Assembly (NCBI GenBank): GCA_017503735.1
Contig: JAFVSN010000037.1
Coordinates: 21,481-85,480 of the forward strand
Source: Lachnospiraceae bacterium
Lineage (GTDB): Bacteria > Bacillota > Clostridia > Lachnospirales > Lachnospiraceae
Reading direction: 5' to 3'
Length of the DNA stretch: 64,000 bases
A program made the translations under genes and the position numbers. The notes below the pieces were generated by a model that worked only from the letters and a program-made list of their open reading frames with translations, was not told the DNA's origin and did not search any database. Each line of letters begins with the position of its first letter. Position 1 is the first letter of the stretch. Shown here piece by piece: positions 1-64,000 of the stretch.

Positions 1-348
1 AAACGTCATCAAAATAACGTATGCCACAATAACGTAACAAAAAGCGAGGTTTGTCGTAGTAGTCAACATAATGTAAGTATAGAGTAACGCAAATCCCACC
101 GCCAAAACATAACGGATTGCCACCGACTCCTTTTTCCGTGAAAAAAGAAGGAAGGAAATCAAACACGGAAGCACGCATAACGTCGCAATAATCAAATAAC
201 TTCCCAATTCCCTTGCACCTTTAAAAACTTCCAATACGTATGCCACCGCAATTACCGCATTCATAACAGACATGCCTGTAAGGACCGTCTTATTCATGCT
301 TTTTGTTGCATTCTCTTTTACTGATAAATCTTCCGTTATGTACTTCAT
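1..348 (-). CDS. Partial multi-pass membrane protein, N-terminal 116 codons
   Basis: The reverse strand is open with no stop from an ATG at 346-348 to the window edge. The ATG has a good ribosome site upstream (AGGAGGAAGAGGGC). The 116 visible residues start with a charged tail of about 18 residues, followed by at least three hydrophobic helices at roughly residues 20-40, 50-72 and 78-116. Such short-loop helical bundles often form the sensory N-terminus of chemotaxis receptors or cyclic-di-GMP enzymes in Clostridia, but the cytoplasmic part lies outside the window. The function is therefore unknown. Confidence 0.7.
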   Translation of the reverse strand, partial: MKYITEDLSVKENATKSMNKTVLTGMSVMNAVIAVAYVLEVFKGARELGSYLIIATLCVLPCLISFLLFSRKKESVAIRYVLAVGFALLYTYIMLTTTTNLAFCYVIVAYVILMTF

Positions 349-496
349 GCCCTCTTCCTCCTATGTCCCTTCCATATTTTTCACAATTCAGACATCTTTG
401 TGGTATATAATATATTTTACAGTTTTTCAGCCACTTTTGTCAATTCATTTTTAACACATTATCTTGCATTTTTTCTGAAAATATTCACATTAACAA

Positions 497-531
497 CCAA
501 AGGCCGTGAATTACAAATCCACGGCCTTTGG
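497..531 (-). terminator. Stem-loop downstream of the arabinofuranosidase gene
   Basis: A perfect 12-bp stem (CCAAAGGCCGTG at 497-508 with CACGGCCTTTGG at 520-531) lies 20 bp past the arabinofuranosidase stop codon. The T-tract in the leftward direction is weak, so termination may be partial. Confidence 0.6.
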
Positions 532-551
532 GCTTATTTCATTATTTTTAC

Positions 552-2036
552 TTACTTCACTTTCAAACGAATCATATTGTAGGAGTGTGGCTCCAGCTCT
601 ACGCTATCAGCCTTTGCATTACCGTCGCGGGCAACTACCTCCTGAGTGTCTACGGAATTGGTCGCCTTCATATCGTCATGGTTCAAAATCTTATGCTCCA
701 GAACACTCTCTACGGCAAATCCTTCGAAACCAAGATCTAAAGTAACACTTTCCTTCATATTTCTGTTCACTACGAATACGGCCACTTCGCCTGCTTCTTC
801 GTTGTATACTGCGGAACAGTCTACATACGGGATGGCATCCCACTTGCCCGCTGCATACTTTTCACACTCACAGGTAGCCTTAAGAGCAGTACCGCGTCCG
901 TAACGGGAAGCATACATATACGGATAGAAGGTGGTCTGTAACCAAAGCTTACCGCCGGTTACGGTCATCACCGGAGCAATAACATTGACAAGCTGTGCCA
1001 GACAACCGATTTTTACACGGTCGGAATGGTTAATGAGGGAGTTCAACAAACTACCTACAACCAGCGCATCCTCCATGTTGTAAATATCCTCCAACTGCGG
1101 CGGAGCAATACTCCAACGCGGAATCTGCTTATCCGCTTCATTGGAATGGAACCATACATTCCACTCGTCGAAAGAAAGGTGAATGTCCTTCTCGCTCTTC
1201 TTTTCTTCCTTAATCTTATCACAAATCGCAACTACCTTCTCAATGAACTGATCCATATCGATGGAACTGCCCAGATACTCCTCTGTATTATCGTTACGAT
1301 TGCCGTAATAGCTATGTAAGGAAATATAATCAATGTGCTCATAGCACTCACGCAACACGGTCTCTTCCCACTCTCCGAAGGTCGGCATACCGCTGCCGGA
1401 GCTACCACAAGCAACCAATTCGATGGATGGGTCGGTCCACTTCATAATCTTTGCAGCTTCACAAGCCTTTCTTGCGTAATCCTTTGCCTCCAAGTGACAA
1501 ATCTGCCACGGACCGTCCATCTCGTTACCGAGGCACCAGGTACGAATACCGAACGGCTCCTCAAAACCGTTTTTACGACGCATGTCCGCAAAATAAGTAT
1601 CCGTTACGGCGTTACAGTACTCTACAAGATTTCCTGCTTCCTCCGCACCTCTGGTACCTAAGTTTACCGCCATCATAATCTCACTGCCCACACGCTTTGC
1701 CCATTCCTGGAACTCGTCGATACCCACCTGGTTCGTCTCGATGGTGCCCCAAGCCAGCTCCAAACGACGCGGACGTTTTGCCTTATCACCGGTACCGTCT
1801 TCCCAACGATAACCGGAAACGAAATTACCGCCCGGATAACGAACTAACGGAATCTTCATCTCCTTAATGGTTTCCAATACATCCCCACGAAATCCCATGT
1901 CATCCGCGGTCTCGTGACCCGGCTCGTAAATGCCGCCGTACACCGCACGTCCCAAATGCTCAATAAAGGAACCGTACAGTCTGTCATCAATCTTACTAAC
2001 AATCTTGTCCTTACTTAAACTAAGCTTTGCCTTCAT
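552..2036 (-). CDS. arfA: Alpha-L-arabinofuranosidase, GH51
   Basis: A 494-residue protein of normal GH51 length. It hydrolyses terminal alpha-L-arabinofuranosyl residues from arabinan or arabinoxylan oligosaccharides. The N-terminal (beta/alpha)8 barrel carries the acid/base Glu172 in CLGNEMDGPW and the nucleophile Glu291 in LSFDEWNVW. The family signature RYPGGNFVSGYRWEDGTG is at residues 66-83. The C-terminal part is beta-rich. There is no signal peptide, so it acts in the cytoplasm on imported oligosaccharides. The ATG at 2036 was chosen because it follows AAGGAAGGAG; an in-frame extension to 2087 has no ribosome site. It is divergent from an AraC regulator, which probably controls it. 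Confidence 0.93.
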   Translation of the reverse strand: MKAKLSLSKDKIVSKIDDRLYGSFIEHLGRAVYGGIYEPGHETADDMGFRGDVLETIKEMKIPLVRYPGGNFVSGYRWEDGTGDKAKRPRRLELAWGTIETNQVGIDEFQEWAKRVGSEIMMAVNLGTRGAEEAGNLVEYCNAVTDTYFADMRRKNGFEEPFGIRTWCLGNEMDGPWQICHLEAKDYARKACEAAKIMKWTDPSIELVACGSSGSGMPTFGEWEETVLRECYEHIDYISLHSYYGNRNDNTEEYLGSSIDMDQFIEKVVAICDKIKEEKKSEKDIHLSFDEWNVWFHSNEADKQIPRWSIAPPQLEDIYNMEDALVVGSLLNSLINHSDRVKIGCLAQLVNVIAPVMTVTGGKLWLQTTFYPYMYASRYGRGTALKATCECEKYAAGKWDAIPYVDCSAVYNEEAGEVAVFVVNRNMKESVTLDLGFEGFAVESVLEHKILNHDDMKATNSVDTQEVVARDGNAKADSVELEPHSYNMIRLKVK

Positions 2037-2149
2037 AAGAAACTCCTTCCTTCTGTAAAATCCGCCGTCTTTTCGGCGTATTATCATAATTTTATTGTAT
2101 CATCCTTTTTCTTGTTGTACATACACGATGTTGCAAAAAAACTAACATA

Positions 2150-2178
2150 TTGTGCAAACTTATTTTTTATGATATGCT
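2150..2178 (+). promoter_or_regulatory. Likely promoter of the AraC-type regulator
   Basis: TTGTGC (2150-2155) and TATGCT (2173-2178) are spaced by 17 bp, 44 bp before the regulator's start codon, in the divergent intergenic region. The match to sigma-A consensus is moderate. Confidence 0.45.
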
Positions 2179-2221
2179 ATTAAAAAAGCAAAAAACGTAC
2201 AAAAGAAAGGAGCCGGACCTC

Positions 2222-3004
2222 ATGCAGATAAAAAAAACAGGCTATCACCATACCCACGACACCTCTTTCCATATCGATCGTCCTTTCGGTTCCGGAGACT
2301 GGTTACTTCTTCTTGTATTTACACCGTCCCGCCTCGTCCTTAACGAAACGGAACATATCACGACAGAGCCTTATTTTATTTTGTACGACAACGGCACCCC
2401 ACAACATTACGGAGCTACCGACACCGACTACACCGACGACTGGGTACATCTGACTTTAAACGAACGTGATCTGGCACACTTAAAAGAACTGGGGATTCCC
2501 TTTGATACGCCGGTGTTTCTCAAAAACATAGAGCAGCTTTCAAAACTACTGGAATCCATCGCCTACGAGTTCCACTCTCCCCATCCGTTAAAGCAGGAAA
2601 ATTTAACCCTGTATCTACGCCTGTTTTTTAACTATCTGAGTGAAGAATTCGAGGCCATCCGGCATCGTGACCCACACTTTCTCCTGTTTAACCGCATCCG
2701 CAGCCAGATGTATAATGAGCCGTATTTATACCACTCCCCGGACGAACTGGCAAAAGAGGCGGGCCTTAGTCGTTCCTCTTTCCAGCACATCTACCGGAAG
2801 CTCTACGGCACCGGTGTCATCGCGGACCTGATCCGTGCCCGGACGGAATATGCCTGTTACCTCCTGTCCTCCACTACCCTTCCGGTGTATCAGATTGCGG
2901 ACACCTGCGGCTACCACAGTGAGATTCACTTTATGCGGCAGTTTAAAGAACAAACAGGAAAGACCCCGACAGAGTATCGAAGAAGTGTAACAAAGGAAGA
3001 ATAG
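2222..3004 (+). CDS. AraC/XylS-family transcriptional regulator
   Basis: 260 residues with the usual layout: an N-terminal cupin-like sensing region (about residues 1-150) and a C-terminal double helix-turn-helix. The first HTH is around SPDELAKEAGLSRSSFQHIY. The second ends with the family signature IADTCGYHSEIHFMRQFKEQTGKTPTEYRR, given here only to mark its position. It starts 185 bp from the divergent arabinofuranosidase, so an arabinose-responsive activator of that gene is the simplest reading. The ATG at 2222 follows AAAGGAGCCGGACCTC; an upstream in-frame start at 2150 has no ribosome site and overlaps the promoter. Confidence 0.85.
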   Translation: MQIKKTGYHHTHDTSFHIDRPFGSGDWLLLLVFTPSRLVLNETEHITTEPYFILYDNGTPQHYGATDTDYTDDWVHLTLNERDLAHLKELGIPFDTPVFLKNIEQLSKLLESIAYEFHSPHPLKQENLTLYLRLFFNYLSEEFEAIRHRDPHFLLFNRIRSQMYNEPYLYHSPDELAKEAGLSRSSFQHIYRKLYGTGVIADLIRARTEYACYLLSSTTLPVYQIADTCGYHSEIHFMRQFKEQTGKTPTEYRRSVTKEE

Positions 3005-3040
3005 CGCTTTTATCTTTCTCTCCGATTTTAAAAAAACTGC

Positions 3041-3069
3041 TTGCAATCTTTTTCATTCCGTGTTATGAT
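3041..3069 (+). promoter_or_regulatory. Promoter of the argS leader transcript
   Basis: TTGCAA (3041-3046) and TATGAT (3064-3069) are spaced by exactly 17 bp, about 30 bp before the leader peptide start. This is a good sigma-A promoter that places the leader peptide at the beginning of the argS mRNA. Confidence 0.65.
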
Positions 3070-3099
3070 ACACCTAAATTTTTTGAAAGGACAACTGCT

Positions 3100-3156
3100 A
3101 TGAATCCATTCTTGCAGAACAGCTTAAGACGCAGACAGAGACGTATGCTCTTGTAG
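3100..3156 (+). CDS. Arginine-rich leader peptide upstream of argS (18 aa)
   Basis: ATG at 3100 preceded by GAAAGGACAACTGCT, stop TAG at 3154-3156. The peptide reads MNPFLQNSLRRRQRRMLL, with five Arg codons in six consecutive positions (3127-3144). A short ORF with clustered Arg codons, its own ribosome site and promoter, and terminator hairpins before an arginyl-tRNA synthetase gene fits the classical leader-peptide attenuator. Most Firmicutes regulate aminoacyl-tRNA synthetase genes with T-boxes; no T-box specifier or TGGN element is seen here. Confidence 0.75.
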   Translation: MNPFLQNSLRRRQRRMLL

Positions 3157-3208
3157 CCTTGTGTATTATCGCACGGTTACAAGAGAGTACGTCTTGTGGC
3201 CGTGCGGT
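3150..3208 (+). promoter_or_regulatory. Competing RNA hairpins of the argS attenuator
   Basis: Strand 1 (CTTGTAGCC, 3150-3158, overlapping the leader stop codon) can pair with strand 2 (GGTTACAAG, 3175-3183). Strand 2 extended (3170-3184) can instead form a 15-bp hairpin with strand 3 (3192-3206), including two G-U pairs. The end of strand 3 (TGCGGT, 3203-3208) can pair with ACCGCA (3237-3242), which is also the 5' arm of the terminator. Logic inferred: a ribosome stalled at the Arg codons leaves strand 1 free, so 1:2 forms, strand 3 is released and blocks the terminator. A ribosome at the stop codon covers strand 1, so 2:3 forms and the terminator folds. Confidence 0.65.
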
Positions 3209-3234
3209 GCTGTGAAAGAATTCATAGAGACATG

Positions 3235-3279
3235 GAACCGCAACGGATTTCGCAGATGCGAGCCTTGCGGTTCTTTTTT
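3235..3279 (+). terminator. Attenuator terminator ahead of argS
   Basis: Nine-bp stem GAACCGCAA (3235-3243) with TTGCGGTTC (3265-3273), followed directly by six T residues (3274-3279). It lies between the leader peptide and argS, so full-length argS mRNA requires read-through. Confidence 0.8.
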
Positions 3280-3362
3280 GTTTCCGAAATCCGCCCCCCA
3301 CTATATGCGATTCCTTGTTACGTTTGCAACCTTTCAAAACATCATCACTTAGGAGGTTTCTT

Positions 3363-5105
3363 ATGAAAACAACACTTTGTAACCACATCACGACTGCACT
3401 TCCGGGCATTTCCGCGGACACCGTCGCAGAACTGTTGGCAGTCCCTCCGGAAGCAGCCATGGGCGACTTTGCCCTGCCTTGCTTTTCCTTTGCCAAAGCC
3501 TTGCGAAAAAGCCCTGCGCTTATTGCAGAGGATATAAAATCCGCTCTTTTTCCGGTTTTTACCATGCTTGGAATTGACCGTATCGAAACCGTGGGCGGCT
3601 ACTGCAACTTCTTTTTTAACCGCACCGCTTACGCCAAGGACTGTCTTCTCAAACTACAAACCGAGACTTTAGGTGTAGACCAACCGGGCACCGGCAAAAC
3701 CGTATGCATGGACTACTCCTCTCCCAACATTGCCAAAAACTTTCATGTAGGTCATTTGCGTACCACTGTCATCGGCAATTCTCTGTATAAAATTTTTGAC
3801 AAATTGGGCTGGCATGTGGTTCGTACTAACCACTTAGGCGACTGGGGTACCCAGTTCGGAAAGCTCATTGTCGCTTATAAGCTTTGGAGCAGCAAAGAAC
3901 AAGTAGAAGAAAAAGGAATCGAAGAATTGCTTCGGATCTATGTGAAGTTTAATGCCGAAGAAAAGGTACATCCGGAACTGACAGAGGATGCCCGCGCCTG
4001 GTTTGTGAAAATGGAGCAAAACGATCCGGAAGCACTTTCTTTCTGGAATTGGTTCAAGGACATCAGTATGATTGAATTTGAGCGTGTCTACAACCTACTC
4101 CACATGTCCTTTGACTCCTACACCGGAGAGAGCTTCTTCCGGGAAAAAGTCCCGGCACTGGTCACAGAACTCACGGAAAAGAACCTTCTTACGGAAAGTC
4201 AGGGAGCCAAAATCATTGACCTGTCGGCCTATGATATGCCACCTTGCCTTATCCTGAAAAATGACGGCGGTTCCATCTACCACTCCCGTGACATTGCAGC
4301 TGTCCTGTACCGAAAGGAAACCTATGACTTTGACAAATGTCTCTATGTTACAGGTCTCGAACAAAGCCTTCACTTTAAACAGGTCTTTCAGGCAGTGAAG
4401 CTCATGGGCTATGATTGGACAGACTCTCTGGTGCACATTCCTTACGGTCTGGTAAGTCTCGGAGGCTTGAAGCTTTCCACCCGTGGCGGACACATCATCT
4501 ACGCCGAGGATATTTTAAAGGAAGCCATTTCCCGTGCCCTTGCCGCCATCGAAGAAAAAAATCCGAACCTAACAGACAAAGAATCCGTGGCGCGGATGGT
4601 AGGCGTGGGCGCGGTTATTTTCCACGACCTCTTTAACCAGCGTATCAAAAACGTAGAATTCTCCTGGGACGAGGTCTTAAGCTTTGACGGCACCACCGGC
4701 CCTTATGTGCAGTACACCTGTGCCCGGGCAAAAAGCGTGTTGCGGAAAGGCAATTTCTGCTCCGATACCGCCGATATTGCCGACACCTCCGCTGGCATAG
4801 CAAAAGACACGCTTGCGGATATTGATTTTTCCGTTTTCACCGACGACTGCAGCTATGCCTTAATCAAGACGCTGTCCGGTTACAACGACGCGGTACAGGC
4901 CGCCGCCGAGCGTTACGAACCGTCCGTTATCGCACGGTATCTGATTTCCGTTGCCGCCGCCTTTAATAAATTCTACCATGAATGTTCCATTCTTCATGCC
5001 GAGGAGCATGAGAAAAAAGCCCGTCTGGTTCTGACGGACTTAGTACAAAAGGTATTAACAGACGGATGCGAATTGCTTGGCATGGAGTGTCCGGAGGAGA
5101 TGTAA
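3363..5105 (+). CDS. argS: Arginyl-tRNA synthetase
   Basis: 580 residues, class I synthetase that charges tRNA-Arg in the cytoplasm. The HIGH-type signature is FHVGHLRTT at residues 127-135. The KMSKS-equivalent loop is KLSTRGG at 370-376, the usual degenerate form in this family. The N-terminal additional domain (about 1-110) and the C-terminal anticodon-binding helical domain (about 455-580, with TGPYVQYTCARAKS before it) are both present. The ATG at 3363 follows AGGAGGTTTCTT. Expression is probably set by the upstream leader peptide and attenuator. It is monocistronic, ending at the terminator at 5148. Confidence 0.95.
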   Translation: MKTTLCNHITTALPGISADTVAELLAVPPEAAMGDFALPCFSFAKALRKSPALIAEDIKSALFPVFTMLGIDRIETVGGYCNFFFNRTAYAKDCLLKLQTETLGVDQPGTGKTVCMDYSSPNIAKNFHVGHLRTTVIGNSLYKIFDKLGWHVVRTNHLGDWGTQFGKLIVAYKLWSSKEQVEEKGIEELLRIYVKFNAEEKVHPELTEDARAWFVKMEQNDPEALSFWNWFKDISMIEFERVYNLLHMSFDSYTGESFFREKVPALVTELTEKNLLTESQGAKIIDLSAYDMPPCLILKNDGGSIYHSRDIAAVLYRKETYDFDKCLYVTGLEQSLHFKQVFQAVKLMGYDWTDSLVHIPYGLVSLGGLKLSTRGGHIIYAEDILKEAISRALAAIEEKNPNLTDKESVARMVGVGAVIFHDLFNQRIKNVEFSWDEVLSFDGTTGPYVQYTCARAKSVLRKGNFCSDTADIADTSAGIAKDTLADIDFSVFTDDCSYALIKTLSGYNDAVQAAAERYEPSVIARYLISVAAAFNKFYHECSILHAEEHEKKARLVLTDLVQKVLTDGCELLGMECPEEM

Positions 5106-5147
5106 GATATAGTGATTACCATTTCCTGAAAACTCCAATAACTAAGC

Positions 5148-5191
5148 AACGAGTAAGTCTTTTATTCATTAAGGCTTACTCGTTACTTTTT
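5148..5191. terminator. Terminator between argS and the AbiE pair
   Basis: Ten-bp perfect stem AACGAGTAAG (5148-5157) with CTTACTCGTT (5175-5184), followed by ACTTTTT on the plus strand. It sits between convergent genes and could act for both. Confidence 0.75.
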
Positions 5192-5208
5192 CAAATTTGT
5201 AACCTGCA

Positions 5209-6018
5209 TTACTCAAGTTCTTCCCCGTCAAAAAACGCACATATTCCTTCTACTGCTTCTTCTATAGGAATCTCCAACCAATTTTTATCTGATTTCTTTA
5301 CATTCTCTATATACCGTTTATTATCAAATATGGATCTTAAACGATTTCTAATGTCAAAAATATCATTTTCCCTCATACCGGAATCTTCATATATGTATAC
5401 TGCAAGACACTTCTTCAATTCACTAACCGACACCAAATCCTTCAAATATATAATGTCAAATACATCTTTAAATCTCGTAGAAAAGAAACCGAACTTTAAT
5501 AGCGAACGTAACTTTTCTGCAAGCATCTGCTCCATTGAATTAATCAATAGACTGGCCCCATCCTCTTGAATACATACATCAAAGCAATACTCCTCTTGCT
5601 CAATCTGAAGTTGCTTATGTACGCCTAAATCAATTTTACTTTTTACCACATTTCCGAACAAATCCCGGATTATTACATCAACACGTTTCCCATGATACTC
5701 TTGTTGGCTGAGTTCTTCAAACGCACCGACGGATTGTATCGTAATTCCATCTACACAATTCATTCTTTGTATAAACCTCTTTATGGATTCATCTTCTAAA
5801 GAATACCGAATAAAATCAATATCTATATCCTGCGTAGCTCGTCTGATATTTCCTGTTACACTGCGCATTACTACTCCACCTTTTATCGTAACATTACGAC
5901 ATAAGGAACTGTTTGCGATTGCCATCAAAATAATATCCTGACAGACACGTGCTTCTGCATTTTTTCTGGAATATCCCTCTTCTACAAATCTCTCTACCCA
6001 ATCCCTAATATTATACAC
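5209..6018 (-). CDS. AbiEii-type nucleotidyltransferase toxin
   Basis: 269 residues. Matches the AbiEii/AbiGii family: a DNA-polymerase-beta-like nucleotidyltransferase with GG-x-MR (residues 47-52) followed by TQDIDIDF (62-69), which carries the metal-binding Asp pair, and the later AEKLRSLLKF-type helix. In characterised type IV toxin-antitoxin systems such toxins modify tRNA or other NTP-linked targets and cause abortive infection or growth arrest. Start is GTG at 6018, with GGAGGTG upstream inside the antitoxin gene. The antitoxin stop and this start overlap as TAGTG, a sign of translational coupling. Confidence 0.85.
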   Translation of the reverse strand: MYNIRDWVERFVEEGYSRKNAEARVCQDIILMAIANSSLCRNVTIKGGVVMRSVTGNIRRATQDIDIDFIRYSLEDESIKRFIQRMNCVDGITIQSVGAFEELSQQEYHGKRVDVIIRDLFGNVVKSKIDLGVHKQLQIEQEEYCFDVCIQEDGASLLINSMEQMLAEKLRSLLKFGFFSTRFKDVFDIIYLKDLVSVSELKKCLAVYIYEDSGMRENDIFDIRNRLRSIFDNKRYIENVKKSDKNWLEIPIEEAVEGICAFFDGEELE

Positions 6019-6560
6019 TAAAACACCTCCGACTCTAACCGCTCTATAATCTTACTACTCTTCGGAAAAGCCGCTGCCATCTCCTGTACTTCCTGAATAT
6101 CCAACTCGTTTACCAGCTTTCTGTATCGTCCGATTATCTCCTTGTAGTAATCGTAAGGTAGTTTTGACTTATTTCGCACAACTTCAATCAGCATACGCTC
6201 CTTACTGTAAATCTTAATCTCATAGTCAATCTGTTTTTCCCTAACTACTCCCAGTTTCACCACTTCCTTGGGCAAGAAACACTGCTTTACACGTTTATCC
6301 TTCATCTTAGATGCATCCCGGTCTGTTGCCAAATGGGAATAATCCGGAATTGTATCTGTCAGACCATAATGATAAAATGCGCTATCCATCGTTAAAATAG
6401 CGTCCGGATATTTTTTCGCAAGAATCTCTTCCTCTGATGCATATTGCGTGTCCGAATATATCCCTTTTTCTAATTGAAATAACTCACCCTTCTCAATTAC
6501 TTTACGCATTTGATAATCAGACCCGTATTTCTCTATACACTCCTGATAAGTATATAACAT
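6018..6560 (-). CDS. AbiEi-type antitoxin / transcriptional regulator
   Basis: 180 residues, directly upstream of the AbiEii toxin and overlapping it by 1 nt. The N-terminal helical part (about 1-75, with an ERGELFQLEKGIY-like wing) resembles the AbiEi winged-helix domain; the remainder is the AbiEi C-terminal antitoxin region. In known systems AbiEi represses its own operon by binding inverted repeats in the promoter, and an inverted repeat is present just upstream here. The pair is chromosomal, outside the prophage, and could act in phage defence. Confidence 0.8.
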   Translation of the reverse strand: MLYTYQECIEKYGSDYQMRKVIEKGELFQLEKGIYSDTQYASEEEILAKKYPDAILTMDSAFYHYGLTDTIPDYSHLATDRDASKMKDKRVKQCFLPKEVVKLGVVREKQIDYEIKIYSKERMLIEVVRNKSKLPYDYYKEIIGRYRKLVNELDIQEVQEMAAAFPKSSKIIERLESEVF

Positions 6561-6585
6561 CCTCTCACCTCCGTTTTAATATTCC

Positions 6586-6658
6586 TCCGCTTTTTTTATG
6601 TTTTGCGGATGTTCACTTTAATTATACCACAAGATTACTATCTGTCAACTGTTTTTCA
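6586..6658 (-). promoter_or_regulatory. Promoter and inverted repeat of the AbiE operon
   Basis: On the minus strand TTGACA (6653-6658) and TATAAT (6631-6636) are separated by 16 bp, a near-perfect sigma-A promoter. Downstream of it an inverted repeat TCCGC/GCGGA (6586-6590 and 6605-6609) flanks an AT-rich centre. It is a plausible AbiEi operator between promoter and start codon. Confidence 0.75.
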
Positions 6659-6690
6659 ATATTATAAGCCATGACATTCTTATATACATA

Positions 6691-6732
6691 AAAAGGTCGC
6701 ATCCGCAGTCCTCGCCACAGATACGACCTTTT
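6691..6732 (-). terminator. Terminator of the downstream XRE-TPR gene
   Basis: AAAAGGTCG...CGACCTTTTT with an AT/AT inner extension forms a stem-loop ending a few bases past the stop codon at 6737. The loop sequence CCGCAG...CGCCACAG recurs in the hairpin after the neighbouring paralogue. Confidence 0.7.
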
Positions 6733-6736
6733 TCTC

Positions 6737-7666
6737 TTACTCCTGCTTTTCCAGCTTTTCTTTACACCGTTTCGCCTGCTCTCTCGGCCAATTTGCACTT
6801 ACATCAGAACCTTTTTCAAGCAACATATCCACCAGCCTCATCCAAGCCTCATAGGCCTTGTCGTATTCTCCCAGCTTCTCCCGACAGAACGCAATGGCAA
6901 CTAAGGACTCCAACCATCTTGACTGCAATTCCAAATGCTTTTCCCAATATGGAAATGCCTCATCATACTTTTCCAGCTCTGCACATACATCCCCGGCGTA
7001 ACCGTAAAAGCGAGGGTCCTCCGGATATTTTGCAATGGCATCCTTCACCACCTTGTAACATTCCTCATACTGTTTTGCCCAATAATAAGCACATACTAAG
7101 GAAACCAGTTCTCCCACATTTTCCGGTTCATTCTCTACTGCCTGCAACTGCTCCTCAATACACCTCTGGCCCTCTCCCAAATCAGCACGGACAGAAATCA
7201 TACAACCTTTCATAAGATAGTAAAACTCTGTATCATTTTCCTTGCTCAGTTCCATTGACTTTCCGTAGTACTCCAATGTTTTCTTTTTACAAACACCTCT
7301 CATTACATTATGCAGCCAACCATATCCCCGATAATCCTCCGCCGTCATGGTGCCTTCTTTTTCCATTCGCTGGTATTCCTGATACGCCGTCATAAAATCA
7401 TCATGCTTATAAGTATCCTCATACACCGCCAACAACCGGTCCGCCAAATTGGTGTATCCCTGCGGGCTTTCCTTAAACAAATCATCCACCAGCACACCAT
7501 ACAATTTCGATAGTTCCGGTAACATCATCACATCCGGAAATGTCGCTCCCGTTTCCCAACGTGACACCGACTGGGCACTTACCCCAAGCTTTTCCGCCAC
7601 CTGCTCCTGGGTCATCTTCTGCTCCTGTCTCAGCTTTCTGAGATTCTTTGAAAAATTATCGTTCAT
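6737..7666 (-). CDS. XRE-family regulator with tetratricopeptide-like repeats (copy 1)
   Basis: 309 residues. Residues 1-62 form a helix-turn-helix domain (LRKLRQEQKMTQEQVAEKLG, then VSAQSVSRWETGATFPDV). The remaining helical part has repeated Tyr/Trp-rich pairs such as YAGDVCAELEKYDEAFPYWEKHLEL, a TPR-like solenoid that in related Firmicute regulators binds peptides or partner proteins. It is paralogous over its whole length to the gene at 7915-8853, on the same strand, and both have similar upstream palindromes and downstream hairpins. ATG at 7666 follows AAGGAGAGTATAGA; longer in-frame starts read through the operator region. Confidence 0.8.
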   Translation of the reverse strand: MNDNFSKNLRKLRQEQKMTQEQVAEKLGVSAQSVSRWETGATFPDVMMLPELSKLYGVLVDDLFKESPQGYTNLADRLLAVYEDTYKHDDFMTAYQEYQRMEKEGTMTAEDYRGYGWLHNVMRGVCKKKTLEYYGKSMELSKENDTEFYYLMKGCMISVRADLGEGQRCIEEQLQAVENEPENVGELVSLVCAYYWAKQYEECYKVVKDAIAKYPEDPRFYGYAGDVCAELEKYDEAFPYWEKHLELQSRWLESLVAIAFCREKLGEYDKAYEAWMRLVDMLLEKGSDVSANWPREQAKRCKEKLEKQE

Positions 7667-7690
7667 TCTATACTCTCCTTTTATCACTCC

Positions 7691-7750
7691 GCAAATCCGG
7701 CACGCGTTACCGGATTTGCATTCCATCACAACTTCAAGAAGACTTCTTGA
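7691..7750 (-). promoter_or_regulatory. Palindromes upstream of XRE-TPR copy 1
   Basis: Two inverted repeats lie 25-85 bp before the start: a 10-bp stem GCAAATCCGG/CCGGATTTGC (7691-7700, 7710-7719), and the 17-bp palindrome TCAAGAAGACTTCTTGA (7734-7750). A TATGAT element (minus strand, about 7756-7761) sits just upstream of the second. Close counterparts precede the paralogue, which suggests shared or autogenous regulation. Confidence 0.55.
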
Positions 7751-7873
7751 CTTTATCATACAGGAAAGTATACAAAAAATCCATATCACAATTTAAGTGA
7801 ATTTTCTCAGTTTCTAAGAGTTTCATCAAAGTAAAGCTCGGTAAAATCTCACTTTTTACCGATAAATACAGAA

Positions 7874-7908
7874 GGTTCGCATCCGCAGCCACGCCACAGA
7901 TGCGAACC
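7874..7908 (-). terminator. Stem-loop after XRE-TPR copy 2
   Basis: GGTTCGCATC (7874-7883) pairs perfectly with GATGCGAACC (7899-7908) immediately after the stop codon at 7915. It is homologous in position and loop sequence to the hairpin at 6691. There is no strong T-run, so it may be an attenuating or mRNA-protecting stem. Confidence 0.6.
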
Positions 7909-7914
7909 ATGTCT

Positions 7915-8853
7915 TTACTCCTGTTTCCCCATCTTCGCCTTACATTCATCTGCCTTTCTCATCGGGAACTTCACCGCAATATCATAATCCCCCCGCCGCT
8001 CGTTCATTATACCGACAATCCTCATCCACGCCTCGTAAGCCTTATCATATTCTCCCAGTTCCTCACGACAAAATGCGATGGAAAATAAGGAATCTAACAT
8101 CTGCGGTTTCAACTCATAACGCTTCTCCCAGTACGGGTATGCATCGGCATACATTCCCAATTCCTTACACGCATCCCCGGCAAGACAATAAAGCTCCGAT
8201 TCCTCCGGGAATTTCGCAATCGCTTCCTTTGCTACCCGATAGCACTCCTCATATTGCTTTGTCCAGTAATAGGCAGCCTCCAGACATGCCCATTCCATCC
8301 AATCCTCCGGATGCTCTTTTACCGCCTGCAGCTGTTCTTCAACACATTGCGGACCTTCCGCTGTATGAACGCATCGATTACCCACCTTTCCGAATTTTGC
8401 GCTAAAATAAAGCTCCGGATTATTTCCCTTGCTCAGCTCCATGGTTTTATCCGAATCTTCCATCATTCTTCTTTTACAAACCCATAACATATTTCCATAC
8501 AAAGAAGCACGTCCGTGATAATCACCTGCCTCCATGCTACCTTCCCGTTCCATTCGTTCATACTCTTTTACCGCTGCCATGAAATCATCATTTTTATAAG
8601 TATCACAGTACACCGCCACCAACCGGTCGGACAATTTTCCGTATTCTTGCAAATCCTCCTTAAACAAATCATCCACCAACACCTCATACAATCTTGCAAT
8701 CTCCGGCAACAGCAAAACGTCCGGTAAGGTAGCTCCCGTTTCCCAACGGGACACCGCCTGGGCACTTACCCCCAATCGCTCCGCTACATACTCCTGAGTC
8801 AATCGCTTTCCCTGTCTCAGCTTTCTGAGATTCTTTGCTAATATTTTATTCAT
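7915..8853 (-). CDS. XRE-family regulator with tetratricopeptide-like repeats (copy 2)
   Basis: 312 residues with an N-terminal HTH (LRKLRQGKRLTQEYVAERLG, then VSAQAVSRWETGATLPDV) and the same helical repeat region as the neighbouring gene, for example YCLAGDACKELGMYADAYPYWEKRYEL. The two copies keep length and order with no gaps of note, which indicates a tandem duplication. The ATG at 8853 follows AAAAGGAGAATAGAGC. Its target is not known. Possible roles are self-regulation through the conserved palindrome and control of the adjacent MATE exporter, which is transcribed in the same direction further upstream. Confidence 0.8.
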   Translation of the reverse strand: MNKILAKNLRKLRQGKRLTQEYVAERLGVSAQAVSRWETGATLPDVLLLPEIARLYEVLVDDLFKEDLQEYGKLSDRLVAVYCDTYKNDDFMAAVKEYERMEREGSMEAGDYHGRASLYGNMLWVCKRRMMEDSDKTMELSKGNNPELYFSAKFGKVGNRCVHTAEGPQCVEEQLQAVKEHPEDWMEWACLEAAYYWTKQYEECYRVAKEAIAKFPEESELYCLAGDACKELGMYADAYPYWEKRYELKPQMLDSLFSIAFCREELGEYDKAYEAWMRIVGIMNERRGDYDIAVKFPMRKADECKAKMGKQE

Positions 8854-8877
8854 GCTCTATTCTCCTTTTATTCATCC

Positions 8878-8973
8878 GCAAATCCGACGCGCGCCACCTG
8901 ATTTGCTCTTTCTGTCGTGTCACTCCGATTCACTTCACATCATACCGTTAACACATTTCCAAGAAGCTTCTTG
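8878..8973 (-). promoter_or_regulatory. Palindromes upstream of XRE-TPR copy 2
   Basis: GCAAATC/GATTTGC (8878-8884, 8900-8906) and the perfect 14-bp palindrome CAAGAAGCTTCTTG (8960-8973) occupy the same relative positions as the palindromes before copy 1. The shared downstream string ATCATACAGGAAA marks the duplicated promoter region. Confidence 0.55.
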
Positions 8974-9025
8974 ACTAAATCATACAGGAAACTTTGTGGA
9001 AAAACCATATCTTATTTTAATTGAA

Positions 9026-9048
9026 GGACTCTCAAAAACTGAGAGTCC
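9026..9048 (-). terminator. Stem-loop downstream of the MATE gene
   Basis: Perfect 9-bp stem GGACTCTCA (9026-9034) with TGAGAGTCC (9040-9048), about 60 bp past the MATE stop codon, followed leftward by TTCAATT. The T-tract is weak. Confidence 0.5.
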
Positions 9049-9107
9049 TCTGAATCTGTTCTTATAAAATTTTCGATAATGCTCTGCAAAGCGCACCGCT
9101 CTCAGCC

Positions 9108-10517
9108 TTACGCTTCCCGTACCTTCCGGAACGGATTCCACCGCCCCTTGGCATAACAAATCAAAAACAGCACAAACAGGAACAGATTGTGCGCAATCAT
9201 GCACGCCCAGGCTGCCACCAGTCCCAAATCAAAGAAGCTCGTACAAATGAAAGTACCCACAATGCGCACCAACCACATGCCCACAATGTTATACACAAAC
9301 GGCCGCTTCGTCTCACCGACGCCCTGCATCATACCTTCCATAATAATGGAGAATCCATAAAACGGTTCCGATACCGCCACCATACGAAGCACCGTGGTTC
9401 CGAGGTTAATAACCTCCTCGGAGTCAGAGAATATTCCCACCAAAGCCGGTGCCGAGAAAAATAGTGCCGCTCCCGAGAAAACCATTAAAGCAATCTCAAT
9501 CGGAAAGAACATTCGCGCCAATTCTTTCAGCCGCTTCTCATCGTTGGCACCGTAGGCATTGCCCGCTAACGTAGCCGCCGCCGTCTGCATACCGTAACCC
9601 GGAATGTAAAAGGCTGACTCCACCGTATTTGCAATGGTATGGGCCGCTGTAGACACATCTCCAAGCGCATTTATCATAGACGCAAAGGCCACATAGCCCA
9701 GCGATGTACCGAATCGCTGAAACAGATTCGGCATTGCCACACGAAGACACGGCTTAATAATTCTCATATCCGGTCGCAAGGACTCCCCCTTCGGAGAAAC
9801 CTGCGGATGCCTCCAAAGCACAATCGTAATCAAAACACCGCCTACCGTAAATGCAATAGCACTGGCCACCGCCGCACCGATGACGCCCATATCCGCGCCC
9901 CACATAGTAAATTCAAAAGAAAAAACATGTAATTGTCTGGTCGGATAAATCAGTAAAAAGTTCAATATTACATTGACCAGATTCACCACCACGCCGATTT
10001 TCATAGGAGATTTCGTATCTCCCGCCGCCCGGAGTACCGTACCGAAAATTACACTGGCGGTTCGGAACAGCATCGGCAAATATAAAATCAAAAAGTAAGT
10101 TCCTGCCAAATCCCGAATGCTTTCATCCACCTGCATCCATTTCGGAATCTGACCGGATAGCCCTACAGTAATCAATGTGACCGCAACACCTACTACCAAT
10201 ACTGCAAGCAAAGCCTGAGACGCCGCCTTCTTCGCGGCCTCTTTATCACCGGCTCCCAATGCTTTTGCTATGTACGCCAAAAATCCCACACCTACCGCAG
10301 ATATGGTACTGCCCACCAGCCAATTTACCGTGGTGGTGGCACCTACCGCTGCGGTCGCCTGAGTTCCCAGACTGCCCACCATGGCAGTGTCGATATATTG
10401 CACAGCAGTCTGCATTAACTGCTCCAACATGGTCGGCCACGCCAATGCCAGGATGACTCCTGCCATACCGAAATTCAGCCGACGCTTTCTTGTTTCTTTC
10501 ATATATTCTGACCTCAT
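9108..10517 (-). CDS. MATE-family multidrug/Na+ antiporter
   Basis: About 469 residues with twelve predicted hydrophobic helices in two homologous halves. Typical MATE features include ALAWPTMLEQLMQTAVQYIDTAMVG in the first helix region (positions 15-40) and the repeated counterpart NLFQRFGTSLGYVAFASMI in the second half. The protein exports cationic drugs or metabolites across the cytoplasmic membrane in exchange for Na+ or H+. The ATG at 10517 was chosen for its AAAGGA 5 nt upstream; an ATG at 10502 is an alternative. The substrate cannot be read from the sequence. Confidence 0.88.
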   Translation of the reverse strand: MRSEYMKETRKRRLNFGMAGVILALAWPTMLEQLMQTAVQYIDTAMVGSLGTQATAAVGATTTVNWLVGSTISAVGVGFLAYIAKALGAGDKEAAKKAASQALLAVLVVGVAVTLITVGLSGQIPKWMQVDESIRDLAGTYFLILYLPMLFRTASVIFGTVLRAAGDTKSPMKIGVVVNLVNVILNFLLIYPTRQLHVFSFEFTMWGADMGVIGAAVASAIAFTVGGVLITIVLWRHPQVSPKGESLRPDMRIIKPCLRVAMPNLFQRFGTSLGYVAFASMINALGDVSTAAHTIANTVESAFYIPGYGMQTAAATLAGNAYGANDEKRLKELARMFFPIEIALMVFSGAALFFSAPALVGIFSDSEEVINLGTTVLRMVAVSEPFYGFSIIMEGMMQGVGETKRPFVYNIVGMWLVRIVGTFICTSFFDLGLVAAWACMIAHNLFLFVLFLICYAKGRWNPFRKVREA

Positions 10518-10621
10518 ACTATTCCTTTGCCGAAACAAAGCGCCCTCTCTTGGCTGTCTTCTCCAAGTACAGACGCTTGTTATCTTCTCTTTAAAATCCC
10601 ATCTTTTTCTTTTATTACGCC

Positions 10622-11779
10622 CTACTGCTCCGGCTTCTTCTTCGGCGGGCGCGGTCCCATAAATTGATAGAAATAAGTCTTTAACATGCCGTTGTAAATC
10701 TTACGGTTCTTGTCCGCCTGACGACCGAAATACTTCTGGGCCTCCTCATAAGAGGTAATCATATAACAGGACCAACTGTCCAGTCCCGCGAAGGCCTTTC
10801 CGAACTCCTGATACAGTGCCGGAAGCGCCTTTTTCTCCTCCAGACGCTCTCCGTACGGCGGATTCGTAATCACAAATCCGTATTTCTTCGCATGGCTTAA
10901 CTGGCTGACCGGTCGCTGCTGGAAATGGATGTAGTCAAGCACTCCCGCATCCTCTGCGTTCTGTCGCGCCGCCTTTATCATATCACCGTCAATGTCATAG
11001 CCCTGAATCTGCATCGCTACATCCCGTTTAATTAAATCCTCCGCCTCATTAACGGCATCGTACCAAAGCTTCTTCGGCACAAGGTGCATCCAATCTTCGG
11101 AAAGAAACTCACGATTCATGCCCGGTGCAATATTTGCTCCGATCATAGCCGCTTCAATCGGTATGGTACCACTGCCGCAGAACGGGTCCACCAAAATGCG
11201 ATCCTCCCTCCACGGAGTCAGTAAAATCAGTGCCGCTGCCAAGGTCTCCGTAATCGGTGCCTTGGAGCTGAGCTTACGATAGCCTCTCTTATGCAAGGAC
11301 TCACCGGAGGTATCCAACCCCACCGTTACCTCATCCTTTAGAATAGACACGCGAATCGGGAACGGTGCCCCATCCTCCGGAAACCATTCCTTCTTGTAGC
11401 TCTGCTTCATGCGCTCTACCATAGCCTTTTTCATAATACGCTGGATATCCGACGGGCTGAACAGCTTACTCTTTACCGAGTTTGCCTTCGTCACCCAAAA
11501 CTTGCCGTTCTCCGGAATATACCGTTCCCACGGTAATGCCTTGGTCTTCTCAAACAGTTCCTCAAAGGTAGTTGCCCTAAACCGCCCCACCACCAAAAGC
11601 ACGCGCTCCGTAGTACGCAGAAAAATATTCGCCCGCGGAATTGCGGTCACATCTCCTACAAAGCTGACCTTACCGTCCTCTACCGCTTTTATCTCATATC
11701 CCAAGTCCGTAATTTCTTTTTTCAAAACAGACTCCGTGCCAAAGTGACACGGAGTCAGAAACTCAAACAACTCTGCCAT
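10622..11779 (-). CDS. THUMP-domain class I rRNA methyltransferase (RlmL/YpsC-like)
   Basis: 385 residues. The N-terminal THUMP region (about 45-155) binds RNA. It is followed by a Rossmann methyltransferase with DPFCGSGT (198-205) for S-adenosylmethionine and the N6/N2-type catalytic motif NPPYGER (306-312). Orthologues in Firmicutes (YpsC) and the N-terminal half of RlmL methylate a guanine in 23S rRNA. The ATG at 11779 follows AAAGGACAAAGGA; an in-frame extension to 11842 lacks a ribosome site. The C-terminus is basic and Pro-rich (PRPPKKKPEQ). Confidence 0.9.
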   Translation of the reverse strand: MAELFEFLTPCHFGTESVLKKEITDLGYEIKAVEDGKVSFVGDVTAIPRANIFLRTTERVLLVVGRFRATTFEELFEKTKALPWERYIPENGKFWVTKANSVKSKLFSPSDIQRIMKKAMVERMKQSYKKEWFPEDGAPFPIRVSILKDEVTVGLDTSGESLHKRGYRKLSSKAPITETLAAALILLTPWREDRILVDPFCGSGTIPIEAAMIGANIAPGMNREFLSEDWMHLVPKKLWYDAVNEAEDLIKRDVAMQIQGYDIDGDMIKAARQNAEDAGVLDYIHFQQRPVSQLSHAKKYGFVITNPPYGERLEEKKALPALYQEFGKAFAGLDSWSCYMITSYEEAQKYFGRQADKNRKIYNGMLKTYFYQFMGPRPPKKKPEQ

Positions 11780-11853
11780 TCCTTTGTCCTTTCTGACCTT
11801 ATCATCATGATGCTTTTGTATCATCTTATCATACTCGGTCAAAAAAAGAAACT

Positions 11854-12153
11854 CTATTTTTGAAAACGTCGATATCCTTCATAGCCTCCTGCCAAACTGT
11901 AGGCCGCATATCCTGCCTTTCGCATCCGCAGAGTAACCTTCGCACTTAAATTTCCTCGATCGCAACATACTACAATAACTTCTCTTTTTTGAAATCTATT
12001 CAAAAAATCCGGTTCCTCCGAATAAGGAACTGAGATTGCACCGGGAATATGCCCTTTCTGATACCTTTCCTCTTCCCGTACATCCACAAGTCGTGCATTC
12101 CCTTTTGCTTGTAACTTTTTCCATTCTCCTAAGGTTATTACATATCGGTACAT
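11854..12153 (-). CDS. Single-domain rhodanese-like protein
   Basis: 99 residues, one rhodanese domain with LVDVREEERYQKGHIPGAIS (residues 22-41) and the active-site loop CDRGNLSA, whose Cys64 would carry the persulfide. The loop differs from the common CxxGxRS by Asn-Leu in place of x-Arg. Such small proteins move sulfane sulfur in the cytoplasm. It starts 75 bp upstream of the methyltransferase gene on the same strand and is probably co-transcribed with it. GGAGG lies 8-9 nt before the ATG. Confidence 0.85.
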   Translation of the reverse strand: MYRYVITLGEWKKLQAKGNARLVDVREEERYQKGHIPGAISVPYSEEPDFLNRFQKREVIVVCCDRGNLSAKVTLRMRKAGYAAYSLAGGYEGYRRFQK

Positions 12154-12326
12154 TCCATACGCCTCCTTTCGAACGGTAAGGGAAATCCTTTCCCTTTTAT
12201 ATTATATGAACAGAAACCGGTTTCGTTTATACGGACAATATAATCGTTACCGGATGTAAGTAACGTCACCCCGGTATTACCATATAGAACCAAGAAGCTC
12301 TCTTGCAAGATTTCCTTTAGAGCAAA

Positions 12327-12367
12327 AAAAGCGGTCGATACCCGATTCCCGAATATAGACCGCTTTT
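12327..12367 (-). terminator. Terminator of the sigma/anti-sigma operon
   Basis: AAAAGCGGTC (12327-12336) pairs with GACCGCTTTT (12358-12367), with a further A-run at 12324-12330 giving a U-tract in the leftward transcript. It lies 25 bp past the stop codon at 12392. Between this hairpin and the rhodanese start at 12153 I see no gene; the segment holds a small AAGGGAAA/TTTCCCTT stem at about 12178-12197. Confidence 0.75.
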
Positions 12368-12391
12368 CAGTATTTTACTATCTATTCTCCC

Positions 12392-13711
12392 TTATTTTAA
12401 ATCCACCACAACTTCCTGCTCCAACCGGCATCGTTCGGAATACTGAAGCTCCATCCGGATCTCCTCATGAGGATACTCATCCAGAAGATATCCTACGGAA
12501 ATACGACCTTCCTCACCGATTTCCAAACCCGTATCTCCATCCATCATAACTGTAAAACTGTACAAATTCCCATCCGTATCATAGCCGAAATACCCTAAGG
12601 AAGCACAATACGAATTTCCACCGATGTGTGATTGTTCAAAAATCAGCTTTACACGACCGTCATCGGTTCTTTGAATCTCTTTTAACACGGTATCCTCCGG
12701 AAGCGGCCCGGTTTCTTCCGTTTTCAAATCTACCCAAGTTTCCTCCATCCCTTTTTCCAACCAATCAACGCCGGTGATTACCATCTTCAAATGTTCCGCC
12801 TCATAGAAATACGGACTCTCGGCATAATAGGACACCACATCATCCTCCTGCGAAGAACCGAAGGATAGCATTCCGTTTGCGTTATTGGAAAAACTTTCTC
12901 CTTCCCCGTTTTCCACATAAAACTCTAATCCCTTAAACCATGCGGTATTCTCCGGAGCATCCGTTACGTTGATTCGCATATGGGTCGGATACACCTCTAT
13001 CTCCGTTACGGTAAGCGTTTGTCCGTCTATTATAAAAGATTGATTTACCGGGTACTTCTTTCCCTGCTCGGTAAAGGTTGGGTCAAACTCCAACAAAAAG
13101 ACAAATACATCAATGCATTCACTTCGGTTCCCTTCCTCATCATACGCATAAATTTCCATACGAAGATTCAGCTTCCCCGGCACATCTCTATTACTAAAAT
13201 CAATGCTTGCATGACGCAATTCTTCATTTGCGAGACCGTGTTCTGCCCCAAGAACGGAATACCCGTTCATCTCTTCACCGTTTTCGTCCAACAGATCACA
13301 GTATGCATCCAGACACACATATGTCTCCGACTCAAACCGGTAAAATACATTCACCTGCTTCCGATCCACAATCAGATAGGGAATTTCTACCGTAACATCA
13401 CCTTTTGTCTGTTTCAGATTCATCTCCTGTACATATTCATTGTCCACCGCAGTGCTTAAAGACTTCGAAAATTTCACCGCTTCTGCCAATTCTCTTAAAA
13501 ACGGTACCTTTGCGCAGGCCTCTGCCACAGGTGCACAAAAATTAACCGATAAAACAAATACCGCAAAAACAGCGACCAAACTCATAAGCGGCTGATATAA
13601 AAATTGCTTTCTTGCCTTTCTGCGACTTCCTCTTTGAATGGACTCCCTTACCTCCGGTACACTCTCATCCAACTCCCTCATTAATTCCGTAAACTCATCA
13701 TTCCTATTCAT
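12392..13711 (-). CDS. DUF4179-type membrane anti-sigma factor
   Basis: 439 residues. A cytoplasmic N-terminus of about 45 residues contains the conserved ELMRELDESVPEV helix; one transmembrane helix follows (about 47-68, LMSLVAVFAVFVLSVNF); the large extracellular region is beta-rich and acidic. This is the layout of DUF4179 proteins encoded with short ECF-like sigma factors in Clostridia. The start ATG at 13711 overlaps the sigma gene by 8 nt with a strong GGAGGAGGGAAATT, so the two are translationally coupled. It probably holds the sigma factor at the membrane until an envelope signal releases it. Confidence 0.8.
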   Translation of the reverse strand: MNRNDEFTELMRELDESVPEVRESIQRGSRRKARKQFLYQPLMSLVAVFAVFVLSVNFCAPVAEACAKVPFLRELAEAVKFSKSLSTAVDNEYVQEMNLKQTKGDVTVEIPYLIVDRKQVNVFYRFESETYVCLDAYCDLLDENGEEMNGYSVLGAEHGLANEELRHASIDFSNRDVPGKLNLRMEIYAYDEEGNRSECIDVFVFLLEFDPTFTEQGKKYPVNQSFIIDGQTLTVTEIEVYPTHMRINVTDAPENTAWFKGLEFYVENGEGESFSNNANGMLSFGSSQEDDVVSYYAESPYFYEAEHLKMVITGVDWLEKGMEETWVDLKTEETGPLPEDTVLKEIQRTDDGRVKLIFEQSHIGGNSYCASLGYFGYDTDGNLYSFTVMMDGDTGLEIGEEGRISVGYLLDEYPHEEIRMELQYSERCRLEQEVVVDLK

Positions 13712-14177
13712 AATTTCCCTCCTCCCCAAGTTCCAAACGTAACAACTGTAATGCCTTCCGTTGTCTGGTTGCTGCGGTTCCCTGCGGGATTTTAAGTAAC
13801 TCTGCCGTCTCAACTAAAGTAAAACCCGAAAAATACCGTAACACAATTACATCCTTCAACTCCTTCGGAAGCTTTTGTAAAGCCTCCTTTAGCGGTAAAG
13901 AATCGAACTCCTCCGTCGTGGTCTCCGGCAAATCCTCTATCGGGCAGAAACGCTTTCTACGGCGCAACTCATTATTACATTCATTGATTAAAATCCGGGT
14001 CATCCAAGTCGTAAAAAACTCCGGCTTCCGAAGCCTCTTATATCCACACAAGCCTTTATAGATTGCTTCATCAAGCGCATCCAGTGCCTGCGCATGACTT
14101 CCCAGATATAGCATAGCGGTTTTATACAACTGTCCCCGTATGGCTTCCACACGATATGTAAACTCTTCTTTGTTCAA
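13704..14177 (-). CDS. ECF-type RNA polymerase sigma factor
   Basis: 157 residues with sigma region 2 (about 10-75, including FFTTWMTRILINECNNELRRR) and region 4 (about 100-150, LPKELKDVIVLRYFSGFTLVETAELL then IPQGTAATRQRKALQLLR). The spacing fits the SigV/SigW-like ECF group. Start is TTG at 14177 with GGAGG 8 nt upstream; no better start is seen. It is the first gene of a two-gene operon with the DUF4179 anti-sigma. The stimulus and regulon cannot be deduced from the window. Confidence 0.85.
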   Translation of the reverse strand: MNKEEFTYRVEAIRGQLYKTAMLYLGSHAQALDALDEAIYKGLCGYKRLRKPEFFTTWMTRILINECNNELRRRKRFCPIEDLPETTTEEFDSLPLKEALQKLPKELKDVIVLRYFSGFTLVETAELLKIPQGTAATRQRKALQLLRLELGEEGNYE

Positions 14178-14304
14178 CTCCCTTGCCTCCTTTCACCTAT
14201 TAGACGCAGTAAGAGGGGAAATTTATTTTAAATTATTTATTTTTTTATTTTACCTTTCATATTCTACTAAACAGTTCAAAAAATGTCTACCCGTGAGAAG
14301 GATA

Positions 14305-14358
14305 TTCCGGTACTCTTTCCGAAACGCTTCTTTCCGGTCACCGCTCTTCCGGTACTCT
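14305..14358. repeat. Short direct repeat in a gene-free segment
   Basis: TTCCGGTACTCT occurs at 14305-14316 and 14347-14358, 42 bp apart, in the gap between the sigma gene and the long hairpin. The gap also holds a very AT-rich stretch (14219-14262). No reading frame with a ribosome site is visible from 14178 to 14415. Confidence 0.4.
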
Positions 14359-14415
14359 CCTTTCTCGGACAAGCCGGCGCAAGAAAGAAATAGTTGAACC
14401 CGATTGCGGCGAACT

Positions 14416-14652
14416 CTTGCTTTCTAACACATCTCTAAAACAAAAGTCATCGCATTCTTTCATTGAGTATTTGCTTTTCCCGAAGGGTCGCGTTCTTAGC
14501 ACAGTCGATATCACCTCTTACCGTTTCTAAGTCTCGAGGCCGCCCCCGAAGAGACGTTTAGAAACGGTTAGAGGAAGATTGACGAAGCGTTGCGACTTGC
14601 AAACATCCAATGAAAAAATGCGATGACTTATGAATAGAGCCCTAAAAGCAAG
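14416..14652. other. Long imperfect inverted repeat, possible structured RNA or MITE-like element
   Basis: A nested set of complementary arms spans 237 bp with one axis near 14548. Outer arms: CTTGCTTT (14416-14423) with AAAGCAAG (14645-14652). Next: AAGTCATCGCATT (14444-14456) with AATGCGATGACTT (14617-14629), then TTCATTG/CAATGAA and TTGC/GCAA. Inner arms: CCTCTTACCGTTTCTAA with TTTAGAAACGGTTAGAGG (one wobble). The tip is GTCTC/GAGAC. The transcript from either strand would fold into one rod with internal bubbles. No ORF fits it. The overall shape recalls 6S RNA, but I cannot identify a family. A miniature inverted-repeat element is an alternative. Confidence 0.6.
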
Positions 14653-14700
14653 AAGGAGCCGCCACAACTTCCTTGCGACAGCCCCGCTCCGGCTAAAAAA

Positions 14701-14877
14701 CTAACGATTGCTTTCGTTCTTGCTTGCGTTACGAGCACAGTTACGGCAGTTCTGAGTGTTGTTCTGAGTATTGTTGTTTACACCGTTCTGGGTGTTATTC
14801 TTCATACCACCGTTCTGCGCATTGTTCTGGGTGTTGTTCTTTGCATTGTTCTGAGTATGCTCATTATTATAAGACAT
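14701..14877 (-). CDS. Small Asn/Gln-rich low-complexity protein (58 aa)
   Basis: The ATG at 14877 is preceded by a perfect AGGAGG at 8-nt spacing, so translation is likely. The 58 residues consist largely of NNTQN-like repeats (HTQNNAKNNTQNNAQN and similar) with a CRNC pair near the C-terminus and a basic tail. I do not recognise a family. Small Asn/Gln-rich proteins with this composition occur among spore-associated and other low-complexity proteins of Clostridia, but no acid-soluble spore protein motif is visible. The gene lies between the TerC-like gene and the long hairpin, on the same strand as both neighbours. Confidence 0.65.
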   Translation of the reverse strand: MSYNNEHTQNNAKNNTQNNAQNGGMKNNTQNGVNNNTQNNTQNCRNCARNASKNESNR

Positions 14878-14942
14878 AAAAATACCTCCTGCTAAGACTG
14901 AGTTGTCGGTTACAGGGAGTATTATTTGCAGATACCACTGAT

Positions 14943-15770
14943 TTATACACTTCCTTTTTTTGTCGCTAGAAAGGAAGCAAACATGCTGAAAGAAAGTACC
15001 GCCAGAATAAAACAAATGGAGCATGCCGTGGAAATTGTCCGGTCAAACACGGCGATAAAAAGCTTAATCCCCGTAAAAACCAAAATCGTCGCGATTCCGT
15101 ATTTTACATAAATAAATCGCTTTGCCAATTTTTCTAACCCGAAGTACATCTGGCGTAATCCTAAAATTGCCAAAATATTCGATGCGTATACAATTACCGG
15201 ATTCGTTGTTACGGAAAAAACCGCCGGAACCGAATCAATGGCAAAAATAATATCGGACAATTCAATTACTACCAACACCACAAACAACGGTGTCGCATAA
15301 CGATATTTCTTTTTTGTATCTCCTGTTTTTTTCTTCATTACAAAAAAACATGTACCGCAAAACTGTTCCGTTACCGGCATAAACTTACGAACCAAACGCA
15401 TCCCAAGCGATGTCCCGATTTCCTTTTCCTGTTTTTCTCCGGGCAAAAACATCTTAATACCGTTTACAATCAATATCATTCCGAACAAATATAAAATCCA
15501 TTCAAAACGGGATACCATTGCCGCTCCACATACAATGAACAATAAACGCAAAACTGCCGCTCCCAGAATACCGTAATGTAACACTCTGTGACGTAACTGC
15601 TCCGGTACGGAAAATGTTGTGAAAATGGATAAAAAAACAAATAAGTTATCCACGCTCAAACTGAGTTCTATCAGATAGCCACCTAAAAAATCCAATGCGA
15701 TTTCACTTCCGAACAAGAAATACAAAAAGATATCTGTCAGGATTGCTACAATTATCCACATACTTGTCAC
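14943..15770 (-). CDS. TerC/Alx-family integral membrane protein
   Basis: About 275 residues with eight or nine hydrophobic helices. The family hallmarks are the acidic intramembrane motifs IELSLSVDNLFVFLSIF (near residue 35) and VIELSDIIFAIDSVPAVF (near residue 170), where the paired Asp residues are thought to bind a divalent cation. TerC/Alx proteins are linked to manganese export and to metal loading of exoenzymes. Start codon uncertain: GTG at 15770 or ATG at 15761, neither with a strong ribosome site. No yybP-ykoY riboswitch is seen upstream. The prophage attachment site lies about 170 bp upstream. Confidence 0.88.
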   Translation of the reverse strand: MTSMWIIVAILTDIFLYFLFGSEIALDFLGGYLIELSLSVDNLFVFLSIFTTFSVPEQLRHRVLHYGILGAAVLRLLFIVCGAAMVSRFEWILYLFGMILIVNGIKMFLPGEKQEKEIGTSLGMRLVRKFMPVTEQFCGTCFFVMKKKTGDTKKKYRYATPLFVVLVVIELSDIIFAIDSVPAVFSVTTNPVIVYASNILAILGLRQMYFGLEKLAKRFIYVKYGIATILVFTGIKLFIAVFDRTISTACSICFILAVLSFSMFASFLATKKGSV

Positions 15771-15939
15771 TTCGATTCTTACGTTTCTTCTCGTTTTACT
15801 ATATGCACCATTCTGAGTTCTCTTCCTATTTTTCTTTATTTTGTTTTTGCATTTGTTTATACTTTTTTAATTGCATTTTGTCGACATGTACAATACAATA
15901 AGAGTGTGTTAAAGATTCCCCTAAGTCTTTAGCACGATA

Positions 15940-15972
15940 TAACCCCTTATTAATATTTATACTCCCCTCATG
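15940..15972. repeat. attL core (33 bp)
   Basis: Identical over 33 bp to 58425-58457; the core begins TAACCCCTTATTAATA and ends CCCCTCATG. It lies between the TerC-like gene and the lysis end of the prophage. It is not part of a tRNA gene that I can recognise, so integration appears intergenic. Confidence 0.92.
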
Positions 15973-15977
15973 AGAAG

Positions 15978-16011
15978 AAAACCCTTGAAAATCAAGGGTT
16001 TTCTCTCTTTT
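15978..16011. terminator. Terminator just inside attL
   Basis: AAAACCCTTGA (15978-15988) pairs with TCAAGGGTTTT (15992-16002), followed by CTCTCTTTTT on the plus strand; the minus strand reads TTTTCTTCTC after the stem. It can end the leftward lysis operon (endolysin stop at 16075) and any rightward transcription. Confidence 0.7.
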
Positions 16012-16014
16012 TGT

Positions 16015-16033
16015 GTTGCTAGTTTGTTGCTAT
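16015..16033. repeat. Putative integrase arm-type site, left
   Basis: The 19-bp string GTTGCTAGTTTGTTGCTAT is repeated exactly at 58326-58344, just inside the other prophage end. Each copy is itself a tandem of TTGTTGCTA-like 10-mers, as expected for the arm sites bound by the N-terminal domain of a tyrosine integrase. Confidence 0.6.
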
Positions 16034-16074
16034 TTATGTACTTTTTCGACATGATACCACGGTCCAAAATCCGG

Positions 16075-16734
16075 TTAAAGGACTACCCAACTTCCGGCAG
16101 AACCCTTATTTTTCGTGATGTTCACGGAACCGGTTGCCGCATCAATTTTATAAACGAAGTACACTCCCGGTTCATAGGCTTTCTTTAATGCCCTCATTCC
16201 GTTTTTCGCATCCATAGCGGTATTATACCTCTGCAACGGAGCTACGACGGATACCATATCTCCTACAGCAAGTTCCGCGCTCTGTTCAATCCAATCCGGA
16301 ACACCATAACAATCCCACTCGGATTCCTTAAACTCCCGGTACTCACATCCATTATACATCTCGTACAACATTCCATCACCGGTATAAATTGCAACGTGTA
16401 CGATTTTAAGATTCTGCTTACGGAAAATCAAACACATCCTATTCATCGGCATCCGTGAAATTTTACCTCTGTCCGGACACGAAGAGTAGTACCCGGATGC
16501 GGTATCATCTTTACCGGACAACGGTTTTAAAAAACCGCTACAGTCCGCCCCGATTTTACCTTCTACATCCTCAAAACGTATTTTCTCATACTTTTTTGCT
16601 CCGAATGTCTTTTTAAGAGACTCAAACAAACTTTTAGTTATTACCTCCGCGTTTGCGCCCCAAAGGTATACCGCACACGCAAGAAACAGAGACTTGCAAT
16701 AACGTTTTACGCCTTCTGCACTAATCTTCCCCAT
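16075..16734 (-). CDS. NlpC/P60-family endolysin
   Basis: 219 residues, a cysteine peptidase that would cut peptidoglycan stem peptides at the end of the lytic cycle. The catalytic Cys is in IGADCSGFLKPL (near residue 64), and the His is in IVHVAIYTGDGMLYEM (near residue 112), in the order of the NlpC/P60 fold. An extra region follows the His and ends in a hydrophobic VVL tail. The ATG at 16734 overlaps the holin stop; GTG at 16743 is an alternative with poorer ribosome-site spacing. It is the last gene of the prophage and forms a lysis pair with the holin. Confidence 0.82.
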   Translation of the reverse strand: MGKISAEGVKRYCKSLFLACAVYLWGANAEVITKSLFESLKKTFGAKKYEKIRFEDVEGKIGADCSGFLKPLSGKDDTASGYYSSCPDRGKISRMPMNRMCLIFRKQNLKIVHVAIYTGDGMLYEMYNGCEYREFKESEWDCYGVPDWIEQSAELAVGDMVSVVAPLQRYNTAMDAKNGMRALKKAYEPGVYFVYKIDAATGSVNITKNKGSAGSWVVL

Positions 16735-17191
16735 TCTCTTCACCTTCCTTCGGTGTTATATCAGCCTTTTGCTCCGCTTTGCTCTTAATATACACTACGA
16801 GCTTTTCAAGGAACGGCGGAAGCTTCACACCGATATCCTTTAAATTCTCCAATATGGAAAGCAACTCATTACAGATAATCCATACACACACGACACAAGC
16901 CACAAGGAATGTGAACGGAACCGTCAGCCCCATTATCTCGGTAGTGTATTTAAGAAGCTCGTCCACAATTACGCCGACAACAACCAACAGCCACAAGCAT
17001 ATCTTTTTTACGATCCCGCGGAGTCCTACGGAAGAACTTATCTTCTCCCCTCTCGCCGGTGCAGCAAATAAGCCTGTGAAATAATCAATCACGTTACACG
17101 ACACCATGAGAAGCACAGGGATATATAGAACCCCAAGAAGGCTTGACAGTGCCGAAAAGAAGCTTATGAATACTGCTTTTATTTTAGTCAC
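16721..17191 (-). CDS. Phage holin (TcdE/phi-type holin family)
   Basis: About 156 residues with three or four hydrophobic helices (about 10-30, 60-85, 92-115) including the family pattern DYFTGLFAAPARGEKISSSVGLRGIVKKI, characteristic of the toxin-secretion/phage-lysis holins of Clostridia. A charged C-terminus follows. It forms membrane lesions that release the endolysin. Start is GTG at 17191, with GAGGGGGA 6-7 nt upstream. It overlaps the endolysin gene by 14 nt. Confidence 0.88.
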   Translation of the reverse strand: MTKIKAVFISFFSALSSLLGVLYIPVLLMVSCNVIDYFTGLFAAPARGEKISSSVGLRGIVKKICLWLLVVVGVIVDELLKYTTEIMGLTVPFTFLVACVVCVWIICNELLSILENLKDIGVKLPPFLEKLVVYIKSKAEQKADITPKEGEENGED

Positions 17192-17245
17192 GGTTATTCC
17201 CCCTCTACAGTGAATTTTTATCATTAAGTTTTTTACATGGTTTTT

Positions 17246-17276
17246 GACAACCCCACCTATCGAGGCGGGGCTGTCT
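17246..17276. terminator. Stem-loop between the tail genes and the holin
   Basis: GACAACCCCACC and GGCGGGGCTGTC (17246-17276) form a GC-rich hairpin in the 95-bp gap before the holin gene. The T-tract (CTTTTG) favours plus-strand termination; in the leftward direction it may cause pausing or partial attenuation before the lysis genes. Confidence 0.45.
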
Positions 17277-17286
17277 TTTGAAGCGT

Positions 17287-17454
17287 CTACACGGTCTTGT
17301 CGATCTCTAAACCCTGTTCCTTGATGTAAGCATCAATCTGCGCTGCGAGAGTATCATCTTCTTTCACAGCCTTAGAATCCATGACCTCTAAATAGGTCAC
17401 GTTTTCAAGTACGATGTTGCGCACTAAAAACTTTGCTTTTGCACTGATCTTCAT
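17287..17454 (-). CDS. Small phage protein of unknown function (55 aa)
   Basis: The ATG at 17454 follows GGAAAGGAGGGTAATACT, a strong ribosome site. The 55 residues have a basic N-terminus (MKISAKAKFLVRNIVLE) and an acidic helical C-terminus. It lies between the fibre-associated gene and the holin, a place where small tail or lysis-timing proteins occur, but no family is recognised. A longer in-frame ORF reaching 17649 overlaps the upstream gene and is not supported. Confidence 0.65.
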   Translation of the reverse strand: MKISAKAKFLVRNIVLENVTYLEVMDSKAVKEDDTLAAQIDAYIKEQGLEIDKTV

Positions 17455-17479
17455 AGTATTACCCTCCTTTCCTTTGACT

Positions 17480-17818
17480 TTATCCCATAAGCACTTCAAG
17501 AAGCGTATCGTTAAGCATTGTGATTTCTTCCCGTTGTGCTTTAATGAGTTCCTCCAGTTCCGCAATCCGTTCCTCCGTCGATACATAGGGCTTCCAGTCC
17601 GGATTGAGGACAAATTCTCCGTCCGCGAAGAAATACTTGTCACCAACATAATCTTCGGGAATAGTTACGTTATCAACCACGGTATAACCGTTGTCGATGT
17701 AATACTCAATGAACTCACCCCTTTGAATCTGCCACTTTTCAAAGGGTTCATCAAAAACACCAAACTGAATATCATCTCCGAATGTGATGATATGAGTACC
17801 TTTTAATAAAAGTTTCAT
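17480..17818 (-). CDS. Small tail-fibre-associated protein with C-terminal coiled coil
   Basis: 112 residues. The N-terminal part is a compact beta-rich segment with DEPFEKWQIQRGEFIEYYIDNGY. The C-terminal third (about 78-110, TEERIAELEELIKAQREEITMLNDTLLEVL) is a clear coiled coil. Proteins of this layout sit next to distal tail genes in Firmicute phages and may assist fibre assembly or join the fibre. The exact function is unknown. Gene spacing to the neighbours is 11 and 25 bp, so it is part of the late operon. Confidence 0.7.
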   Translation of the reverse strand: MKLLLKGTHIITFGDDIQFGVFDEPFEKWQIQRGEFIEYYIDNGYTVVDNVTIPEDYVGDKYFFADGEFVLNPDWKPYVSTEERIAELEELIKAQREEITMLNDTLLEVLMG

Positions 17819-17829
17819 GCCTTTACCTC

Positions 17830-19038
17830 CTAGTCATAAATCAATGAATTGTCAGTCGCCGAATATGCACTAACTGACACCCAAGTCCATTCGCCTTCCG
17901 CAGAACAATACCCAGCTTTAGCATAACTTGATTCCTCTGTTGTAGTTGTCAATTTCGTGCATGTCCCAAGCAAACGATGTATATTCCAACTTCCATCTTT
18001 CACACCCGTTTGGTCTGTTGCTATCTTAACGGCACTACCTCCCGATTTGTGAACTTTGTACAAGTTAGTAGTGCGTGACGGAACTGAAATCAACAAATAA
18101 TCTTTATCAAATATTGATTCGATAAAGTATGGTTGATAATACTGTTCAAGCCCCGATGTATCTAAGCCACTTATGCTCATAATCGTTCCGTCGGGCTTAT
18201 ACATGTTCCATTTGGTGTCGTTGGTAACAAATTTTGATGTGTAGTATATACCATCCTCTGCAATGCACACATTACTCCATGAATATACAACTTTGTTTCC
18301 ACTGGAATTTTTGGGCCAATCCCATGACACACAATCATCAGATACTAATACCCCAGAATTTTTTGTATCCGTGGTATAATTATAAAACAGTGCATACTGC
18401 ACTTTTCCGTGGAACATGCCTTTAAAAAGCACCATTTGGAGTGAGTATGTACCAAAGTTACCATCGAGAGTATACCCATTTGGAAGCGAGGTGAAAGATG
18501 TAACCAATGTCCAAGTGAGCAAATCCATAGAGGTGTATATGCTTATTGTAACGGTGCTATTAACGGTATGTTTATATACTGCGTAAAACTTCCCATCAAT
18601 TACTGTAATACACCTACCTTGAATGTTACTCGTCACTGGTTCATGGCTTTCTGCAACTGTCGTAAAGTTGATACCATCCTCTGTGTATTGGAAGGTACCG
18701 TTAGTGTTGATAAAGTAATATTTTCCATTAAAAAACAGAGAATAGGCAAACGAATAACCACCAAAATTAACGTGTGCAAAATCACTACCATAAAAAGTAG
18801 AGCCTAGCTTTACTGCTTCTGTCCAACTTGCAAAGTCCTCCGAACTTCGTGCATATACAGCTCCATATTGAGGACGGTATCTGTGGACAAACCTCTTCGT
18901 GAAACCACTGTAAAACTCCCTTGCTATCCCGTTTACGCCAATCCACATCGTATCAATTTCTCTTGCAACATTGTTTACACCAACCCATCCTTTATCACCC
19001 GCACGGGCAAGGTTGCTTACGCCAATATCTAAAGACAT
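17830..19038 (-). CDS. Probable receptor-binding tail protein with propeller-like repeats
   Basis: 402 residues. An N-terminal stretch with three short repeats (VSNLARAGDKGWVGVNNVAREID, then MWIGVNGIAREF) resembles the attachment segments of phage fibres. The rest has recurring Trp/Tyr-Phe beta strands with SxDxxxW-like turns (YTEDGINFTTV, TSMDLLTWTLV, VSDDCVSWDW), typical of sialidase/BNR-like beta-propellers. No catalytic set is evident, so binding of a cell-surface glycan is more likely than cleavage. It is last in a series of three host-interaction genes. Confidence 0.65.
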   Translation of the reverse strand: MSLDIGVSNLARAGDKGWVGVNNVAREIDTMWIGVNGIAREFYSGFTKRFVHRYRPQYGAVYARSSEDFASWTEAVKLGSTFYGSDFAHVNFGGYSFAYSLFFNGKYYFINTNGTFQYTEDGINFTTVAESHEPVTSNIQGRCITVIDGKFYAVYKHTVNSTVTISIYTSMDLLTWTLVTSFTSLPNGYTLDGNFGTYSLQMVLFKGMFHGKVQYALFYNYTTDTKNSGVLVSDDCVSWDWPKNSSGNKVVYSWSNVCIAEDGIYYTSKFVTNDTKWNMYKPDGTIMSISGLDTSGLEQYYQPYFIESIFDKDYLLISVPSRTTNLYKVHKSGGSAVKIATDQTGVKDGSWNIHRLLGTCTKLTTTTEESSYAKAGYCSAEGEWTWVSVSAYSATDNSLIYD

Positions 19039-19050
19039 ATCCTCGCCCCC

Positions 19051-19842
19051 TTACTTATACTTGATGTAAATATCACCCGTAGGAAGTGCGGAAACACCGC
19101 TTTCAAGTGCCGTATCTCCCACATAGACATTTCTCACCTGCTTATCTCCGAGAGTGGCTACCGCTGTTGCATTTGCAACTACCTTACCGGCAAGCGTACC
19201 GGTTTTGATGTTTGATGCAACGTGGTCGTGAGTCGATTCCGCCGCTCCGACATCCGCCGCTTTTGACGGTATGCTCGGCGTGTCGGATAGATCCTTATAA
19301 CTTCCACTGAAAGCAACCTCCTTCAAATCAGTGAAGAACTTTGCAATCTTTCCGAAAATAGTAGACAGTTTCTCACCGGTAGCAATATTGTTTCTTGAAG
19401 ACGCTGCACTAAACGCAGCGGTCACATGGCTTCCGTTCCCGTCGGTATTGAGCTTCTTTTCAAACTCCTCGTAAAGTGTCTTATTCTGCACCGGATTCGT
19501 GCTTGTCGGGCTGAGTGAAGCGTCACTGTTTGCGACTTCTCCTCTCGGTCCTTTCAAATTTCCGGTATATACCCACTTTGCAACGGATGCGTCACCGCCT
19601 AATACGCAGCGGTATGTGTTGCCGTTCTCTGTGTTTAAATACTGATCGTCAACAAGTGCTTCCGCAATTCCGCTTCCGGAAAACACGGCTTCTGCGGTAG
19701 AGGTCCCTGTGATTCCGGTACCGTCGAACCATTTGCTTCCGCGTTGTCCTGTTGCACCGGTATCTCCGGTTTTTCCCTGTGGACCTTCCGGACCTTCCGG
19801 ACCTCTGACGTTACCGATTACAATTTCTTTATATTCTGACAT
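19051..19842 (-). CDS. Collagen-like tail protein
   Basis: About 263 residues. After a short N-terminus (SEYKEIVIGNVRG), eight Gly-X-Y triplets (PEGPEGPQGKTGDTGATGQRG) form a collagen-like trimer stalk, followed by a beta-rich region and an alanine-rich C-terminal part. This is the fibre or baseplate architecture found in many Firmicute phages. Tandem ATGs at 19845 and 19842 follow AAAGGAG; the second has the better spacing. It adjoins a BppU-like gene with its own collagen segment, and the two products probably assemble together. Confidence 0.7.
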   Translation of the reverse strand: MSEYKEIVIGNVRGPEGPEGPQGKTGDTGATGQRGSKWFDGTGITGTSTAEAVFSGSGIAEALVDDQYLNTENGNTYRCVLGGDASVAKWVYTGNLKGPRGEVANSDASLSPTSTNPVQNKTLYEEFEKKLNTDGNGSHVTAAFSAASSRNNIATGEKLSTIFGKIAKFFTDLKEVAFSGSYKDLSDTPSIPSKAADVGAAESTHDHVASNIKTGTLAGKVVANATAVATLGDKQVRNVYVGDTALESGVSALPTGDIYIKYK

Positions 19843-19856
19843 CATTTTCTCCTTTC

Positions 19857-20789
19857 CTACGGCTTTGCCGTAATGTAGTATAAATTTCCTTCTTCATCCA
19901 GTCGAAACTCCGGTTCAGAGTCCCCGGAGCGGACGTATGCTTTAAGATTCCCTTCCGCATCGACACCAAGAGAAAACATTCCGCTTATCGGAACAAACAC
20001 ACCACTCTCACCGGTCTCGCCTTTCTCCCCTTTTTCTCCGGGTTCTCCTCGTGGTCCAGGGTCGCCTTTCTCTCCCTTCGGTCCTTGCGTACCGGACGGG
20101 CCATTAAACAATCCAAGAGACAACCGCTCGTTAATATCATCAACAAGATACTGAACAGACAACTTCGAATTGTAAAAATCCGTCTCGCGCTTTTCCTCTG
20201 CTTTGGCAAACTCTTCCTTTGCCATGGTCATTTCAAGGATTGCCTCGTTTACCTCGTCCTTCATGCGCGTTAATGAATCGGACTCATACACGGACCCATC
20301 CGCATAATTAGCAACAAAAGTAAAATCATCTTTTAACTCTATAGACACAAGCCTCGTGTCGTATACAAACTGTGCCTTTGCAACCATTGCTTCCAATGCA
20401 GAAAATTGAGGTGCTGTCTCTGCCGCCTCGTCACTCTCCTTGCTTTCCTCTACCTCCAGTGTAAAAGTAGGCGCATAAAGGACAGTATTCTCGTCCATTA
20501 CTTTTAACTGCATTTCAACAATACCGGCAACGTCTGTATCAGCTTGCAGAACATTGTAGTATACCGTGTTATCTACAACCTCACACGCTCCGTAGTTCGT
20601 GACACCATTTTCCTTCGTAACGTACATAATCGCCGTAGTTCCAACGCCGAACTTACATGACGTGCCGCTTGCGTTAATGCTTATCGCTATCATGCGTGCA
20701 GACACATCACCGGTAAAGAAACCGCGAAGCACTTTTTGAACTCCGCCCTTGTGCGCGTCAAGGATGATTCTGTAATTGATTTTATCCAT
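19857..20789 (-). CDS. BppU-family baseplate upper protein with collagen-like segment
   Basis: 310 residues. Residues 1-125 match the BppU N-terminal Ig-like domain (MDKINYRIILDAHKGG...; KFGVGTTAIMYVTKENG; GIVEMQLKVMDENTVLYAPTFTLEVE). A coiled-coil stretch (about 180-215, MKDEVNEAILEMTMAKEEFAKAEEK) and a collagen-like run of about ten triplets (GPSGTQGPKGEKGDPGPRGE onward) follow, then a small C-terminal domain. BppU normally links receptor-binding proteins to siphophage baseplates, so its presence in a virion that looks short-tailed is notable. ATG at 20789 follows GAAAGGGGGATAACG. Confidence 0.82.
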   Translation of the reverse strand: MDKINYRIILDAHKGGVQKVLRGFFTGDVSARMIAISINASGTSCKFGVGTTAIMYVTKENGVTNYGACEVVDNTVYYNVLQADTDVAGIVEMQLKVMDENTVLYAPTFTLEVEESKESDEAAETAPQFSALEAMVAKAQFVYDTRLVSIELKDDFTFVANYADGSVYESDSLTRMKDEVNEAILEMTMAKEEFAKAEEKRETDFYNSKLSVQYLVDDINERLSLGLFNGPSGTQGPKGEKGDPGPRGEPGEKGEKGETGESGVFVPISGMFSLGVDAEGNLKAYVRSGDSEPEFRLDEEGNLYYITAKP

Positions 20790-20827
20790 CGTTATCCCCC
20801 TTTCGTTCATTCTCCATCCTTTTTCTC

Positions 20828-20861
20828 AGCGTACACGAAAAAGAGAGGGCTTTTCTAACCC
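20828..20861 (-). promoter_or_regulatory. Late-promoter-like site E, before the BppU gene
   Basis: On the minus strand GGGTTAGA (20854-20861) is followed after exactly 20 bp by TACGCT (20828-20833). The same pair with the same spacing occurs before the scaffold gene and, with TATGCT, before terS. It is not a sigma-A -35. Confidence 0.5.
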
Positions 20862-20867
20862 TCTCTT
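20841..20867 (-). terminator. Terminator after the 2822-aa gene
   Basis: GAGAGGG (20843-20849) pairs with CCCTCTC (20859-20865), and the leftward transcript ends in TCTCTTTTTCG. It lies directly after the stop codon at 20873. The loop carries the GGGTTAGA element of the next promoter-like site. Confidence 0.7.
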
Positions 20868-20872
20868 TCAAA

Positions 20873-23800
20873 TTATTTCAATTTTAAGGACTCGTACACT
20901 TCCCCGACTGTATTGTTCCAAATCATAACCACATCACGCACAAAACTTCCCATCGGGAGTCCGGTTAACTGAGAGACTGTCTTTAACATGGAGTATACAG
21001 CCTTATAGTTAATCCCTTCATCCTTGGCTTTCCATATTTTCTTTAATGCGTTCCATGTACTCGTCATGAATGCCTCGTCCATTCTCGTCGGGCTGTATCC
21101 TTGTCCAAGTGAAAAGAAATCTTTTAGCACAGGAACCATACCCAACACATCGGAAATCATGTTTTCGGTAACATTTTCGATGTATGCGTCCGTGAACTCC
21201 TCTTCTTCATCATCGCGCCATGTATCAAATAGTCCGCCGATCGCTGCGCCGGTAAGACTCGTAATGCAGTAAGTGAACACCGACCGAAGAATGAGATTCT
21301 TGTTCTTCCGTAATGCAGCCGCCGCACTTTTGGTCTTCCGCTTATCCGCATTGAACTGAGTGTATCCGTCCATAAGAAGATTATAGGACATCATCGGCTC
21401 CGACATGAAGGATACATACATCTGAGCGATTCCGGACTTGCTACGCATCATCTGCGTTCTCGTCATGGTAGAGTCAACTACCTGGGTAGCATAAATCACA
21501 TCGCGGAGGCGTTCTGCAACAGCCCTGTCCTTTGCCTCTCCGGTAAGTCCCGGCTGTGTATCCTTAATCTCTGCTTCGCACGCATTGTAAAGGAATCCCC
21601 ATGTCATTGAATCGCCCCACTCAGCGAGCTTCATAGACTTATCCTTAATCCAATCGAAAGCACTCTCGTCGTGCTTAATCATGGACGTTACACCACGGTT
21701 TATATTCGTATCATAGAATCCGAGGGACTTCCATAATGCAATACCACAAGTGTCCTTCGCCTTCTGAATCTGAGGCTTGTGCAACAGTGCCGCAGACAGA
21801 TACTTCGGGTCCATTACCGCGGACGCTCTTACATAAGATACCGGCTGTAAGAAAGCAACTCTAAGGTTTGCACCAACTGCCGCTGTCTTATAATAGGAAA
21901 TCATCTTACGCCCGAACTTCTCAGCCTCTAACATGCCGCCGCTGTGCGCTCCATTGATGTCCTTCATAAATTGGAAAATATACTTTGTAGCACCGTCGCC
22001 GTATGCGCTCTCCAAGGACTGTCTCAAAGTCTTCGCCGTTCTTCTTTTGTCTTCCGGATCCTCCGGATTAAACTTGTATGTTTCCTTGTAGCTGTACCAC
22101 CGGAACATATCAAGAACAGGAAGCGCAAGCGCATTATACTTCGCCATATCGGAAGTATGGGTTGCAAACACATCAAAGATGTTATCTACCATAATACGGT
22201 TACTTGCATTCGGATTAAGTTCCTTTGTGAAGTCCATATTGAGAAGTCGGAATACCTCACTTCCTTTTCTGCTGTTCGGGCTGTCCTTGCTAGGTGTTAC
22301 ATTTGCATCGGACTGAATCGGGAAATAGTTCTCTTCACCGAAGGACTTGATACCAAACCGTCTCATGGATACCTCATTACCCCAATCGGAACAAACGGTA
22401 TTCATGAACTTTTGCAAATCATCCGCAACCTTCTTCTGCCGTTCCGTCAGAGTAGAAACTACCTTGTCAATCTCATGAGGGAGCAACAATGCGCCCTTCT
22501 CATTCGTGATGGTATTCGCTCCGTTTTTGAAGTTTTCTACTCTGATTCCACCCCTTATTAAGTGGTTCCGGGCCTGTTCTCTCTTCTGCAAACAGTAAAG
22601 GGACATAATATGCGCGGTTGTCATTTTTGCCTTGCTTCCATCTGCGAACTTAAACTCATGTACTTCCTTACTCCACTTGTTTACTTCCTTTGCTTCATAA
22701 CAAGCCTCGGAGTAGTCAATAATCTGCTTTACATGGAAGGCCATCTTATCCCATCCGTTTTGCATATTGCGGAAAATCTGCTGTCCGCCCTCTCCCATCA
22801 TCTTAAACGCATATACCGGGAGCTTATTATCGAAGTTAAAGAAATTGGAAATTCCTCCAACCTTCTTGTTCTTTTCTCCGAGACTGTCAGCGTAAAGCAT
22901 CGTACTCTGTGCCATGTTAGAGATTGCCTTTCCGTTGGCATCTGCAAGGGCTTTGTTCGCGGATCTTACGATGTGGCTAAGAATGGAAAGCATCTTGTTC
23001 ACGTCCTGTAATTGTTCTAAGGTCATGTCACGAAGAACAAACTGATTATCTCCAACCTTTTCTACAATACCGTCTATCTGCTCCTTTATTTCTCCAAGGA
23101 AGTTCACATAATCGATCGGCATATCAAGAGAATAATCTTCCGGTCCCTGTCCATCGTCGATATCTTTCATCTTCTTATAAAGATGTGCAAATGCTTTCTT
23201 TAAGGAAATGTCCTTTTGCGTCGGTTCTCCGGTACCGAGGAGGCTTTCGGAAGAAAAATCCAACGCCCGGAGTACCGCTGCGACCGGTTCCTTTAACTCT
23301 TCAACAATATGCTCCTTTTTGGTGTTGTTCTTCAACCAGGTATTGAGTTTTAAGGACTTCTTCGTAATCTGTGAAATCTGATTGCGACGTTCTAACTTCT
23401 CTCGGTATTGCTTCGTGTACTCGTGGCTTTCCTTTTTGAGTTGTGCAATCTTTTCGTCCCGCGCCTCGCGTACCTTATGAATCAACTCGGAATAATGCCA
23501 TCTCGTCTCAAATACCTCCGCATCCTTACGCTCTCTCAGTTCCTTCATTTCCTGTCGGTGTTCAAACTTCAAACGCTTTACTTCCTTGTCGTGCTTGTCG
23601 GCAAGGGTACGCACCGGAGATACATTCCAGAACTGATTGTAAATCTCAAATGCAAGCTCACGAGCCACCTCGGACTTATCGTAAGTTTCAACAACCTCGG
23701 ATGCCGTTTTTGTGGAATCATAAATGTCAAGAAGTGCAGTCACCATATCCGCATCCGAAATATCGGCATCGAAAACATCCGGATACATTGCCGCCCACTC

Positions 23801-26800
23801 GCTCCATGCAGATTCAAGCGGGATACCGTCATTCGCTACGGTAACTCTGCCGAAAAAGTTCCGGATCCAGTTCTTTCCGTATGCGTACTCAGCCTCGGCC
23901 TTCTGCGTGTCGTTAAAGGATACTCTTGTGTTGCGGATTGTAGAAAGAATCATTTTCGCGTAATCATCCTTTACCTTACGTTCCCGTGCCTCTGCCGCAA
24001 CTCTCTGTGACAAGTCTGTTGCCTTTGACATGAACACATCCCACTCAACATCCTCGCCCTGTAGGTATTCGTAAATACCCTTTAATTCCGACGCAAGGTC
24101 TGCTTTGTTGTAACTACTATCCGCCAGTTTGAGGATATGTCCCGCTACTGCGGCAATGTGGCTTTCGTTCAGCTCCCTTCCGCCGGTAACGGTACGCTCC
24201 AGTTTGTTCTTCTTCCGGAGTCTTTCAATATCAGCTTTCAGTTTATTATTTTCACGCTGAATTCGCTTCAACGCGCCTACTGCGTCATAGATGCTTTCGG
24301 TCTGGCGGTCGGAGTAGTGGATATCCGCATCGGAAGTAGGATTCTTATTATCTATGGATTTGATTTGGTTTGGATTAAACGGCATCCATGCAAGTCCTTC
24401 TTCTTCCCAGACCATTCCGTCATATCCGGCATCTTTGATTTTATCGGTAAGGTTTCCGTCGCCTGTCCAATAGGCCCCGGCATCAAACAAATCTACCATC
24501 GAATAATAAACAACACCATCAAAGTTTGCGCCTTTTAATGTGTCTCTTGTTCCGTTCTTTCCAGTCACAGAAGAATCAAAAACCACACCATTTACGCCGT
24601 TCTTCTTGAACCATGATTTCCATTTGTCAAGTGGCATTGCAGTATCTTCAAACCTCAAAGGATTTTTGATATCAAGATAGTACGCACTTGTTATTCCGTA
24701 GTTCTCTGCATATGATTCATTTTCCGAAAAATAACCAGCGATGTTTGAACCACCGTTCTGCTCTGTTATATATTCGTTAGGTCTGAATACCGTAAAACTC
24801 TCATGTGTGCCATGATAAACAACTTTAAGATTGCCGTTCTCGTCACGAACTTGGGAATCCTTGAAGAACTGAATCTGCTCCTTGGTGAGACCATTGCCTT
24901 CGGAGTCTCTAGTTGAATACCGGATGTCCTCGTTACTTGTCGGCGTTTGGTTGGAAGTGAGTTTCGCCTGGTTGCTGTTGAACACGATGTAGTGAACCGT
25001 ACCCTTTCCGATTCCCATGTTCTTGAACTTCTCGGAAACCGTACTGTCGATAATTCCGTCATATCCTAGCTTTTCAACGATAATACGCGCAACCTCATTC
25101 GCCACAAGCTCGCCGTTCTCACCCTCGATATAAAGGTCATTCAATCTTGTCTTTAAATCTTCCAAGGTAATTCCGCCCTCTGCATAGGCATCGTACAGAA
25201 TAGAAGGTATATCGTCCGTGTTGTAGAATCCTTCTGCATCAACAGCAGCCATTATATCATCGATATAATCACTCGCCATCTGCTCTACAGCCTCGTCGTA
25301 TTCATTCTCGTCTTCGAAGTCTTCCATATCATACTCAGAAGAAATATCGGACATAAGGTACGTCTGATGCTCTCCGACGTAGCACGGATTCTGGATGTTT
25401 AAGTACGTTTTAAGAGTAACCGGCTCCTCGGATGTAGCGTACTTCTCACGAAGAACTTCTACAATCTCGTCAACATCCATATACTCACCATCTTCGTTCA
25501 CATATTCTTCGCTATTCGGCCATACAAGCATTTCTGCCTCGTGTTCGAGCTTTATTACAAAATCCGGACCGTCAAAGTTCGCATAGTTTCTCTCAACGTC
25601 TCCGATGTCGTTAGTGAAGTAGAAGCCACTACCCATATTGCCCTCCGGATTAGCGTACTGCTTATCGAAGGTATAGAACTCTCTAACAGTTCCGTGATAT
25701 ACAACCATGAGATTTCCTTCTTTGTCCAAGGCCTTGCTGTTCTTAAAGAACTCAATCTGCTCTTTGGTGAGACCGTTGCCTTCGGAGTCACGGTCAGAAT
25801 TTTGCACGTTTTCTGCTTCGTTTTTCTTTCTATTCCCAGTATTATCAACGTTCTCCTTGACTATACTGTCATTGTATGTTACAATACCATTAGAACCAAT
25901 GGTGATTGACCCGAAAGGCAATTGTAGCCCAGTATCGGCCAACCAACTGTTGGTTCTTTGCATATCCGGATTTATGTACCGGAGTACGCTATTCTCTATT
26001 AAATACTGCATTCCGCTGTTTCTTGCGTATGCACTCGCAACTCTTATTTCATCCAACTCTATTCCGTTTCTTCCTACCGGATGCAATTCCAACGCAACCA
26101 TTACCGGGTTGTTTTTGATTTTGTAATCAACCAATAGCTCGCCGGTAAGAACGAGTCTGCCAGATACAGAACGAGAGTCCATAACAAGAATCGGGTCGTT
26201 AATCAATAACGGTAATTTTTTCACAACATCCTTCATTTCCGGATGGTCGTTGAGTATACTTGCCAACTTCGAAGAATCTATAAAGATACCCTTTTTCGGA
26301 ACTCCTAACGTTTCCAACGCATTGCCAGTCACGCCGACCTTAAATCGAAGGCGTGGATTTTTCTTGTCCCATGCGTCATACTGACGGCCAAAATCTTGCA
26401 TGATTTTTTTTGTAATACGGTCACTATTCTGCGTCCGTTCCGATGCCGCAACATCCTCAGTCTCGCTATTCTGCATCGCCTGGTTTGCCCTCACAGCCTT
26501 TGCAAATGCCTCGTCCCATGCCTTTTGTAACTCGGCCATCTTAGCATCATACTTCCGGACAGCCTTTGCTTCCTCACTATTGGACTGATACACCCCAAGT
26601 AATTCCTTTAACCACGCTCTGATTTTATCAATAACTTCCTTGAACTTCTCCGAAAAAGTCTTCAAAGTCTGAACGTCCATCTTCTCAATAATCTCATTCG
26701 CGGTCTTGTTACCGGAAAGCATATCTTCACACGCTCTTGCGATTATTTCATCCTGTGCGTATTCATCGGACACATCGCGTCCGCGCTTCTTGTGGTTGTT

Positions 26801-29341
26801 CTTCTCTGCCGCAACCAACGCCTCCGGAGTGGACTTGTAATGTACGGAAAGCGTATCCATAACAACCTCAGACAGCTTCGCATAAGCCTCCGGAGCTTTT
26901 TCCTTCATCCAGTGAGTAACTTCATGAGACATAGTAGGAATCATGGAGTCCTCAAATACACCCTCGTTCTCTTTAAAGCCCGCGTATACATCGACGTATA
27001 CCGTGTTTGTTTTCTTGTCATAGCGTCCGTTTTCAGCGGTTCTCACGCCGTTCTTGTCCGCCTTAGATTCAAACAGTACGACATTTACTCCGGTCGCCTT
27101 CGAAAACATCTTCGCAAAGGAAGCCGATGCCTTCTGTCTGCTGTTCAAATTCTTATAATTTACTCCCTTATCAGAAAAAGTACCGGCATTTATGGTCCCT
27201 CCCTCAGAAAAATACTTCTCTGTGACTGCATCCGCCTTCTTCTGCGGGTTTGCTGTTCTTTCAGAGATACCGAGCTTGTAAGCCTGTATTGCCTGTGCTT
27301 CTGAGAGTACGCCGCGTCTCTTTACTGCGTTATCTACTCCGAAAGCGTTCTTTCCGTAGGCATACGCCATATCGAAAGAATCTTTATATGCGGTCACGTC
27401 CTGTCCGTTATACATAGACACAAAAAGGTCGGCGTGAGACGGTTCCATTCCTTCCGCCATCTCCACCAACTCAGCATCTTTTCTGTTGAGAGTGACAGCA
27501 TCCCGCGCTCTTTCCCCCATGCTCGTCTTTAATACAGTATTCCCGGTTTCGTCTGTGCGGATTCCCTGTAATCTGATCGCATTTCCGGTCACATTATCCA
27601 CCGTATCGGATACATCCATAGAGGCCATTTTACCAACCGCATCCGGAGCGTTTCTTTTCATGCTCTCATACGCTTTCTGTCGCTCCGCTGTGAGGTCTTT
27701 TTCCACCTGGCTATACAACTTATCCTTTTCTCGTTTGGACAGCTTCTTACCGTCCTTTTCTGCCTCTGCAAGCCGAGACTCATACTCCGTTTCGACGTAT
27801 AATTCTTCTGCTGCGTTTCTATCAGTAACATAATCTGTACCGTATCTGTACGACTGCAAAAGGGACGGGGACTGCACAAAAGCACTTGATAATGTACCGA
27901 CAAGGAAAGCGTTTAACAGTTCCTCGTCCTCAACCAACTGTCCTAATTCTTCATCGGACATATAGGTAAACTTCTTTGCTACGGCGGAGCCAAGCCCGGC
28001 AAAAACTTCTTCCAAGCCCTCGCCGGCTGCTTTAATCCCGTACTCTGCGGCGTTTCTCAGAACAAAGTTTCCAATCTTGTTTCCAACTTTCTTCGCAAAC
28101 ATATCATCAAGACCGGCAATACCACGGCTTAACCCAAGTGCATTTATACCTTTACCTAAACCACCGAACATTAACTCAGAACCGGATTCAAATGCACCGC
28201 TCATAAGACCATACAAAAAAGCCTCTCCGTCCGTTGCTCCGTTTTGATATGCTTCACTCATGCCACTACCGGCGGAAGACGCGAGCAACGAACCACTTGT
28301 AAGAATCTGAGTGCCAACCTTACCAAGCCCAAGACCCTTTCCAATACCACCGGTTGCAAGATTAAAGCCCATCTGGCCTACACCTTCCATCACAGCATCG
28401 CCCATGCCACCGAGGAAAGAATCGTTCTGAATGTTGGAAGAGTAATACGGACGGTACAAATCTTGCGTCATGTTTCTATTTGCGTGTTCCTTCATAGACT
28501 CCGCCGCTTTTTCCGCACCGAAGAAATCTGCCACCCTAGAAGCTCCGTGAGTCGCAAAGTCCGCAACGCCTTCCATTGCGCCAAGAAGACCTTTACTACC
28601 CTTTACAACCGCATCCACAGCGGTAGCACCAAGAGCGTCCAACACATCGCCCGGCTGATATCCGTCAGCAAACGCATCACTTCCCTTAAAGAGTGCATCA
28701 CGGTTAATCATCGTTGCATCATACAAACGGTTCCGGTAGTCCTTCCACGCCTTTTGTGTTTCTCCGGAAGTAGTCTCAATAAGATAATCAACCGTTCTCA
28801 GTTCCTTTTCCGCGTCCGCCTTGTTTGCATACCCCACATTCAAACCGTACTTAGAAAGGAAGTCTGCATCTCCCGGATTCTCCTTTATCGCCTTCTGCAC
28901 CCCATCAAAGTCAAGTCCCTTGTACTTTTTCAGACGGTCCGCATTCTTTTTCGCCATGTTGTAGGAAAAAGAGTCAGAATACTTCCCATACTCAGCGGAC
29001 AAGGAGCCCCAACCGGTCAGCGCATCATCATAAGACTTAATCAATTTGTCCATGTTGCGGTTAAACTCTGTGAGGTCCTTTCCGTTATTGTTACTGTTCG
29101 TGTATCCCTTATAGGCGGTCAGACGGTCACGCATAGAAGATACCGTCTGATACGACTTTTTCATATCGTCTGCGGAGTGCCATCCTCTATAAACACGGTT
29201 TACGAGCTTAGAGGCTGATGTGAGGTCGGATTGTAAAGTATCAAGGCCGATATTCTGTTCCGCAACATGACTTCCAAACTTTCCCGTCCCCGTCTTCTTT
29301 GCTTTGTCCTGGCTGTTTATATAATCCAAAAATTTACCCAT
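20873..29341 (-). CDS. Giant polyvalent virion protein (2822 aa) with metalloprotease and two ADP-ribosyltransferase-like domains
   Basis: Layout: helical N-terminus (1-300); glycine-rich amphipathic segment (about 307-407) that could insert in membranes; zincin motif HEVTHWMKE at 806-814; a MuF-C-like toxin domain (about 975-1160); two ART-like modules starting VVYHGT with His at 1216 and 1510, the first with GFYFTN; coiled coils (about 1680-1720, 1910-1995); long helical region; hydrophobic LPD38-like segment (about 2670-2760). The modules are separated by NSDR, NSDRD, YSTRD and YSDR at 972, 1181, 1475 and 1676. This matches the polyvalent proteins that phages package and inject. ATG at 29341 follows GGAGGCACGC. 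Domain names are by eye; the zincin and ART calls are firmer than the rest. Confidence 0.8.
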   Translation of the reverse strand: MGKFLDYINSQDKAKKTGTGKFGSHVAEQNIGLDTLQSDLTSASKLVNRVYRGWHSADDMKKSYQTVSSMRDRLTAYKGYTNSNNNGKDLTEFNRNMDKLIKSYDDALTGWGSLSAEYGKYSDSFSYNMAKKNADRLKKYKGLDFDGVQKAIKENPGDADFLSKYGLNVGYANKADAEKELRTVDYLIETTSGETQKAWKDYRNRLYDATMINRDALFKGSDAFADGYQPGDVLDALGATAVDAVVKGSKGLLGAMEGVADFATHGASRVADFFGAEKAAESMKEHANRNMTQDLYRPYYSSNIQNDSFLGGMGDAVMEGVGQMGFNLATGGIGKGLGLGKVGTQILTSGSLLASSAGSGMSEAYQNGATDGEAFLYGLMSGAFESGSELMFGGLGKGINALGLSRGIAGLDDMFAKKVGNKIGNFVLRNAAEYGIKAAGEGLEEVFAGLGSAVAKKFTYMSDEELGQLVEDEELLNAFLVGTLSSAFVQSPSLLQSYRYGTDYVTDRNAAEELYVETEYESRLAEAEKDGKKLSKREKDKLYSQVEKDLTAERQKAYESMKRNAPDAVGKMASMDVSDTVDNVTGNAIRLQGIRTDETGNTVLKTSMGERARDAVTLNRKDAELVEMAEGMEPSHADLFVSMYNGQDVTAYKDSFDMAYAYGKNAFGVDNAVKRRGVLSEAQAIQAYKLGISERTANPQKKADAVTEKYFSEGGTINAGTFSDKGVNYKNLNSRQKASASFAKMFSKATGVNVVLFESKADKNGVRTAENGRYDKKTNTVYVDVYAGFKENEGVFEDSMIPTMSHEVTHWMKEKAPEAYAKLSEVVMDTLSVHYKSTPEALVAAEKNNHKKRGRDVSDEYAQDEIIARACEDMLSGNKTANEIIEKMDVQTLKTFSEKFKEVIDKIRAWLKELLGVYQSNSEEAKAVRKYDAKMAELQKAWDEAFAKAVRANQAMQNSETEDVAASERTQNSDRITKKIMQDFGRQYDAWDKKNPRLRFKVGVTGNALETLGVPKKGIFIDSSKLASILNDHPEMKDVVKKLPLLINDPILVMDSRSVSGRLVLTGELLVDYKIKNNPVMVALELHPVGRNGIELDEIRVASAYARNSGMQYLIENSVLRYINPDMQRTNSWLADTGLQLPFGSITIGSNGIVTYNDSIVKENVDNTGNRKKNEAENVQNSDRDSEGNGLTKEQIEFFKNSKALDKEGNLMVVYHGTVREFYTFDKQYANPEGNMGSGFYFTNDIGDVERNYANFDGPDFVIKLEHEAEMLVWPNSEEYVNEDGEYMDVDEIVEVLREKYATSEEPVTLKTYLNIQNPCYVGEHQTYLMSDISSEYDMEDFEDENEYDEAVEQMASDYIDDIMAAVDAEGFYNTDDIPSILYDAYAEGGITLEDLKTRLNDLYIEGENGELVANEVARIIVEKLGYDGIIDSTVSEKFKNMGIGKGTVHYIVFNSNQAKLTSNQTPTSNEDIRYSTRDSEGNGLTKEQIQFFKDSQVRDENGNLKVVYHGTHESFTVFRPNEYITEQNGGSNIAGYFSENESYAENYGITSAYYLDIKNPLRFEDTAMPLDKWKSWFKKNGVNGVVFDSSVTGKNGTRDTLKGANFDGVVYYSMVDLFDAGAYWTGDGNLTDKIKDAGYDGMVWEEEGLAWMPFNPNQIKSIDNKNPTSDADIHYSDRQTESIYDAVGALKRIQRENNKLKADIERLRKKNKLERTVTGGRELNESHIAAVAGHILKLADSSYNKADLASELKGIYEYLQGEDVEWDVFMSKATDLSQRVAAEARERKVKDDYAKMILSTIRNTRVSFNDTQKAEAEYAYGKNWIRNFFGRVTVANDGIPLESAWSEWAAMYPDVFDADISDADMVTALLDIYDSTKTASEVVETYDKSEVARELAFEIYNQFWNVSPVRTLADKHDKEVKRLKFEHRQEMKELRERKDAEVFETRWHYSELIHKVREARDEKIAQLKKESHEYTKQYREKLERRNQISQITKKSLKLNTWLKNNTKKEHIVEELKEPVAAVLRALDFSSESLLGTGEPTQKDISLKKAFAHLYKKMKDIDDGQGPEDYSLDMPIDYVNFLGEIKEQIDGIVEKVGDNQFVLRDMTLEQLQDVNKMLSILSHIVRSANKALADANGKAISNMAQSTMLYADSLGEKNKKVGGISNFFNFDNKLPVYAFKMMGEGGQQIFRNMQNGWDKMAFHVKQIIDYSEACYEAKEVNKWSKEVHEFKFADGSKAKMTTAHIMSLYCLQKREQARNHLIRGGIRVENFKNGANTITNEKGALLLPHEIDKVVSTLTERQKKVADDLQKFMNTVCSDWGNEVSMRRFGIKSFGEENYFPIQSDANVTPSKDSPNSRKGSEVFRLLNMDFTKELNPNASNRIMVDNIFDVFATHTSDMAKYNALALPVLDMFRWYSYKETYKFNPEDPEDKRRTAKTLRQSLESAYGDGATKYIFQFMKDINGAHSGGMLEAEKFGRKMISYYKTAAVGANLRVAFLQPVSYVRASAVMDPKYLSAALLHKPQIQKAKDTCGIALWKSLGFYDTNINRGVTSMIKHDESAFDWIKDKSMKLAEWGDSMTWGFLYNACEAEIKDTQPGLTGEAKDRAVAERLRDVIYATQVVDSTMTRTQMMRSKSGIAQMYVSFMSEPMMSYNLLMDGYTQFNADKRKTKSAAAALRKNKNLILRSVFTYCITSLTGAAIGGLFDTWRDDEEEEFTDAYIENVTENMISDVLGMVPVLKDFFSLGQGYSPTRMDEAFMTSTWNALKKIWKAKDEGINYKAVYSMLKTVSQLTGLPMGSFVRDVVMIWNNTVGEVYESLKLK

Positions 29342-29358
29342 GCGTGCCTCCTAATTGT

Positions 29359-30999
29359 TTATTTTCCTCTGTTTCGTACGTAGTCTTCCTGTATCTTTTT
29401 GATAAGCTCTGCCTTTCTCTCCGGGCTGAGGTTATCATCGCCTATGACAGCATCAATGTATGGCTGATACGGAATGTTTGTATCTTCGAGCATATAATTA
29501 AACGCTTCGCCAAACGCTTCATTACCGGCGTTTTCCTTACCCATGAGGTAAAGCTGCGAATACGCCGCATCATATCCGTCTCCAGATGCCCCCCCGTTTG
29601 CGACCCAGGTATCCTTAATGCTTTCAATCTCAGAAAGAGATAGCCCTTCTGTTTCTCCGAGCGGACTAAGTGCAGCCTGTGAATCCCGATATTCGCGTTC
29701 TTCGTCATCCAATGCTTTTCCGTAATCAAAATCCCTAGCGTCAGTGTAAGCACCAAACCGGAAATTCCTATCATCCACAGCCTGGTTATAGGCATCAACA
29801 TACGCACCATACTTAGCATTAAAATCATCCCAATAAGACTTCTCCGCCGCACTTCTGTCGTTAAGATACCTATTGTACTCTCTCTCGTACATACTTGCTG
29901 CATTGTCGCGGTTTGAGGTATAAGCATTAAGCATCCGGTTATACTCCGCGCTGTCTGCGTCCTGTAGCATCGCAAGTTCAGATAGCATCTTATCTCCCTC
30001 TGCGTTATACGCACCGAGCGCAAGATTATAATATTCCGGAAGGTTGTTGTATGCTTCGGAAATGTACTGATTATACGCAGAGTTTCCTACGGCTTGTCCG
30101 TATGTGCTCCCGTATCCGCCGGTAAGTGCCGCCGCCTGTCCCATGGAGTCTTGCATTGCCATCTTGCCACTGTTCATGGATGCGGAAAGCATCTGCTGAA
30201 ACATCGGGTCGGTACTCATGTCATACGAGAACTTGTCCCGGTTTCTATATTCATCCATCAACGACTTGATCTGACTCGTGTAAGAGGTTTTTCCGGAATT
30301 AAGCTGCGATAAGAGGGAGTTTGTATACTCCATCGCTTTTTTGTATTCGTCGGATACTGCAAACTGTCCGTACTCAAAACCGATATTGTCCAAATCAATT
30401 CCGTAATCCTCCGGAGAAATCCCGATAGAGGCGTTTAAATCAAGCCCGTAATCTTCCGGTTTTACAACCGGGGCATCAACGGCGTTCTTTGCAACCACAC
30501 CGGCCGTATTTTCTTCTACGGCTTTACTCTCCTCCGGGACAGTATCAAAAACAGAATCAACAAGGGACATATCGACCATAGAAGGCGGCATCTGAGGTCC
30601 AATATATTCTTCTTCCGGAATCTCCGGGACTGCGTTGTTCATCACCGTAAACTTGTCGCTCAACAACGAAGCGGCCGGACTTGCTTTCTCGGTAACCGAT
30701 GTGTTAGCCTTGTTTTGCGCGGATTCCATCGCCCGCTTCGTAATAAGGTTGTCAACCAATCCTACACCAATCCGTGCGCCAAGTTCGGCGGGAATGGTAA
30801 TTAACCCCGCTGTGCCCGGCTTAATTACAGTTCCCGGCTTAGATGCAAGCGGTCCGTTGTAATTTGGTGTCGTATTGTTCTTTAAAGCAAGCTTTTCCTT
30901 TCTTGCATCATCCGAAGATGTCCCGACATTTGATTTATTCGCCGGCGTGTTACTCTTGTTTTTGTTTCTGTTCCAAAAGTCCATATTAACGATTGGCAT
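29359..30999 (-). CDS. Probable internal virion / ejection protein (546 aa)
   Basis: 546 residues. The N-terminus (about 1-200) is low-complexity and acidic with Val-Pro-Glu-rich stretches and two near repeats of PEDYG(L/I)DL. The C-terminal two thirds are strongly helical, rich in Tyr, Asn, Asp and Ala (YNRYLNDRSAAEKSYWDDF and similar), as in ejection proteins of short-tailed phages. A MQDSMGQAAALTGGYGSTYGQAVG-type glycine-rich stretch sits near residue 285. It is directly upstream of the giant polyvalent gene (17-bp gap), which fits a joint role in the injection channel. No enzymatic motif is seen. Confidence 0.6.
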   Translation of the reverse strand: MPIVNMDFWNRNKNKSNTPANKSNVGTSSDDARKEKLALKNNTTPNYNGPLASKPGTVIKPGTAGLITIPAELGARIGVGLVDNLITKRAMESAQNKANTSVTEKASPAASLLSDKFTVMNNAVPEIPEEEYIGPQMPPSMVDMSLVDSVFDTVPEESKAVEENTAGVVAKNAVDAPVVKPEDYGLDLNASIGISPEDYGIDLDNIGFEYGQFAVSDEYKKAMEYTNSLLSQLNSGKTSYTSQIKSLMDEYRNRDKFSYDMSTDPMFQQMLSASMNSGKMAMQDSMGQAAALTGGYGSTYGQAVGNSAYNQYISEAYNNLPEYYNLALGAYNAEGDKMLSELAMLQDADSAEYNRMLNAYTSNRDNAASMYEREYNRYLNDRSAAEKSYWDDFNAKYGAYVDAYNQAVDDRNFRFGAYTDARDFDYGKALDDEEREYRDSQAALSPLGETEGLSLSEIESIKDTWVANGGASGDGYDAAYSQLYLMGKENAGNEAFGEAFNYMLEDTNIPYQPYIDAVIGDDNLSPERKAELIKKIQEDYVRNRGK

Positions 31000-31000
31000 C

Positions 31001-31531
31001 TTAATCCCCCTTTTCTTCGTATCGTCCTATTGCAATCCAGGAAAACGTGCTCGATTCTCCTGTTGTAAAGCCGGTATTTGTGATAGTCACATCAACGTGC
31101 GGGCTTGTGATAAGCACCGGTACCGCACTGTATTCCTTTTTAAATGTAACTGTGGTCCCGTTGTTCATGTTGCCGTAGCATATCCTGGTTCCGTCCGGTA
31201 GTCCGACATATCCATCCTCTCCCTCGGACATCACTGATTTTAACGATTCCTTGTATGCTTCGGAATTAAGTACATCCGATACGGTAAGCTGTGATGTGCT
31301 TACCTTCTCTACCCTCTGTTGGCTTTCCTCGGCGTTTGTCTGCACGCTCTGCATTTCCATACCAAGGTTTGAAAGCTCCATGCGGAAGGCTGCTGAGAAG
31401 TTCATGGGACCGATATCAGTAAGAGCAAGTTCAAGAGTCTCACGAAGCTGATACAAATAGTCCTCTATCTGTCTTACTTTGCTCCTTTCGTCCGCCGCCC
31501 TAAAATTCGGGTACGGTATAAGATGCTCCAT
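31001..31531 (-). CDS. Tail protein with C-terminal H-type-lectin-like domain
   Basis: 176 residues. The N-terminal helix set (YPNFRAADERSKVRQIEDYLYQLRETLELAL) is a conserved attachment segment seen in short tail fibres of Firmicute phages. A coiled region follows, then a beta-rich C-terminus (about 105-172) with KKEYSAVPVLITSPHVDVTI and FSWIAIGRY, which resembles phage H-type lectin domains. It probably binds the host surface. It overlaps the nozzle gene by 1 nt and ends 1 nt before the 546-aa gene, so it belongs to the tail module. Confidence 0.6.
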   Translation of the reverse strand: MEHLIPYPNFRAADERSKVRQIEDYLYQLRETLELALTDIGPMNFSAAFRMELSNLGMEMQSVQTNAEESQQRVEKVSTSQLTVSDVLNSEAYKESLKSVMSEGEDGYVGLPDGTRICYGNMNNGTTVTFKKEYSAVPVLITSPHVDVTITNTGFTTGESSTFSWIAIGRYEEKGD

Positions 31532-33309
31532 TAAACATCGCTCCCTTCCTCTATGGTCTTCGTAACGGAATATATCTTACAATCGCCGGTTCCTTCCAAG
31601 CGGTACTTGAAATGGTCACACCGCCTCGGCATTACCGGAATTGTAAAGGTCTTCGTTGCCTTGCCGCTCATGTTGAAGATATGATCCCATTCCCCGCAAG
31701 AATCGTACTGTAAGTAAAAATCCACGCTCGCACCTATCTCCATGGAAAGACGGATATTGATTCTGCCGACATACTTATTGTCCGGGGAAGAAAACCCAAG
31801 ATTCCCGCTTTCTGCCATCCATTTGACACGCTTTTCGTTCTCCCTATCGTCTGTGTCATACACAATGGTTCCAAAAACTGATTTCAGCTTCTTGTCCTCG
31901 GAATCTACATAATACAAATCCTCGTCGTGCCTACAGAAAAACATTACGGCCGTATCGTCTTCTTTACACCACAAACCTTTTTTCGTGTCATACACAAACA
32001 ACGCATACTTACCGTCCGTCCCCTTCATAGAGATGTAATATTCATCTCCTATTGTGCCACCAACAGCGTCCAAATATCTAACCTCGCCAAGATTATTTGA
32101 TATGGTTTGTGGTTGGCTTCCGCCATAAGCGCAAACAGCATCCGCGCTCTTGTAATACAGTACCTCGTTTACGATACACAGGCTTTTATGGCTTCCCCTC
32201 TGCACACCCCTACAGTACGTCTCAACTGTTCTGTGTGCGCCGGTACTACTCACAATTACCTTTACCATACAATCCTCTTTGAAAAAGATAGGATTGCCAA
32301 GGTACGTTGTTGCGCCGGTAAATTTCCCGTCACTACCAATCGTTGCCGCCCAGGAGTCAGTCGATATACCCGCATACGCTTTCCAGTTCGTCACATCTCC
32401 AAGCTTACAACAATATACCTCGTGCCCGTCCGCAGAACACCCCCACAGCCGGTTATTGCATTCCGTGACAAACTCCATATCCGGGACTTCACGCACAACC
32501 TCTATAGGAACCGTAAGCGTCTTGTTTGCTCCGAGAAGTCCCACGATGGTAATGCAATCGTCTGTAAGGTCGGTAATGCAAGTATTGATTGATACTTTCC
32601 CGTCGCCCTCGTCGTTTACAAAGATGTTCTTTGCCTCCGTCCATTCCACACCGGTCAAATCAAGCGTGATTTTTATACCGTCCTCTTTCTTAAAATTCTT
32701 TCCGATTCCAACCTGGGAAATCTGAATATAGGTTGTGTTCACGTTTACCCAAACAGAAGTAGCAGAGGACCATTGACGCAAGGTAGACTTGCCATTGATG
32801 GTAGACATTAGGTAATCGCCGGTTTCCGGTTCTTTGTCTTTGTAATACGCCTCGTCGTGCCACACAATCGCCTTTCCACTTGCATCACACAAGGAAAACG
32901 TGACCTCTGCATTAGAATTAAATCTTGACTCAATTTCTCCGGAAGTGTTATCCGATGTGTTATACCACACCTTATCCGGAAAAATAACGATGTACGCGCC
33001 CATCTTTGCAATCGTCTTTTCTCCTTCTATGGAAATGGTTCCGGATACTTCCTTTTCTTCTCCGTCAAGATACAGCTTCCCATTATCAACCCATACAAGA
33101 CTTTCCTTTTCGATTAACCCTTGCGGATTCTCAAACGTCCGACACACGCCTCTCCTTCTACGCGGGGACAACACAGGGAAATACCTCGAAGTCATATTTC
33201 GCATATCGTAAAATTCTCCGTCCGCACAGGCAAGAGTATGATTATACCCGCCGAAAGCTGTTGTCATTTCCCTTCCTCTTGTCTGCTCTACATACTGTGG
33301 AAAATACAT
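31531..33309 (-). CDS. Tail nozzle / stabilisation protein (P22 gp10-like)
   Basis: 592 residues, beta-strand-rich throughout with many Trp-Tyr blades (MYFPQYVEQTRGREMTTAFGGYN at the N-terminus, ECNNRLWGCSADGHEVYCCKLGDVTNW in the middle). This pattern fits the propeller-type nozzle proteins that plug the portal-tail of podoviruses such as P22 gp10. Position right after the connector gene supports this. It starts on the stop of the connector (1-nt overlap). A role in host binding cannot be excluded. Confidence 0.65.
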   Translation of the reverse strand: MYFPQYVEQTRGREMTTAFGGYNHTLACADGEFYDMRNMTSRYFPVLSPRRRRGVCRTFENPQGLIEKESLVWVDNGKLYLDGEEKEVSGTISIEGEKTIAKMGAYIVIFPDKVWYNTSDNTSGEIESRFNSNAEVTFSLCDASGKAIVWHDEAYYKDKEPETGDYLMSTINGKSTLRQWSSATSVWVNVNTTYIQISQVGIGKNFKKEDGIKITLDLTGVEWTEAKNIFVNDEGDGKVSINTCITDLTDDCITIVGLLGANKTLTVPIEVVREVPDMEFVTECNNRLWGCSADGHEVYCCKLGDVTNWKAYAGISTDSWAATIGSDGKFTGATTYLGNPIFFKEDCMVKVIVSSTGAHRTVETYCRGVQRGSHKSLCIVNEVLYYKSADAVCAYGGSQPQTISNNLGEVRYLDAVGGTIGDEYYISMKGTDGKYALFVYDTKKGLWCKEDDTAVMFFCRHDEDLYYVDSEDKKLKSVFGTIVYDTDDRENEKRVKWMAESGNLGFSSPDNKYVGRINIRLSMEIGASVDFYLQYDSCGEWDHIFNMSGKATKTFTIPVMPRRCDHFKYRLEGTGDCKIYSVTKTIEEGSDV

Positions 33310-33758
33310 CAGCTACGCACCCCCTTGAAGATTTTAAACCCTACACGCTTCCGGGTATGGGTCTTGTTATAATACTTTTCATAATTTAACAGTAGCCCGT
33401 TAAACGTGGATGCGCTGTTATTGTATCTCGCTGCTTCCCCGTTTGCTTCATCTATCTTCGCTTTAAGATATGCAACATAAAGCTCGTCATACGGGAATGG
33501 GACAAGAAGCTCTTTCGAAAGGTCCTCCGCTGTGTAACCGGCAAATTCTACCGGACCTGTCTCTTCCTCCGGAATCTCCTCTCCTTCTCGAAGAATAACA
33601 ACCTTGTCTTCTTCCTTTTCGGCGGGCTGTTCGTACATATCAATGATGTCATTTTTAATGGATGCCTCTAAAACGGACAGCCAACGTAATTTTTCCTCAA
33701 TACCGTACTGATTCGGTTTGGTTGCATCTACTCTGTTAATGCACTCTTCTATTATCAT
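33309..33758 (-). CDS. Head-tail connector protein
   Basis: 149 residues, mostly helical (IIEECINRVDATKPNQYGIEEKLRWLSVLEASIKNDIIDMY at the start; LLVPFPYDELYVAYLKAKIDEANGEAARYNNSASTFNGLL near the end). The second block, with its PY-DELY and Ala-Asn-Gly helix, is typical of gp4/gp6-type adaptor proteins that ring the portal. Location between capsid and nozzle genes agrees. ATG at 33758. Confidence 0.7.
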   Translation of the reverse strand: MIIEECINRVDATKPNQYGIEEKLRWLSVLEASIKNDIIDMYEQPAEKEEDKVVILREGEEIPEEETGPVEFAGYTAEDLSKELLVPFPYDELYVAYLKAKIDEANGEAARYNNSASTFNGLLLNYEKYYNKTHTRKRVGFKIFKGVRS

Positions 33759-33821
33759 GACGTACCCCCTTCTAAGTAAAAAAGGGAAAGCCTACAGCTT
33801 CCCCTTTTGCATCTCTTCTTT

Positions 33822-34127
33822 CTACTGCGGCTCTCTGAGTCCGTTCTTGTCGATATAATCAATAGCCGCGTCCTCGGCTTTCTCATTGTTCTCGATAATC
33901 TCTGCAAGACCTTCCGGAACCTCGACATACTCTCCGCGCTTAATGATATAGTTCTTGAAATTATAGGAATAAAACTCGTCCTGGACGGCTTTCTGTCCTT
34001 TTAACTTCGGGAGCTTAATTCGCACGGTCTTCTCAGTGGTTGCTTTCTTCGAAGAACTTCTCTTCTTCTCAGTGGTTGCCGCTTCTGCTACGTTTGCTGT
34101 AACATTCTCTTCATTATTGTTTGCCAT
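33822..34127 (-). CDS. Small Lys/Thr-rich phage structural-region protein (101 aa)
   Basis: 101 residues. The N-terminal 45 are low-complexity with a repeated TTEK/KKRSSSKKATTEK pattern; the C-terminal half (KGQKAVQDEFYSYNFKNYIIKRGEYVEVPEGLAEII) looks like a compact domain. It sits right after the major capsid gene, the place of head decoration or head-completion proteins. The function is unknown; this is a positional guess. Confidence 0.6.
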   Translation of the reverse strand: MANNNEENVTANVAEAATTEKKRSSSKKATTEKTVRIKLPKLKGQKAVQDEFYSYNFKNYIIKRGEYVEVPEGLAEIIENNEKAEDAAIDYIDKNGLREPQ

Positions 34128-34188
34128 GCCTTATCATCCTTTCTTTAATAGGGAGCGGAAGGCGAACCCGCTCCCCTTAATATTATCC

Positions 34189-35211
34189 CTAGTTCTCCTC
34201 GTCGATATCGCCGTAGGAAGAACCGGATTCTACACGAATCATTCTCTCCTGGTAGAGAATCTTTGCACCGTGGCAGAACTTATATCCGATGGTGCTGAAC
34301 TGTTCAAGCGGACCGCCGATAGTTCCCTTCGGCTTAACGATCATCTCCATGCCTTCTCCCTCCGGATCAAGAACACCGTACGCCTTCTTACCAAAGAATA
34401 AGGTGGCATAAACAGCATTCGCGCCCCCGGCGGTTTCCTTGCCCCATACCTTAGCTTCGTTGCACTCGATAAAACGAACATTATGAAGCTTGCCGATTTC
34501 TCCTTCGAAAATCGGGGCTACGGCGTTATACTTGTGGAACTCCTTCCACTCCTCGCTGTTGCGGAGGTCAAATGCAACGGACGGATGGATAATTGCAACA
34601 TAGGAACCGTCAATAAGCGGTGCACGGTTCTTCTTTAACCAGGTGGCAGTCTTCGCAACCATCTCCGGAGTAAGTACGTCTGCGTTAGTAAGTGCCGCTC
34701 TGGACTCCTTACCGCCACAGTATGCAACAGAATTACCGGCAATAAGTACGTTTCTCGTAAGAGTGTCGTAAGTCTCGCCCTCTGCCGCACCCATCTCCTC
34801 GGTTGCGCCGAAAATAACATCGTCGAAAGACTCCAACTCTAAGCGGTCGGATACTGCGGTGTAATCGCCGTGCTGAGTCGTTTCAGCCTCTAAGGAAATC
34901 ATGCCGAAGCTCTTTCCTTCCGGAATAACACCCTCAGTAAGCGGGGTCAACGCCTTTGCAAAGGTCTTGAACTTTCTCCACTCGATCTTGTTGCCCTTCA
35001 TCGGCTGCTTGTCACCGAACTGAGTGAACACCATCTCCGCACGAGCATTTTCCAACAAAGTCTTGTTGTAGAAAGTCTTCATGGTCGGAGATAAGCTTGC
35101 CTGTGTGGTTACATTGACCGGATTTACGGTCGGAGTACCGGCAGTGGTACCCTGGGTAAAATCAGCGAATAACTGTAAGTTTACGCGATTCAATAAATGG
35201 TTCTTTCTCAT
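34189..35211 (-). CDS. Major capsid protein, N4-gp56 family
   Basis: 340 residues of HK97-fold type. Family features seen: TTQASLSPTMKTFYNKTLLENARAEMVFTQFG near the N-terminus, the E-loop-like region KGNKIEWRKFKTFAKALTPLTEGVIPEG (about 75-100), and the later domain with DGSYVAIIHPSVAFDLR and FGKKAYGVLDPEGEG. The N-terminus carries VNLQLFA, a motif shared with the scaffold protein. It forms the icosahedral shell. RBS GAAGGGAGAAAAA before ATG at 35211. Confidence 0.9.
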   Translation of the reverse strand: MRKNHLLNRVNLQLFADFTQGTTAGTPTVNPVNVTTQASLSPTMKTFYNKTLLENARAEMVFTQFGDKQPMKGNKIEWRKFKTFAKALTPLTEGVIPEGKSFGMISLEAETTQHGDYTAVSDRLELESFDDVIFGATEEMGAAEGETYDTLTRNVLIAGNSVAYCGGKESRAALTNADVLTPEMVAKTATWLKKNRAPLIDGSYVAIIHPSVAFDLRNSEEWKEFHKYNAVAPIFEGEIGKLHNVRFIECNEAKVWGKETAGGANAVYATLFFGKKAYGVLDPEGEGMEMIVKPKGTIGGPLEQFSTIGYKFCHGAKILYQERMIRVESGSSYGDIDEEN

Positions 35212-35244
35212 TTTTTCTCCCTTCTGTGTACAGGGAGGTATTTG

Positions 35245-36192
35245 CTAACTTCCCTGTCGTTTCTTTCTTCTTTCTGCGTCTGCATATGCCCTAAGCTGTT
35301 CGAGGGACATCTTGCTGAAATCTTCTTTCGTGGTTACGGCCGCAACACTTCCGCTGATGCCATTCTCTACCGGTCTTGCCTTGTTCGCCGCTACCGCTTG
35401 TGCGGTCTGCGACGTAATCTGCTGTGCGGCGTTCTGTACCGCACCGGACATTACCGACTCCCAATGACAAGCCATATAGGCCGCTGTAGTGTCGCCATTT
35501 GTCTGTAAGCACAGCTGACGAAACTTTTCATCCTTCATCTCGGACTCCAAGTCAAAGCCAGGGAAGCGGGCTTTGGTCTTTTCGGCGTTCCGCTGTAAAA
35601 CCATCATGTGCTGTCGCAATGCCTCCTGTCTCTGTCTCTCCTTTTCCTGTGCTTCCATCATCTGCACTTTGCGCTCCATTGTGACAAGCTTTCTTGCTTC
35701 CTCCGGAGAAATATCATGCTCCATTGCATAACTCTCGTAGTAGGAATCATCCGCATTCACCTTCTCGGCGAGGGATTCTAAGAAATTCTCTGCGGTAGTA
35801 TCAACGCCGTACTTAGAAGCAACAGTTTCGAGAAGTCCCAACATCTGAGCGTTTTGCGCCTCAACGCCCTTGTACTTCTTCAAGCGGTCGCCTATGGTCT
35901 TCGCCATGTACGCCTCGTGCTCTTCCTTGTAATCGTCGCTCTTGATAAGCTCCGCATAGGTTGCCTTTTTCGCGCCTTCCTGTGGCTCCGTAGTGGTCGG
36001 TGCCTCTTCTTTCTGAACCGTAGGAGTGTGTTTCTCCACAGCCTCCTTATAGTTCTTTCTTGCCCGCTCCGGGATTACGGACGGAATTTCTACTCCGGAA
36101 GTTTCTCCACCTACTGCGCCATCTCCACCGGCTCCACCATCGCCGCCTTCTCCGAAAAGCTGTAAGTTGAGGTTAAATAAATAATCACGCAT
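35245..36192 (-). CDS. Capsid scaffold protein
   Basis: 315 residues, acidic and helical, with a long coiled-coil core (about 150-225, EARKLVTMERKVQMMEAQEKERQRQEALRQHMMVL region) and a basic C-terminus (ADAERRKKRQGS), the classic layout of phage scaffolds placed directly before the major capsid gene. The N-terminus has LNLQLFGEGGDGG, matching the capsid protein's VNLQLFA. It guides capsid assembly and is lost or cleaved afterwards. ATG at 36192 follows CGAAAGGAGCATTTTAT. The gene is first behind a late-promoter-like site. Confidence 0.82.
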   Translation of the reverse strand: MRDYLFNLNLQLFGEGGDGGAGGDGAVGGETSGVEIPSVIPERARKNYKEAVEKHTPTVQKEEAPTTTEPQEGAKKATYAELIKSDDYKEEHEAYMAKTIGDRLKKYKGVEAQNAQMLGLLETVASKYGVDTTAENFLESLAEKVNADDSYYESYAMEHDISPEEARKLVTMERKVQMMEAQEKERQRQEALRQHMMVLQRNAEKTKARFPGFDLESEMKDEKFRQLCLQTNGDTTAAYMACHWESVMSGAVQNAAQQITSQTAQAVAANKARPVENGISGSVAAVTTKEDFSKMSLEQLRAYADAERRKKRQGS

Positions 36193-36221
36193 ATAAAATG
36201 CTCCTTTCGTCTGTGCTATTT

Positions 36222-36279
36222 AGGGACACGAACCCTTATGAACTCAGCGTAACAAAGTAAATAATGTTTTTTCTAACCC
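36222..36279 (-). promoter_or_regulatory. Late-promoter-like site A with conserved leader hairpin
   Basis: Minus-strand GGGTTAGA (36272-36279), 20 bp, TACGCT (36246-36251). The leader then contains AAGGGTTCGTGTCCCT (36222-36237), a small stem-loop, and ACAGACGAAAGGAG. The promoter-leader module recurs upstream of the gene at 37003-37374. Confidence 0.5.
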
Positions 36280-36303
36280 CGAAAACAAAATTTTTTTTCA
36301 TGC

Positions 36304-36328
36304 AAAAAGGACACCCTTTCGAGTGTCC
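36304..36328 (-). terminator. Terminator upstream of the capsid unit
   Basis: GGACAC/GTGTCC stem (36309-36314, 36323-36328) with a U-tract in the leftward transcript (A-run at 36304-36308). It ends the portal-side transcription unit just before promoter-like site A. Confidence 0.7.
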
Positions 36329-36371
36329 CTTCTGCGTAGGATTGTATGATAAAAAGAATGAAATTTGTATA

Positions 36372-36659
36372 CTAAAGATCGATATCTTCAATGACTGCTC
36401 GTACTTCCAGAACGTGAAGGTATTCGCCCATACTGGACTGCTGTTGCCTTAACAAATCGGTCGGACAGTCGTGTGTCGGCATAGCCACACGCTTCGGACT
36501 GTCGTAATAATTTGTTCTCTCAGCAGCCTCAATCTTATTGTTAAAAGCCTTTAACCTTTCGTATCTGATTTTTGTCTGATAGTACTCAGCCTTGAACCTC
36601 TCCTTGTAATCCTGGCTATTCATCATTTCTACAGTATCCTTTAATTCAATGTTACTCAT
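36372..36659 (-). CDS. crAss001_48-like small phage protein (95 aa)
   Basis: 95 residues. IELKDTVEMMNSQDYKERFKAEYYQTKIRYERL and, at the end, TDLLRQQQSSMGEYLHVLEVRAVIEDIDL match a widespread phage family that is annotated only by similarity to a crAss001 protein. The function is unknown. The ATG at 36659 follows GAGAGGAGAATCATT. The 3' end lies about 40 bp from the terminator at 36304-36328. Confidence 0.7.
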   Translation of the reverse strand: MSNIELKDTVEMMNSQDYKERFKAEYYQTKIRYERLKAFNNKIEAAERTNYYDSPKRVAMPTHDCPTDLLRQQQSSMGEYLHVLEVRAVIEDIDL

Positions 36660-36675
36660 AATGATTCTCCTCTCT

Positions 36676-36993
36676 TTATTCAACAGTGAAATTGATGTAG
36701 TTCCCGTGCATATTCACAAGCAACTCAAAACCACATAACACGGTCCAATATGTTCTCTGCATCGTTGCAAGGAACGGCTTCTTCGGGACGCATGATACCA
36801 ACACATCGCCCTCTTCAATGTTAATCACCGGTTCCTCTTCCAACATGCCTCTGCTTTCTTTTACAGCATAAGCGAGCTGATATGCGAGCATGGACACCGC
36901 ACTACACACGATGTCCTTTCCCTTCTCCGCAGCTCCCGCGTGTCCTTTTATCGTGAGCTTTAATTCGCTCGGTTTAAATGTAACTTCTACCAT
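36676..36993 (-). CDS. Prp-like cysteine protease in the head gene cluster
   Basis: 105 residues. Matches the ribosomal-processing cysteine protease Prp family: KGHAGAAEKGKDIVCSAVSML holds the catalytic pair His18 and Cys30 in the family spacing. Cellular Prp trims the N-terminus of ribosomal protein L27. Here the gene lies between portal and scaffold genes of a prophage, where phages usually encode the prohead protease, and no other head protease is present. A head-maturation role is inferred; the NLQLF motif at the N-termini of scaffold and capsid proteins is a candidate target because L27 is cut at a similar (L/V)QLFA-type sequence. Confidence 0.75.
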   Translation of the reverse strand: MVEVTFKPSELKLTIKGHAGAAEKGKDIVCSAVSMLAYQLAYAVKESRGMLEEEPVINIEEGDVLVSCVPKKPFLATMQRTYWTVLCGFELLVNMHGNYINFTVE

Positions 36994-37002
36994 GATACAC
37001 TC

Positions 37003-37374
37003 CTATTCCGCCGCAATGGTAATCGGTTTGTTTTCCCCCGGCTGCTGAACGGCAAATTTGAATCCTACGGTGCAGAAACCATCAAACTCCTTTTCAATGA
37101 ACATCCACTCCGGATGTAATTCTGCAAGCCGATGTAATTCTTCACAGATTTTATTGATAACTTCCTTTCTTGCCGCGGCTTTCTTTTCGTCTGTGAACTC
37201 GCCCTTGACCTCTACATAGTCTCCAAACTGTCTTACAAGTGGAGTACCGTCAATGAGTCTGATAAATTGTCTTCCGCTCTTGTCTTTGAACAAAGCCTTG
37301 TCATCTCCGAGCTTCTTTACAAACTCCGCACCATCCATTTCCTCATACGCTTTTACCATTTCTTCAAAATTCAT
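37003..37374 (-). CDS. Phage hypothetical protein (123 aa)
   Basis: 123 residues, acidic, no recognised family. Visible features: an N-terminal helix (MNFEEMVKAYEEMDGAEFVKKLGDD), a short beta segment (KSGRQFIRLIDGTPLVRQFGDYVEVKGEF) and a C-terminal region with WMFIEKEFDGFCTVGFKFAV. ATG at 37374 follows GAAAGGAGAATCTAT. It is the first gene after promoter-like site B and shares its transcription unit with the Prp-like protease. A longer ORF to 37479 reads through the promoter and leader and is rejected. Confidence 0.65.
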   Translation of the reverse strand: MNFEEMVKAYEEMDGAEFVKKLGDDKALFKDKSGRQFIRLIDGTPLVRQFGDYVEVKGEFTDEKKAAARKEVINKICEELHRLAELHPEWMFIEKEFDGFCTVGFKFAVQQPGENKPITIAAE

Positions 37375-37403
37375 ATAGATTCTCCTTTCGTCTGTGTTGT
37401 TAT

Positions 37404-37460
37404 AGGGACACGAACCCTTATGTACCCATCCTATCAAAACACTATTTGTTTCTCTAACCC
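37404..37460 (-). promoter_or_regulatory. Late-promoter-like site B with conserved leader hairpin
   Basis: Minus-strand GGGTTAGA (37453-37460), 19 bp, TAGGAT (37428-37433), then the leader string CATAAGGGTTCGTGTCCCTA (about 37404-37423) and ACAGACGAAAGGAG. Leader and ribosome site are nearly identical to those of site A. Confidence 0.5.
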
Positions 37461-37466
37461 CAAAAC

Positions 37467-37494
37467 AAAAAAAGACCACCCGTACAGAGTGGCC
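37467..37494 (-). terminator. Terminator after the portal gene
   Basis: GGCCAC/GTGGTC stem (37474-37494 with one G-U pair) with seven T residues in the leftward transcript (A-run 37467-37473). It lies 24 bp past the portal stop and ahead of promoter-like site B. Confidence 0.72.
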
Positions 37495-37517
37495 TTTTAC
37501 TGTGATTTAATTTTGAT

Positions 37518-39494
37518 TTATTCTGCCTGTGTGGATGCTCTCGCCTGTTCGCGTGAACGCTCAACATACGGATGCTCCGCCATTCCTCCGGAAATATTTA
37601 CATCCCCACCTTGTGGGAGAGGTTGTCCGGATTGCGAAAGAATTGTTTGACCCACTCTCATTCCCTCGCGCGGGCTATATGCCTGTGCGTACTGTAACGC
37701 CAACTGCTGCCACATAAGCACTTGCTGTTGTAATGTAACGTTTTGCTGTATCCGCTGTATAATTTCTTCTTTGTGGTTAAAATCCATCATCTGCAAACAA
37801 GCGAGTGCCTGGTCCGCCATCTGCGGATTAAAGAACCCTTGTGAGTAGAAATTGAGCGCAAGTTCATTCATCTCCATCTTTTTGTATGGGTTTGCCTTTT
37901 CACTCGTAACCTCGATATCAAATTCCGGTAAGCGGTATCCTGTCTCATATCCCATGGTCTGCATCTTCTGCGGCTTAATACCAACGTTGCTGTACTCTAT
38001 ATACTGTTCCTGTCCGTTTACGTCCGGTGCAATGCGGAAGGTACGCGGGACATCATAAAACTGTCGGATTAACTCAACAACAAGGTACACAACCTCTCGA
38101 TATGCTCTGTGGAATGCCTTGTTACTACTTCGCGCATTCTTACCGGCTGTTTCCTGTAATGCCGCAATAGCAGAAGCAGCAGTCACACCGGATGGAGCAA
38201 CACCGTTATTTGAATCCTGGTTGGATGTGATGTATTTCAACTCTTCGATTTTGTTGTTATACAGTTCCACATAAATCTGAGGAAGTTGGCAGTTATCAAT
38301 CGGGCGGATGTTAGTCTCGTCAATGCTTCCAGTAACATGAACGATTTTCTTGCTGTAATCCGCAAATTCCTCCTCTTTAATGCTTCCATCGCCCTTAGAG
38401 AAGTACCGCGGTGTTGCGCCGGCCTTACCATTCTCCATGATTGCTTTGTTCATCTCGTCAATCTGAATCTGCGTGTCCCTTCCGATGTCTGTCAAGCCGT
38501 ACCCGCAAAGGCTTCCCTCTACCGGATACAGCGGTTGTACTACAAACGGGTACTTTGCATGGTCATACAATCCTCTTTCTGCAACACTCGGCTGACCGGT
38601 CGGAACTTCAATCTCAATACCCGTGTCCGGATCCATTGTCTTTCTTAACGGAACCTCCGTCTCATTCTCTGTGGCGTACAAAACAATATCGTTTACATAC
38701 TTTACAAATTGAAGCACGCGCTTTCCGTTGTACTCCGTATGATAATACCAATCAATTACCACGCTCTTTTCTGATGTATCAATATTTTCGTCATACAGAT
38801 ACTTTGCAAGGGTAATTCCATTCCCTCCTAGCTTTCCGACACATTGTGGGTATCTCTGCTCTAACAAATCGTTATTCACAAGCTCCGTATGGAAAAGATG
38901 CGTCGAATCCTGTATGTTCGTAATGCCCGGCTCCCAAAACAGATTGATGAAGTCGATTTTCTTGATCGAAATATCTCCGAGACCGTTGTGCTTGCTTCCG
39001 TCCCAAAATACACCGTGGACCCCTCCGCCTTGCTTTAACATATACCATGCATGATCGGAATAAGTTTCCTCGTATCTGTTCTGTTCCATGATTACCGGAA
39101 TGATAGCAGACAGCTTCGCTGCTTCTCCCTTATCATCCCTCTGTCTCGGCTTTATGTTACAAGTCGGATACGAGTCCATAACATCGCTGTATCTGCTCTG
39201 AATACAACTCCATAGCCACGCAGTAGCCGGTTGGAACTCCTTCTCTGCATTCTCCTCGTCGATATACCGCCATTGCCGAAGCTTCCAGAACTCCTCGTTT
39301 GCAATTATCTTCTGCTCCAGTCTTGCTTTGCCGGCCTTATACTTCTTTAAAATATCGGATGCCCTCAAAACCTCGTCTGAACCAATCTTCTTCGGTTGCA
39401 TGGATTGGGCTTCTCTTGCCATCTTATTCTTTTTAAGCATGTCCATCTCTGCCGCCGCTCTCTGTAACAGTCTTTGTCTTTCCTTCCGCGCCAT
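37518..39494 (-). CDS. Portal protein
   Basis: 658 residues, the size of podovirus-type portals. Features: basic helical N-terminus; ATAWLWSCIQSRYSDVMDSYPTCNIKPRQ (about 85-113); a wing region with HAWYMLKQGGGVHGVFWDG and KIDFINLFWEPG; the stem helix with PSGVTAASAIAALQETAGKNARSSNKAF near 440. The C-terminal tail is rich in Gln. Twelve subunits form the vertex through which DNA is packaged. It follows the large terminase by 3 bp. ATG at 39494 with AGAAGGGGGTAAATT. Confidence 0.85.
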   Translation of the reverse strand: MARKERQRLLQRAAAEMDMLKKNKMAREAQSMQPKKIGSDEVLRASDILKKYKAGKARLEQKIIANEEFWKLRQWRYIDEENAEKEFQPATAWLWSCIQSRYSDVMDSYPTCNIKPRQRDDKGEAAKLSAIIPVIMEQNRYEETYSDHAWYMLKQGGGVHGVFWDGSKHNGLGDISIKKIDFINLFWEPGITNIQDSTHLFHTELVNNDLLEQRYPQCVGKLGGNGITLAKYLYDENIDTSEKSVVIDWYYHTEYNGKRVLQFVKYVNDIVLYATENETEVPLRKTMDPDTGIEIEVPTGQPSVAERGLYDHAKYPFVVQPLYPVEGSLCGYGLTDIGRDTQIQIDEMNKAIMENGKAGATPRYFSKGDGSIKEEEFADYSKKIVHVTGSIDETNIRPIDNCQLPQIYVELYNNKIEELKYITSNQDSNNGVAPSGVTAASAIAALQETAGKNARSSNKAFHRAYREVVYLVVELIRQFYDVPRTFRIAPDVNGQEQYIEYSNVGIKPQKMQTMGYETGYRLPEFDIEVTSEKANPYKKMEMNELALNFYSQGFFNPQMADQALACLQMMDFNHKEEIIQRIQQNVTLQQQVLMWQQLALQYAQAYSPREGMRVGQTILSQSGQPLPQGGDVNISGGMAEHPYVERSREQARASTQAE

Positions 39495-39497
39495 AAT

Positions 39498-40943
39498 TTA
39501 CCCCCTTCTGATAGCGTTGTATTTGTGATATTTTCCATGCTCCGCATACTGATTCAGCGGGTCATGCATAGGCTTCTTCTTTGTTTCTATTACTCTCGGT
39601 GCAATCGGACGCATCATGCAGAAATAGCGAATTTCATCACATGCATGGTCTTCCAAATCAGAATCCAAATCCTCAACAACATGTTCATCAAACATCATCA
39701 ACGGAATTGTTCGGATTGAATCTTTGCACGTATCGAAAAAATATATCATCGCATATCCGTTCTCATCGAACTTCATGCGTTCTCTCACTTGCATCCATCC
39801 CGGTATTCTGTCGTTCACCCCAGGGTCAAACCAAAGCTGATGTTTCTCTGCTACCTCGGCAGCAGAAACGCCTCTTGAACCGTCCCATATGGAAGGATCT
39901 GCAACGCCTTGTATCGTCTTACCCCTTAACCACGGATGCTCTCGCTCTATTTGTGCTATCTTCCCGAACATAGCCTCATTGCTCCACTTAACACCCTCGT
40001 TCGGTGTGCCGGTGCATCCGTACAGCTCCAATATCCGGTACGCAACACCTTCATAGTCCACGGCCCACCATCCGCATGAGAACGGTTTGCCATAACCCCA
40101 GTCATAGGACCGGTATATCTTCCAGTCCTTCGGAATCTCAAACGGCTCAATAACATGGGTGAACTTATGATCTTCCATTGCCTCTTCTTCCGTTATGCCG
40201 GCATCGTGACACATCTGCGGCTCCGGTGTGATACGGAACTCCTCGAAGTATGCACCCTCAAAGACATCCCATCTGCCTTCCAACCACGCCTTTCTGAGTT
40301 TCGGCGGTAACGCTTCAAGCTGTCTGATATAGTCTGGATCGCTCTCCATGAGTGCCTTATTATCCGTCACAAGAGACTGAATGAACTCATAGTCCTCTGG
40401 ATACTCACCCTTCTCGTACTTCTTATCGATAAAGAGACGTTTAATGTATCCATGTCCGATTCCGCCCGGATTGCAAGTGTAGTACACGCGCTTCGGAAAT
40501 CCGTTTACACCACGCACACACGCTACAATCTTCTTAATCTGCGTCTCGGAAAGCTGTGTTGCTTCGTCCAGGAAGAGGACATCTACCTCAGTACCCTGAT
40601 ACCGGTCTACATCTTTCTCTGAGTCGCAGTATCGGAATAGGATGCGGCTCCCATTCTTGAACCGTATCTCCTTCTTGCTGTCGTTGTACCTCGCGATGCT
40701 TCCGGGCATTCCGCACTTAAGCAACTCTTTTAACGGATTGATATGGTTTTCTGTAAGCTCCGGATATGATTTACGGACAATCATTACCTTTATGCCGGCC
40801 CACCTCAAACACATGAGTACCGCCTTGATTCTTACCACCCAGGACTTGCCGCCACCTCGCGCGCCGCCGAAGCAAACGTGCTTCTTCCTAGCCTTAAGGA
40901 ACTTCTTCTGCTTTGGTGATGGTTCCGGAATATCAATCTGCAT
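39498..40943 (-). CDS. Terminase large subunit
   Basis: 481 residues. ATPase: Walker A GARGGGKS (27-34) and Walker B VLFLDEAT (122-129, catalytic Glu after Asp), with a coupling motif YTCNPGG near 150. RNase-H-like nuclease: YRSYDWGYGKPF (about 264-275) supplies the first Asp, with VADPS later. It cuts and pumps genome concatemers into the prohead. ATG at 40943 was chosen because AAAGGTGG precedes it at good spacing and it overlaps the small-subunit stop by 11 nt; a GTG at 40955 is possible. Confidence 0.92.
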   Translation of the reverse strand: MQIDIPEPSPKQKKFLKARKKHVCFGGARGGGKSWVVRIKAVLMCLRWAGIKVMIVRKSYPELTENHINPLKELLKCGMPGSIARYNDSKKEIRFKNGSRILFRYCDSEKDVDRYQGTEVDVLFLDEATQLSETQIKKIVACVRGVNGFPKRVYYTCNPGGIGHGYIKRLFIDKKYEKGEYPEDYEFIQSLVTDNKALMESDPDYIRQLEALPPKLRKAWLEGRWDVFEGAYFEEFRITPEPQMCHDAGITEEEAMEDHKFTHVIEPFEIPKDWKIYRSYDWGYGKPFSCGWWAVDYEGVAYRILELYGCTGTPNEGVKWSNEAMFGKIAQIEREHPWLRGKTIQGVADPSIWDGSRGVSAAEVAEKHQLWFDPGVNDRIPGWMQVRERMKFDENGYAMIYFFDTCKDSIRTIPLMMFDEHVVEDLDSDLEDHACDEIRYFCMMRPIAPRVIETKKKPMHDPLNQYAEHGKYHKYNAIRRG

Positions 40944-41778
40944 AATCCTCACCACCTTTGATAACTACCGTAATCTCCGTATCCGTCTGCTCTTCCTTCG
41001 CTTCCTTACGCAACTTAGCAATCCTTGCCTTTTGCTCCTCGGTTGCCAGATTCATATGTTCTGCAAGCCACTCCAGGGCTTTCATCTTGTCTGCAAGTTT
41101 AATTGATGCACCATTCTTTCCTTGCTTTACCTCTGCAATCAAGGTCCCGTCCACATCCGCGGACTTTTTAAACCGTACAACATTCACATCTTGCATAATA
41201 GCTGTTTTCTCTCCGGTATCTTCATCCTTTATCACTACCGGGCCAAACGCTCCCATTACCGGCACGGTCTCACGGCCAAACTCCACATAATCCGTTATGT
41301 CTGCAAATGCTATATCCATAAACTTCTGAAAGATGTCCTCTTCCTTTAAGAACTCTCGGTTTAGCTTTGCCTGTTTAAGCCTCTCTATTTCTTTCCTCAC
41401 GCCATCTTTCGCCAACTGCCTATAACCTATGGCCGCCGCGGTCTCATGACTCACTCCATATGCCTTCTGATATGCCTTTGTTGCATTGAACGATCTCACA
41501 TAGTAAACGCAAAATAACTTCTGTTTATCCGAAAGCTCCTCATTCTGCATTACAGTCTGTACCTCTTTTGAGGCTTCCGCGTTTACCTCTTCATTGCACC
41601 CTTTGTTTTTGGGTGCACCCTTTTCTTTTTTTGGGTGCACACCTTTTCTATCCCATTCATATCTCTTCTTCCACGATTTAACGGTGTCAATGGATACTCC
41701 GTATTTCTCGGCAATCTCTCTGTATTTCATGCCAAGCATATAATCATTTTCAGCCGCGCTACGTTTATCCGTATTCAC
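40933..41778 (-). CDS. Terminase small subunit
   Basis: About 281 residues. Residues 10-42 form a phage-terminase HTH (MLGMKYREIAEKYGVSIDTVKSWKKRYEW). A charged, Lys-rich linker follows. The Terminase_2 domain is at about 83-160 (LSDKQKLFCVYYVRSFNATKAYQKAYGVSHETAA). The C-terminus is acidic. It recognises the packaging site and hands DNA to the large subunit. Start GTG at 41778 (GTG at 41781 is adjacent), with GGAAAGGAAG just upstream. The linker-coding DNA contains repeated GGGTGCAC motifs that could be the pac site. Confidence 0.87.
   Translation of the reverse strand: MNTDKRSAAENDYMLGMKYREIAEKYGVSIDTVKSWKKRYEWDRKGVHPKKEKGAPKNKGCNEEVNAEASKEVQTVMQNEELSDKQKLFCVYYVRSFNATKAYQKAYGVSHETAAAIGYRQLAKDGVRKEIERLKQAKLNREFLKEEDIFQKFMDIAFADITDYVEFGRETVPVMGAFGPVVIKDEDTGEKTAIMQDVNVVRFKKSADVDGTLIAEVKQGKNGASIKLADKMKALEWLAEHMNLATEEQKARIAKLRKEAKEEQTDTEITVVIKGGEDYAD
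41593..41643. repeat. Repeated GGGTGCACC motifs inside terS (pac-site candidate)
   Basis: Three related motifs, TTGCACCC (41593-41600), the palindrome GGGTGCACCC (41611-41620) and GGGTGCACACC (41633-41643), are separated by A/T homopolymer tracts at about two helical turns. Pac sites commonly lie in terS in headful phages. Confidence 0.4.
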
Positions 41779-41801
41779 CACCTTCCTTTCCTACTATCGA
41801 A

Positions 41802-41835
41802 AGCATATCAGAAGAAATGTGTGCATCTCTAACCC
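41802..41835 (-). promoter_or_regulatory. Late-promoter-like site C, before terS
   Basis: Minus-strand GGGTTAGA (41828-41835), 20 bp, TATGCT (41802-41807, preceded by TGA), 24 bp before the terS start. It shares element and spacing with sites A and E and would open the late operon. Confidence 0.5.
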
Positions 41836-41859
41836 GGAAAAAAATATTTCAAAAACCTC

Positions 41860-41888
41860 TTGACATCGGTGTACACCTATGCTATAAT
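41860..41888 (+). promoter_or_regulatory. Consensus sigma-A promoter with palindromic operator
   Basis: TTGACA (41860-41865), 17 bp, TATAAT (41883-41888): full consensus. The 10-bp palindrome GGTGTACACC (41868-41877) sits between the two boxes, an ideal place for a repressor. It drives the only plus-strand genes in the middle of the prophage, so they may be expressed during lysogeny. Confidence 0.82.
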
Positions 41889-41933
41889 GGACTCATAAGA
41901 TACAGAAAACCACCCACCGAAAGGAGAAAAGAC

Positions 41934-42416
41934 ATGAAAGTATTATTTGACAGAAAGAGAATCGAAGTAAGAGAAGTAAAGATGCTTGAGGCAACGACGG
42001 GTTATCACCACAGCCTCTACACAGACGGAACCGCCTACTACGTTACCAACTCAGAAGGAAGCGAGGAAGTAACTTCCTTCGGCAATTACGAGTCCGAGGA
42101 ACAGGCTATTGCCGAATTTGAAGAGTACGTTCAGAACGTGGGAGCATCCACTCTCTACTACGTCCGCACCAACGGATATGATATGATGGTCCTTAAGAAC
42201 AACGAGACCGAGGAATGTTGGTACGTTACCGGAACTCTCGGAAACGAGGCATTATTCCCTGTCATCGCTAACGAGGCCGAAGCCGAGAAGCATCTTGAAC
42301 TCTTCGCAGAGGAAAATGATTTCTCCGATATCTGCGCCGCATGGGAGAACGACTTGCTCTATGACCGGCTTTTTGAAAATGTAGAGATCTTGGCTCAAAA
42401 GAAGGTTTATTGGTAA
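41934..42416 (+). CDS. Acidic phage protein of unknown function, lysogenically expressed candidate (160 aa)
   Basis: 160 residues, strongly acidic, no family recognised. Visible: an N-terminal beta segment (KVLFDRKRIEVREVKML), two repeats of a Tyr-rich strand pair (HSLYTDGTAYYVTNSEGSEE and TLYYVRTNGYDMMVLKNNETEE) and a helical C-terminus (EAEAEKHLELFAEENDFSDICAAWENDLLYDRL). ATG at 41934 follows AAAGGAGAAAAGAC. It is read against all surrounding late and replication genes from its own consensus promoter, the mark of a moron or accessory regulator. Confidence 0.65.
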   Translation: MKVLFDRKRIEVREVKMLEATTGYHHSLYTDGTAYYVTNSEGSEEVTSFGNYESEEQAIAEFEEYVQNVGASTLYYVRTNGYDMMVLKNNETEECWYVTGTLGNEALFPVIANEAEAEKHLELFAEENDFSDICAAWENDLLYDRLFENVEILAQKKVYW

Positions 42417-42428
42417 AGGAGAGAACTC

Positions 42429-42605
42429 ATGGCAGCCCAAAACCCACAGGCAAAATATGATGCCAACAACACCATTGCGGTAAAGTTCAAGCTTAACAAG
42501 AAGACGGATGCAGACATCATCGAATATCTCGCATCAATGGATAATAAGCAAGGCACCTTTAAGCGATTGATTCGCGAAGAGATAAAGAGAAGCCGGGGGA
42601 ATTAA
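42429..42605 (+). CDS. Small Arc/MetJ-like phage protein (58 aa)
   Basis: Starts 12 nt after the preceding stop with AAAGGAGAGAACTC before the ATG. The 58 residues begin MAAQNPQAKYDANNT, a start shared by many small Firmicute phage proteins, and continue as a beta strand (IAVKFKLNKKTDADI) and two helices (IEYLASMDNKQGTFKRLIREEIKRS), the order of a ribbon-helix-helix domain. It could bind the operator in the promoter at 41860. That link is inferred. Confidence 0.7.
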   Translation: MAAQNPQAKYDANNTIAVKFKLNKKTDADIIEYLASMDNKQGTFKRLIREEIKRSRGN

Positions 42606-42619
42606 CCCTCGGCTCTTTT
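42591..42619 (+). terminator. Terminator of the plus-strand pair, containing the stop codon in its loop
   Basis: AGCCGGGGG...CCCTCGGCT (42591-42614) followed by CTTTT. The TAA stop of the small gene lies in the hairpin, so translation to the end would delay folding until the ribosome leaves. Confidence 0.65.
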
Positions 42620-42639
42620 ATGACCCGGAAATAAAAAAA

Positions 42640-42655
42640 GAGTGCCGAAGCACTC
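42640..42655 (-). terminator. Terminator of the leftward early/replication operon
   Basis: GAGTGC/GCACTC with a CGAA tetraloop (42640-42655) and seven T residues in the leftward transcript (A-run 42633-42639), 40 bp past the stop at 42697. It separates the early operon from the convergent plus-strand pair. Confidence 0.75.
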
Positions 42656-42696
42656 CTTTCTTCCAAGGTACTAATGTTTCATGGTTATACACCCCC

Positions 42697-43050
42697 TTAT
42701 TCCGACTTCTTTTTTTCTCTCTCTTCCACTACCGCAATGAGATTTTCCAGATACAACATTGCCATCTCGCAGATTATATACATCCTTGTGTCTTTGTACA
42801 CACTCTCATAAAACGCTTTCCTAACACTTTCTATCTCGTCCAACACTCTGTGAAGCATAGCGGGTGTGGAGGATTCCAATGCTTCTCTGTTAAGATATCC
42901 AGTAGCGTTGTTTAACTGTAACTGCACATCTCTTATATCATCTTTCCCTACGCCTTTATACTTAGCGTCTCTCAGTAAATCCGCCCCGGATACATCCGGG
43001 AACCGTTTACGCATCTCTTTTTTGAACTGCTTTTCAAATTCTGCGTCCAT
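42697..43050 (-). CDS. Phage hypothetical protein (117 aa)
   Basis: 117 residues, helical and charged. KQFKKEMRKRFPDVSGADLLRDAKYKGVG is followed by a long helix (ALESSTPAMLHRVLDEIESVRKAFYESVY) and a Leu-rich helix. No family is recognised. It is the last gene of the early operon, next to its terminator, where some phages encode late-gene activators; there is no clear HTH, so that role is only a possibility for the late-promoter-like sites. The ATG at 43050 has GGAGG 6 nt upstream. Confidence 0.6.
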   Translation of the reverse strand: MDAEFEKQFKKEMRKRFPDVSGADLLRDAKYKGVGKDDIRDVQLQLNNATGYLNREALESSTPAMLHRVLDEIESVRKAFYESVYKDTRMYIICEMAMLYLENLIAVVEEREKKKSE

Positions 43051-43064
43051 AGGCATCCTCCGTT

Positions 43065-43364
43065 CTATTCCGCCGGCATGTCGTAGCATCCAAACTTCAT
43101 TTCTCGATAAGGTTCCATATCATCCGCTGTATGGCACACTCCACTATAATAATCTTTGACAATCATGCAATACTCAATAAATTCCTCTAATACCTCTTTT
43201 GCCCTTTCCTCTGTCCCATATCTTCCGATTGTCTGTCCTCCCATATTAAACCCTACACGAATCTCATACACCGTCTTTCCATCCTCACGATCGCTAGCCA
43301 TGTACAAAGCGTCACACGATGATAGAACGATTACAATATCCTTATTCTGTGACCTAATCAGCAT
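43065..43364 (-). CDS. Phage hypothetical protein (99 aa)
   Basis: 99 residues. A beta-rich N-terminus (MLIRSQNKDIVIVLSSCDALYMAS), a segment with VGFNMGGQTIGRYGTEERAKEVLEEFIEYCM typical of small phage proteins found near dUTPase genes, and a Cys-containing tail. No function assigned. It starts 8 nt after the dUTPase stop, with GGTAGGTGATTGT before the ATG. Confidence 0.6.
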   Translation of the reverse strand: MLIRSQNKDIVIVLSSCDALYMASDREDGKTVYEIRVGFNMGGQTIGRYGTEERAKEVLEEFIEYCMIVKDYYSGVCHTADDMEPYREMKFGCYDMPAE

Positions 43365-43372
43365 ACAATCAC

Positions 43373-43792
43373 CTACCTTCCCGAACTACCGAATCCATTG
43401 TTTCCTCGATCCGTTTCTTCCAGACTGTCCACATGGACAAGCTTAGTTTCCGGAATCGGCAGAATAACAATCTGAATGACCTTATCTCCCTTTTCGAAAA
43501 TGTAAGGAGAATTGCTGTCATTATACATCTTTACCTTGATACTTCCTGTGTATCCCGCATCAACTACGCCTTCGCCGGTCAGACCATGCTTTACATTCAG
43601 ACCGGACTTGCTCTTAAGGAAGCCCACATACCCGTCCGGGATAACCATGTGGACACCGGTATCAATCGTCCAACTGCACTTCGGCGCAACCCCAAACGCA
43701 TCCGGAGCATAGATATCGTATCCCGCATCGCTTTTGTGTGCCTTTGTCGGCATCTTTGCTCCTTTATCAAGCATCACCTTAATCTCAACCAT
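43373..43792 (-). CDS. dut: dUTP diphosphatase
   Basis: 139 residues, trimeric dUTPase with all five motifs in order: SDAGYDIYAPD (20-30), FLKSKSGLNVKHGL with the Ser (57-70), GVVDAGYTGSIKVKMYN with catalytic Asp (73-89), GDKVIQIVILP (98-108) and the C-terminal DRGNNGFGSSGR that closes over the substrate. It hydrolyses dUTP to dUMP and keeps uracil out of phage DNA. ATG at 43792, overlapping the DUF1064 gene by 8 nt. Confidence 0.93.
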   Translation of the reverse strand: MVEIKVMLDKGAKMPTKAHKSDAGYDIYAPDAFGVAPKCSWTIDTGVHMVIPDGYVGFLKSKSGLNVKHGLTGEGVVDAGYTGSIKVKMYNDSNSPYIFEKGDKVIQIVILPIPETKLVHVDSLEETDRGNNGFGSSGR

Positions 43793-44180
43793 TTTTATTT
43801 ACCTCTCTTATCTTTATTCCGTACCTTTCGAGCATGAGCTTCCGCTTCACTACAAACAAATCATATGCCGCGCCCTTGCGGCATCCCTTTACGTCTTCCA
43901 CGACGGTCTTATAAAACAAACCATCTTCATCTCTTATACTGTAAACAAAGTCGGCAACATAGGAGCATTTGCGCTCTATCAGCTTCCCTTTTTTCTTTCC
44001 GTCCCCCGGTTCTCTCTGCTCCGGGATAAGAATATACTCAACTTGTCGTTGCAAATTGCATATTCCTCCGGAGTCTTCCAGGAGCTTCAATTCTTGCCAC
44101 CGGTGAAACTCTGCCATGCTGTCAAACTTCTGACCGTCAACTACAATCTTTTTTGCATGATACTTGTTTTTCTTCCACAT
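43785..44180 (-). CDS. DUF1064 protein, probable restriction-endonuclease-fold nuclease
   Basis: 131 residues. NKYHAKKIVVDGQKFDSMAEFHRWQELKLLEDSGGI at the start, then VEYILIPEQ and RKCSYVADFVYSIRD with KTVVEDVKG, place the Glu/Asp and Asp-x-K residues of a PD-(D/E)xK fold. DUF1064 proteins occur in phage replication regions and are thought to cut branched DNA. ATG at 44180 with TGAGGTAGTT upstream; an upstream in-frame start at 44234 overlaps the preceding gene. Confidence 0.8.
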   Translation of the reverse strand: MWKKNKYHAKKIVVDGQKFDSMAEFHRWQELKLLEDSGGICNLQRQVEYILIPEQREPGDGKKKGKLIERKCSYVADFVYSIRDEDGLFYKTVVEDVKGCRKGAAYDLFVVKRKLMLERYGIKIREVNKNG

Positions 44181-44187
44181 AACTACC

Positions 44188-44400
44188 TCACTCGTATTTT
44201 TGGATAATCGGATTGTACAGCTTGCAATTTTCAAAGTTACCGTTGCAATACTTTTCCTTCACCTTTTCCTTGTATTGCTTACCCCTAAATTCTAACGCAA
44301 TTCTGCTCCCTATCTCTAACCCTTCGCAATGTATTCTTTTCTCTTCTTCGGATAAGTAAAAAGGGCATTTCACATTTACGCTTGCATAATCTGTAGGCAT
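44188..44400 (-). CDS. Small Cys-containing phage protein (70 aa)
   Basis: 70 residues with four spaced cysteines (KCPFYL, RIHCEG, KYCNGN, ENCKLY) that could bind one zinc. The family is common next to DUF1064 genes in Clostridia phages and has no known role. It overlaps the helicase loader gene by 25 nt. A GGGTTAGA-N20-TAGAAT string inside it (44289-44322, minus strand) resembles the late-promoter-like sites. Confidence 0.65.
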   Translation of the reverse strand: MPTDYASVNVKCPFYLSEEEKRIHCEGLEIGSRIALEFRGKQYKEKVKEKYCNGNFENCKLYNPIIQKYE

Positions 44401-44936
44401 TCTCTCCCTCCTTCCCCCGTAAGTCTCTTTGATTCCTTCTCCGCAATCATAGCCTTTACGTCTCTCGGCAGCCGAATCATCTGATTTTTCTTTGCAAGGA
44501 CCGCCCTGTATGTACGCATAAAGTTTGATTGCACTACGCTGTGAATACTACCGGTATCCATAGTGGCCCATTCTCTGATATTCCCGGAATTACCCACCGC
44601 CTCCCTCACTTCCGGTGGGAGCTTCGCAAACTCTTCCTCTGCCGCATAGATTCCGTTTCTTATTGCCTTTGCCACATATCCCCACGCTTGCATCTCGTTC
44701 AATTCTTCCGGAGCTGTCAGCGAATGATAGCAACCCAGGACTTGTCCCACGGACGGAGCAAAACCGCCTGTATCCGTCGATATAAATGCTTTAAGCGCAA
44801 GGGCTATGTTTTTGTAGTCGTACTCTTCAAGCATGAGATGCCACACATCCACCGTATCAGTGAGATTTGTTGGGCGATAGTTTGGATACGCAGCGCACAT
44901 AACTTGAATCAGCTTCTTCGTTTCCTCGCGCGTCAT
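44376..44936 (-). CDS. Replicative helicase loader/inhibitor (G39P-like)
   Basis: 186 residues. The N-terminal part (MTREETKKLIQVMCAAYPNYRPTNLTDTVDVWHLMLEEYDYKNIALALKAFISTDTGGFAPSVGQ) is the hallmark of SPP1 G39P-type loaders, which deliver the DnaB-type helicase to the origin-bound initiator. The C-terminal half is helical. No helicase gene is present in the prophage, so the host helicase is presumably recruited. It lies directly downstream of the DnaD-like initiator. ATG at 44936 follows AGGAAGGAGAAGGAAA. Confidence 0.82.
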   Translation of the reverse strand: MTREETKKLIQVMCAAYPNYRPTNLTDTVDVWHLMLEEYDYKNIALALKAFISTDTGGFAPSVGQVLGCYHSLTAPEELNEMQAWGYVAKAIRNGIYAAEEEFAKLPPEVREAVGNSGNIREWATMDTGSIHSVVQSNFMRTYRAVLAKKNQMIRLPRDVKAMIAEKESKRLTGEGGRECLQIMQA

Positions 44937-44950
44937 TTTCCTTCTCCTTC

Positions 44951-45676
44951 CTAAACATTGTCCCAATTAACACCACCAACCTTCTGTTGTCTATCCCTCA
45001 AAGCGAATAACCCTTGCCACGAATTAAGAATTGACTGCTCCAGGATAGCAACAGCGGTATCCGCATCTCCCCCGGACAGTTTCTCCAATTCCTTCATCGC
45101 AAGCTCTACCGCCTTATCCGTCATAGGTTTCTTAATCTTCACACGCATCTGCACATAGCTCTTGAACGCTCCATCGAGTACGATATCATTCGGATAGTAA
45201 ACCACCGGCTCCGCAGCTTTCTTCGCAGTGGCCTTCTTCGGTTTTCCCTCGGTGTGCGCCGGTTGCACGCCATCTGCGCGCTGTTCGCACGCCGTTTCCC
45301 TTTCAATCAGCTTTGAATCATCAATCGGACTTCCCTCGGTGAGCGAATATGCCCCATTATCTTTCAAAAGCAGCTTCGCCTTTATATCCGTGTACTGCGT
45401 CTCGTGGTATCTGTTCCGGGAAATCGTGTTGTGCATCCGCCAGTGTTTTATTATAACCACGCCATCAATCACCAGAATAAAACGTTTGTCCACCAGGTAC
45501 TGATAATCCTTCTTTGAAGCTCCTACGTTTCCCATAACCTTCTTCACCTTATTCACGAACCCATCATCATCCGCATTCATGCAGAATTGAAAATACAGCC
45601 CTTGTGCCGATAGCGGCATATCTGTGAACGGATCACTGTCCGTTATTTTCGCGGTGAACATCCTCTTACTTGACAT
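44951..45676 (-). CDS. Phage replication initiator (DnaD-like replisome organiser)
   Basis: 241 residues. The N-terminus (MSSKRMFTAKITDSDPFTDMPLSAQGLYFQFCMNADDDGFVNKVKKVMGNVGASKKDYQYLVDKRFIL, then HWRMHNTISRNRYHETQY) is the winged-helix DNA-binding domain of phage replisome organisers. A linker rich in Ala/Lys (about 125-165) is encoded by DNA that contains four 11-bp iterons. The C-terminal domain (about 185-240) resembles DnaB/DnaD regions. It binds the origin and, with the adjacent loader, starts phage replication. The origin in the linker-coding DNA is inferred from the iterons. Confidence 0.82.
   Translation of the reverse strand: MSSKRMFTAKITDSDPFTDMPLSAQGLYFQFCMNADDDGFVNKVKKVMGNVGASKKDYQYLVDKRFILVIDGVVIIKHWRMHNTISRNRYHETQYTDIKAKLLLKDNGAYSLTEGSPIDDSKLIERETACEQRADGVQPAHTEGKPKKATAKKAAEPVVYYPNDIVLDGAFKSYVQMRVKIKKPMTDKAVELAMKELEKLSGGDADTAVAILEQSILNSWQGLFALRDRQQKVGGVNWDNV
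45253..45296. repeat. Four 11-bp iterons inside the initiator gene (origin candidate 1)
   Basis: Four contiguous units: TGTGCGCCGGT, TGCACGCCATC, TGCGCGCTGTT, CGCACGCCGTT, in strict 11-bp register on the plus strand. The same units occur at 54329-54439. Phages often carry their origin within the initiator gene. Confidence 0.72.
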
Positions 45677-45697
45677 ATCCTCGCTTCCCTTCTTATG

Positions 45698-46177
45698 TTA
45701 TTTCTCCGGCTTGTACGATTCCGGTAATGGCATCCACGCTTCCGGATGCACTATGCTCCATCCATCCGTGAAGTTCTTTCCGGTCCAAAATGCCCTCCAC
45801 GGATATTTTGTGCCTTTGAATGAAACAAGGTATACTTCTAATGGTTTTCCGTCAAACTCTGGATTCTCTTCCGGTTCTTCTGGCAATCTCTCACTGCAAG
45901 GAATCCACCCATTGTTTCCGCCTGTTATTTGTAACTCCTGTAGGCGGCATCCGTCTTCGCAACCGAAAACACATTGCGAACAATCACTATCTTCTCCGCA
46001 GTTTTTCTTTGCTTCCAACAGTTCATCCATGATGTTCTTCGTGTATTCCGCTTCGACTTCATACATAAAACATCCCATCTTACCAAGAGAAACCACAAGG
46101 GTGTTTGGTTCAAAATTTCGGGCTTCTTCTGCCAATTCATCCAACTTGTCGTGTATCAATTCAAACGCTTCTTTCAT
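45698..46177 (-). CDS. DUF551-containing phage protein (159 aa)
   Basis: 159 residues. The C-terminal part (GWIPCSERLPEEPEENPEF...; VYLVSFKGTKYPWRAFWTGKNFTDG...; HPEAWMPLPESYKPE) is a DUF551 domain, common in phage accessory genes. The N-terminal half is helical with a Cys cluster (CGEDSDCSQCVFGCEDGCR) that probably binds zinc. Role unknown. ATG at 46177 follows AAAGGAGCAACC. Confidence 0.78.
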   Translation of the reverse strand: MKEAFELIHDKLDELAEEARNFEPNTLVVSLGKMGCFMYEVEAEYTKNIMDELLEAKKNCGEDSDCSQCVFGCEDGCRLQELQITGGNNGWIPCSERLPEEPEENPEFDGKPLEVYLVSFKGTKYPWRAFWTGKNFTDGWSIVHPEAWMPLPESYKPEK

Positions 46178-46212
46178 GGTTGCTCCTTTCTATAAAAAAC
46201 TAAAAAATGCTT

Positions 46213-46431
46213 TTAATATCGTTTCGCAATATCACATATCCACCTCGTTACACCTATAAAAATCACAAATGCAACAAGTCCTACTACAGACAACCACCAC
46301 TTATACGACCATCCCACCAAAAACAATGCACCCGAAATAAAAATCATAAAAACCAAAGCTACAATGATAACGACTGCAATTATTTTTAAGAAGGTATCAA
46401 ATATCATTTCCAATAAATCTATTAAGTGCAT
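46213..46431 (-). CDS. Small phage membrane protein (72 aa)
   Basis: 72 residues with two hydrophobic helices (about 15-40 and 44-62, IIAVVIIVALVFMIFISGALFLVG and WWLSVVGLVAFVIFIG segments) and a short cytoplasmic tail. Location in the early region argues against a holin; superinfection exclusion or host-membrane takeover are possible. No family recognised. It starts 3 nt after the stop of the upstream gene. Confidence 0.6.
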   Translation of the reverse strand: MHLIDLLEMIFDTFLKIIAVVIIVALVFMIFISGALFLVGWSYKWWLSVVGLVAFVIFIGVTRWICDIAKRY

Positions 46432-46434
46432 CCC

Positions 46435-46824
46435 TTACTCCTTTCCTTCTTTTACGGTCAAAACATTAAAATCATAACCGCTTTCTATGAATCTGATAGT
46501 CTTTTCGTGGTTGCAAGCATTTCCGAGATATGTATAAATAATATCCATATCCTTTTCTGTGAACGATGTTCCAAGAAACTTATTGATTCCATTCAGCATA
46601 AACGCATGAAACTCATTATTTTTCTTGTCGGTTCGGTACGGACAAGTTTTGTATGCAGGTCTTGAAAACCATTCAAGCACTTTGCACTTTATATCAAGTT
46701 CCGTCTTACAATCCTTCAAAATTAAGTATTGATTTGTATATCCGTGTGCGATAAACTCTCCGCACTGATTTATAAAACTTCCGCTAAAACAATTCATAAG
46801 CCTTTGTATCAATTCCCAATTCAT
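46435..46824 (-). CDS. Phage hypothetical protein (129 aa)
   Basis: 129 residues, mixed alpha/beta, Cys- and Tyr-rich (NCFSGSFINQCGEFIAHGYTNQYLILKDCKTELDIKCKVLEWFSRPAYKTCPY), with a C-terminal helical region (GINKFLGTSFTEKDMDIIYTYLGNACNHEKTI). Related small proteins occur in early regions of Clostridia phages, with no known function. Its stop overlaps the ribosome site of the downstream membrane-protein gene. Confidence 0.6.
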   Translation of the reverse strand: MNWELIQRLMNCFSGSFINQCGEFIAHGYTNQYLILKDCKTELDIKCKVLEWFSRPAYKTCPYRTDKKNNEFHAFMLNGINKFLGTSFTEKDMDIIYTYLGNACNHEKTIRFIESGYDFNVLTVKEGKE

Positions 46825-46826
46825 AC

Positions 46827-47111
46827 TTACTCCTTTCCTCGGACAATCGAGATTGCCTGTGACACCGCAAGTTTCTGATTCATATTTACCAGGTCATGCA
46901 ACACTTCCAGTTCCGCAACCTTTGCTTCCATCGGTTTCCGTGTGTTCCATGCTTCGATGGATTCTTCTTTGTTGGAATAATCGAAATATACGTTTGCACA
47001 ACAATCACCATTTTGACATACAAAGTTATATGCCACTGTTCTTGCATCCACTTGTTCCGGGATGATTTTCACTTCCCCACCGCAGAACGGACAGGATTTT
47101 AATTCTGCCAT
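46827..47111 (-). CDS. Lar-like restriction alleviation protein
   Basis: 94 residues. The first 60 (ELKSCPFCGGEVKIIPEQ...; FVCQNGDCCANVYFDYSNKEESIEAWNTRKP) form the zinc-binding Lar/Com-like domain: CPFCGG, a second CxxxxxC pair and the WNTR signature. In Rac prophage, Lar modulates type I restriction to protect phage DNA. Many phage homologues are known only by this domain. ATG at 47111 follows GAAAGGAGAGTGATACC. Confidence 0.8.
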   Translation of the reverse strand: MAELKSCPFCGGEVKIIPEQVDARTVAYNFVCQNGDCCANVYFDYSNKEESIEAWNTRKPMEAKVAELEVLHDLVNMNQKLAVSQAISIVRGKE

Positions 47112-47126
47112 GGTATCACTCTCCTT

Positions 47127-47291
47127 TCATGGCTCCGGATTCTCGTTTACCTTAATCAATACCTGTTTATCATCGACATTGTATGCGATTAAGCCCGTTC
47201 GCTCATAATCAATATACCCTACACCGCTTCTTTGCAAGTTTTCCATTGCTTTTCTAACCTCATTCATAATCAAAGTTTCAATATGCGACAT
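47127..47291 (-). CDS. Small phage protein (54 aa)
   Basis: 54 residues: helical N-terminus (MSHIETLIMNEVRKAMENLQRSG) and a beta-rich C-terminus (GYIDYERTGLIAYNVDDKQVLIKVNE). No family recognised. ATG at 47291 follows AAAGGAGTGATACC, the same ribosome-site sequence used by the next gene. The longer frame to 47342 runs into the upstream gene and is not needed. Confidence 0.6.
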   Translation of the reverse strand: MSHIETLIMNEVRKAMENLQRSGVGYIDYERTGLIAYNVDDKQVLIKVNENPEP

Positions 47292-47295
47292 GGTA

Positions 47296-47721
47296 TCACT
47301 CCTTTCCTTTGCTCCAATCAAGTTTCTGTCCGCAACCATCACAGTATCTTTGATTTCTACGCACTAAATGTCCACACAAGGTACATGAAGCAACATATAA
47401 ATCCTTACGTTCATTCAATTCCCTTACCTTCTTTGCCGTTGCCTTTTCCAAAGCATCCTTGATTTTCAATTTTCCGATGCAATCAGAACATCCGGTTTCC
47501 GCATAGGAGCATTCCCCTACAAGATGCTTAATATCGCAATCATATTTCTTTTCCTTCAACTCTCGGAACTCGGAAACAGTGCCGATTGCATGAAGTTCTT
47601 GAACTTCTTCAAGGGCGGAAATTGCTACATCAAGTACATCATCTGATAGACTAAAACACCTTTGTAGCCTGTATAATTTCAATGATTGCAAAGCTCCCTC
47701 TTTAGATACAGCATTACTCAT
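47296..47721 (-). CDS. Phage protein with two Cys clusters (141 aa)
   Basis: 141 residues. The N-terminal helices (GALQSLKLYRLQRCFSLSDDVLDVAISALEEVQEL) are shared by many phage accessory proteins; a Cys group (YDCDIKHLVGECSYAETGCSDC) and a terminal zinc ribbon (ASCTLCGHLVRRNQRYCDGCGQ) follow. Probably binds nucleic acid or a host enzyme; the function is unknown. Its ATG overlaps the stop of the 43-aa gene as ATGA. Confidence 0.65.
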   Translation of the reverse strand: MSNAVSKEGALQSLKLYRLQRCFSLSDDVLDVAISALEEVQELHAIGTVSEFRELKEKKYDCDIKHLVGECSYAETGCSDCIGKLKIKDALEKATAKKVRELNERKDLYVASCTLCGHLVRRNQRYCDGCGQKLDWSKGKE

Positions 47722-47849
47722 TTCTGCTTATCTCGCTTTCTCTTTTTCTGCAAACTTTCTCCGTACTTCTTTGGGGAAATACACGGTTTTTCTTCCTTCG
47801 GCTTTATACGAAAAGTAGTCTTGTATTTGGGAACTTCGAACTCTCTCAT
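47718..47849 (-). CDS. Small basic phage protein (43 aa)
   Basis: A 43-residue frame starting MREFEVPKYKTTFRIKPKEE and ending in a run of lysines (LQKKKKRDKQK). Its ATG overlaps the upstream stop (GAATGA) and its TGA overlaps the downstream ATG (ATGA), so three genes are chained by 4-nt overlaps. That chain is the evidence for this frame over the longer competing ORF at 47728-47967, which has no ribosome site. Function unknown. Confidence 0.6.
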   Translation of the reverse strand: MREFEVPKYKTTFRIKPKEEKPCISPKKYGESLQKKRKRDKQK

Positions 47850-48193
47850 TCCATACCGCCTTTCTCCGCAAGTGCGGATTCGGCTTCTTCACGGGTGAGG
47901 TAAAAATTGATTTTAAACATATCCAAAATAACCCATTTATTTTGCCGTAATCTGACATACCAATCATAGGTTTCCAATGAAAATTCCATTACGGTATCTT
48001 CTTCAATCTTTTTTTGATAAAAGTTGATATAATAGACCGTATCTCCTACACCACACGGCAACCGCAGAAGAAGTCCTTGTTCCTCTGACGTTTCATACTC
48101 CTTCAACTTCTTCTGAACCTCGATAATGTAGTCATTTTCCACATCCTCAACCTTCCCTTTGAATGTGTAAATATCGTCTACCAATCTCTCCAT
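47846..48193 (-). CDS. Phage protein of the LPCKVGDTVY type (115 aa)
   Basis: 115 residues. LLLRLPCGVGDTVYYINFYQKKIEEDTVMEFSL and the closing FYLTREEAESALAEKGG are hallmarks of a very common but uncharacterised phage protein family. The N-terminal helix may oligomerise. ATG at 48193, whose upstream ribosome site is the GGAGAGTGA that also ends the preceding gene. Confidence 0.7.
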   Translation of the reverse strand: MERLVDDIYTFKGKVEDVENDYIIEVQKKLKEYETSEEQGLLLRLPCGVGDTVYYINFYQKKIEEDTVMEFSLETYDWYVRLRQNKWVILDMFKINFYLTREEAESALAEKGGME

Positions 48194-48197
48194 TCCG

Positions 48198-48464
48198 TCA
48201 CTCTCCTATCTGCTCAATCGGCTCAAAATATTCTGCAAGATGCTCCTTTGTTATCTCAATCCACGGATGGCTTTTTGCTTTTTTGGATTTCCAAATTCGT
48301 TCAAGGTGAACACAATCTTTATCACCGATGATATTGTAAATCAGTTCCGATTCCTGTCTTTGCCATACACTGCCAACCGGAACGGTTAAACACTTTCCTT
48401 CTATCAAAAAGCCATCTTCATCATATTTATCTACAGAAAATTCTTTAATACATCGGTACTTCAT
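48198..48464 (-). CDS. Phage hypothetical protein (88 aa)
   Basis: 88 residues. KYRCIKEFSVDKYDEDGFLIEGKCLTVPVGSVWQRQ and the end WIEITKEHLAEYFEPI match small phage proteins of unknown function with an SH3-like beta barrel appearance. It ends in Ile-Gly-Glu-stop, whose codons double as the ribosome site GGAGAGTGA of the next gene. Confidence 0.62.
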   Translation of the reverse strand: MKYRCIKEFSVDKYDEDGFLIEGKCLTVPVGSVWQRQESELIYNIIGDKDCVHLERIWKSKKAKSHPWIEITKEHLAEYFEPIEQIGE

Positions 48465-48476
48465 GCACTCACTCTC

Positions 48477-48758
48477 CTATCTGCCGAACAGTTCCTTCGT
48501 TTTCTTGTAAAGGAACTCCACATCTTCAACTCCTAAAGTCGGTGATACCATCTGCCAGTGTCCGTACTTTGCAGAATGCCGAATCCACTCACTTTCCATC
48601 GGTTCAAGCATCGGAGTATCGTTTCGGATAAAATCACTCATGCTAATATCTACCGTCTTAATGTTCTTGTTGAATATCATTGCCAATTCCACAGAACCAT
48701 CACTTTGTTTATAAACCACGCAACTTTCCGTTTCATCGTATTTGTTTCTTTCGTCCAT
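48477..48758 (-). CDS. Phage hypothetical protein (93 aa)
   Basis: 93 residues starting MDERNKYDETESCVVYKQSDGSVELAMIF, with WQMVSPTLGVEDVEFLYKKTKELFG at the end. No family recognised. ATG at 48758 follows GGAGAGTGAGCGC from the upstream stop. It is one of a run of small genes coupled by the same stop/ribosome-site sequence. Confidence 0.58.
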   Translation of the reverse strand: MDERNKYDETESCVVYKQSDGSVELAMIFNKNIKTVDISMSDFIRNDTPMLEPMESEWIRHSAKYGHWQMVSPTLGVEDVEFLYKKTKELFGR

Positions 48759-48762
48759 GCGC

Positions 48763-49266
48763 TCACTCTCCAATCTGCCGAAGCAAATCACCGATTGAAA
48801 TTTTCTTCCCGGTCTTTTTCAAATCCACTTTGTACCAATCCTCAACACATCCGTTTTCCGTAAAAACAAAGCAAGTGTTTTCTAAACCTTCGTCAATGAC
48901 AAGTGCCTTCGTTCCTTCTTCATCCTCCACCACATCCCCCACCTTGATTTCCTTTTCCTTCTCATAGGCTTCGATTTTGGCAAGGGCTTCTTCTGCGGTG
49001 AAATCTTTAAATACGAAATATGGTACTCTTCCAAAGATGTCCATTACACTATTTGAATCAAATCCGCCATCTTTTATTCCCAACAAAACCTTCTTTGCCA
49101 ACTCCCACGCATCCGCAAGCCCCTGTTCGTAGGTTTTGCCTATCACGTCCATGTTGCTTCTGGCAAAATATACTTCTCCGAAATAATGGGCTTTAACCAC
49201 TACTCCGCTTTCGCACACCTTTGTAATCTCTCCCTTTACTGATACTTCATCACCAACTTTAAACAT
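48763..49266 (-). CDS. Phage hypothetical protein with two KOW/SH3-like segments (167 aa)
   Basis: 167 residues. Two short beta-barrel-like segments begin FKVGDEVSVKGEITKV (residue 2) and IKVGDVVEDEEGTKAL (near 113), each VGD-led as in KOW/Tudor-like folds. A helical middle part contains YEQGLADAWELAKKVLL, a pattern frequent in Lachnospiraceae phage proteins. Function unknown; nucleic-acid or protein binding is plausible. Confidence 0.62.
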   Translation of the reverse strand: MFKVGDEVSVKGEITKVCESGVVVKAHYFGEVYFARSNMDVIGKTYEQGLADAWELAKKVLLGIKDGGFDSNSVMDIFGRVPYFVFKDFTAEEALAKIEAYEKEKEIKVGDVVEDEEGTKALVIDEGLENTCFVFTENGCVEDWYKVDLKKTGKKISIGDLLRQIGE

Positions 49267-49280
49267 ACTTGCTCTACCTC

Positions 49281-49478
49281 CTAATCAAATACTTTCCTTT
49301 TCTTCTTTTCATCCCTTATTCTGTGAAGTTTTTTTGCCAACTCCGGATCGGCGTTTTCGATTTCCTCTGTGTGCCATCGTCTGCCACACCCGGAACATTC
49401 CCTTTGCCGATATACCCGGTTTCCTTCTTTGGCGCAGTTTATAACCTTGCTTTTCCCTCCACACTTAAAACAAATCAT
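49281..49478 (-). CDS. NrdR-like zinc-ribbon phage protein (65 aa)
   Basis: 65 residues. CFKCGGKSKVINC...RECSGCGRRWHTEE is a four-cysteine zinc ribbon like that of NrdR, followed by a Lys/Arg-rich helix. The ATP-cone of true NrdR is absent. It may bind DNA or a host regulator. It overlaps the next gene upstream by 4 nt. Confidence 0.7.
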   Translation of the reverse strand: MICFKCGGKSKVINCAKEGNRVYRQRECSGCGRRWHTEEIENADPELAKKLHRIRDEKKKRKVFD

Positions 49479-49657
49479 GCCTTACCCCTTTTTAACCTCT
49501 TTCCACACTTCACGCATTTGTGATACTTCGTCCTTTTGGTCCGCAACGGAAGAAACTCGTGCTTACATTCTCCCGGCTTTATATCTTCCACTGGCTGCGT
49601 TCCAAAAACATCCGATATATTCATCTGTCCGTCACACTCGTAATTTTCTCCAATCAT
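49475..49657 (-). CDS. Zinc-ribbon phage protein sharing a motif with the methyltransferase N-terminus (60 aa)
   Basis: 60 residues: IGENYECDGQMNISDVF, then GECKHEFLPL and KCVKCGKRLKRG, a CxxC pair with the first Cys/His as possible ligands. The ECDGQMNI stretch parallels CEGQINIFEL at the N-terminus of the adjacent methyltransferase. The ATG at 49657 follows AAAGGAGTATGAC at the 3' end of the methyltransferase remnant. Confidence 0.6.
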   Translation of the reverse strand: MIGENYECDGQMNISDVFGTQPVEDIKPGECKHEFLPLRTKRTKYHKCVKCGKRLKRGKA

Positions 49658-49658
49658 G

Positions 49659-51574
49659 TCATACTCCTTTCTTGTACTCGTCCTCTTTGCCCGGCAGCAT
49701 CTGTCCGAAAATAGCAACAAGCACATTACGGACAATGGAGTTGCCGGCCTGTTTATAAAGCTGTGTATTGCTGTTCACCGCTTCCGCTTTGTGGAAGTCC
49801 TGGTCCGAGAAGTCCATGAGTTTCCAACATTCAAGCGGAGTCAGTTTACGGATGCGGTAACGTGTCAAAACGTGATGATTTGCATAACCATGTGTACCGG
49901 CCACAAGATTTGGAGATAACCCATCATCCGAAACCACCGTCCCGCATTGACTTCCCTCGTTTGAAATCTGCCCTACTTTCTCAATAACCTTTGGAATATT
50001 ACCGCTACCACCACCGGCTTTTACTGCTCTAACTAATCCATTAGAGTCATAAACATTTTGCTCGAAGTGCCACCCATTATCACTTAAGCCTTTTAATGGA
50101 TTTATAACCTCTGCTTTCTCGATTCTACAAATCTCACTCTCCGTTGCCGTAAGAGTCGGACACACATCTCCACCCTCTTGCACTCTTCCTCTTCTCGTTT
50201 TGGAGCTAGGGAAACTCAGGTCTGCCACCCCCCCCTATTTTGCATTCGATGTATCCTTCTTTGGTTGCTTGTTTGATTTTTACCGTTTCCATAACCATAT
50301 TGTCCTTCTGCACGCTCGTTATCGTGTTGCAGATACCTTGACTGTTCGGCTCTAACCTTTGTTCCGTTGGTGCGCCTACGGTTCTGTCCGAAGGATTCTC
50401 CGGATTTCTTCCTCTCATGGCAACTATTGTTTTATCTTCAATTATCATAGGTTGCTTGTACCCCCCCTGCATCGTATTAAGTGTAGGGGCAATATAATTT
50501 TGGTCGTATACATTTCCGGCATAATTACCGCCTGTAAAACCGAATATATTGCCTAATCTTTTTTCCATTCAATCACTCCATTACTTTCGTAGTTGCTCAA
50601 ACCCTTGTAATCTCGTGACAACAAGGTACATGAAACATCCGCCTTCCTTGCACTCGGTTCTCTGCTCTCGTCAGAACTTCCCATATTCTTCAACCACACC
50701 GCTTCCTTCTGCCCTATGGTTGCTGATTCCTCGGTCTGTTCGTGCTGCGATGCAGTTTGCGATGTCGATTCTTCTCGGCTCGTTAATCGAGAAGTCGATG
50801 CAAGTCTGCTCTGCTCTGAGGAATTGTACCGTCAGAAATCAACTTGTCAATCAATTTCTGTGCCTTTTCGTTGTTGATGTAATACTTCTCGTCAACCTCG
50901 TCCTCCAGGTAATCCTTCATGGTTTTTGTGAGAGGTATAGGCTTCGGAAACTCGTATCGGTAGTCACCCAGGATACTCACCATGAAACAGCGGTTTCTGT
51001 TCTGCGCTACACCGTAGTCCTTCGCATTCAAATCTTGCCAGTAATTCGAATACCCTTTCCCGCTAAGAAAATTTATCCAATTTTGAAAGTCTTCCATATT
51101 GCTTTTTCCGTGTACTTGTGGTACATTTTCCATAAGCAAGATTTGCGGAAGGTTGTCCAACTCATTTATCAACCGTTCTACTTCCCACAGTAGACCGCTT
51201 CTTGTGCCGCTCCCCTTTTTCATTCCCTTGCCGAGTCCAGCCACGGATAAATCTTGACAAGGGAATGAATAGGTGAGTATGTAACAATATTTCTCAGTTT
51301 CTGTTATTCCGAGGTCGCTGCCCCGTATCTTCGTAACATCCATCGGCGGAAAATTCGTTCCATGTATTGCGTTATAGCTTGCAATCGCATACTTATCAAA
51401 CTCCACTACCCTATGATGCTCGAAATCTGCTCCCAAATCTCTGAGTGCCATTGCCTGTGATCCGATGCCGGCGAATAACTCAATTAACCGTATCGGTTTT
51501 CGTATTTTGTATGCCTCTTGTGTAAGCTCAAATATATTTATCTGACCCTCACAAGTATACTTATCTCCAGTCAT
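49659..51574 (-). pseudogene. DNA (cytosine-5) methyltransferase broken into several reading frames
   Basis: The N-terminal 264 codons (51574-50783) hold the catalytic half: FAGIGSQAMAL (SAM site), SFPCQDLSVAG (catalytic PC), ENVPQVHG and the AKDYGVAQNRNRCF motif. The target-recognition part and the C-terminal IRKLTPLECWKLMDFSDQDFH...QAGNSIV continue in other frames. I trace five segments (frame changes near 50815, 50675, 50560 and 50226). The last change coincides with a run of eight G; seven G would restore ...CKIGGVADLSFP. The target region consists of repeated xxPTLxxxxGG-like modules. ATG at 51574 follows GAAAGGAGAAAGTCGG. Either a decayed gene or one with slippage sites. Confidence 0.8.
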
Positions 51575-52194
51575 CCGACTTTCTCCTTTCGTGCTTCCCA
51601 ATCAAACATCTTCTTGCCGAAGATAAAATCCGGTCTACCGGAGCGGTCTTGTCTGCGGTTTGCTTCCGTTATTTTCTCGTGACACGATGCACACACGCGC
51701 TGATCCTTCATCACCGCCTCTCCGCATAGGTAACACATACCAAAATCCGGTCTAAGCCTTCTTGGTACTCCGGTACTTTTTTTCCTTCTGTACTCGTTTA
51801 CCTTTTCAATGCACATCTTGCAACGCTTCTGTCCTTCCGCAGCCTTCCGCTTATTGCACCGTGTACAAATTCCTTTTGCAGAAGACTCGTGGTATATCTT
51901 CTTACTACTCTTTCTGTGAATCTCGTTATATCGTTCCCTGTCCCTTTTAAGGTCCCTTTTATACCGGTCCGCGTTGCAAAGAAGACACGCCCTCTCGTCG
52001 CCGTACAGCTTTTCCTTACGGCATCTCGGACATATACCGATGCTTATGTAATAGCTGTACCCTCTCCGACTGTTTTTATTGCCTTTCTCTTTACACTCTG
52101 AGCAGCGAACCCCGGATGTGTCATTTTCCTTCCCACACTTTACGCACAGACCATTCTTTTTCCGCTCGTTATACAAATCCTTGCTATAGGCCAC
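51571..52194 (-). CDS. Multi-zinc-finger phage protein (207 aa)
   Basis: About 207 residues from a GTG at 52194, chosen because AGAAAGGAG lies 7 nt upstream; the frame is open further but without a start signal. Five CxxC pairs (LCVKCGKEN, RCSECKEKG, ICPRCRKEK, ACLLCNADR, ICTRCNKRK, KCMICIEK-like, MCYLCGEAV, VCASCHEK) alternate with Arg/Lys/Tyr-rich helices, as in phage proteins that bind nucleic acid. No catalytic residues are evident. It sits between the HNH-like gene and the methyltransferase, overlapping the latter by 4 nt. Confidence 0.65.
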   Translation of the reverse strand: MAYSKDLYNERKKNGLCVKCGKENDTSGVRCSECKEKGNKNSRRGYSYYISIGICPRCRKEKLYGDERACLLCNADRYKRDLKRDRERYNEIHRKSSKKIYHESSAKGICTRCNKRKAAEGQKRCKMCIEKVNEYRRKKSTGVPRRLRPDFGMCYLCGEAVMKDQRVCASCHEKITEANRRQDRSGRPDFIFGKKMFDWEARKEKVG

Positions 52195-52336
52195 ATCTAT
52201 TCTCCTTTCTCCCCCACGATTGACGGTCATGGGGGATTTGAATAATCGTAGAACCAAATACACCGAATAAATGTGATATGCAAAACTGTCGGTGCATTTA
52301 TATCTAAGCAGCTTGCAGACGGGATGTAACAAGCTG

Positions 52337-52627
52337 TTATAGATAACTCTTTCCAAAAATCTCCCGGAAGCTCAACTCCGGGTATGTCTCTTCAAACTTC
52401 CTCTGCGCCATGGTTTTCAACGCGGTATCAAGTGTCTTGTTGAAATGAACCCCGGCGTTACTGCCGTTGTGATGCAGATAGCAGAGTGGAACGGTAAGCT
52501 TGTACTTTTCAGACCACTTCCGATTTGGACCAAAGAACACATGATGCACATGGGGATTCGGTGCACCGCATATGATGCAGTGGTCCATATCCTCGGCTAA
52601 TATGCTTTGTTTCTTTGTTTTTCCCAT
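52337..52627 (-). CDS. HNH/Ref-like nuclease, small
   Basis: 96 residues. CIICGAPNPHVHHVFFGPNRKWSEKY and VPLCYLHHNGSNAGVHFN supply two Cys and a His-His-x-x-x-Gly set similar to HNH and P1 Ref nucleases. Homologues lie next to recombination genes in many Firmicute phages, as here (NinB-like and ERF upstream). It overlaps the NinB-like gene by 31 nt. Activity is not demonstrated by sequence alone. Confidence 0.65.
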   Translation of the reverse strand: MGKTKKQSILAEDMDHCIICGAPNPHVHHVFFGPNRKWSEKYKLTVPLCYLHHNGSNAGVHFNKTLDTALKTMAQRKFEETYPELSFREIFGKSYL

Positions 52628-53136
52628 AATTCTATCGCTCTCCCCATTTCCTCAGACGGTGGCGGCGTTAATCCCATTTCCTTCATCTCGGAAACCACGC
52701 CATCAAGTAACCGGCTAAACTCTGCGGTATCGTAAGTCGATGAACCGAAGTAGCAAAGCATCTGTACCGCCTTCTGACCGTTTATATCAACCTCTCCTAT
52801 GACTTCGCATTCTCTCCACTGTGCCTTGACCGCATCCACCACAGCCGGTTTCACGCATATGTAAGTGAATTTTCCGTACCGTTTCAGCATCATCAGATAC
52901 ACATCCCACTTGTCGGCTCGGAGAACGGAGGCCATCTCGGAAAGACACGCCCACAGCATCCCATTTGCATCAAGTGACCGCCGTTTCTTATGTTTCCCGG
53001 CCTTAATATCAATCTTTTCAAGCTGTGCCAGTGCATTCAAATCATCCACCGGCTCAGTGTCGATTACGAAGGATACCATGAGTTTTTTGCTGACGATATC
53101 CCGCGCAACCGAGACTAACCTTCCAGTCGTGTCCAC
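52597..53136 (-). CDS. NinB-like recombination protein
   Basis: 179 residues. KHKKRRSLDANGMLWACLSEMASVLRADKWDVYLMMLKRYGKFTYI is the NinB signature (RSLDANAYFW-type), and the C-terminus has YGSSTYDTAEFSRLLDGVVSEMKEMGLTPPP, also typical. Lambda NinB (Orf) mediates recombination by binding SSB and single-stranded DNA. The partner ERF protein is encoded next to it. Start is GTG at 53136, AAGGAG about 11 nt upstream. Confidence 0.8.
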   Translation of the reverse strand: MDTTGRLVSVARDIVSKKLMVSFVIDTEPVDDLNALAQLEKIDIKAGKHKKRRSLDANGMLWACLSEMASVLRADKWDVYLMMLKRYGKFTYICVKPAVVDAVKAQWRECEVIGEVDINGQKAVQMLCYFGSSTYDTAEFSRLLDGVVSEMKEMGLTPPPSEEMGRAIELWEKQRNKAY

Positions 53137-53141
53137 CTACA

Positions 53142-53747
53142 TCACATCTCCTTGATTTTCGACCAATTATCCATCGCATTACGGAACTGATTCTCCGTCA
53201 TATCCTCGAACTTCTTGATCTTGTACAGCGTCAAAACCTTCTGAACATCGACTCCATCATCCGCACACTTCTTCGTGATTGCATCCACCTTCATTTTCGC
53301 AATCTTCATCTTCCCGACTTCTTTCACCTGTTTGTCGAACTCCTCTGCCGCCTTCATATTCTCGTCATCCGCATCCTTTGTATCATCCAACAGGAACAGA
53401 CCGTTCAATGCATACTTCCGAGCGTAAGAGGATGCCATACCGGTAATTTGGGAATCATCAGCACCCTTCTTGTCCTGTGCTTCCCTTGCGTTTGCAAAAA
53501 CCTCAATCTTCTCGTCGCTTTCCAAATCCCTCAGTGTTGCGGTGGCCTTTACATAAACCCTTTCACCAACCACAATCATCTCGTCCGAAAGAAGGAGCAG
53601 ACATTTTTCTCTTGCAAGAAAAGGTTTTGCCGCCTCACATATTCCCTCTGCACTTCTGTACTTGTATTTTCCGAACTCGTTATACAAGTTCTTCGGTACT
53701 TTTAGCTCCGTCTGTATTCTCAGCAGTTTCTCCATTAACCCGTTCAT
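53142..53747 (-). CDS. ERF-family single-strand annealing protein
   Basis: 201 residues. NLYNEFGKYKYRSAEGICEAAKPFLAREKCLLLLSDEM and DDSQITGMASSYARKYALNGLFLLDDTKDAD are the signature of the ERF superfamily, phage recombinases that anneal complementary single strands. The C-terminus is helical and binds partners. ATG at 53747 follows GGAGGATGTATCA; the ORF is open to 53819 without a ribosome site. It starts the recombination module. Confidence 0.88.
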   Translation of the reverse strand: MNGLMEKLLRIQTELKVPKNLYNEFGKYKYRSAEGICEAAKPFLAREKCLLLLSDEMIVVGERVYVKATATLRDLESDEKIEVFANAREAQDKKGADDSQITGMASSYARKYALNGLFLLDDTKDADDENMKAAEEFDKQVKEVGKMKIAKMKVDAITKKCADDGVDVQKVLTLYKIKKFEDMTENQFRNAMDNWSKIKEM

Positions 53748-53916
53748 TGATACATCCTCCCTTCTTCTCAAATTCTTCAACCGTAACTGTAAACGAAATA
53801 TCTCCGTCCGTGGATACAATCAATTCATCCATCATCATCCCCGCCAACAGCGCAGTCGGAAAACGCATCTCAATGTCGTTATATTTCTGATGTGCAACTA
53901 TCTTTACTCTTGTCAT
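53680..53916 (-). CDS. Small phage protein (78 aa)
   Basis: 78 residues: RVKIVAHQKYNDIEMRFPTALLAGMMMDELIVSTDGDISFTVTVEEF followed by a hydrophilic tail. No family recognised. ATG at 53916 follows GGAGGAGATTAAGC. It overlaps the ERF gene by 68 nt, unusually long for this operon, but the first two thirds lie in otherwise empty sequence with a strong ribosome site. Confidence 0.55.
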   Translation of the reverse strand: MTRVKIVAHQKYNDIEMRFPTALLAGMMMDELIVSTDGDISFTVTVEEFEKKGGCINERVNGETAENTDGAKSTEELV

Positions 53917-53931
53917 GCTTAATCTCCTCCG

Positions 53932-54135
53932 TTAATCCATCAAATCCTCTGTCCAAACCTCAAACAGCTTCCTGGCGCATCCATCGTGATACGTCTCACC
54001 GTCAATCTTAAAGCAAGTGTCCTCCTGTATGCGCTCTTTACACTTTCGGCATATCGGGAGTTTTAATAACTGTCTTTCCTGGTACGCCGAATACGCTTCC
54101 GCGTCTGCAACTGCGTCCCCTGTGTAAAAACCCAT
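53932..54135 (-). CDS. Small zinc-finger-like phage protein (67 aa)
   Basis: 67 residues. ICRKCKERIQEDTCFKIDGETYHDGCARK contains two Cys pairs with a His (CxxC, C...HxxC), reminiscent of LIM-like knuckles. The N-terminus is a short Ala/Tyr helix. Ribosome site weak (GTTGGTGCGGT). It is the first gene downstream of the intergenic iteron region. Confidence 0.5.
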   Translation of the reverse strand: MGFYTGDAVADAEAYSAYQERQLLKLPICRKCKERIQEDTCFKIDGETYHDGCARKLFEVWTEDLMD

Positions 54136-54180
54136 ACCGCACCAACTTTCTTTTTTTGCATTTTTCTTTCTACGAGGTTA

Positions 54181-54300
54181 TTATTTTCTCCTTTAGGGGA
54201 AAATATATAACCGAGTAGGTATATACTATCCTTGGAGTTTATTATTTGACTGTAAGGAAAATAATAAACGTAAAGGGTAGTATATTATCCTAGTCCTAAT
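54181..54300. other. AT-rich, inverted-repeat DNA adjacent to iterons (possible unwinding element)
   Basis: The gap between 54136 and 54455 has no gene. This part is very AT-rich and holds a perfect 10-bp inverted repeat GTTTATTATT (54237-54246) / AATAATAAAC (54260-54269). Next to it (54295-54327) is a run of CCTAAA-like hexamers. Such AT-rich DNA beside iterons is typical of replication origins. Confidence 0.5.
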
Positions 54301-54328
54301 ACTAAACCTATACCTAAACCTAAACCTC

Positions 54329-54439
54329 AGTGCGCCAACTGCACGCCAAATGTGCGCCAGTGTAACGCCGTTTGTATTACATTTGCCGTTCATTTGGCGT
54401 GCAAAATGTGCGCCGTTTGCGCGCCAAATTTACGCCTTT
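54329..54439. repeat. Seven or eight 11-bp iterons in the intergenic region (origin candidate 2)
   Basis: Four units in 11-bp register: AGTGCGCCAAC, TGCACGCCAAA, TGTGCGCCAGT, GTAACGCCGTT (54329-54372). One inverted unit follows (TTTGGCGTGCA, about 54393-54403). Then three more: TGTGCGCCGTT, TGCGCGCCAAA, TTTACGCCTTT (54407-54439). Consensus TGYRCGCCRWW, matching the cluster inside the initiator gene 9 kb away. Confidence 0.75.
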
Positions 54440-54455
54440 TTCCGGACGGGTTTTC

Positions 54456-54578
54456 TTACTCCTCGTCCTTAGAAAACTCAGTAACCATGCCGTTTTCAAC
54501 GGTTGCTCTGTACCCTTCACTTGCGTATAAATAGCAATCAAAAAGCGTAATATTTTCTAAAGAAATTTCTCTGTTCAT
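54456..54578 (-). CDS. Very small acidic phage protein (40 aa)
   Basis: 40 residues (MNREISLENITLFDCYLYAS, then a polar tail ending in KDEE). The ATG follows GAAAGGAGTTGCAGT, the same ribosome site used by the next gene upstream, which supports translation. Longer in-frame ORFs overlap that gene. Function unknown. It lies next to the iteron region. Confidence 0.55.
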   Translation of the reverse strand: MNREISLENITLFDCYLYASEGYRATVENGMVTEFSKDEE

Positions 54579-54597
54579 ACTGCAACTCCTTTCTCTT

Positions 54598-55065
54598 CTA
54601 ATAAGAAATAAAATCTTCCAATTCTTTACGCTCCGTTTCGTACTTCGAAATAATTTCGTTGATTTCCGTGATTTTTTTCTCACAAAGCACTCTGACCGAA
54701 AACGGAATTTTGAGTTTCTTTTCACTTGCCTTAAGTTCATCTTCTGCCGGTAAATCCTTCTCGACCGGTACCTCGTCAAAACCTTCGCAGAGATCTTCCG
54801 TCTGCGGCGTAGGTCTATCCGCTTCTTTCAGAATTTCCTTTACCTCTACAGACGGTTCCACACGCTCTCTGAACGTCTCAGAGGTTTTACTGCCCTTTCT
54901 CCCAGGCGTTCCCGGAAGCTGCCACTCCGGAATGCCATTCGCAAGCAAAATCTCCCGAATATGGTCTCTGCTACACTGGTTGAGATCTGCCAAAATCTTA
55001 ATCTGTTCTCTTCTGTTCTTTGCCGACTTGTATTCTCTTACAATGTCTAATGCTGTCATTGTCAT
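54598..55065 (-). CDS. Phage hypothetical protein with helix-turn-helix-like start (155 aa)
   Basis: 155 residues. The N-terminal 50 (ALDIVREYKSAKNRREQIKILADLNQCSRDHIREILLANG) look like a small HTH domain of the type that recognises an origin or operator. A linker with Pro/Glu and a C-terminal coiled coil (KKITEINEIISKYETERKELEDFI) follow. ATG at 55065 follows AGAGGAGTTGCAGT. Its place early in the operon suggests a regulator; no family is recognised. Confidence 0.65.
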   Translation of the reverse strand: MTMTALDIVREYKSAKNRREQIKILADLNQCSRDHIREILLANGIPEWQLPGTPGRKGSKTSETFRERVEPSVEVKEILKEADRPTPQTEDLCEGFDEVPVEKDLPAEDELKASEKKLKIPFSVRVLCEKKITEINEIISKYETERKELEDFISY

Positions 55066-55310
55066 ACTGCAACTCCTCTCTGCGCCATCTCTTCTCTCAG
55101 CGCGAAAATATCTTCCCATGTTAAAGCGTACTTCTCTAAAAATGCACCGGCTTTGATGTAATATTTTTTCTTTTTATCACCGGCAATTGAATCAATCGCT
55201 TCGGCAATGTCCGAAAAATCTCCTCGCCGTATGAGGTTCTGAAACCTCTGCCGGTCGATTCCTAAGAAGTAGCACGCTTCGTCGATGGTGATGTTCTTTG
55301 TGGCAAACAT
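55062..55310 (-). CDS. Small winged-helix-like protein, excisionase candidate (82 aa)
   Basis: 82 residues: FATKNITIDEACYFLGIDRQRFQNLIRRGDFSDI is a MerR/excisionase-type HTH, followed by a beta wing (KKKYYIKAGAFLEKYAL). Proteins of this shape in early operons act as excisionase or antirepressor. ATG at 55310 follows GAAAGGAGTGATTGC. It overlaps the downstream gene by 4 nt. The integrase and att arm sites make an excisionase expected somewhere in the prophage. Confidence 0.55.
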   Translation of the reverse strand: MFATKNITIDEACYFLGIDRQRFQNLIRRGDFSDIAEAIDSIAGDKKKKYYIKAGAFLEKYALTWEDIFALREEMAQRGVAV

Positions 55311-55328
55311 GCAATCACTCCTTTCACC

Positions 55329-55345
55329 GTCGCACAAAATGCGAC
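55329..55345. promoter_or_regulatory. Operator O1 within the early operon
   Basis: GTCGC-N7-GCGAC perfect dyad (55329-55345) between the Cro-like gene and the next early gene. The same dyad is at 55571-55587, and variants at 55636-55652 and 55677-55693. Confidence 0.65.
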
Positions 55346-55347
55346 TT

Positions 55348-55548
55348 TTAAGCCAAAAAAATATCGTAGGCATCAGAGTCACTAATCTCTAGTACTTCCT
55401 TGATTTTTGCCGCCTCACCGATCGTTATCTTTTCAGCGTCGTTAAGTTTACGATAAAGTGTGGCTCGGTCAACCCCAATCATCTTAGCAAGACTTTCGAT
55501 ATTCATTCCTCTTTCTACGATTTTACCTTTGAGCTTATTTACTTTCAC
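55348..55548 (-). CDS. Cro-like XRE-family regulator (66 aa)
   Basis: 66 residues, essentially one helix-turn-helix (MNIESLAKMIGVDRATLYRKLND) with short flanking helices. First gene of the leftward early operon, divergent from the CI-like repressor, so it takes the Cro position in the switch. Start is GTG at 55548 with AAAGGAAGTGATA upstream; the spacing is slightly long. Operators O1 and O2 flank the gene. Confidence 0.75.
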   Translation of the reverse strand: MKVNKLKGKIVERGMNIESLAKMIGVDRATLYRKLNDAEKITIGEAAKIKEVLEISDSDAYDIFLA

Positions 55549-55570
55549 TATCTATCACTTCCTTTCTGCT

Positions 55571-55587
55571 GTCGCTCAACATGCGAC
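55571..55587. promoter_or_regulatory. Operator O2, near the early transcription start
   Basis: Perfect GTCGC-N7-GCGAC dyad, located just downstream of the leftward promoter's -10 box. Occupancy would block early transcription. Confidence 0.7.
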
Positions 55588-55599
55588 TCTCTGTAATTG

Positions 55600-55628
55600 A
55601 TAATAGCATACAAGCAAAACAATGTCAA
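55600..55628 (-). promoter_or_regulatory. Leftward early promoter (PR-like)
   Basis: On the minus strand TTGACA (55623-55628) and TATTAT (55600-55605) are separated by 17 bp. It drives the Cro-like gene and the long early operon. Operators O2 and O3 flank it. Confidence 0.8.
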
Positions 55629-55635
55629 GATGTTT

Positions 55636-55652
55636 TTTGCATACCGTGCGAC
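55636..55652. promoter_or_regulatory. Operator O3 (degenerate)
   Basis: TTTGC-N7-GCGAC, one arm intact, between the two divergent promoters, directly upstream of the leftward -35. Confidence 0.5.
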
Positions 55653-55676
55653 TTTTTTTATTTTTCTCATTTTTCT

Positions 55677-55707
55677 TGTTGCATATTTGCGACATATGAT
55701 GTATAAT
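55677..55707 (+). promoter_or_regulatory. Rightward repressor promoter (PRM-like) with operator O4
   Basis: TTGCAT (55679-55684), 17 bp, TATAAT (55702-55707). A degenerate operator (right arm GCGAC at 55689-55693) lies within the spacer, so the repressor probably controls its own synthesis. Confidence 0.7.
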
Positions 55708-55733
55708 AGACTTACACGAAAGGTGGTGAGAAC

Positions 55734-56174
55734 ATGACTATAGGACAAAGAATCAGAGCGAGAAGAAAAGAGTTACATATAAGTGCGGACGAACTTGGAA
55801 AAATGTTAGGCAAGGACCGTTCAACGATATTTCGGTACGAAAAAGGAGATATTGAAAACCTTCCATTGGACATATTGAAGCCTATTGCTGACGCATTAGA
55901 TGTAACTCCATCATATCTTATGGGATGGGAACCAGAAATGGAACAAATTCCGTATCTCATGCAATACGCAAAAATGTCCGTTGCAATGGAGCTTTTGGAA
56001 GCATTAAGCGATGAAGGACTAGATAAAGCAATAGACCATCTTACAATACTAAAGAAGGCCTTTCCAAAAGAGGAAGAACCACTTCTTAACGCAGCACACG
56101 AGAGAACAGATATTGAAGTAACCGAAGAAATGAGAAAGCATGATGATGATATCATGGATGATGATAATTTTTAG
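55734..56174 (+). CDS. CI-like phage repressor (XRE family)
   Basis: 146 residues. N-terminal HTH at 1-65 (IGQRIRARRKELHISADELGKMLGKDRSTIFRYEKGDIENLPLDIL, then LDVTPSYLMGW). The C-terminal part is short, acidic and helical, with no LexA-like Ser-Lys protease domain, so cleavage must depend on another protein. The ImmA-like peptidase encoded next is the obvious candidate, as in ICEBs1. Start ATG at 55734 follows GAAAGGTGGTGAGAAC. Confidence 0.85.
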   Translation: MTIGQRIRARRKELHISADELGKMLGKDRSTIFRYEKGDIENLPLDILKPIADALDVTPSYLMGWEPEMEQIPYLMQYAKMSVAMELLEALSDEGLDKAIDHLTILKKAFPKEEEPLLNAAHERTDIEVTEEMRKHDDDIMDDDNF

Positions 56175-56225
56175 TCCGTATTATTGTACATAATTTTGGT
56201 TATAGTATGGTAGAGGTGAGATTAT

Positions 56226-56681
56226 ATGGGCTATGAAGATTTACTCATTGAGGCAGAAAAGGAAAATTTGATTGTAAAAGAAAAGCCACTGCAAGCACAC
56301 GATGGAAGAATAAAAGGTAATCGTATCGCAATCCGGAAGGACATTCCAACACTTGCCGAAAAGGCGTGCGTACTGGCAGAGGAAATCGGACATTACAAAA
56401 CGACTGTCGGAGATATTCTGCATCAAGATGATGTTTGTGATAAGAAACAGGAGAATGCCGCCCGTTTATGGGCCTATAATCGCCTTGTAGGGCTTCGTGG
56501 GATTATAGACGGATTCTTGCATGGGTGCAGAAACAGGGCGGAACTAGCGGAGTATTTGGGCGTTACAGAATCGTTCCTTCAAAACGCCATTGATTGCTAT
56601 AAGAGAAAATACGGTTTGTGTGTTACTGTAGATAATTACGTTATATACTTTGAGCCCGCGCTTGCGGTACTGATGGTATAA
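56226..56681 (+). CDS. ImmA/IrrE-family metallopeptidase
   Basis: 151 residues. The zinc-site region reads LAEEIGHYKTTVGDIL (residues 50-65), the usual ImmA sequence in which the first His of HExxH is replaced by Glu; Asn/Arg/Leu-rich helices follow. In ICEBs1 and several phages, ImmA cleaves the CI-like repressor after DNA damage or cell signalling. Located 51 bp after the repressor gene on the same strand, with AGAGGTGAGATTAT before the ATG. Confidence 0.85.
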   Translation: MGYEDLLIEAEKENLIVKEKPLQAHDGRIKGNRIAIRKDIPTLAEKACVLAEEIGHYKTTVGDILHQDDVCDKKQENAARLWAYNRLVGLRGIIDGFLHGCRNRAELAEYLGVTESFLQNAIDCYKRKYGLCVTVDNYVIYFEPALAVLMV

Positions 56682-56696
56682 AGAAAGGAGATACTT

Positions 56697-57104
56697 ATGA
56701 AGAAATTTGCTTTTTCTGTGGTTAAATTCTATGCAATACATCCGGTGATTACTGGATTTGCTTTTTTTGCTTTTGGTATACACTTCATTCCTCCTGCATT
56801 GTTTGCGTCAGATAACGATTGGGATTTCGTGCTAACATTGCTTGCTTTTTTTCCTCTTTTGCTCCTTATTTTTTCTCTCCGCATAGATTCAAGTAAAATG
56901 GTTGCTATTTCCTTTTCGCTATTTATCATTTGGTCAATTATCTTTGCAGTGATTCAATTTGAAGATTATGTCGGAGTATGGATACTCTATTTTGTTTCAT
57001 TTATTATATCTATATTCAACGCCATAGATATAGGTTACTTATATCATATGAGCATAGAGGAGCGTAATGAAATACGAGAAATAAAAAGAAAAAGAGGGTT
57101 ATAA
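56697..57104 (+). CDS. Membrane protein of the lysogeny module (135 aa)
   Basis: 135 residues with four hydrophobic helices (about 5-30, 38-58, 66-88, 92-115) and a basic C-terminus (EERNEIREIKRKRG). Co-transcribed with repressor and ImmA. Membrane proteins in this position can mediate superinfection exclusion; no family is recognised. AGAAAGGAGATACTT precedes the ATG. Confidence 0.65.
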   Translation: MKKFAFSVVKFYAIHPVITGFAFFAFGIHFIPPALFASDNDWDFVLTLLAFFPLLLLIFSLRIDSSKMVAISFSLFIIWSIIFAVIQFEDYVGVWILYFVSFIISIFNAIDIGYLYHMSIEERNEIREIKRKRGL

Positions 57105-57155
57105 TGATACATAAAACAAATCGCCCCGGGACCCAACCGGAGCGAAATGCCATGT

Positions 57156-57217
57156 AAGGGAAGTCCTCACATGAAACTATACTTTTTTAATCACAAGTAT
57201 AGTATACCACTTCCCTT
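57156..57217 (+). promoter_or_regulatory. Nested inverted repeats upstream of the integrase gene
   Basis: Outer arms AAGGGAAGT (57156-57164) and ACTTCCCTT (57209-57217); inner arms ACTATACTT (57176-57184) and AAGTATAGT (57195-57203). A long hairpin in the mRNA leader or a paired operator could control integrase synthesis. A GC-rich stem at about 57122-57143 precedes it. Confidence 0.5.
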
Positions 57218-57259
57218 TGATAAAGTCACGCATTTTTTGAGAAAGGAAGTGATTTTTTT

Positions 57260-58321
57260 ATGCCGAGAAAAAGACAGATAATGCGGAATCCGAATAACTA
57301 CGGAACTATCAAGAAGCTGTCCGGGAACCGCCGCCGCCCATGGATGGTGGGTGTGAACCCGAAGATAAACGACAAAGGGACATACACCTATGATATTTTA
57401 GGATACTACGAGGATCGGACCGAGGCCATGATTGCCTTGGCGGAGTACAATAAGAATCCGGTAGACCTCACGAACAAGAATATAACTTTCGAGGAAGTAT
57501 ACCGGCTATATTATGAGGATAAGTATGTAAAATCCAAAAAGAAGCTTTCAAAGGCATCGGAAACAAGCACACGCACCGCATTCAACAACTGCAAAGAAAT
57601 ACACAACAGAAAATTTCTTGATTTGAGACATTCCGATTTACAACAAGTCATAGATGATTGTCCGCTAAGACACGCATCTCTTGAACTTATTCTTACGCTA
57701 TTTAAGGGGATGTACGCTTTCGCTATGAAAGAAGATATAACTCAAAGAAATCATGCAGAATTTGTGAAAATCAATATTGAGGACGATGATGAACATGGAG
57801 TACGCTTCACAAATGAGTCTGTGGCCTCGTTATGGGAGCACACAGAGGTTTTTCCATTTACAAAGGTTATTCTTATCTACCTTTATACCGGATGGCGTGC
57901 AAGGGAATTTTCGGAGATGAAAAAGGAAAGCATTGACCTTGACAACATGATTATGACCGGCGGATTAAAAACCAAAGCCGGGAAGAACAGGGTCGTTCCG
58001 ATACACCCAAAAATACAGGGCTTTGTACGTGAGCTTTACAACGCATCCGATAACGAATATATTTTGCCATCGAAAAAAGGGGCCATGTCATACTTCAAAC
58101 TTTATACCTACTTCATGCAAACATTATCGGATGTCGGTATAAAAGAAAAGTACACACTCCACGATTGCCGCCACACCTTCGATTCCTGGTTGGATGATGC
58201 CGGTGTCCCGAATACAATACGGAATCTTCTCATGGGACATTCCGGAGAGGGCATTGACGAAAAAGTATATATCCACAAAACAATAGAACAGCTACGGGAA
58301 GCTATCGAAAAGCTCCCGTAA
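57260..58321 (+). CDS. int: Tyrosine-recombinase integrase
   Basis: 353 residues. N-terminal arm-binding region (NYGTIKKLSGNRRRPWMVGVNPK, Tn916-Int-like AP2-type), SAM-like core-binding domain (about 75-165) and catalytic domain with Arg213 (YTGWRAREF), His301-x-x-Arg304 (LHDCRHTF), His327 (LLMGHSG) and nucleophile Tyr337 (KVYIH). It recombines attP with attB and sits next to attR. ATG at 57260 follows GAAAGGAAGTGATTTTTTT. All catalytic residues are present. Confidence 0.93.
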   Translation: MPRKRQIMRNPNNYGTIKKLSGNRRRPWMVGVNPKINDKGTYTYDILGYYEDRTEAMIALAEYNKNPVDLTNKNITFEEVYRLYYEDKYVKSKKKLSKASETSTRTAFNNCKEIHNRKFLDLRHSDLQQVIDDCPLRHASLELILTLFKGMYAFAMKEDITQRNHAEFVKINIEDDDEHGVRFTNESVASLWEHTEVFPFTKVILIYLYTGWRAREFSEMKKESIDLDNMIMTGGLKTKAGKNRVVPIHPKIQGFVRELYNASDNEYILPSKKGAMSYFKLYTYFMQTLSDVGIKEKYTLHDCRHTFDSWLDDAGVPNTIRNLLMGHSGEGIDEKVYIHKTIEQLREAIEKLP

Positions 58322-58325
58322 ATTT

Positions 58326-58344
58326 GTTGCTAGTTTGTTGCTAT
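58326..58344. repeat. Putative integrase arm-type site, right
   Basis: Exact copy of the 19-bp string at 16015-16033, starting 4 bp after the integrase stop codon. A second shared 10-mer, AAACCCTTGA, occurs at 58377-58386 and 15979-15988. Confidence 0.6.
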
Positions 58345-58424
58345 CAGACAGCTTTTTCCTTAATTCACGAAACAGGAAACCCTTGATTTTACTGCATTTC
58401 TCGTATTATGACCCCCTATCTTCC

Positions 58425-58457
58425 TAACCCCTTATTAATATTTATACTCCCCTCATG
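58425..58457. repeat. attR core (33 bp)
   Basis: Identical to 15940-15972. It lies between the integrase gene and a chromosomal terminator (58461-58484). Confidence 0.92.
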
Positions 58458-58460
58458 GAA

Positions 58461-58484
58461 AAGGCTGCCTCCCCGGCAGCTTTT
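58461..58484. terminator. Chromosomal terminator beside attR
   Basis: AAGGCTGCC (58461-58469) with GGCAGCTTTT (58475-58484) and further T residues: a strong intrinsic terminator starting 4 bp from the core. Confidence 0.75.
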
Positions 58485-58570
58485 TCTCTTTCTTTATGTC
58501 TTTTTATCTTATCCTTCCTCTCATTAAAATATGCTTTTCCCCCCTGCGATACACTTTCAACACATTTTGC

Positions 58571-58599
58571 TTGCAAATCCCTGACTTTTCGGGTATAAT
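58571..58599 (+). promoter_or_regulatory. Promoter of the ABC-F gene
   Basis: TTGCAA (58571-58576), 17 bp, TATAAT (58594-58599). The 70-nt leader that follows holds AGTGC/GCACT (58611-58624) and a longer stem around GTACTG/CAGTAC (58634-58653), which could act in induction by ribosome-targeting drugs as in other ABC-F leaders. Confidence 0.7.
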
Positions 58600-58670
58600 A
58601 GGACTGTTTTAGTGCTTATGCACTACTTCGGATGTACTGTTAGCGCAGTACCGGAAAGGATATATATTTT

Positions 58671-60224
58671 ATGAGTATTTTATGTGTTTCGGATTTAAAT
58701 CACGGATTCGGAGACCGGACATTATTAAAAGATGTTTCATTTCGTCTTTTAAAAGGCGAGCATGTAGGACTGGTTGGCGCGAACGGTGAGGGAAAATCCA
58801 CCTTCTTAAACATCATTACCGGAAAAATGATGCCGGATGAAGGAAAGGTTGAATGGGCAAAAGATGTCCGCGTCGGTTATCTTGACCAGCATTCCGTACT
58901 GGAACCGGGCATGACGATTCGCGATGTTTTGAAATCCGCATTTGAGTTCCTTTATGATGTAGAGGCTCGTATGACAGAGCTTTGTGCCGCTATGGGAGAA
59001 GCTTCCGACGAGGAATTACCGGGAATGATGGAAGAATTCGGCAACATTCAGGATTTACTGGACGTTCACGACTTCTATATTATTGATACGAAAATCGAAG
59101 AAATCGCCCACGCATTCGGTCTGGATGCTATGGGTCTGGATACCGATGTTACCGCACTTTCCGGCGGACAGCGTACCAAAGTATTACTCGGAAAATTGCT
59201 GTTAGAAAAACCGGACATTCTTCTTTTGGACGAGCCGACAAACTATTTGGACGTAGAGCATATTGAATGGCTAAAACGCTACCTGATTGATTATGAAAAT
59301 GCTTTTATTTTGATTTCCCATGATATTCCGTTCTTAAACAGCGTAATCAATTTGGTATATCATATGGAAAACGGTGAGCTAACCCGTTATGTAGGAGACT
59401 ACAATAAATTTGAAGAAGTCTATGCCGTAAAAAAGGCCCAACTGGAGGCCGCATATAAGCGTCAACAGCAGGAAATCAGTGAATTAAAAGACTTCGTCGC
59501 AAGAAACAAAGCAAGAGTCGCAACCCGGAACATGGCAATGTCCCGTCAGAAAAAATTAGATAAAATGGAAGTGATTGAGCTTGCGGCGGAACGTCCGAAA
59601 CCGGAATTTCATTTTAAAGAAGCCCGAGCCGCAAGTCGCTATATTTTCCAGACAGAAGGACTTGTCATCGGCTATGATGAGCCCCTTTCCCGTTCCATTA
59701 CCATTTCTATGGAACGCGGTGAAAAACTGGTACTGAAAGGTGCCAACGGTATCGGAAAAACAACTTTATTAAAAAGCATTCTCGGTATTATTCCTCCGAT
59801 CTCCGGAAAAGTAATTCTTGGTGATTACTTATATCCGGGATACTTCGAACAGGAAATGACCGGAGCGAAAAATAATACCTGTATCGAAGAACTTTGGCAA
59901 AGCTTTCCGTCCTTTACCCAATACGAAATCCGTTCTGCCTTGGCAAAATGCGGACTGACCACAAAACACATCGAAAGTCAGGTGCGTGTACTCTCCGGTG
60001 GCGAACAAGCCAAAGTACGTTTGTGCAAACTCATCAACAAAGAAACCAATGTACTTCTTCTTGACGAGCCGACCAACCATTTGGACGTGGATGCAAAAGA
60101 TGAATTAAAGCGGGCACTTACCGCTTACAAGGGAAGTATCCTTCTCATCTGCCACGAACCGGAATTCTACGAAGACTTCGCAACCAAAGTTTTGGATTGT
60201 AGCATGTGGTCAACAAAAATGTAA
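58671..60224 (+). CDS. ABC-F family ATPase (ribosome-associated)
   Basis: 517 residues with two ABC domains and no membrane segments. Domain 1: GANGEGKS (about 37-44), signature LSGGQRTK, Walker B ILLLDEPTNYLD. Linker with the charged helical P-site tRNA-interaction motif (YKRQQQEISELKDFVARNKARVATRNM, about 262-290). Domain 2: GANGIGKT, LSGGEQAK, VLLLDEPTNHLD. ABC-F proteins act on the ribosomal E-site, either as translation factors or as resistance proteins; the linker is short, which favours a housekeeping YdiF/YbiT-like factor. AAAGGATATATATTTT precedes ATG 58671. Confidence 0.9.
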   Translation: MSILCVSDLNHGFGDRTLLKDVSFRLLKGEHVGLVGANGEGKSTFLNIITGKMMPDEGKVEWAKDVRVGYLDQHSVLEPGMTIRDVLKSAFEFLYDVEARMTELCAAMGEASDEELPGMMEEFGNIQDLLDVHDFYIIDTKIEEIAHAFGLDAMGLDTDVTALSGGQRTKVLLGKLLLEKPDILLLDEPTNYLDVEHIEWLKRYLIDYENAFILISHDIPFLNSVINLVYHMENGELTRYVGDYNKFEEVYAVKKAQLEAAYKRQQQEISELKDFVARNKARVATRNMAMSRQKKLDKMEVIELAAERPKPEFHFKEARAASRYIFQTEGLVIGYDEPLSRSITISMERGEKLVLKGANGIGKTTLLKSILGIIPPISGKVILGDYLYPGYFEQEMTGAKNNTCIEELWQSFPSFTQYEIRSALAKCGLTTKHIESQVRVLSGGEQAKVRLCKLINKETNVLLLDEPTNHLDVDAKDELKRALTAYKGSILLICHEPEFYEDFATKVLDCSMWSTKM

Positions 60225-60227
60225 ATA

Positions 60228-60263
60228 AAAACTCCGAATGTCCTTTTTCCCATTCGGAGTTTT
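60228..60263 (+). terminator. Terminator of the ABC-F gene
   Basis: AAAACTCCGAATG (60228-60240) with CATTCGGAGTTTT (60251-60263), loop TCCTTTTTCC, ending in TTTTC. Perfect 13-bp stem. Confidence 0.85.
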
Positions 60264-60295
60264 CTTCTGTTTTCTGTTAATTATCTTTGATTTAT

Positions 60296-60324
60296 TTGAT
60301 TTATTAGACACCTCGTGATATAAT
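60296..60324 (+). promoter_or_regulatory. Promoter of the GH5-like lipoprotein gene
   Basis: TTGATT (60296-60301), 17 bp, TATAAT (60319-60324), 45 bp before the ATG. Confidence 0.65.
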
Positions 60325-60368
60325 TGAAATGATGTTAATGCTTTTTAATCACTACACAGGAGGTTTCT

Positions 60369-63233
60369 ATGAAATACAGAAAGATACTTTTACTATCCTT
60401 ATTTACAATACTGTTTTCCCTACTTTCCCTTGCTTGTAAAAAATCCTCTGGGGAGCTTGTTCCCACGGAGAACGGTCTTCCGGCTCCGGAAACTTCATCT
60501 GATGATTTTCTAAAGCAACCTTCTGTTACTCCTTCCAACGAAACCGTTACCGATGACCCTTTTACCAACACCATCCCTCAGGAAATAAAAGAAAAGGCAA
60601 AGACCTTCCCTGATGTAAACGGAACACTCCCTGATTGGCACGGTACCCATATTGCTGACAAAGGCGAATTTGCATGGCCTTGGGTAGGTATTGAATCAGA
60701 ACCGGAAAAAATCACGGAAGAACACGTTGCCGAAACCTGGTTTGATGAAGCCACCGTATTAGAAATTGCCCATGCCGGATATAACTTTGTCCGCGTTATC
60801 ATTGATACCCGCTTCTTTTTCACCGAAGACGAATATTTGGCACTTCCTTATGTAGGAAGTGAGTTCTACGGAAGCATCGATACCGTTAATCTGAAACAAT
60901 ATAAAAATCTGGACGATTTAATCACGTGGTGTATTGAAAACGATATTCACGTATGTATCGACTGCCATTCTACCCCGGGTGGCCTAATGATAGGCGGAGA
61001 TGAAGAAGAATCCAGACGTGAGCTATTTACTCCCGATTCTGATGCACAAAAAATTTTTGTACGTTACTGGGATATTTTAGCCCACAGATACGCAGATATC
61101 AGTCCTAATGCCTTAAGCTTTAACCTGTATAACGAGCCGCCGTTCTTCGTACGTGAAAGTGAAGATCTGTATATCGACCTGATGAATCAGGCCATCGATA
61201 AGATACAATCCGTTACACCAAATCGTTTAATTTTTGTAGATGCACATTCTTACAGTACTGCCGGGTTAGATCAGGTTTCTCGGCTGCATGCCAACAATCT
61301 TGCTATCGGATTTCATTTATATGCCAACGGCAGCACCTGGGCAGAAGAAGGCTTCCCGTTAGATATGCGTGCATGCAAAAGTGAAATAGAAGAACGAATG
61401 GACTATTATAACTCCTGGGCAAAAGAAAACAATGTCCGCTGGATGCTTCAGGAGTACGGATGCTCTACTTATTACACTCAAAAGCAACAGGCCGATTATC
61501 TTAAAATTCAAGTAGACGCCTGCAAAAAGATCGGGGTTGCTTATTGTCATTACGCTTTTAATGTCGGTTCTTTCGGAGTATGTCTTTGGGAAGAGAACGG
61601 TTATCAAACTCCGGGGGCTCCTTATAGTAAAACCCACGCGGGTCATCTTATAAATACTGAGCTGGTACAAATAACCACCGATACCACCTATCCTGGCACA
61701 ACCGGAGCTTCCCTTATTGACCCTGCTGATTATTATGACCGGGTAGAACAGCGCATTGCAAAGATTCGTGCCTCCGAAACAACCATAGAACCCGTAGGAA
61801 CTGTTTTTTATATTTCATCCTCCACCGGAAACGACAATAATGACGGACTCACACCGGAAACTGCCTGGAAAACCTGTGCCAGAATGAATGAAGATCCCGA
61901 CGGGTCCATCAAAGCAAGTGTAGATAAATACGGCGGTGCCACTATTTTATTCAAACGGGGTGACGTATGGCATCGGGACGGTATTTCCTTATGGTATCCG
62001 AACATGATCTACTCCACTTACGGAGAAGGTGAAAAACCGATTTTTGATTTTTCCTTGGAGGATGCTGCTAATCCTGAGGATTGGACCTTACTGGAAGGTA
62101 CCGATAACATATGGGTTTACCGTAAAAAGGTACCTTTCTTAGGTTCTATGACATTAAATGATACCTATTCTGCCGACAATCATGAGGGCTTCTATTGGGA
62201 TGGGGTTTGGTACGAAGCATGTTCCGGAGGCATTCATTGGAATTGGGAGGGCAGAATCTGCCACTACGAAAACAAGAACCTATATGATGTAACCGCGCTT
62301 CCCAACGAATCCTTTTTCGTGGATGTCCGACCCGGAGACAAATGGCTGGATGAAGCCTCCGGACAGCTATATGTCTACGACTGCGACGAAGTCGGCACAC
62401 TCTATTTCAGCTGTGACAAAGGAAATCCCGGCGATGTTTATGAAAGCATCGACTTATGTAACGGTTTCGGAGTACATTGCGGAAACGCTTGTACTTATGA
62501 TAACTTAGTAGTAAAAAATGTAGGAAATCAAGCATTTGCAAATTTTGCCGGTGAAGATTGCATCGGATGTACTCTGCAAAATTGTGAAGTATATTTCTGC
62601 GGTGACCAATACATCAACTTCGACCCAGAGGGCCACATCGGTTATGTAGGCGGCGAATGCGGAGGTTTTCATGGTGCCGGAAGCCGTTATTATAACAACT
62701 ACTTCTATGGAAGCCGTGAAGGTGGCTTTACTGTAGAAATCGGATGGACAGGAAACACAGACGGTCACACCGTAACTTTGGGTGATGTCGTTGCCGAAGG
62801 AAATGTATTCCATAAATGTGACGGCGCCATCGGAATCATCTGCTTCCTTGAATCCGCTGACGAAGTTGACATGTCCAAAGTATCCATTCACGATAATTAC
62901 TTTGTAGAAATCGGTTGTTTCCACGATGAAGACGGAAACGATCCCCGTTCCCTCGGAGCAATCCATTTCTGGGACAATTCCGGGAATGTAAACACAGCTG
63001 ATTTTTCAATTTCCGACAATCTTTTCTTCTATACCGACGACAGAGTCATTAACCTGGAACAAGTAGAAGACGCAAGATTTTTACATACAGAAGGAAATAC
63101 CGTAATTCTAAAAAAACATTCTGAAATGAACTGTTTGCGCCTTACCAACCAAAAAGGAATGTTCTACTATAATACTCTCGAAGAAATACAACCAGTTTTA
63201 GGTGATTTTGGTGAAATTCTTTGGACAAACTAA
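60369..63233 (+). CDS. Lipoprotein fusing a GH5-like glycosidase to a right-handed beta-helix domain (954 aa)
   Basis: Signal peptide with lipobox LSLAC (Cys23), so anchored outside the membrane; a Ser/Thr/Pro linker follows. The first domain (about 75-440) is a GH5-type barrel: FNLYNEPPF with acid/base Glu256 and MLQEYG with nucleophile Glu362, plus CHSTPGG and FHLYANG. The second (about 478-954) begins VFYISSSTGNDNNDGLTPETAWKT, the entry motif of many parallel beta-helix proteins, and carries repeated Asn-rich turns (NCEVYFCGDQ, GNVFHKCDGA, DNYFVEIG). It probably cuts a plant or host polysaccharide at the surface. Promoter, AGGAGG and ATG are clear. The beta-helix could be a lyase, epimerase-like or binding module; its activity cannot be read. 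Confidence 0.82.
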   Translation: MKYRKILLLSLFTILFSLLSLACKKSSGELVPTENGLPAPETSSDDFLKQPSVTPSNETVTDDPFTNTIPQEIKEKAKTFPDVNGTLPDWHGTHIADKGEFAWPWVGIESEPEKITEEHVAETWFDEATVLEIAHAGYNFVRVIIDTRFFFTEDEYLALPYVGSEFYGSIDTVNLKQYKNLDDLITWCIENDIHVCIDCHSTPGGLMIGGDEEESRRELFTPDSDAQKIFVRYWDILAHRYADISPNALSFNLYNEPPFFVRESEDLYIDLMNQAIDKIQSVTPNRLIFVDAHSYSTAGLDQVSRLHANNLAIGFHLYANGSTWAEEGFPLDMRACKSEIEERMDYYNSWAKENNVRWMLQEYGCSTYYTQKQQADYLKIQVDACKKIGVAYCHYAFNVGSFGVCLWEENGYQTPGAPYSKTHAGHLINTELVQITTDTTYPGTTGASLIDPADYYDRVEQRIAKIRASETTIEPVGTVFYISSSTGNDNNDGLTPETAWKTCARMNEDPDGSIKASVDKYGGATILFKRGDVWHRDGISLWYPNMIYSTYGEGEKPIFDFSLEDAANPEDWTLLEGTDNIWVYRKKVPFLGSMTLNDTYSADNHEGFYWDGVWYEACSGGIHWNWEGRICHYENKNLYDVTALPNESFFVDVRPGDKWLDEASGQLYVYDCDEVGTLYFSCDKGNPGDVYESIDLCNGFGVHCGNACTYDNLVVKNVGNQAFANFAGEDCIGCTLQNCEVYFCGDQYINFDPEGHIGYVGGECGGFHGAGSRYYNNYFYGSREGGFTVEIGWTGNTDGHTVTLGDVVAEGNVFHKCDGAIGIICFLESADEVDMSKVSIHDNYFVEIGCFHDEDGNDPRSLGAIHFWDNSGNVNTADFSISDNLFFYTDDRVINLEQVEDARFLHTEGNTVILKKHSEMNCLRLTNQKGMFYYNTLEEIQPVLGDFGEILWTN

Positions 63234-63234
63234 G

Positions 63235-63639
63235 ATGTACGTGAGAAGGCACACGGACCGGAGCGGAGACTTCGAACTCGATGTACGTGAGAAGGCCCAA
63301 GACGTCCGGTGGACGTCTGCTCTGCGCGGACCGGAGTGAAGCGGTCCAAGACATCCGGTGGATGTCTGTTCTGGACGGACCGTAACGAAGTGTAGACGAA
63401 TTCGAACTCGTTCGAAGACGAACCTTGGGTTACAATGTACGTGAAAAGGCGCACGAGGTCCGGTGGACCTCGGTTCTGCGCGGACCGAAGCGGAGCGGAG
63501 AATTCGAACTCGTTCGAGTCCAATGCCTTAGTTTCAGATGTACGTGAGAAGGCGCACGAAGTCCAGTGGACTTCGGTTCTGCGCGGACCGAAGCGGAGCG
63601 GAGAATTCGAACTCGTTCGAGTCCGAACCGGACTCGAAC
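63235..63639. repeat. Array of tRNA-Arg-derived hairpin repeats
   Basis: Units begin ATGTACGTGARAAGGC at 63235, 63281, 63435 and 63538; the 14-bp ATGTACGTGAGAAG equals the end of the adjacent tRNA-Arg (complement of its acceptor strand). Full units run about 87 bp and finish AATTCGAACTCGTTCGAGTCC, which overlaps the T-loop sequence of the same tRNA. Inside, hairpins covary: GACGTCC/GGACGTC (63301), GACATCC/GGATGTC (63350), GAGGTCC/GGACCTC (63455), GAAGTCC/GGACTTC (63558). No convincing gene; the ORFs here are products of the repeat. Confidence 0.8.
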
Positions 63640-63679
63640 AAAAAGAAAGAGATAGGATTTATCCTATCTCTTTCTTTTT
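63640..63679 (-). terminator. Terminator of the tRNA operon
   Basis: Perfect 19-bp stem (63640-63658 with 63661-63679), two-base loop, and T-tracts on both strands, 6 bp past the 3' end of tRNA-Arg. Confidence 0.88.
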
Positions 63680-63685
63680 ACACGA

Positions 63686-63759
63686 TGTACGTGAGAAGAT
63701 TCGAACTCCCGACACCTTGGTCCGTAGCCAAGTGCTCTATCCAGCTGAGCTACACGTAC
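63686..63759 (-). tRNA. tRNA-Arg (anticodon ACG)
   Basis: 74 nt. Acceptor GTACGTG/CACGTAC with discriminator A, D-arm AGCTCAGCTGGATAGAGC, anticodon loop CTACGGA within TTGGCTACGGACCAA, T-arm GTTCGAATC. The A34 would be edited to inosine and read CGU/CGC/CGA. No encoded CCA. Last gene of the leftward tRNA operon. Confidence 0.95.
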
Positions 63760-63794
63760 ACACAACATGAAGTTGTTTGCAGTAAAACTGCAAA

Positions 63795-63880
63795 TGCCGC
63801 AGACCGGAATCGAACCGGTACGGGAGATTAGTCCCGCAGGATTTTAAGTCCTGTGCGTCTGCCAGTTCCGCCACTGCGGC
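63795..63880 (-). tRNA. tRNA-Leu (anticodon TAA)
   Basis: 86 nt with acceptor GCCGCAG/CTGCGGC, anticodon loop around ACTTAAAAT, a class II variable arm (GCGGGACTAATCTCCCGT) and T-arm GGTTCGATTCC. It reads UUA/UUG codons. Confidence 0.95.
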
Positions 63881-63925
63881 ACAGTCTTACTAAAGTAAGT
63901 ACTTGATGAATCCCTAAGGATTCGA

Positions 63926-63998
63926 TGGGGCCTATAGGGCTCGAACCTATGACCCTCTGCTTGTAAGGCAGATGCTCTCCCAGCTGAGCTAAGACCCC
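63926..63998 (-). tRNA. tRNA-Val (anticodon TAC)
   Basis: 73 nt: acceptor GGGGTCT/AGGCCCC (one G-U), D-arm TAGCTCAGCTGGGAGAGC, anticodon loop CTTACAA, T-arm GGTTCGAGCC, discriminator A. The operon probably continues beyond the window edge. Confidence 0.94.
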
Positions 63999-64000
63999 GC

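Follow-up and report, generated by a model that had tools for sequence, protein, structure and literature searches.

Several described systems resemble the locus reported here. The rtT repeats of Escherichia coli tyrT are tandem units located downstream of a tRNA gene, each of which carries a tRNA 3' end, and the Rickettsia palindromic elements (RPEs) have, to our knowledge, no transposase of their own. In the part of the source drawn on here, RPEs are described as short palindromes of about 150 bp with a conserved peptide, which fall into ten families and are found in many copies, in frame within unrelated protein genes, and in-frame palindromic insertions of this type are unusually frequent in Rickettsia (PMC10969869). 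REP-like palindromes are also sometimes located inside genes, as stated in the portion of a second source that deals with them (PMC3733652). We analysed a stretch of 64,000 nucleotides (the window) from a Lachnospiraceae bacterium, in which an array of tRNA 3' ends is interrupted by copies of a compact hairpin-forming sequence, hereafter the core. The core is quite probably a short palindrome in the DNA, non-coding and 53-54 nt long, which spreads through the Lachnospiraceae by insertion as RPEs do in Rickettsia, and our best reading is that it represents a new family of proliferating palindromic elements, biased towards tRNA T-arms and duplicating the tRNA 3' end.

The window ends in a minus-strand tRNA cluster (tRNA-Arg with anticodon ACG, tRNA-Leu and tRNA-Val), and the array lies between tRNA-Arg and a gene with a GH5 cellulase domain (60369-63233; 954 amino acids, domain at residues 127-398), the stop codon of which is one base from the array. 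Read from right to left, tRNA-Arg is followed by a 19-bp inverted repeat (63640-63679), a 25-bp palindrome and then the array (Table 1). A gene of the phage-integrase family (57260-58318) is located approximately 5 kb away, so that an island at tRNA-Arg is possible. The array units are copies of the tRNA-Arg 3' end in which a 54-nt core interrupts the T-stem/T-loop junction: the intact gene reads GTACGTGAGAAG^ATTCGAACTC, and units C and D read GTACGTGA(G/A)AAG-core-ATTCGAACTC. An earlier note on this DNA had described tandem units at 63235-63639 that carry tRNA-Arg 3'-end and T-loop pieces, and the pieces are present where it placed them. With one additional base, the tRNA-Arg(ACG) 3' end (63685-63698) reads ATGTACGTGAGAAG, which recurs at 63235, 63281 and 63538, with a one-base variant at 63435, and the closing sequence TTCGAACTC or AATTCGAACTC is found at 63271, 63399, 63501 and 63604. 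The proposal of one hairpin of about 50 bp per unit applies to cores C and D, but the second tRNA end is followed by two fused cores and the first only by a remnant (63249-63270); four cores score in our covariance model, two of them fused, in addition to the remnant. The tandem period is 103 bp (2.3 copies, 63398-63629) rather than the 87 bp given for the unit. Folding of the 405-nt stretch is better than that of 100 out of 100 shuffled sequences on both strands (z of -4.95 on the minus and -4.07 on the plus strand). A 16-mer from the tRNA end, with up to three mismatches allowed, has five matches in the window against 0.49 expected: three are in the array, one is tRNA-Arg itself and one, at 39718, is unrelated.

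Table 1. Features of the tRNA-Arg array and its surroundings (positions in the window).
Feature	Position	Strand	Basis
Leftmost tRNA-Arg 3' end copy (acceptor and T-stem strand)	63235..63248	-	identical to 63685-63698
Remnant core without hairpin, then T-loop piece TTCGAACTC	63249..63279	+	sequence
tRNA-Arg 3' end copy	63281..63294	-	sequence
Core A, cut at foot of mini-hairpin 2, fused to core B	63294..63342	+	covariance model, 53.4 bits
Core B, complete	63343..63396	+	covariance model, 74.6 bits
T-loop piece AATTCGAACTC	63399..63409	-	sequence
tRNA-Arg 3' end copy, one base changed	63435..63448	-	sequence
Core C, complete	63448..63501	+	covariance model, 81.0 bits
T-loop piece AATTCGAACTC	63501..63511	-	sequence
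tRNA-Arg 3' end copy	63538..63551	-	sequence
Core D, complete	63551..63604	+	covariance model, 79.4 bits
T-loop piece AATTCGAACTC	63604..63614	-	sequence
Palindrome GTTCGAGTCCGAACCGGACTCGAAC, between array and terminator-like repeat	63615..63639	.	sequence
Perfect 19-bp inverted repeat with A/T runs, terminator-like, between tRNA-Arg and array	63640..63679	.	sequence
tRNA-Arg(ACG), intact, source of the copied 3' ends	63686..63759	-	tRNA detection

The core, of 53-54 nt, consists of a bulged hairpin, GACCG, a mini-hairpin and GnAGA, and its full plan is G, outer stem, inner stem, RGK loop, inner stem', GYNN bulge, outer stem', GACCG, mini-hairpin with a GNA loop and GnAGA, often with a following C. 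Mini-hairpins with GNA loops are unusually stable DNA structures. The inner stems of the four window cores (AGACGTCC, AGACATCC, CGAGGTCC and CGAAGTCC) differ at three base pairs, not two as first noted, although every difference is compensated as had been claimed; the core at 63294 has one mismatch in its outer stem. From a set of 168 distinct cores, drawn from a pattern scan, IMG/VR and the loci collected before these, 135 had a regular tail (127 of them distinct) and 80 diverse ones were chosen, 76 of which form a gap-free alignment, four 55-nt cores being left out. Further copies keep the stem pairing, as had been predicted: 97.5% of 1140 cells are paired over these 76 cores compared with 81.6% in shuffles, 187 changed cells are double against 13 changed on one side, and the covariation score is 0.472 against 0.168 in shuffles. 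None of 500 shuffles reached any of these three values, and sliding of the partner strand gave 26-45% pairing. Two weaker measures of covariation, how many pairs show a double change and how many further pair types occur, were reached by 147 and 11 of 500 shuffles, respectively. Covariation is seen in the long hairpin as well as in the 2-bp mini-hairpin, the latter being 99.3% paired with a GAA (42 of 76) or GGA (34 of 76) loop, and in divergent copies the mini-hairpin appears by eye to be swapped for longer self-complementary hairpins. DNA folding supports the long hairpin, and the mini-hairpin as drawn is not the minimum, so that the latter rests on covariation.

Strong covariation of this kind might also be expected of a structured RNA, conserved for its transcript as a regulator, a processing signal or a mimic of the tRNA end. 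The tRNA and tmRNA loci in which cores are found are transcribed, and GnAGA is located just ahead of a start codon in some copies. However, only 15 of 1111 paired cells are G-U, which suggests that the palindrome is maintained in DNA, on both strands, and not as RNA; moreover the orientation of the core relative to the tRNA is mixed, no Rfam family corresponds to it, and copy number is patchy within one family, from none to about 30. We therefore consider a structured RNA very unlikely, and mimicry of the tRNA end, one of three options raised in the earlier note, is not favoured. In the window and ten stretches of the own genome, nothing reached the Rfam gathering score except tRNA, tmRNA and one c-di-GMP-I riboswitch, and at an E value of 10 no match in window 63000-64000 extended more than two bases into the cores. 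The core is a unit independent of the tRNA, and the elements are not assembled from tRNA pieces as had been supposed. The view that no named element has this design agrees with the lack of an Rfam match and with our search of the open-access literature, in which no description of such an element from Lachnospiraceae or Butyrivibrio was found.

BLAST searches with the element gave matches at 17 places in its own genome and in 16 of 41 genomes (own included), among which are all ten of the genus. The covariance model revealed at least 31 copies in the own genome, the assembly of which is 94.63% complete; the model scored 150 candidates in the own-genome scan and 39 or 14 candidates per genome otherwise, so that copy numbers are lower bounds. 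Twenty-two of the 31 copies are located in six tRNA or tmRNA loci (four at tRNA-Arg, five at tRNA-Leu, four at tRNA-Met, four and one at tRNA-Gly and four at tmRNA), and the remaining nine in stretches without a tRNA according to ARAGORN. Among 145 genomes searched with the model, 48 match, of which 47 are the own genome or belong to its genus or family and one to its order, with listed copy numbers of 0-30. In a class-wide sample, 18 of 391 genomes match, nine in the family (own included) and nine in other families; two of the latter score highly (79.3 and 62.2 bits) and seven reach at most 46.5 bits. In four genomes from other families of the class (G531, G354, G167 and G437) the model has multiple matches that are weak and often share one score; these are perhaps related element families. 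A pattern scan of GTDB genomes, in which several core bases were fixed, matched at least 117 stretches, and 80 titles among these are mostly Lachnospiraceae or genera placed there, a few giving only Eubacteriales, Clostridiaceae, Clostridia or bacterium. The core is present in five IMG/VR contigs, and phage and plasmid collections searched at an E value of 1e-5 yielded one unannotated phage record and no plasmid. Phages could spread the core. In two similar viral contigs from IMG/VR (L038 and L042) it stands where an HNH endonuclease gene ends; the copy of L042 is in frame, and that of L038 was placed by eye.

In loci from named genomes, 43 of 135 copies lie within 500 bp of a tRNA or tmRNA, compared with 5.8% of random positions in the same loci, and 92 are not within this distance of a detected tRNA or tmRNA; counts of tRNA-near copies are lower bounds because contigs end. 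Thirty-three of the 43 are on the 3' side (25 in opposite and eight in the same orientation) and ten are upstream, five each way. Among 87 copies with flanks that lie within 600 bp of a tRNA, 57 have at least one flank matching the neighbouring tRNA with a score of 20 or more, against 2.3% of 1612 single flanks in the control, the observed value being the better of two flanks and the control only one. Taken singly, the 5' flank matches in 50 and the 3' flank in 29 of the 87, and some few matches are the interrupted tRNA gene itself. When isotypes were compared for the 5' flanks of 88 copies within 600 bp, the neighbour was best in 46, three were ties, two fitted another isotype better and 37 scored too low, while 25 of 149 copies not near a detected tRNA also have a tRNA-like 5' flank. 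The suggestions that copies sit beside tRNA genes and that their tRNA-like ends match the neighbour thus hold for part of the copies only. In congener G009, both tRNA-Arg and its single downstream unit have GTGCGTGAGAAG, a one-base acceptor difference from the GTACGTGAGAAG of the window species; judged from this shared base, the unit ends appear to derive from the neighbouring tRNA of the same genome.

Integrases typically duplicate the 3' part of a tRNA. The units carry just this part, a phage-integrase gene is present in the window, and most tRNA-near copies are downstream of the tRNA (33 of 43), as would be found if the units were scars of integrative elements, tyrosine integrases having placed islands at tRNA 3' ends and left duplicated ends, with the hairpin as part of the integration site. 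As a general account this is already weak, however, as the nine own-genome and 92 named-genome copies are not near a detected tRNA, copies are present in protein genes, within one another and in other repeats, and the match at 39718 is the only one to the tRNA-Arg end, at three mismatches, outside the array. It is improbable that integrative scars explain the core. Of the options in the earlier note, a mobile miniature element targeting tRNA-Arg fits best as far as mobility is concerned, but the six tRNA and tmRNA loci and the other sites show a wider range of targets.

Filled and empty sites define what is inserted. In the own genome (G000) one copy (L294) splits an ArsC-like gene, by eye, and is out of frame; the same core is found at this site in congener G004 (L414), whereas G003, G005 and G006 are empty, and the element has therefore been gained or passed on within the genus. 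The two cores are identical and their flanks differ at many bases; they may go back to a single event inherited by both. At tRNA-Arg (cores C and D), at tRNA-Pro (L252), in nested cores and in the ArsC-like gene, the net gain is 53 nt, corresponding to alignment columns 2-54, and 0-2 adjacent bases have been replaced; the nested and tRNA-Pro cases were compared by eye. At L049 two further bases are missing. When the flanks of the tRNA-Pro copies at L049 and L252 are joined, they align through the junction with intact tRNA-Pro genes among the matches listed. No target-site duplication was seen at the ArsC-like, nested, tRNA-Arg and tRNA-Pro sites. Among 167 distinct contexts, 95% have G in alignment column 1, with G before it in 66% and purines preceding, and 74% have C after AGA. 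Because a gain of 53 nt breaks the reading frame, copies that are in frame must contain additional bases or be composites, such as L269 with 28 residues.

Open reading frames pass through cores on both strands, and PrxQ-like, C-GCAxxG, PolC, DltB-like and aminotransferase genes also carry copies with the frame left open. A first Pfam search took ten proteins chosen by eye, and a second took 19 of the 36 remaining candidate ORFs together with L082. A domain continues in frame across the insert in a PrxQ-like peroxiredoxin (L152, in which AhpC-TSA spans residues 5-148 for profile positions 2-122), a C-GCAxxG protein (L044) and an aminotransferase (L269), the last having 28 residues more than G146 at the insert, where the core alone would account for 18. 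The DltB-like gene (L084) carries two copies in an open frame with domains on one side and, by eye, flanking repeat sequence; the frame of PolC (L078) is open and the insert precedes the recognised domains. Four further copies (L064, L150, L042 and L073) are at or near the C terminus. In the second batch a domain was detected in only three of 20 (L086, L093 and L124), and most of these candidate ORFs are therefore probably spurious. In G077 the core lies inside a compound repeat (loci L257-L266) on several contigs with differing surroundings; such larger repeats with a core inside are found in several genera, which indicates that some copies have spread as passengers. A core within a core, at the same apical point, occurs in G003 and G007 and also at L012. 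Elsewhere the GnAGA end is a few bases before an ATG (L126 near 2991 and L117 near 1285), where the core may supply or carry a ribosome-binding site.

Set beside the descriptions of RPEs, the core appears closest to them in behaviour: it is a short palindrome with many copies, in frame in unrelated genes (L152, L044 and L269; also L084 and L078), and is open in the reading frame used. In contrast to RPEs it has 54 nt and two hairpins, belongs to another phylum, is markedly biased to tRNA T-arms, and includes both frame-keeping and frame-shifting copies (L294). As the rtT repeats are generally described, they too are tandem units following a tRNA gene and containing its 3' end, but they represent one locus and not a family across tRNAs, tmRNA and genes. 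The core resembles miniature inverted-repeat transposable elements (MITEs) in being non-coding, short, palindromic and present in many copies, although it lacks a target duplication at the compared sites and no parent transposon was recognised.

An origin as a REP/REPIN-like element moved by a Y1 (RAYT) transposase, or as a PATE-like IS200/IS605 derivative, would fit the size, the bulged hairpin, insertion without visible target duplication and copies inside genes, and REPs in genes are known from the part of the literature cited above (PMC3733652). The REP/REPIN and GTAG/CGTC repeats are likewise short hairpins, but no GTAG/CGTC tag was recognised here by eye, a bulge lies within the stem, and Y1 is not associated with the element. 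We found no match to Y1 transposase (PF01797) in the own genome or in eight of the ten genus members, and among 41 genomes it is present in six of 19 with the element and in 11 of 22 with no match listed. Y1 was rejected as the mobiliser, as it is missing from a genome with at least 31 copies and its presence does not track the element, and we regard a REP- or PATE-like origin as unlikely. No parent with split ends, in which a gene would separate one end from the other, was recognised among 161 right halves in the studied loci. Ten of these 161 have no preceding hairpin, two being cut by the locus edge and the others, by eye, in arrays or beside altered hairpins; the search covered right halves. 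Neither the own genome nor the genome sets searched for Y1 and split-end parents yielded a mobilising enzyme.

Returning to a proliferating palindrome, the folded single-stranded DNA core would be moved by an enzyme that it does not itself encode and would join behind a G-rich or purine stretch, often in a palindromic target, with replacement of 0-2 nt. tRNA T-arms, being hairpins too, would be preferred landing sites. As insertion into a single essential tRNA would be lethal, the surviving lineages are probably those in which local duplication preserved or restored an intact 3' end. What persists at essential tRNAs would be an intact tRNA with its terminator and, behind these, another tRNA 3' end that is interrupted and that arose by duplication or by template switching at hairpins. 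The window array may then reflect repeated rounds of insertion and 3' end duplication. At L252 the distal half of the interrupted tRNA-Pro and its terminator are identical to the intact gene over 54 nt, as far as the stretch reaches, and at L127 an inverted tRNA piece is seen by eye at the junction, which together suggest template switching. A bolder version, which we consider tentative and rather doubtful, is that the core is an active single-stranded DNA hairpin, moved by some host or phage enzyme with a preference for tRNA and tmRNA T-arms, and that insertion itself restores an intact tRNA through duplication of its 3' end and terminator, allowing essential genes to be colonised without cell death; a small number of interrupted tRNA genes whose stems are intact may even stay functional.

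Such a palindrome would be a second, apparently unrelated case of in-frame insertion, smaller and tRNA-biased, in abundant gut bacteria, where the way in which these sequences move would become testable in cultivable organisms. The core would also give rise to short peptides inserted into enzymes and to arrays of tRNA pseudogenes.

Three loci contain whole tRNA genes whose T-loop or variable loop harbours a core, namely L068 (tRNA-Lys), L045 (tRNA-Asn and a second gene) and L049 (tRNA-Pro), stem pairing having been judged by eye. The genome of L068 has three tRNA-Lys(TTT) genes among 64 tRNAs read, two of them uninterrupted. In that of L049 the 42 tRNAs read include no tRNA-Pro(CGG) other than the interrupted one, tRNA-Pro(TGG) also being present; 150 of 230 candidates were scored in one of these searches and 150 of 151 in the other. 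A functional interrupted tRNA is not supported at either locus, given the uninterrupted tRNA-Lys(TTT) genes in the first and, in the second, a T-stem that looks damaged, the existence of tRNA-Pro(TGG) and an assembly that is a MAG. The interrupted gene of L068 is duplicated, and that of L049 is damaged and plausibly dispensable. The L045 contig, with cores in two tRNA genes, has a dense tRNA cluster and is phage-like by eye. On the minus strand of L018, a core (3749-3802) is located just downstream of a c-di-GMP-I riboswitch aptamer (3876-3966).
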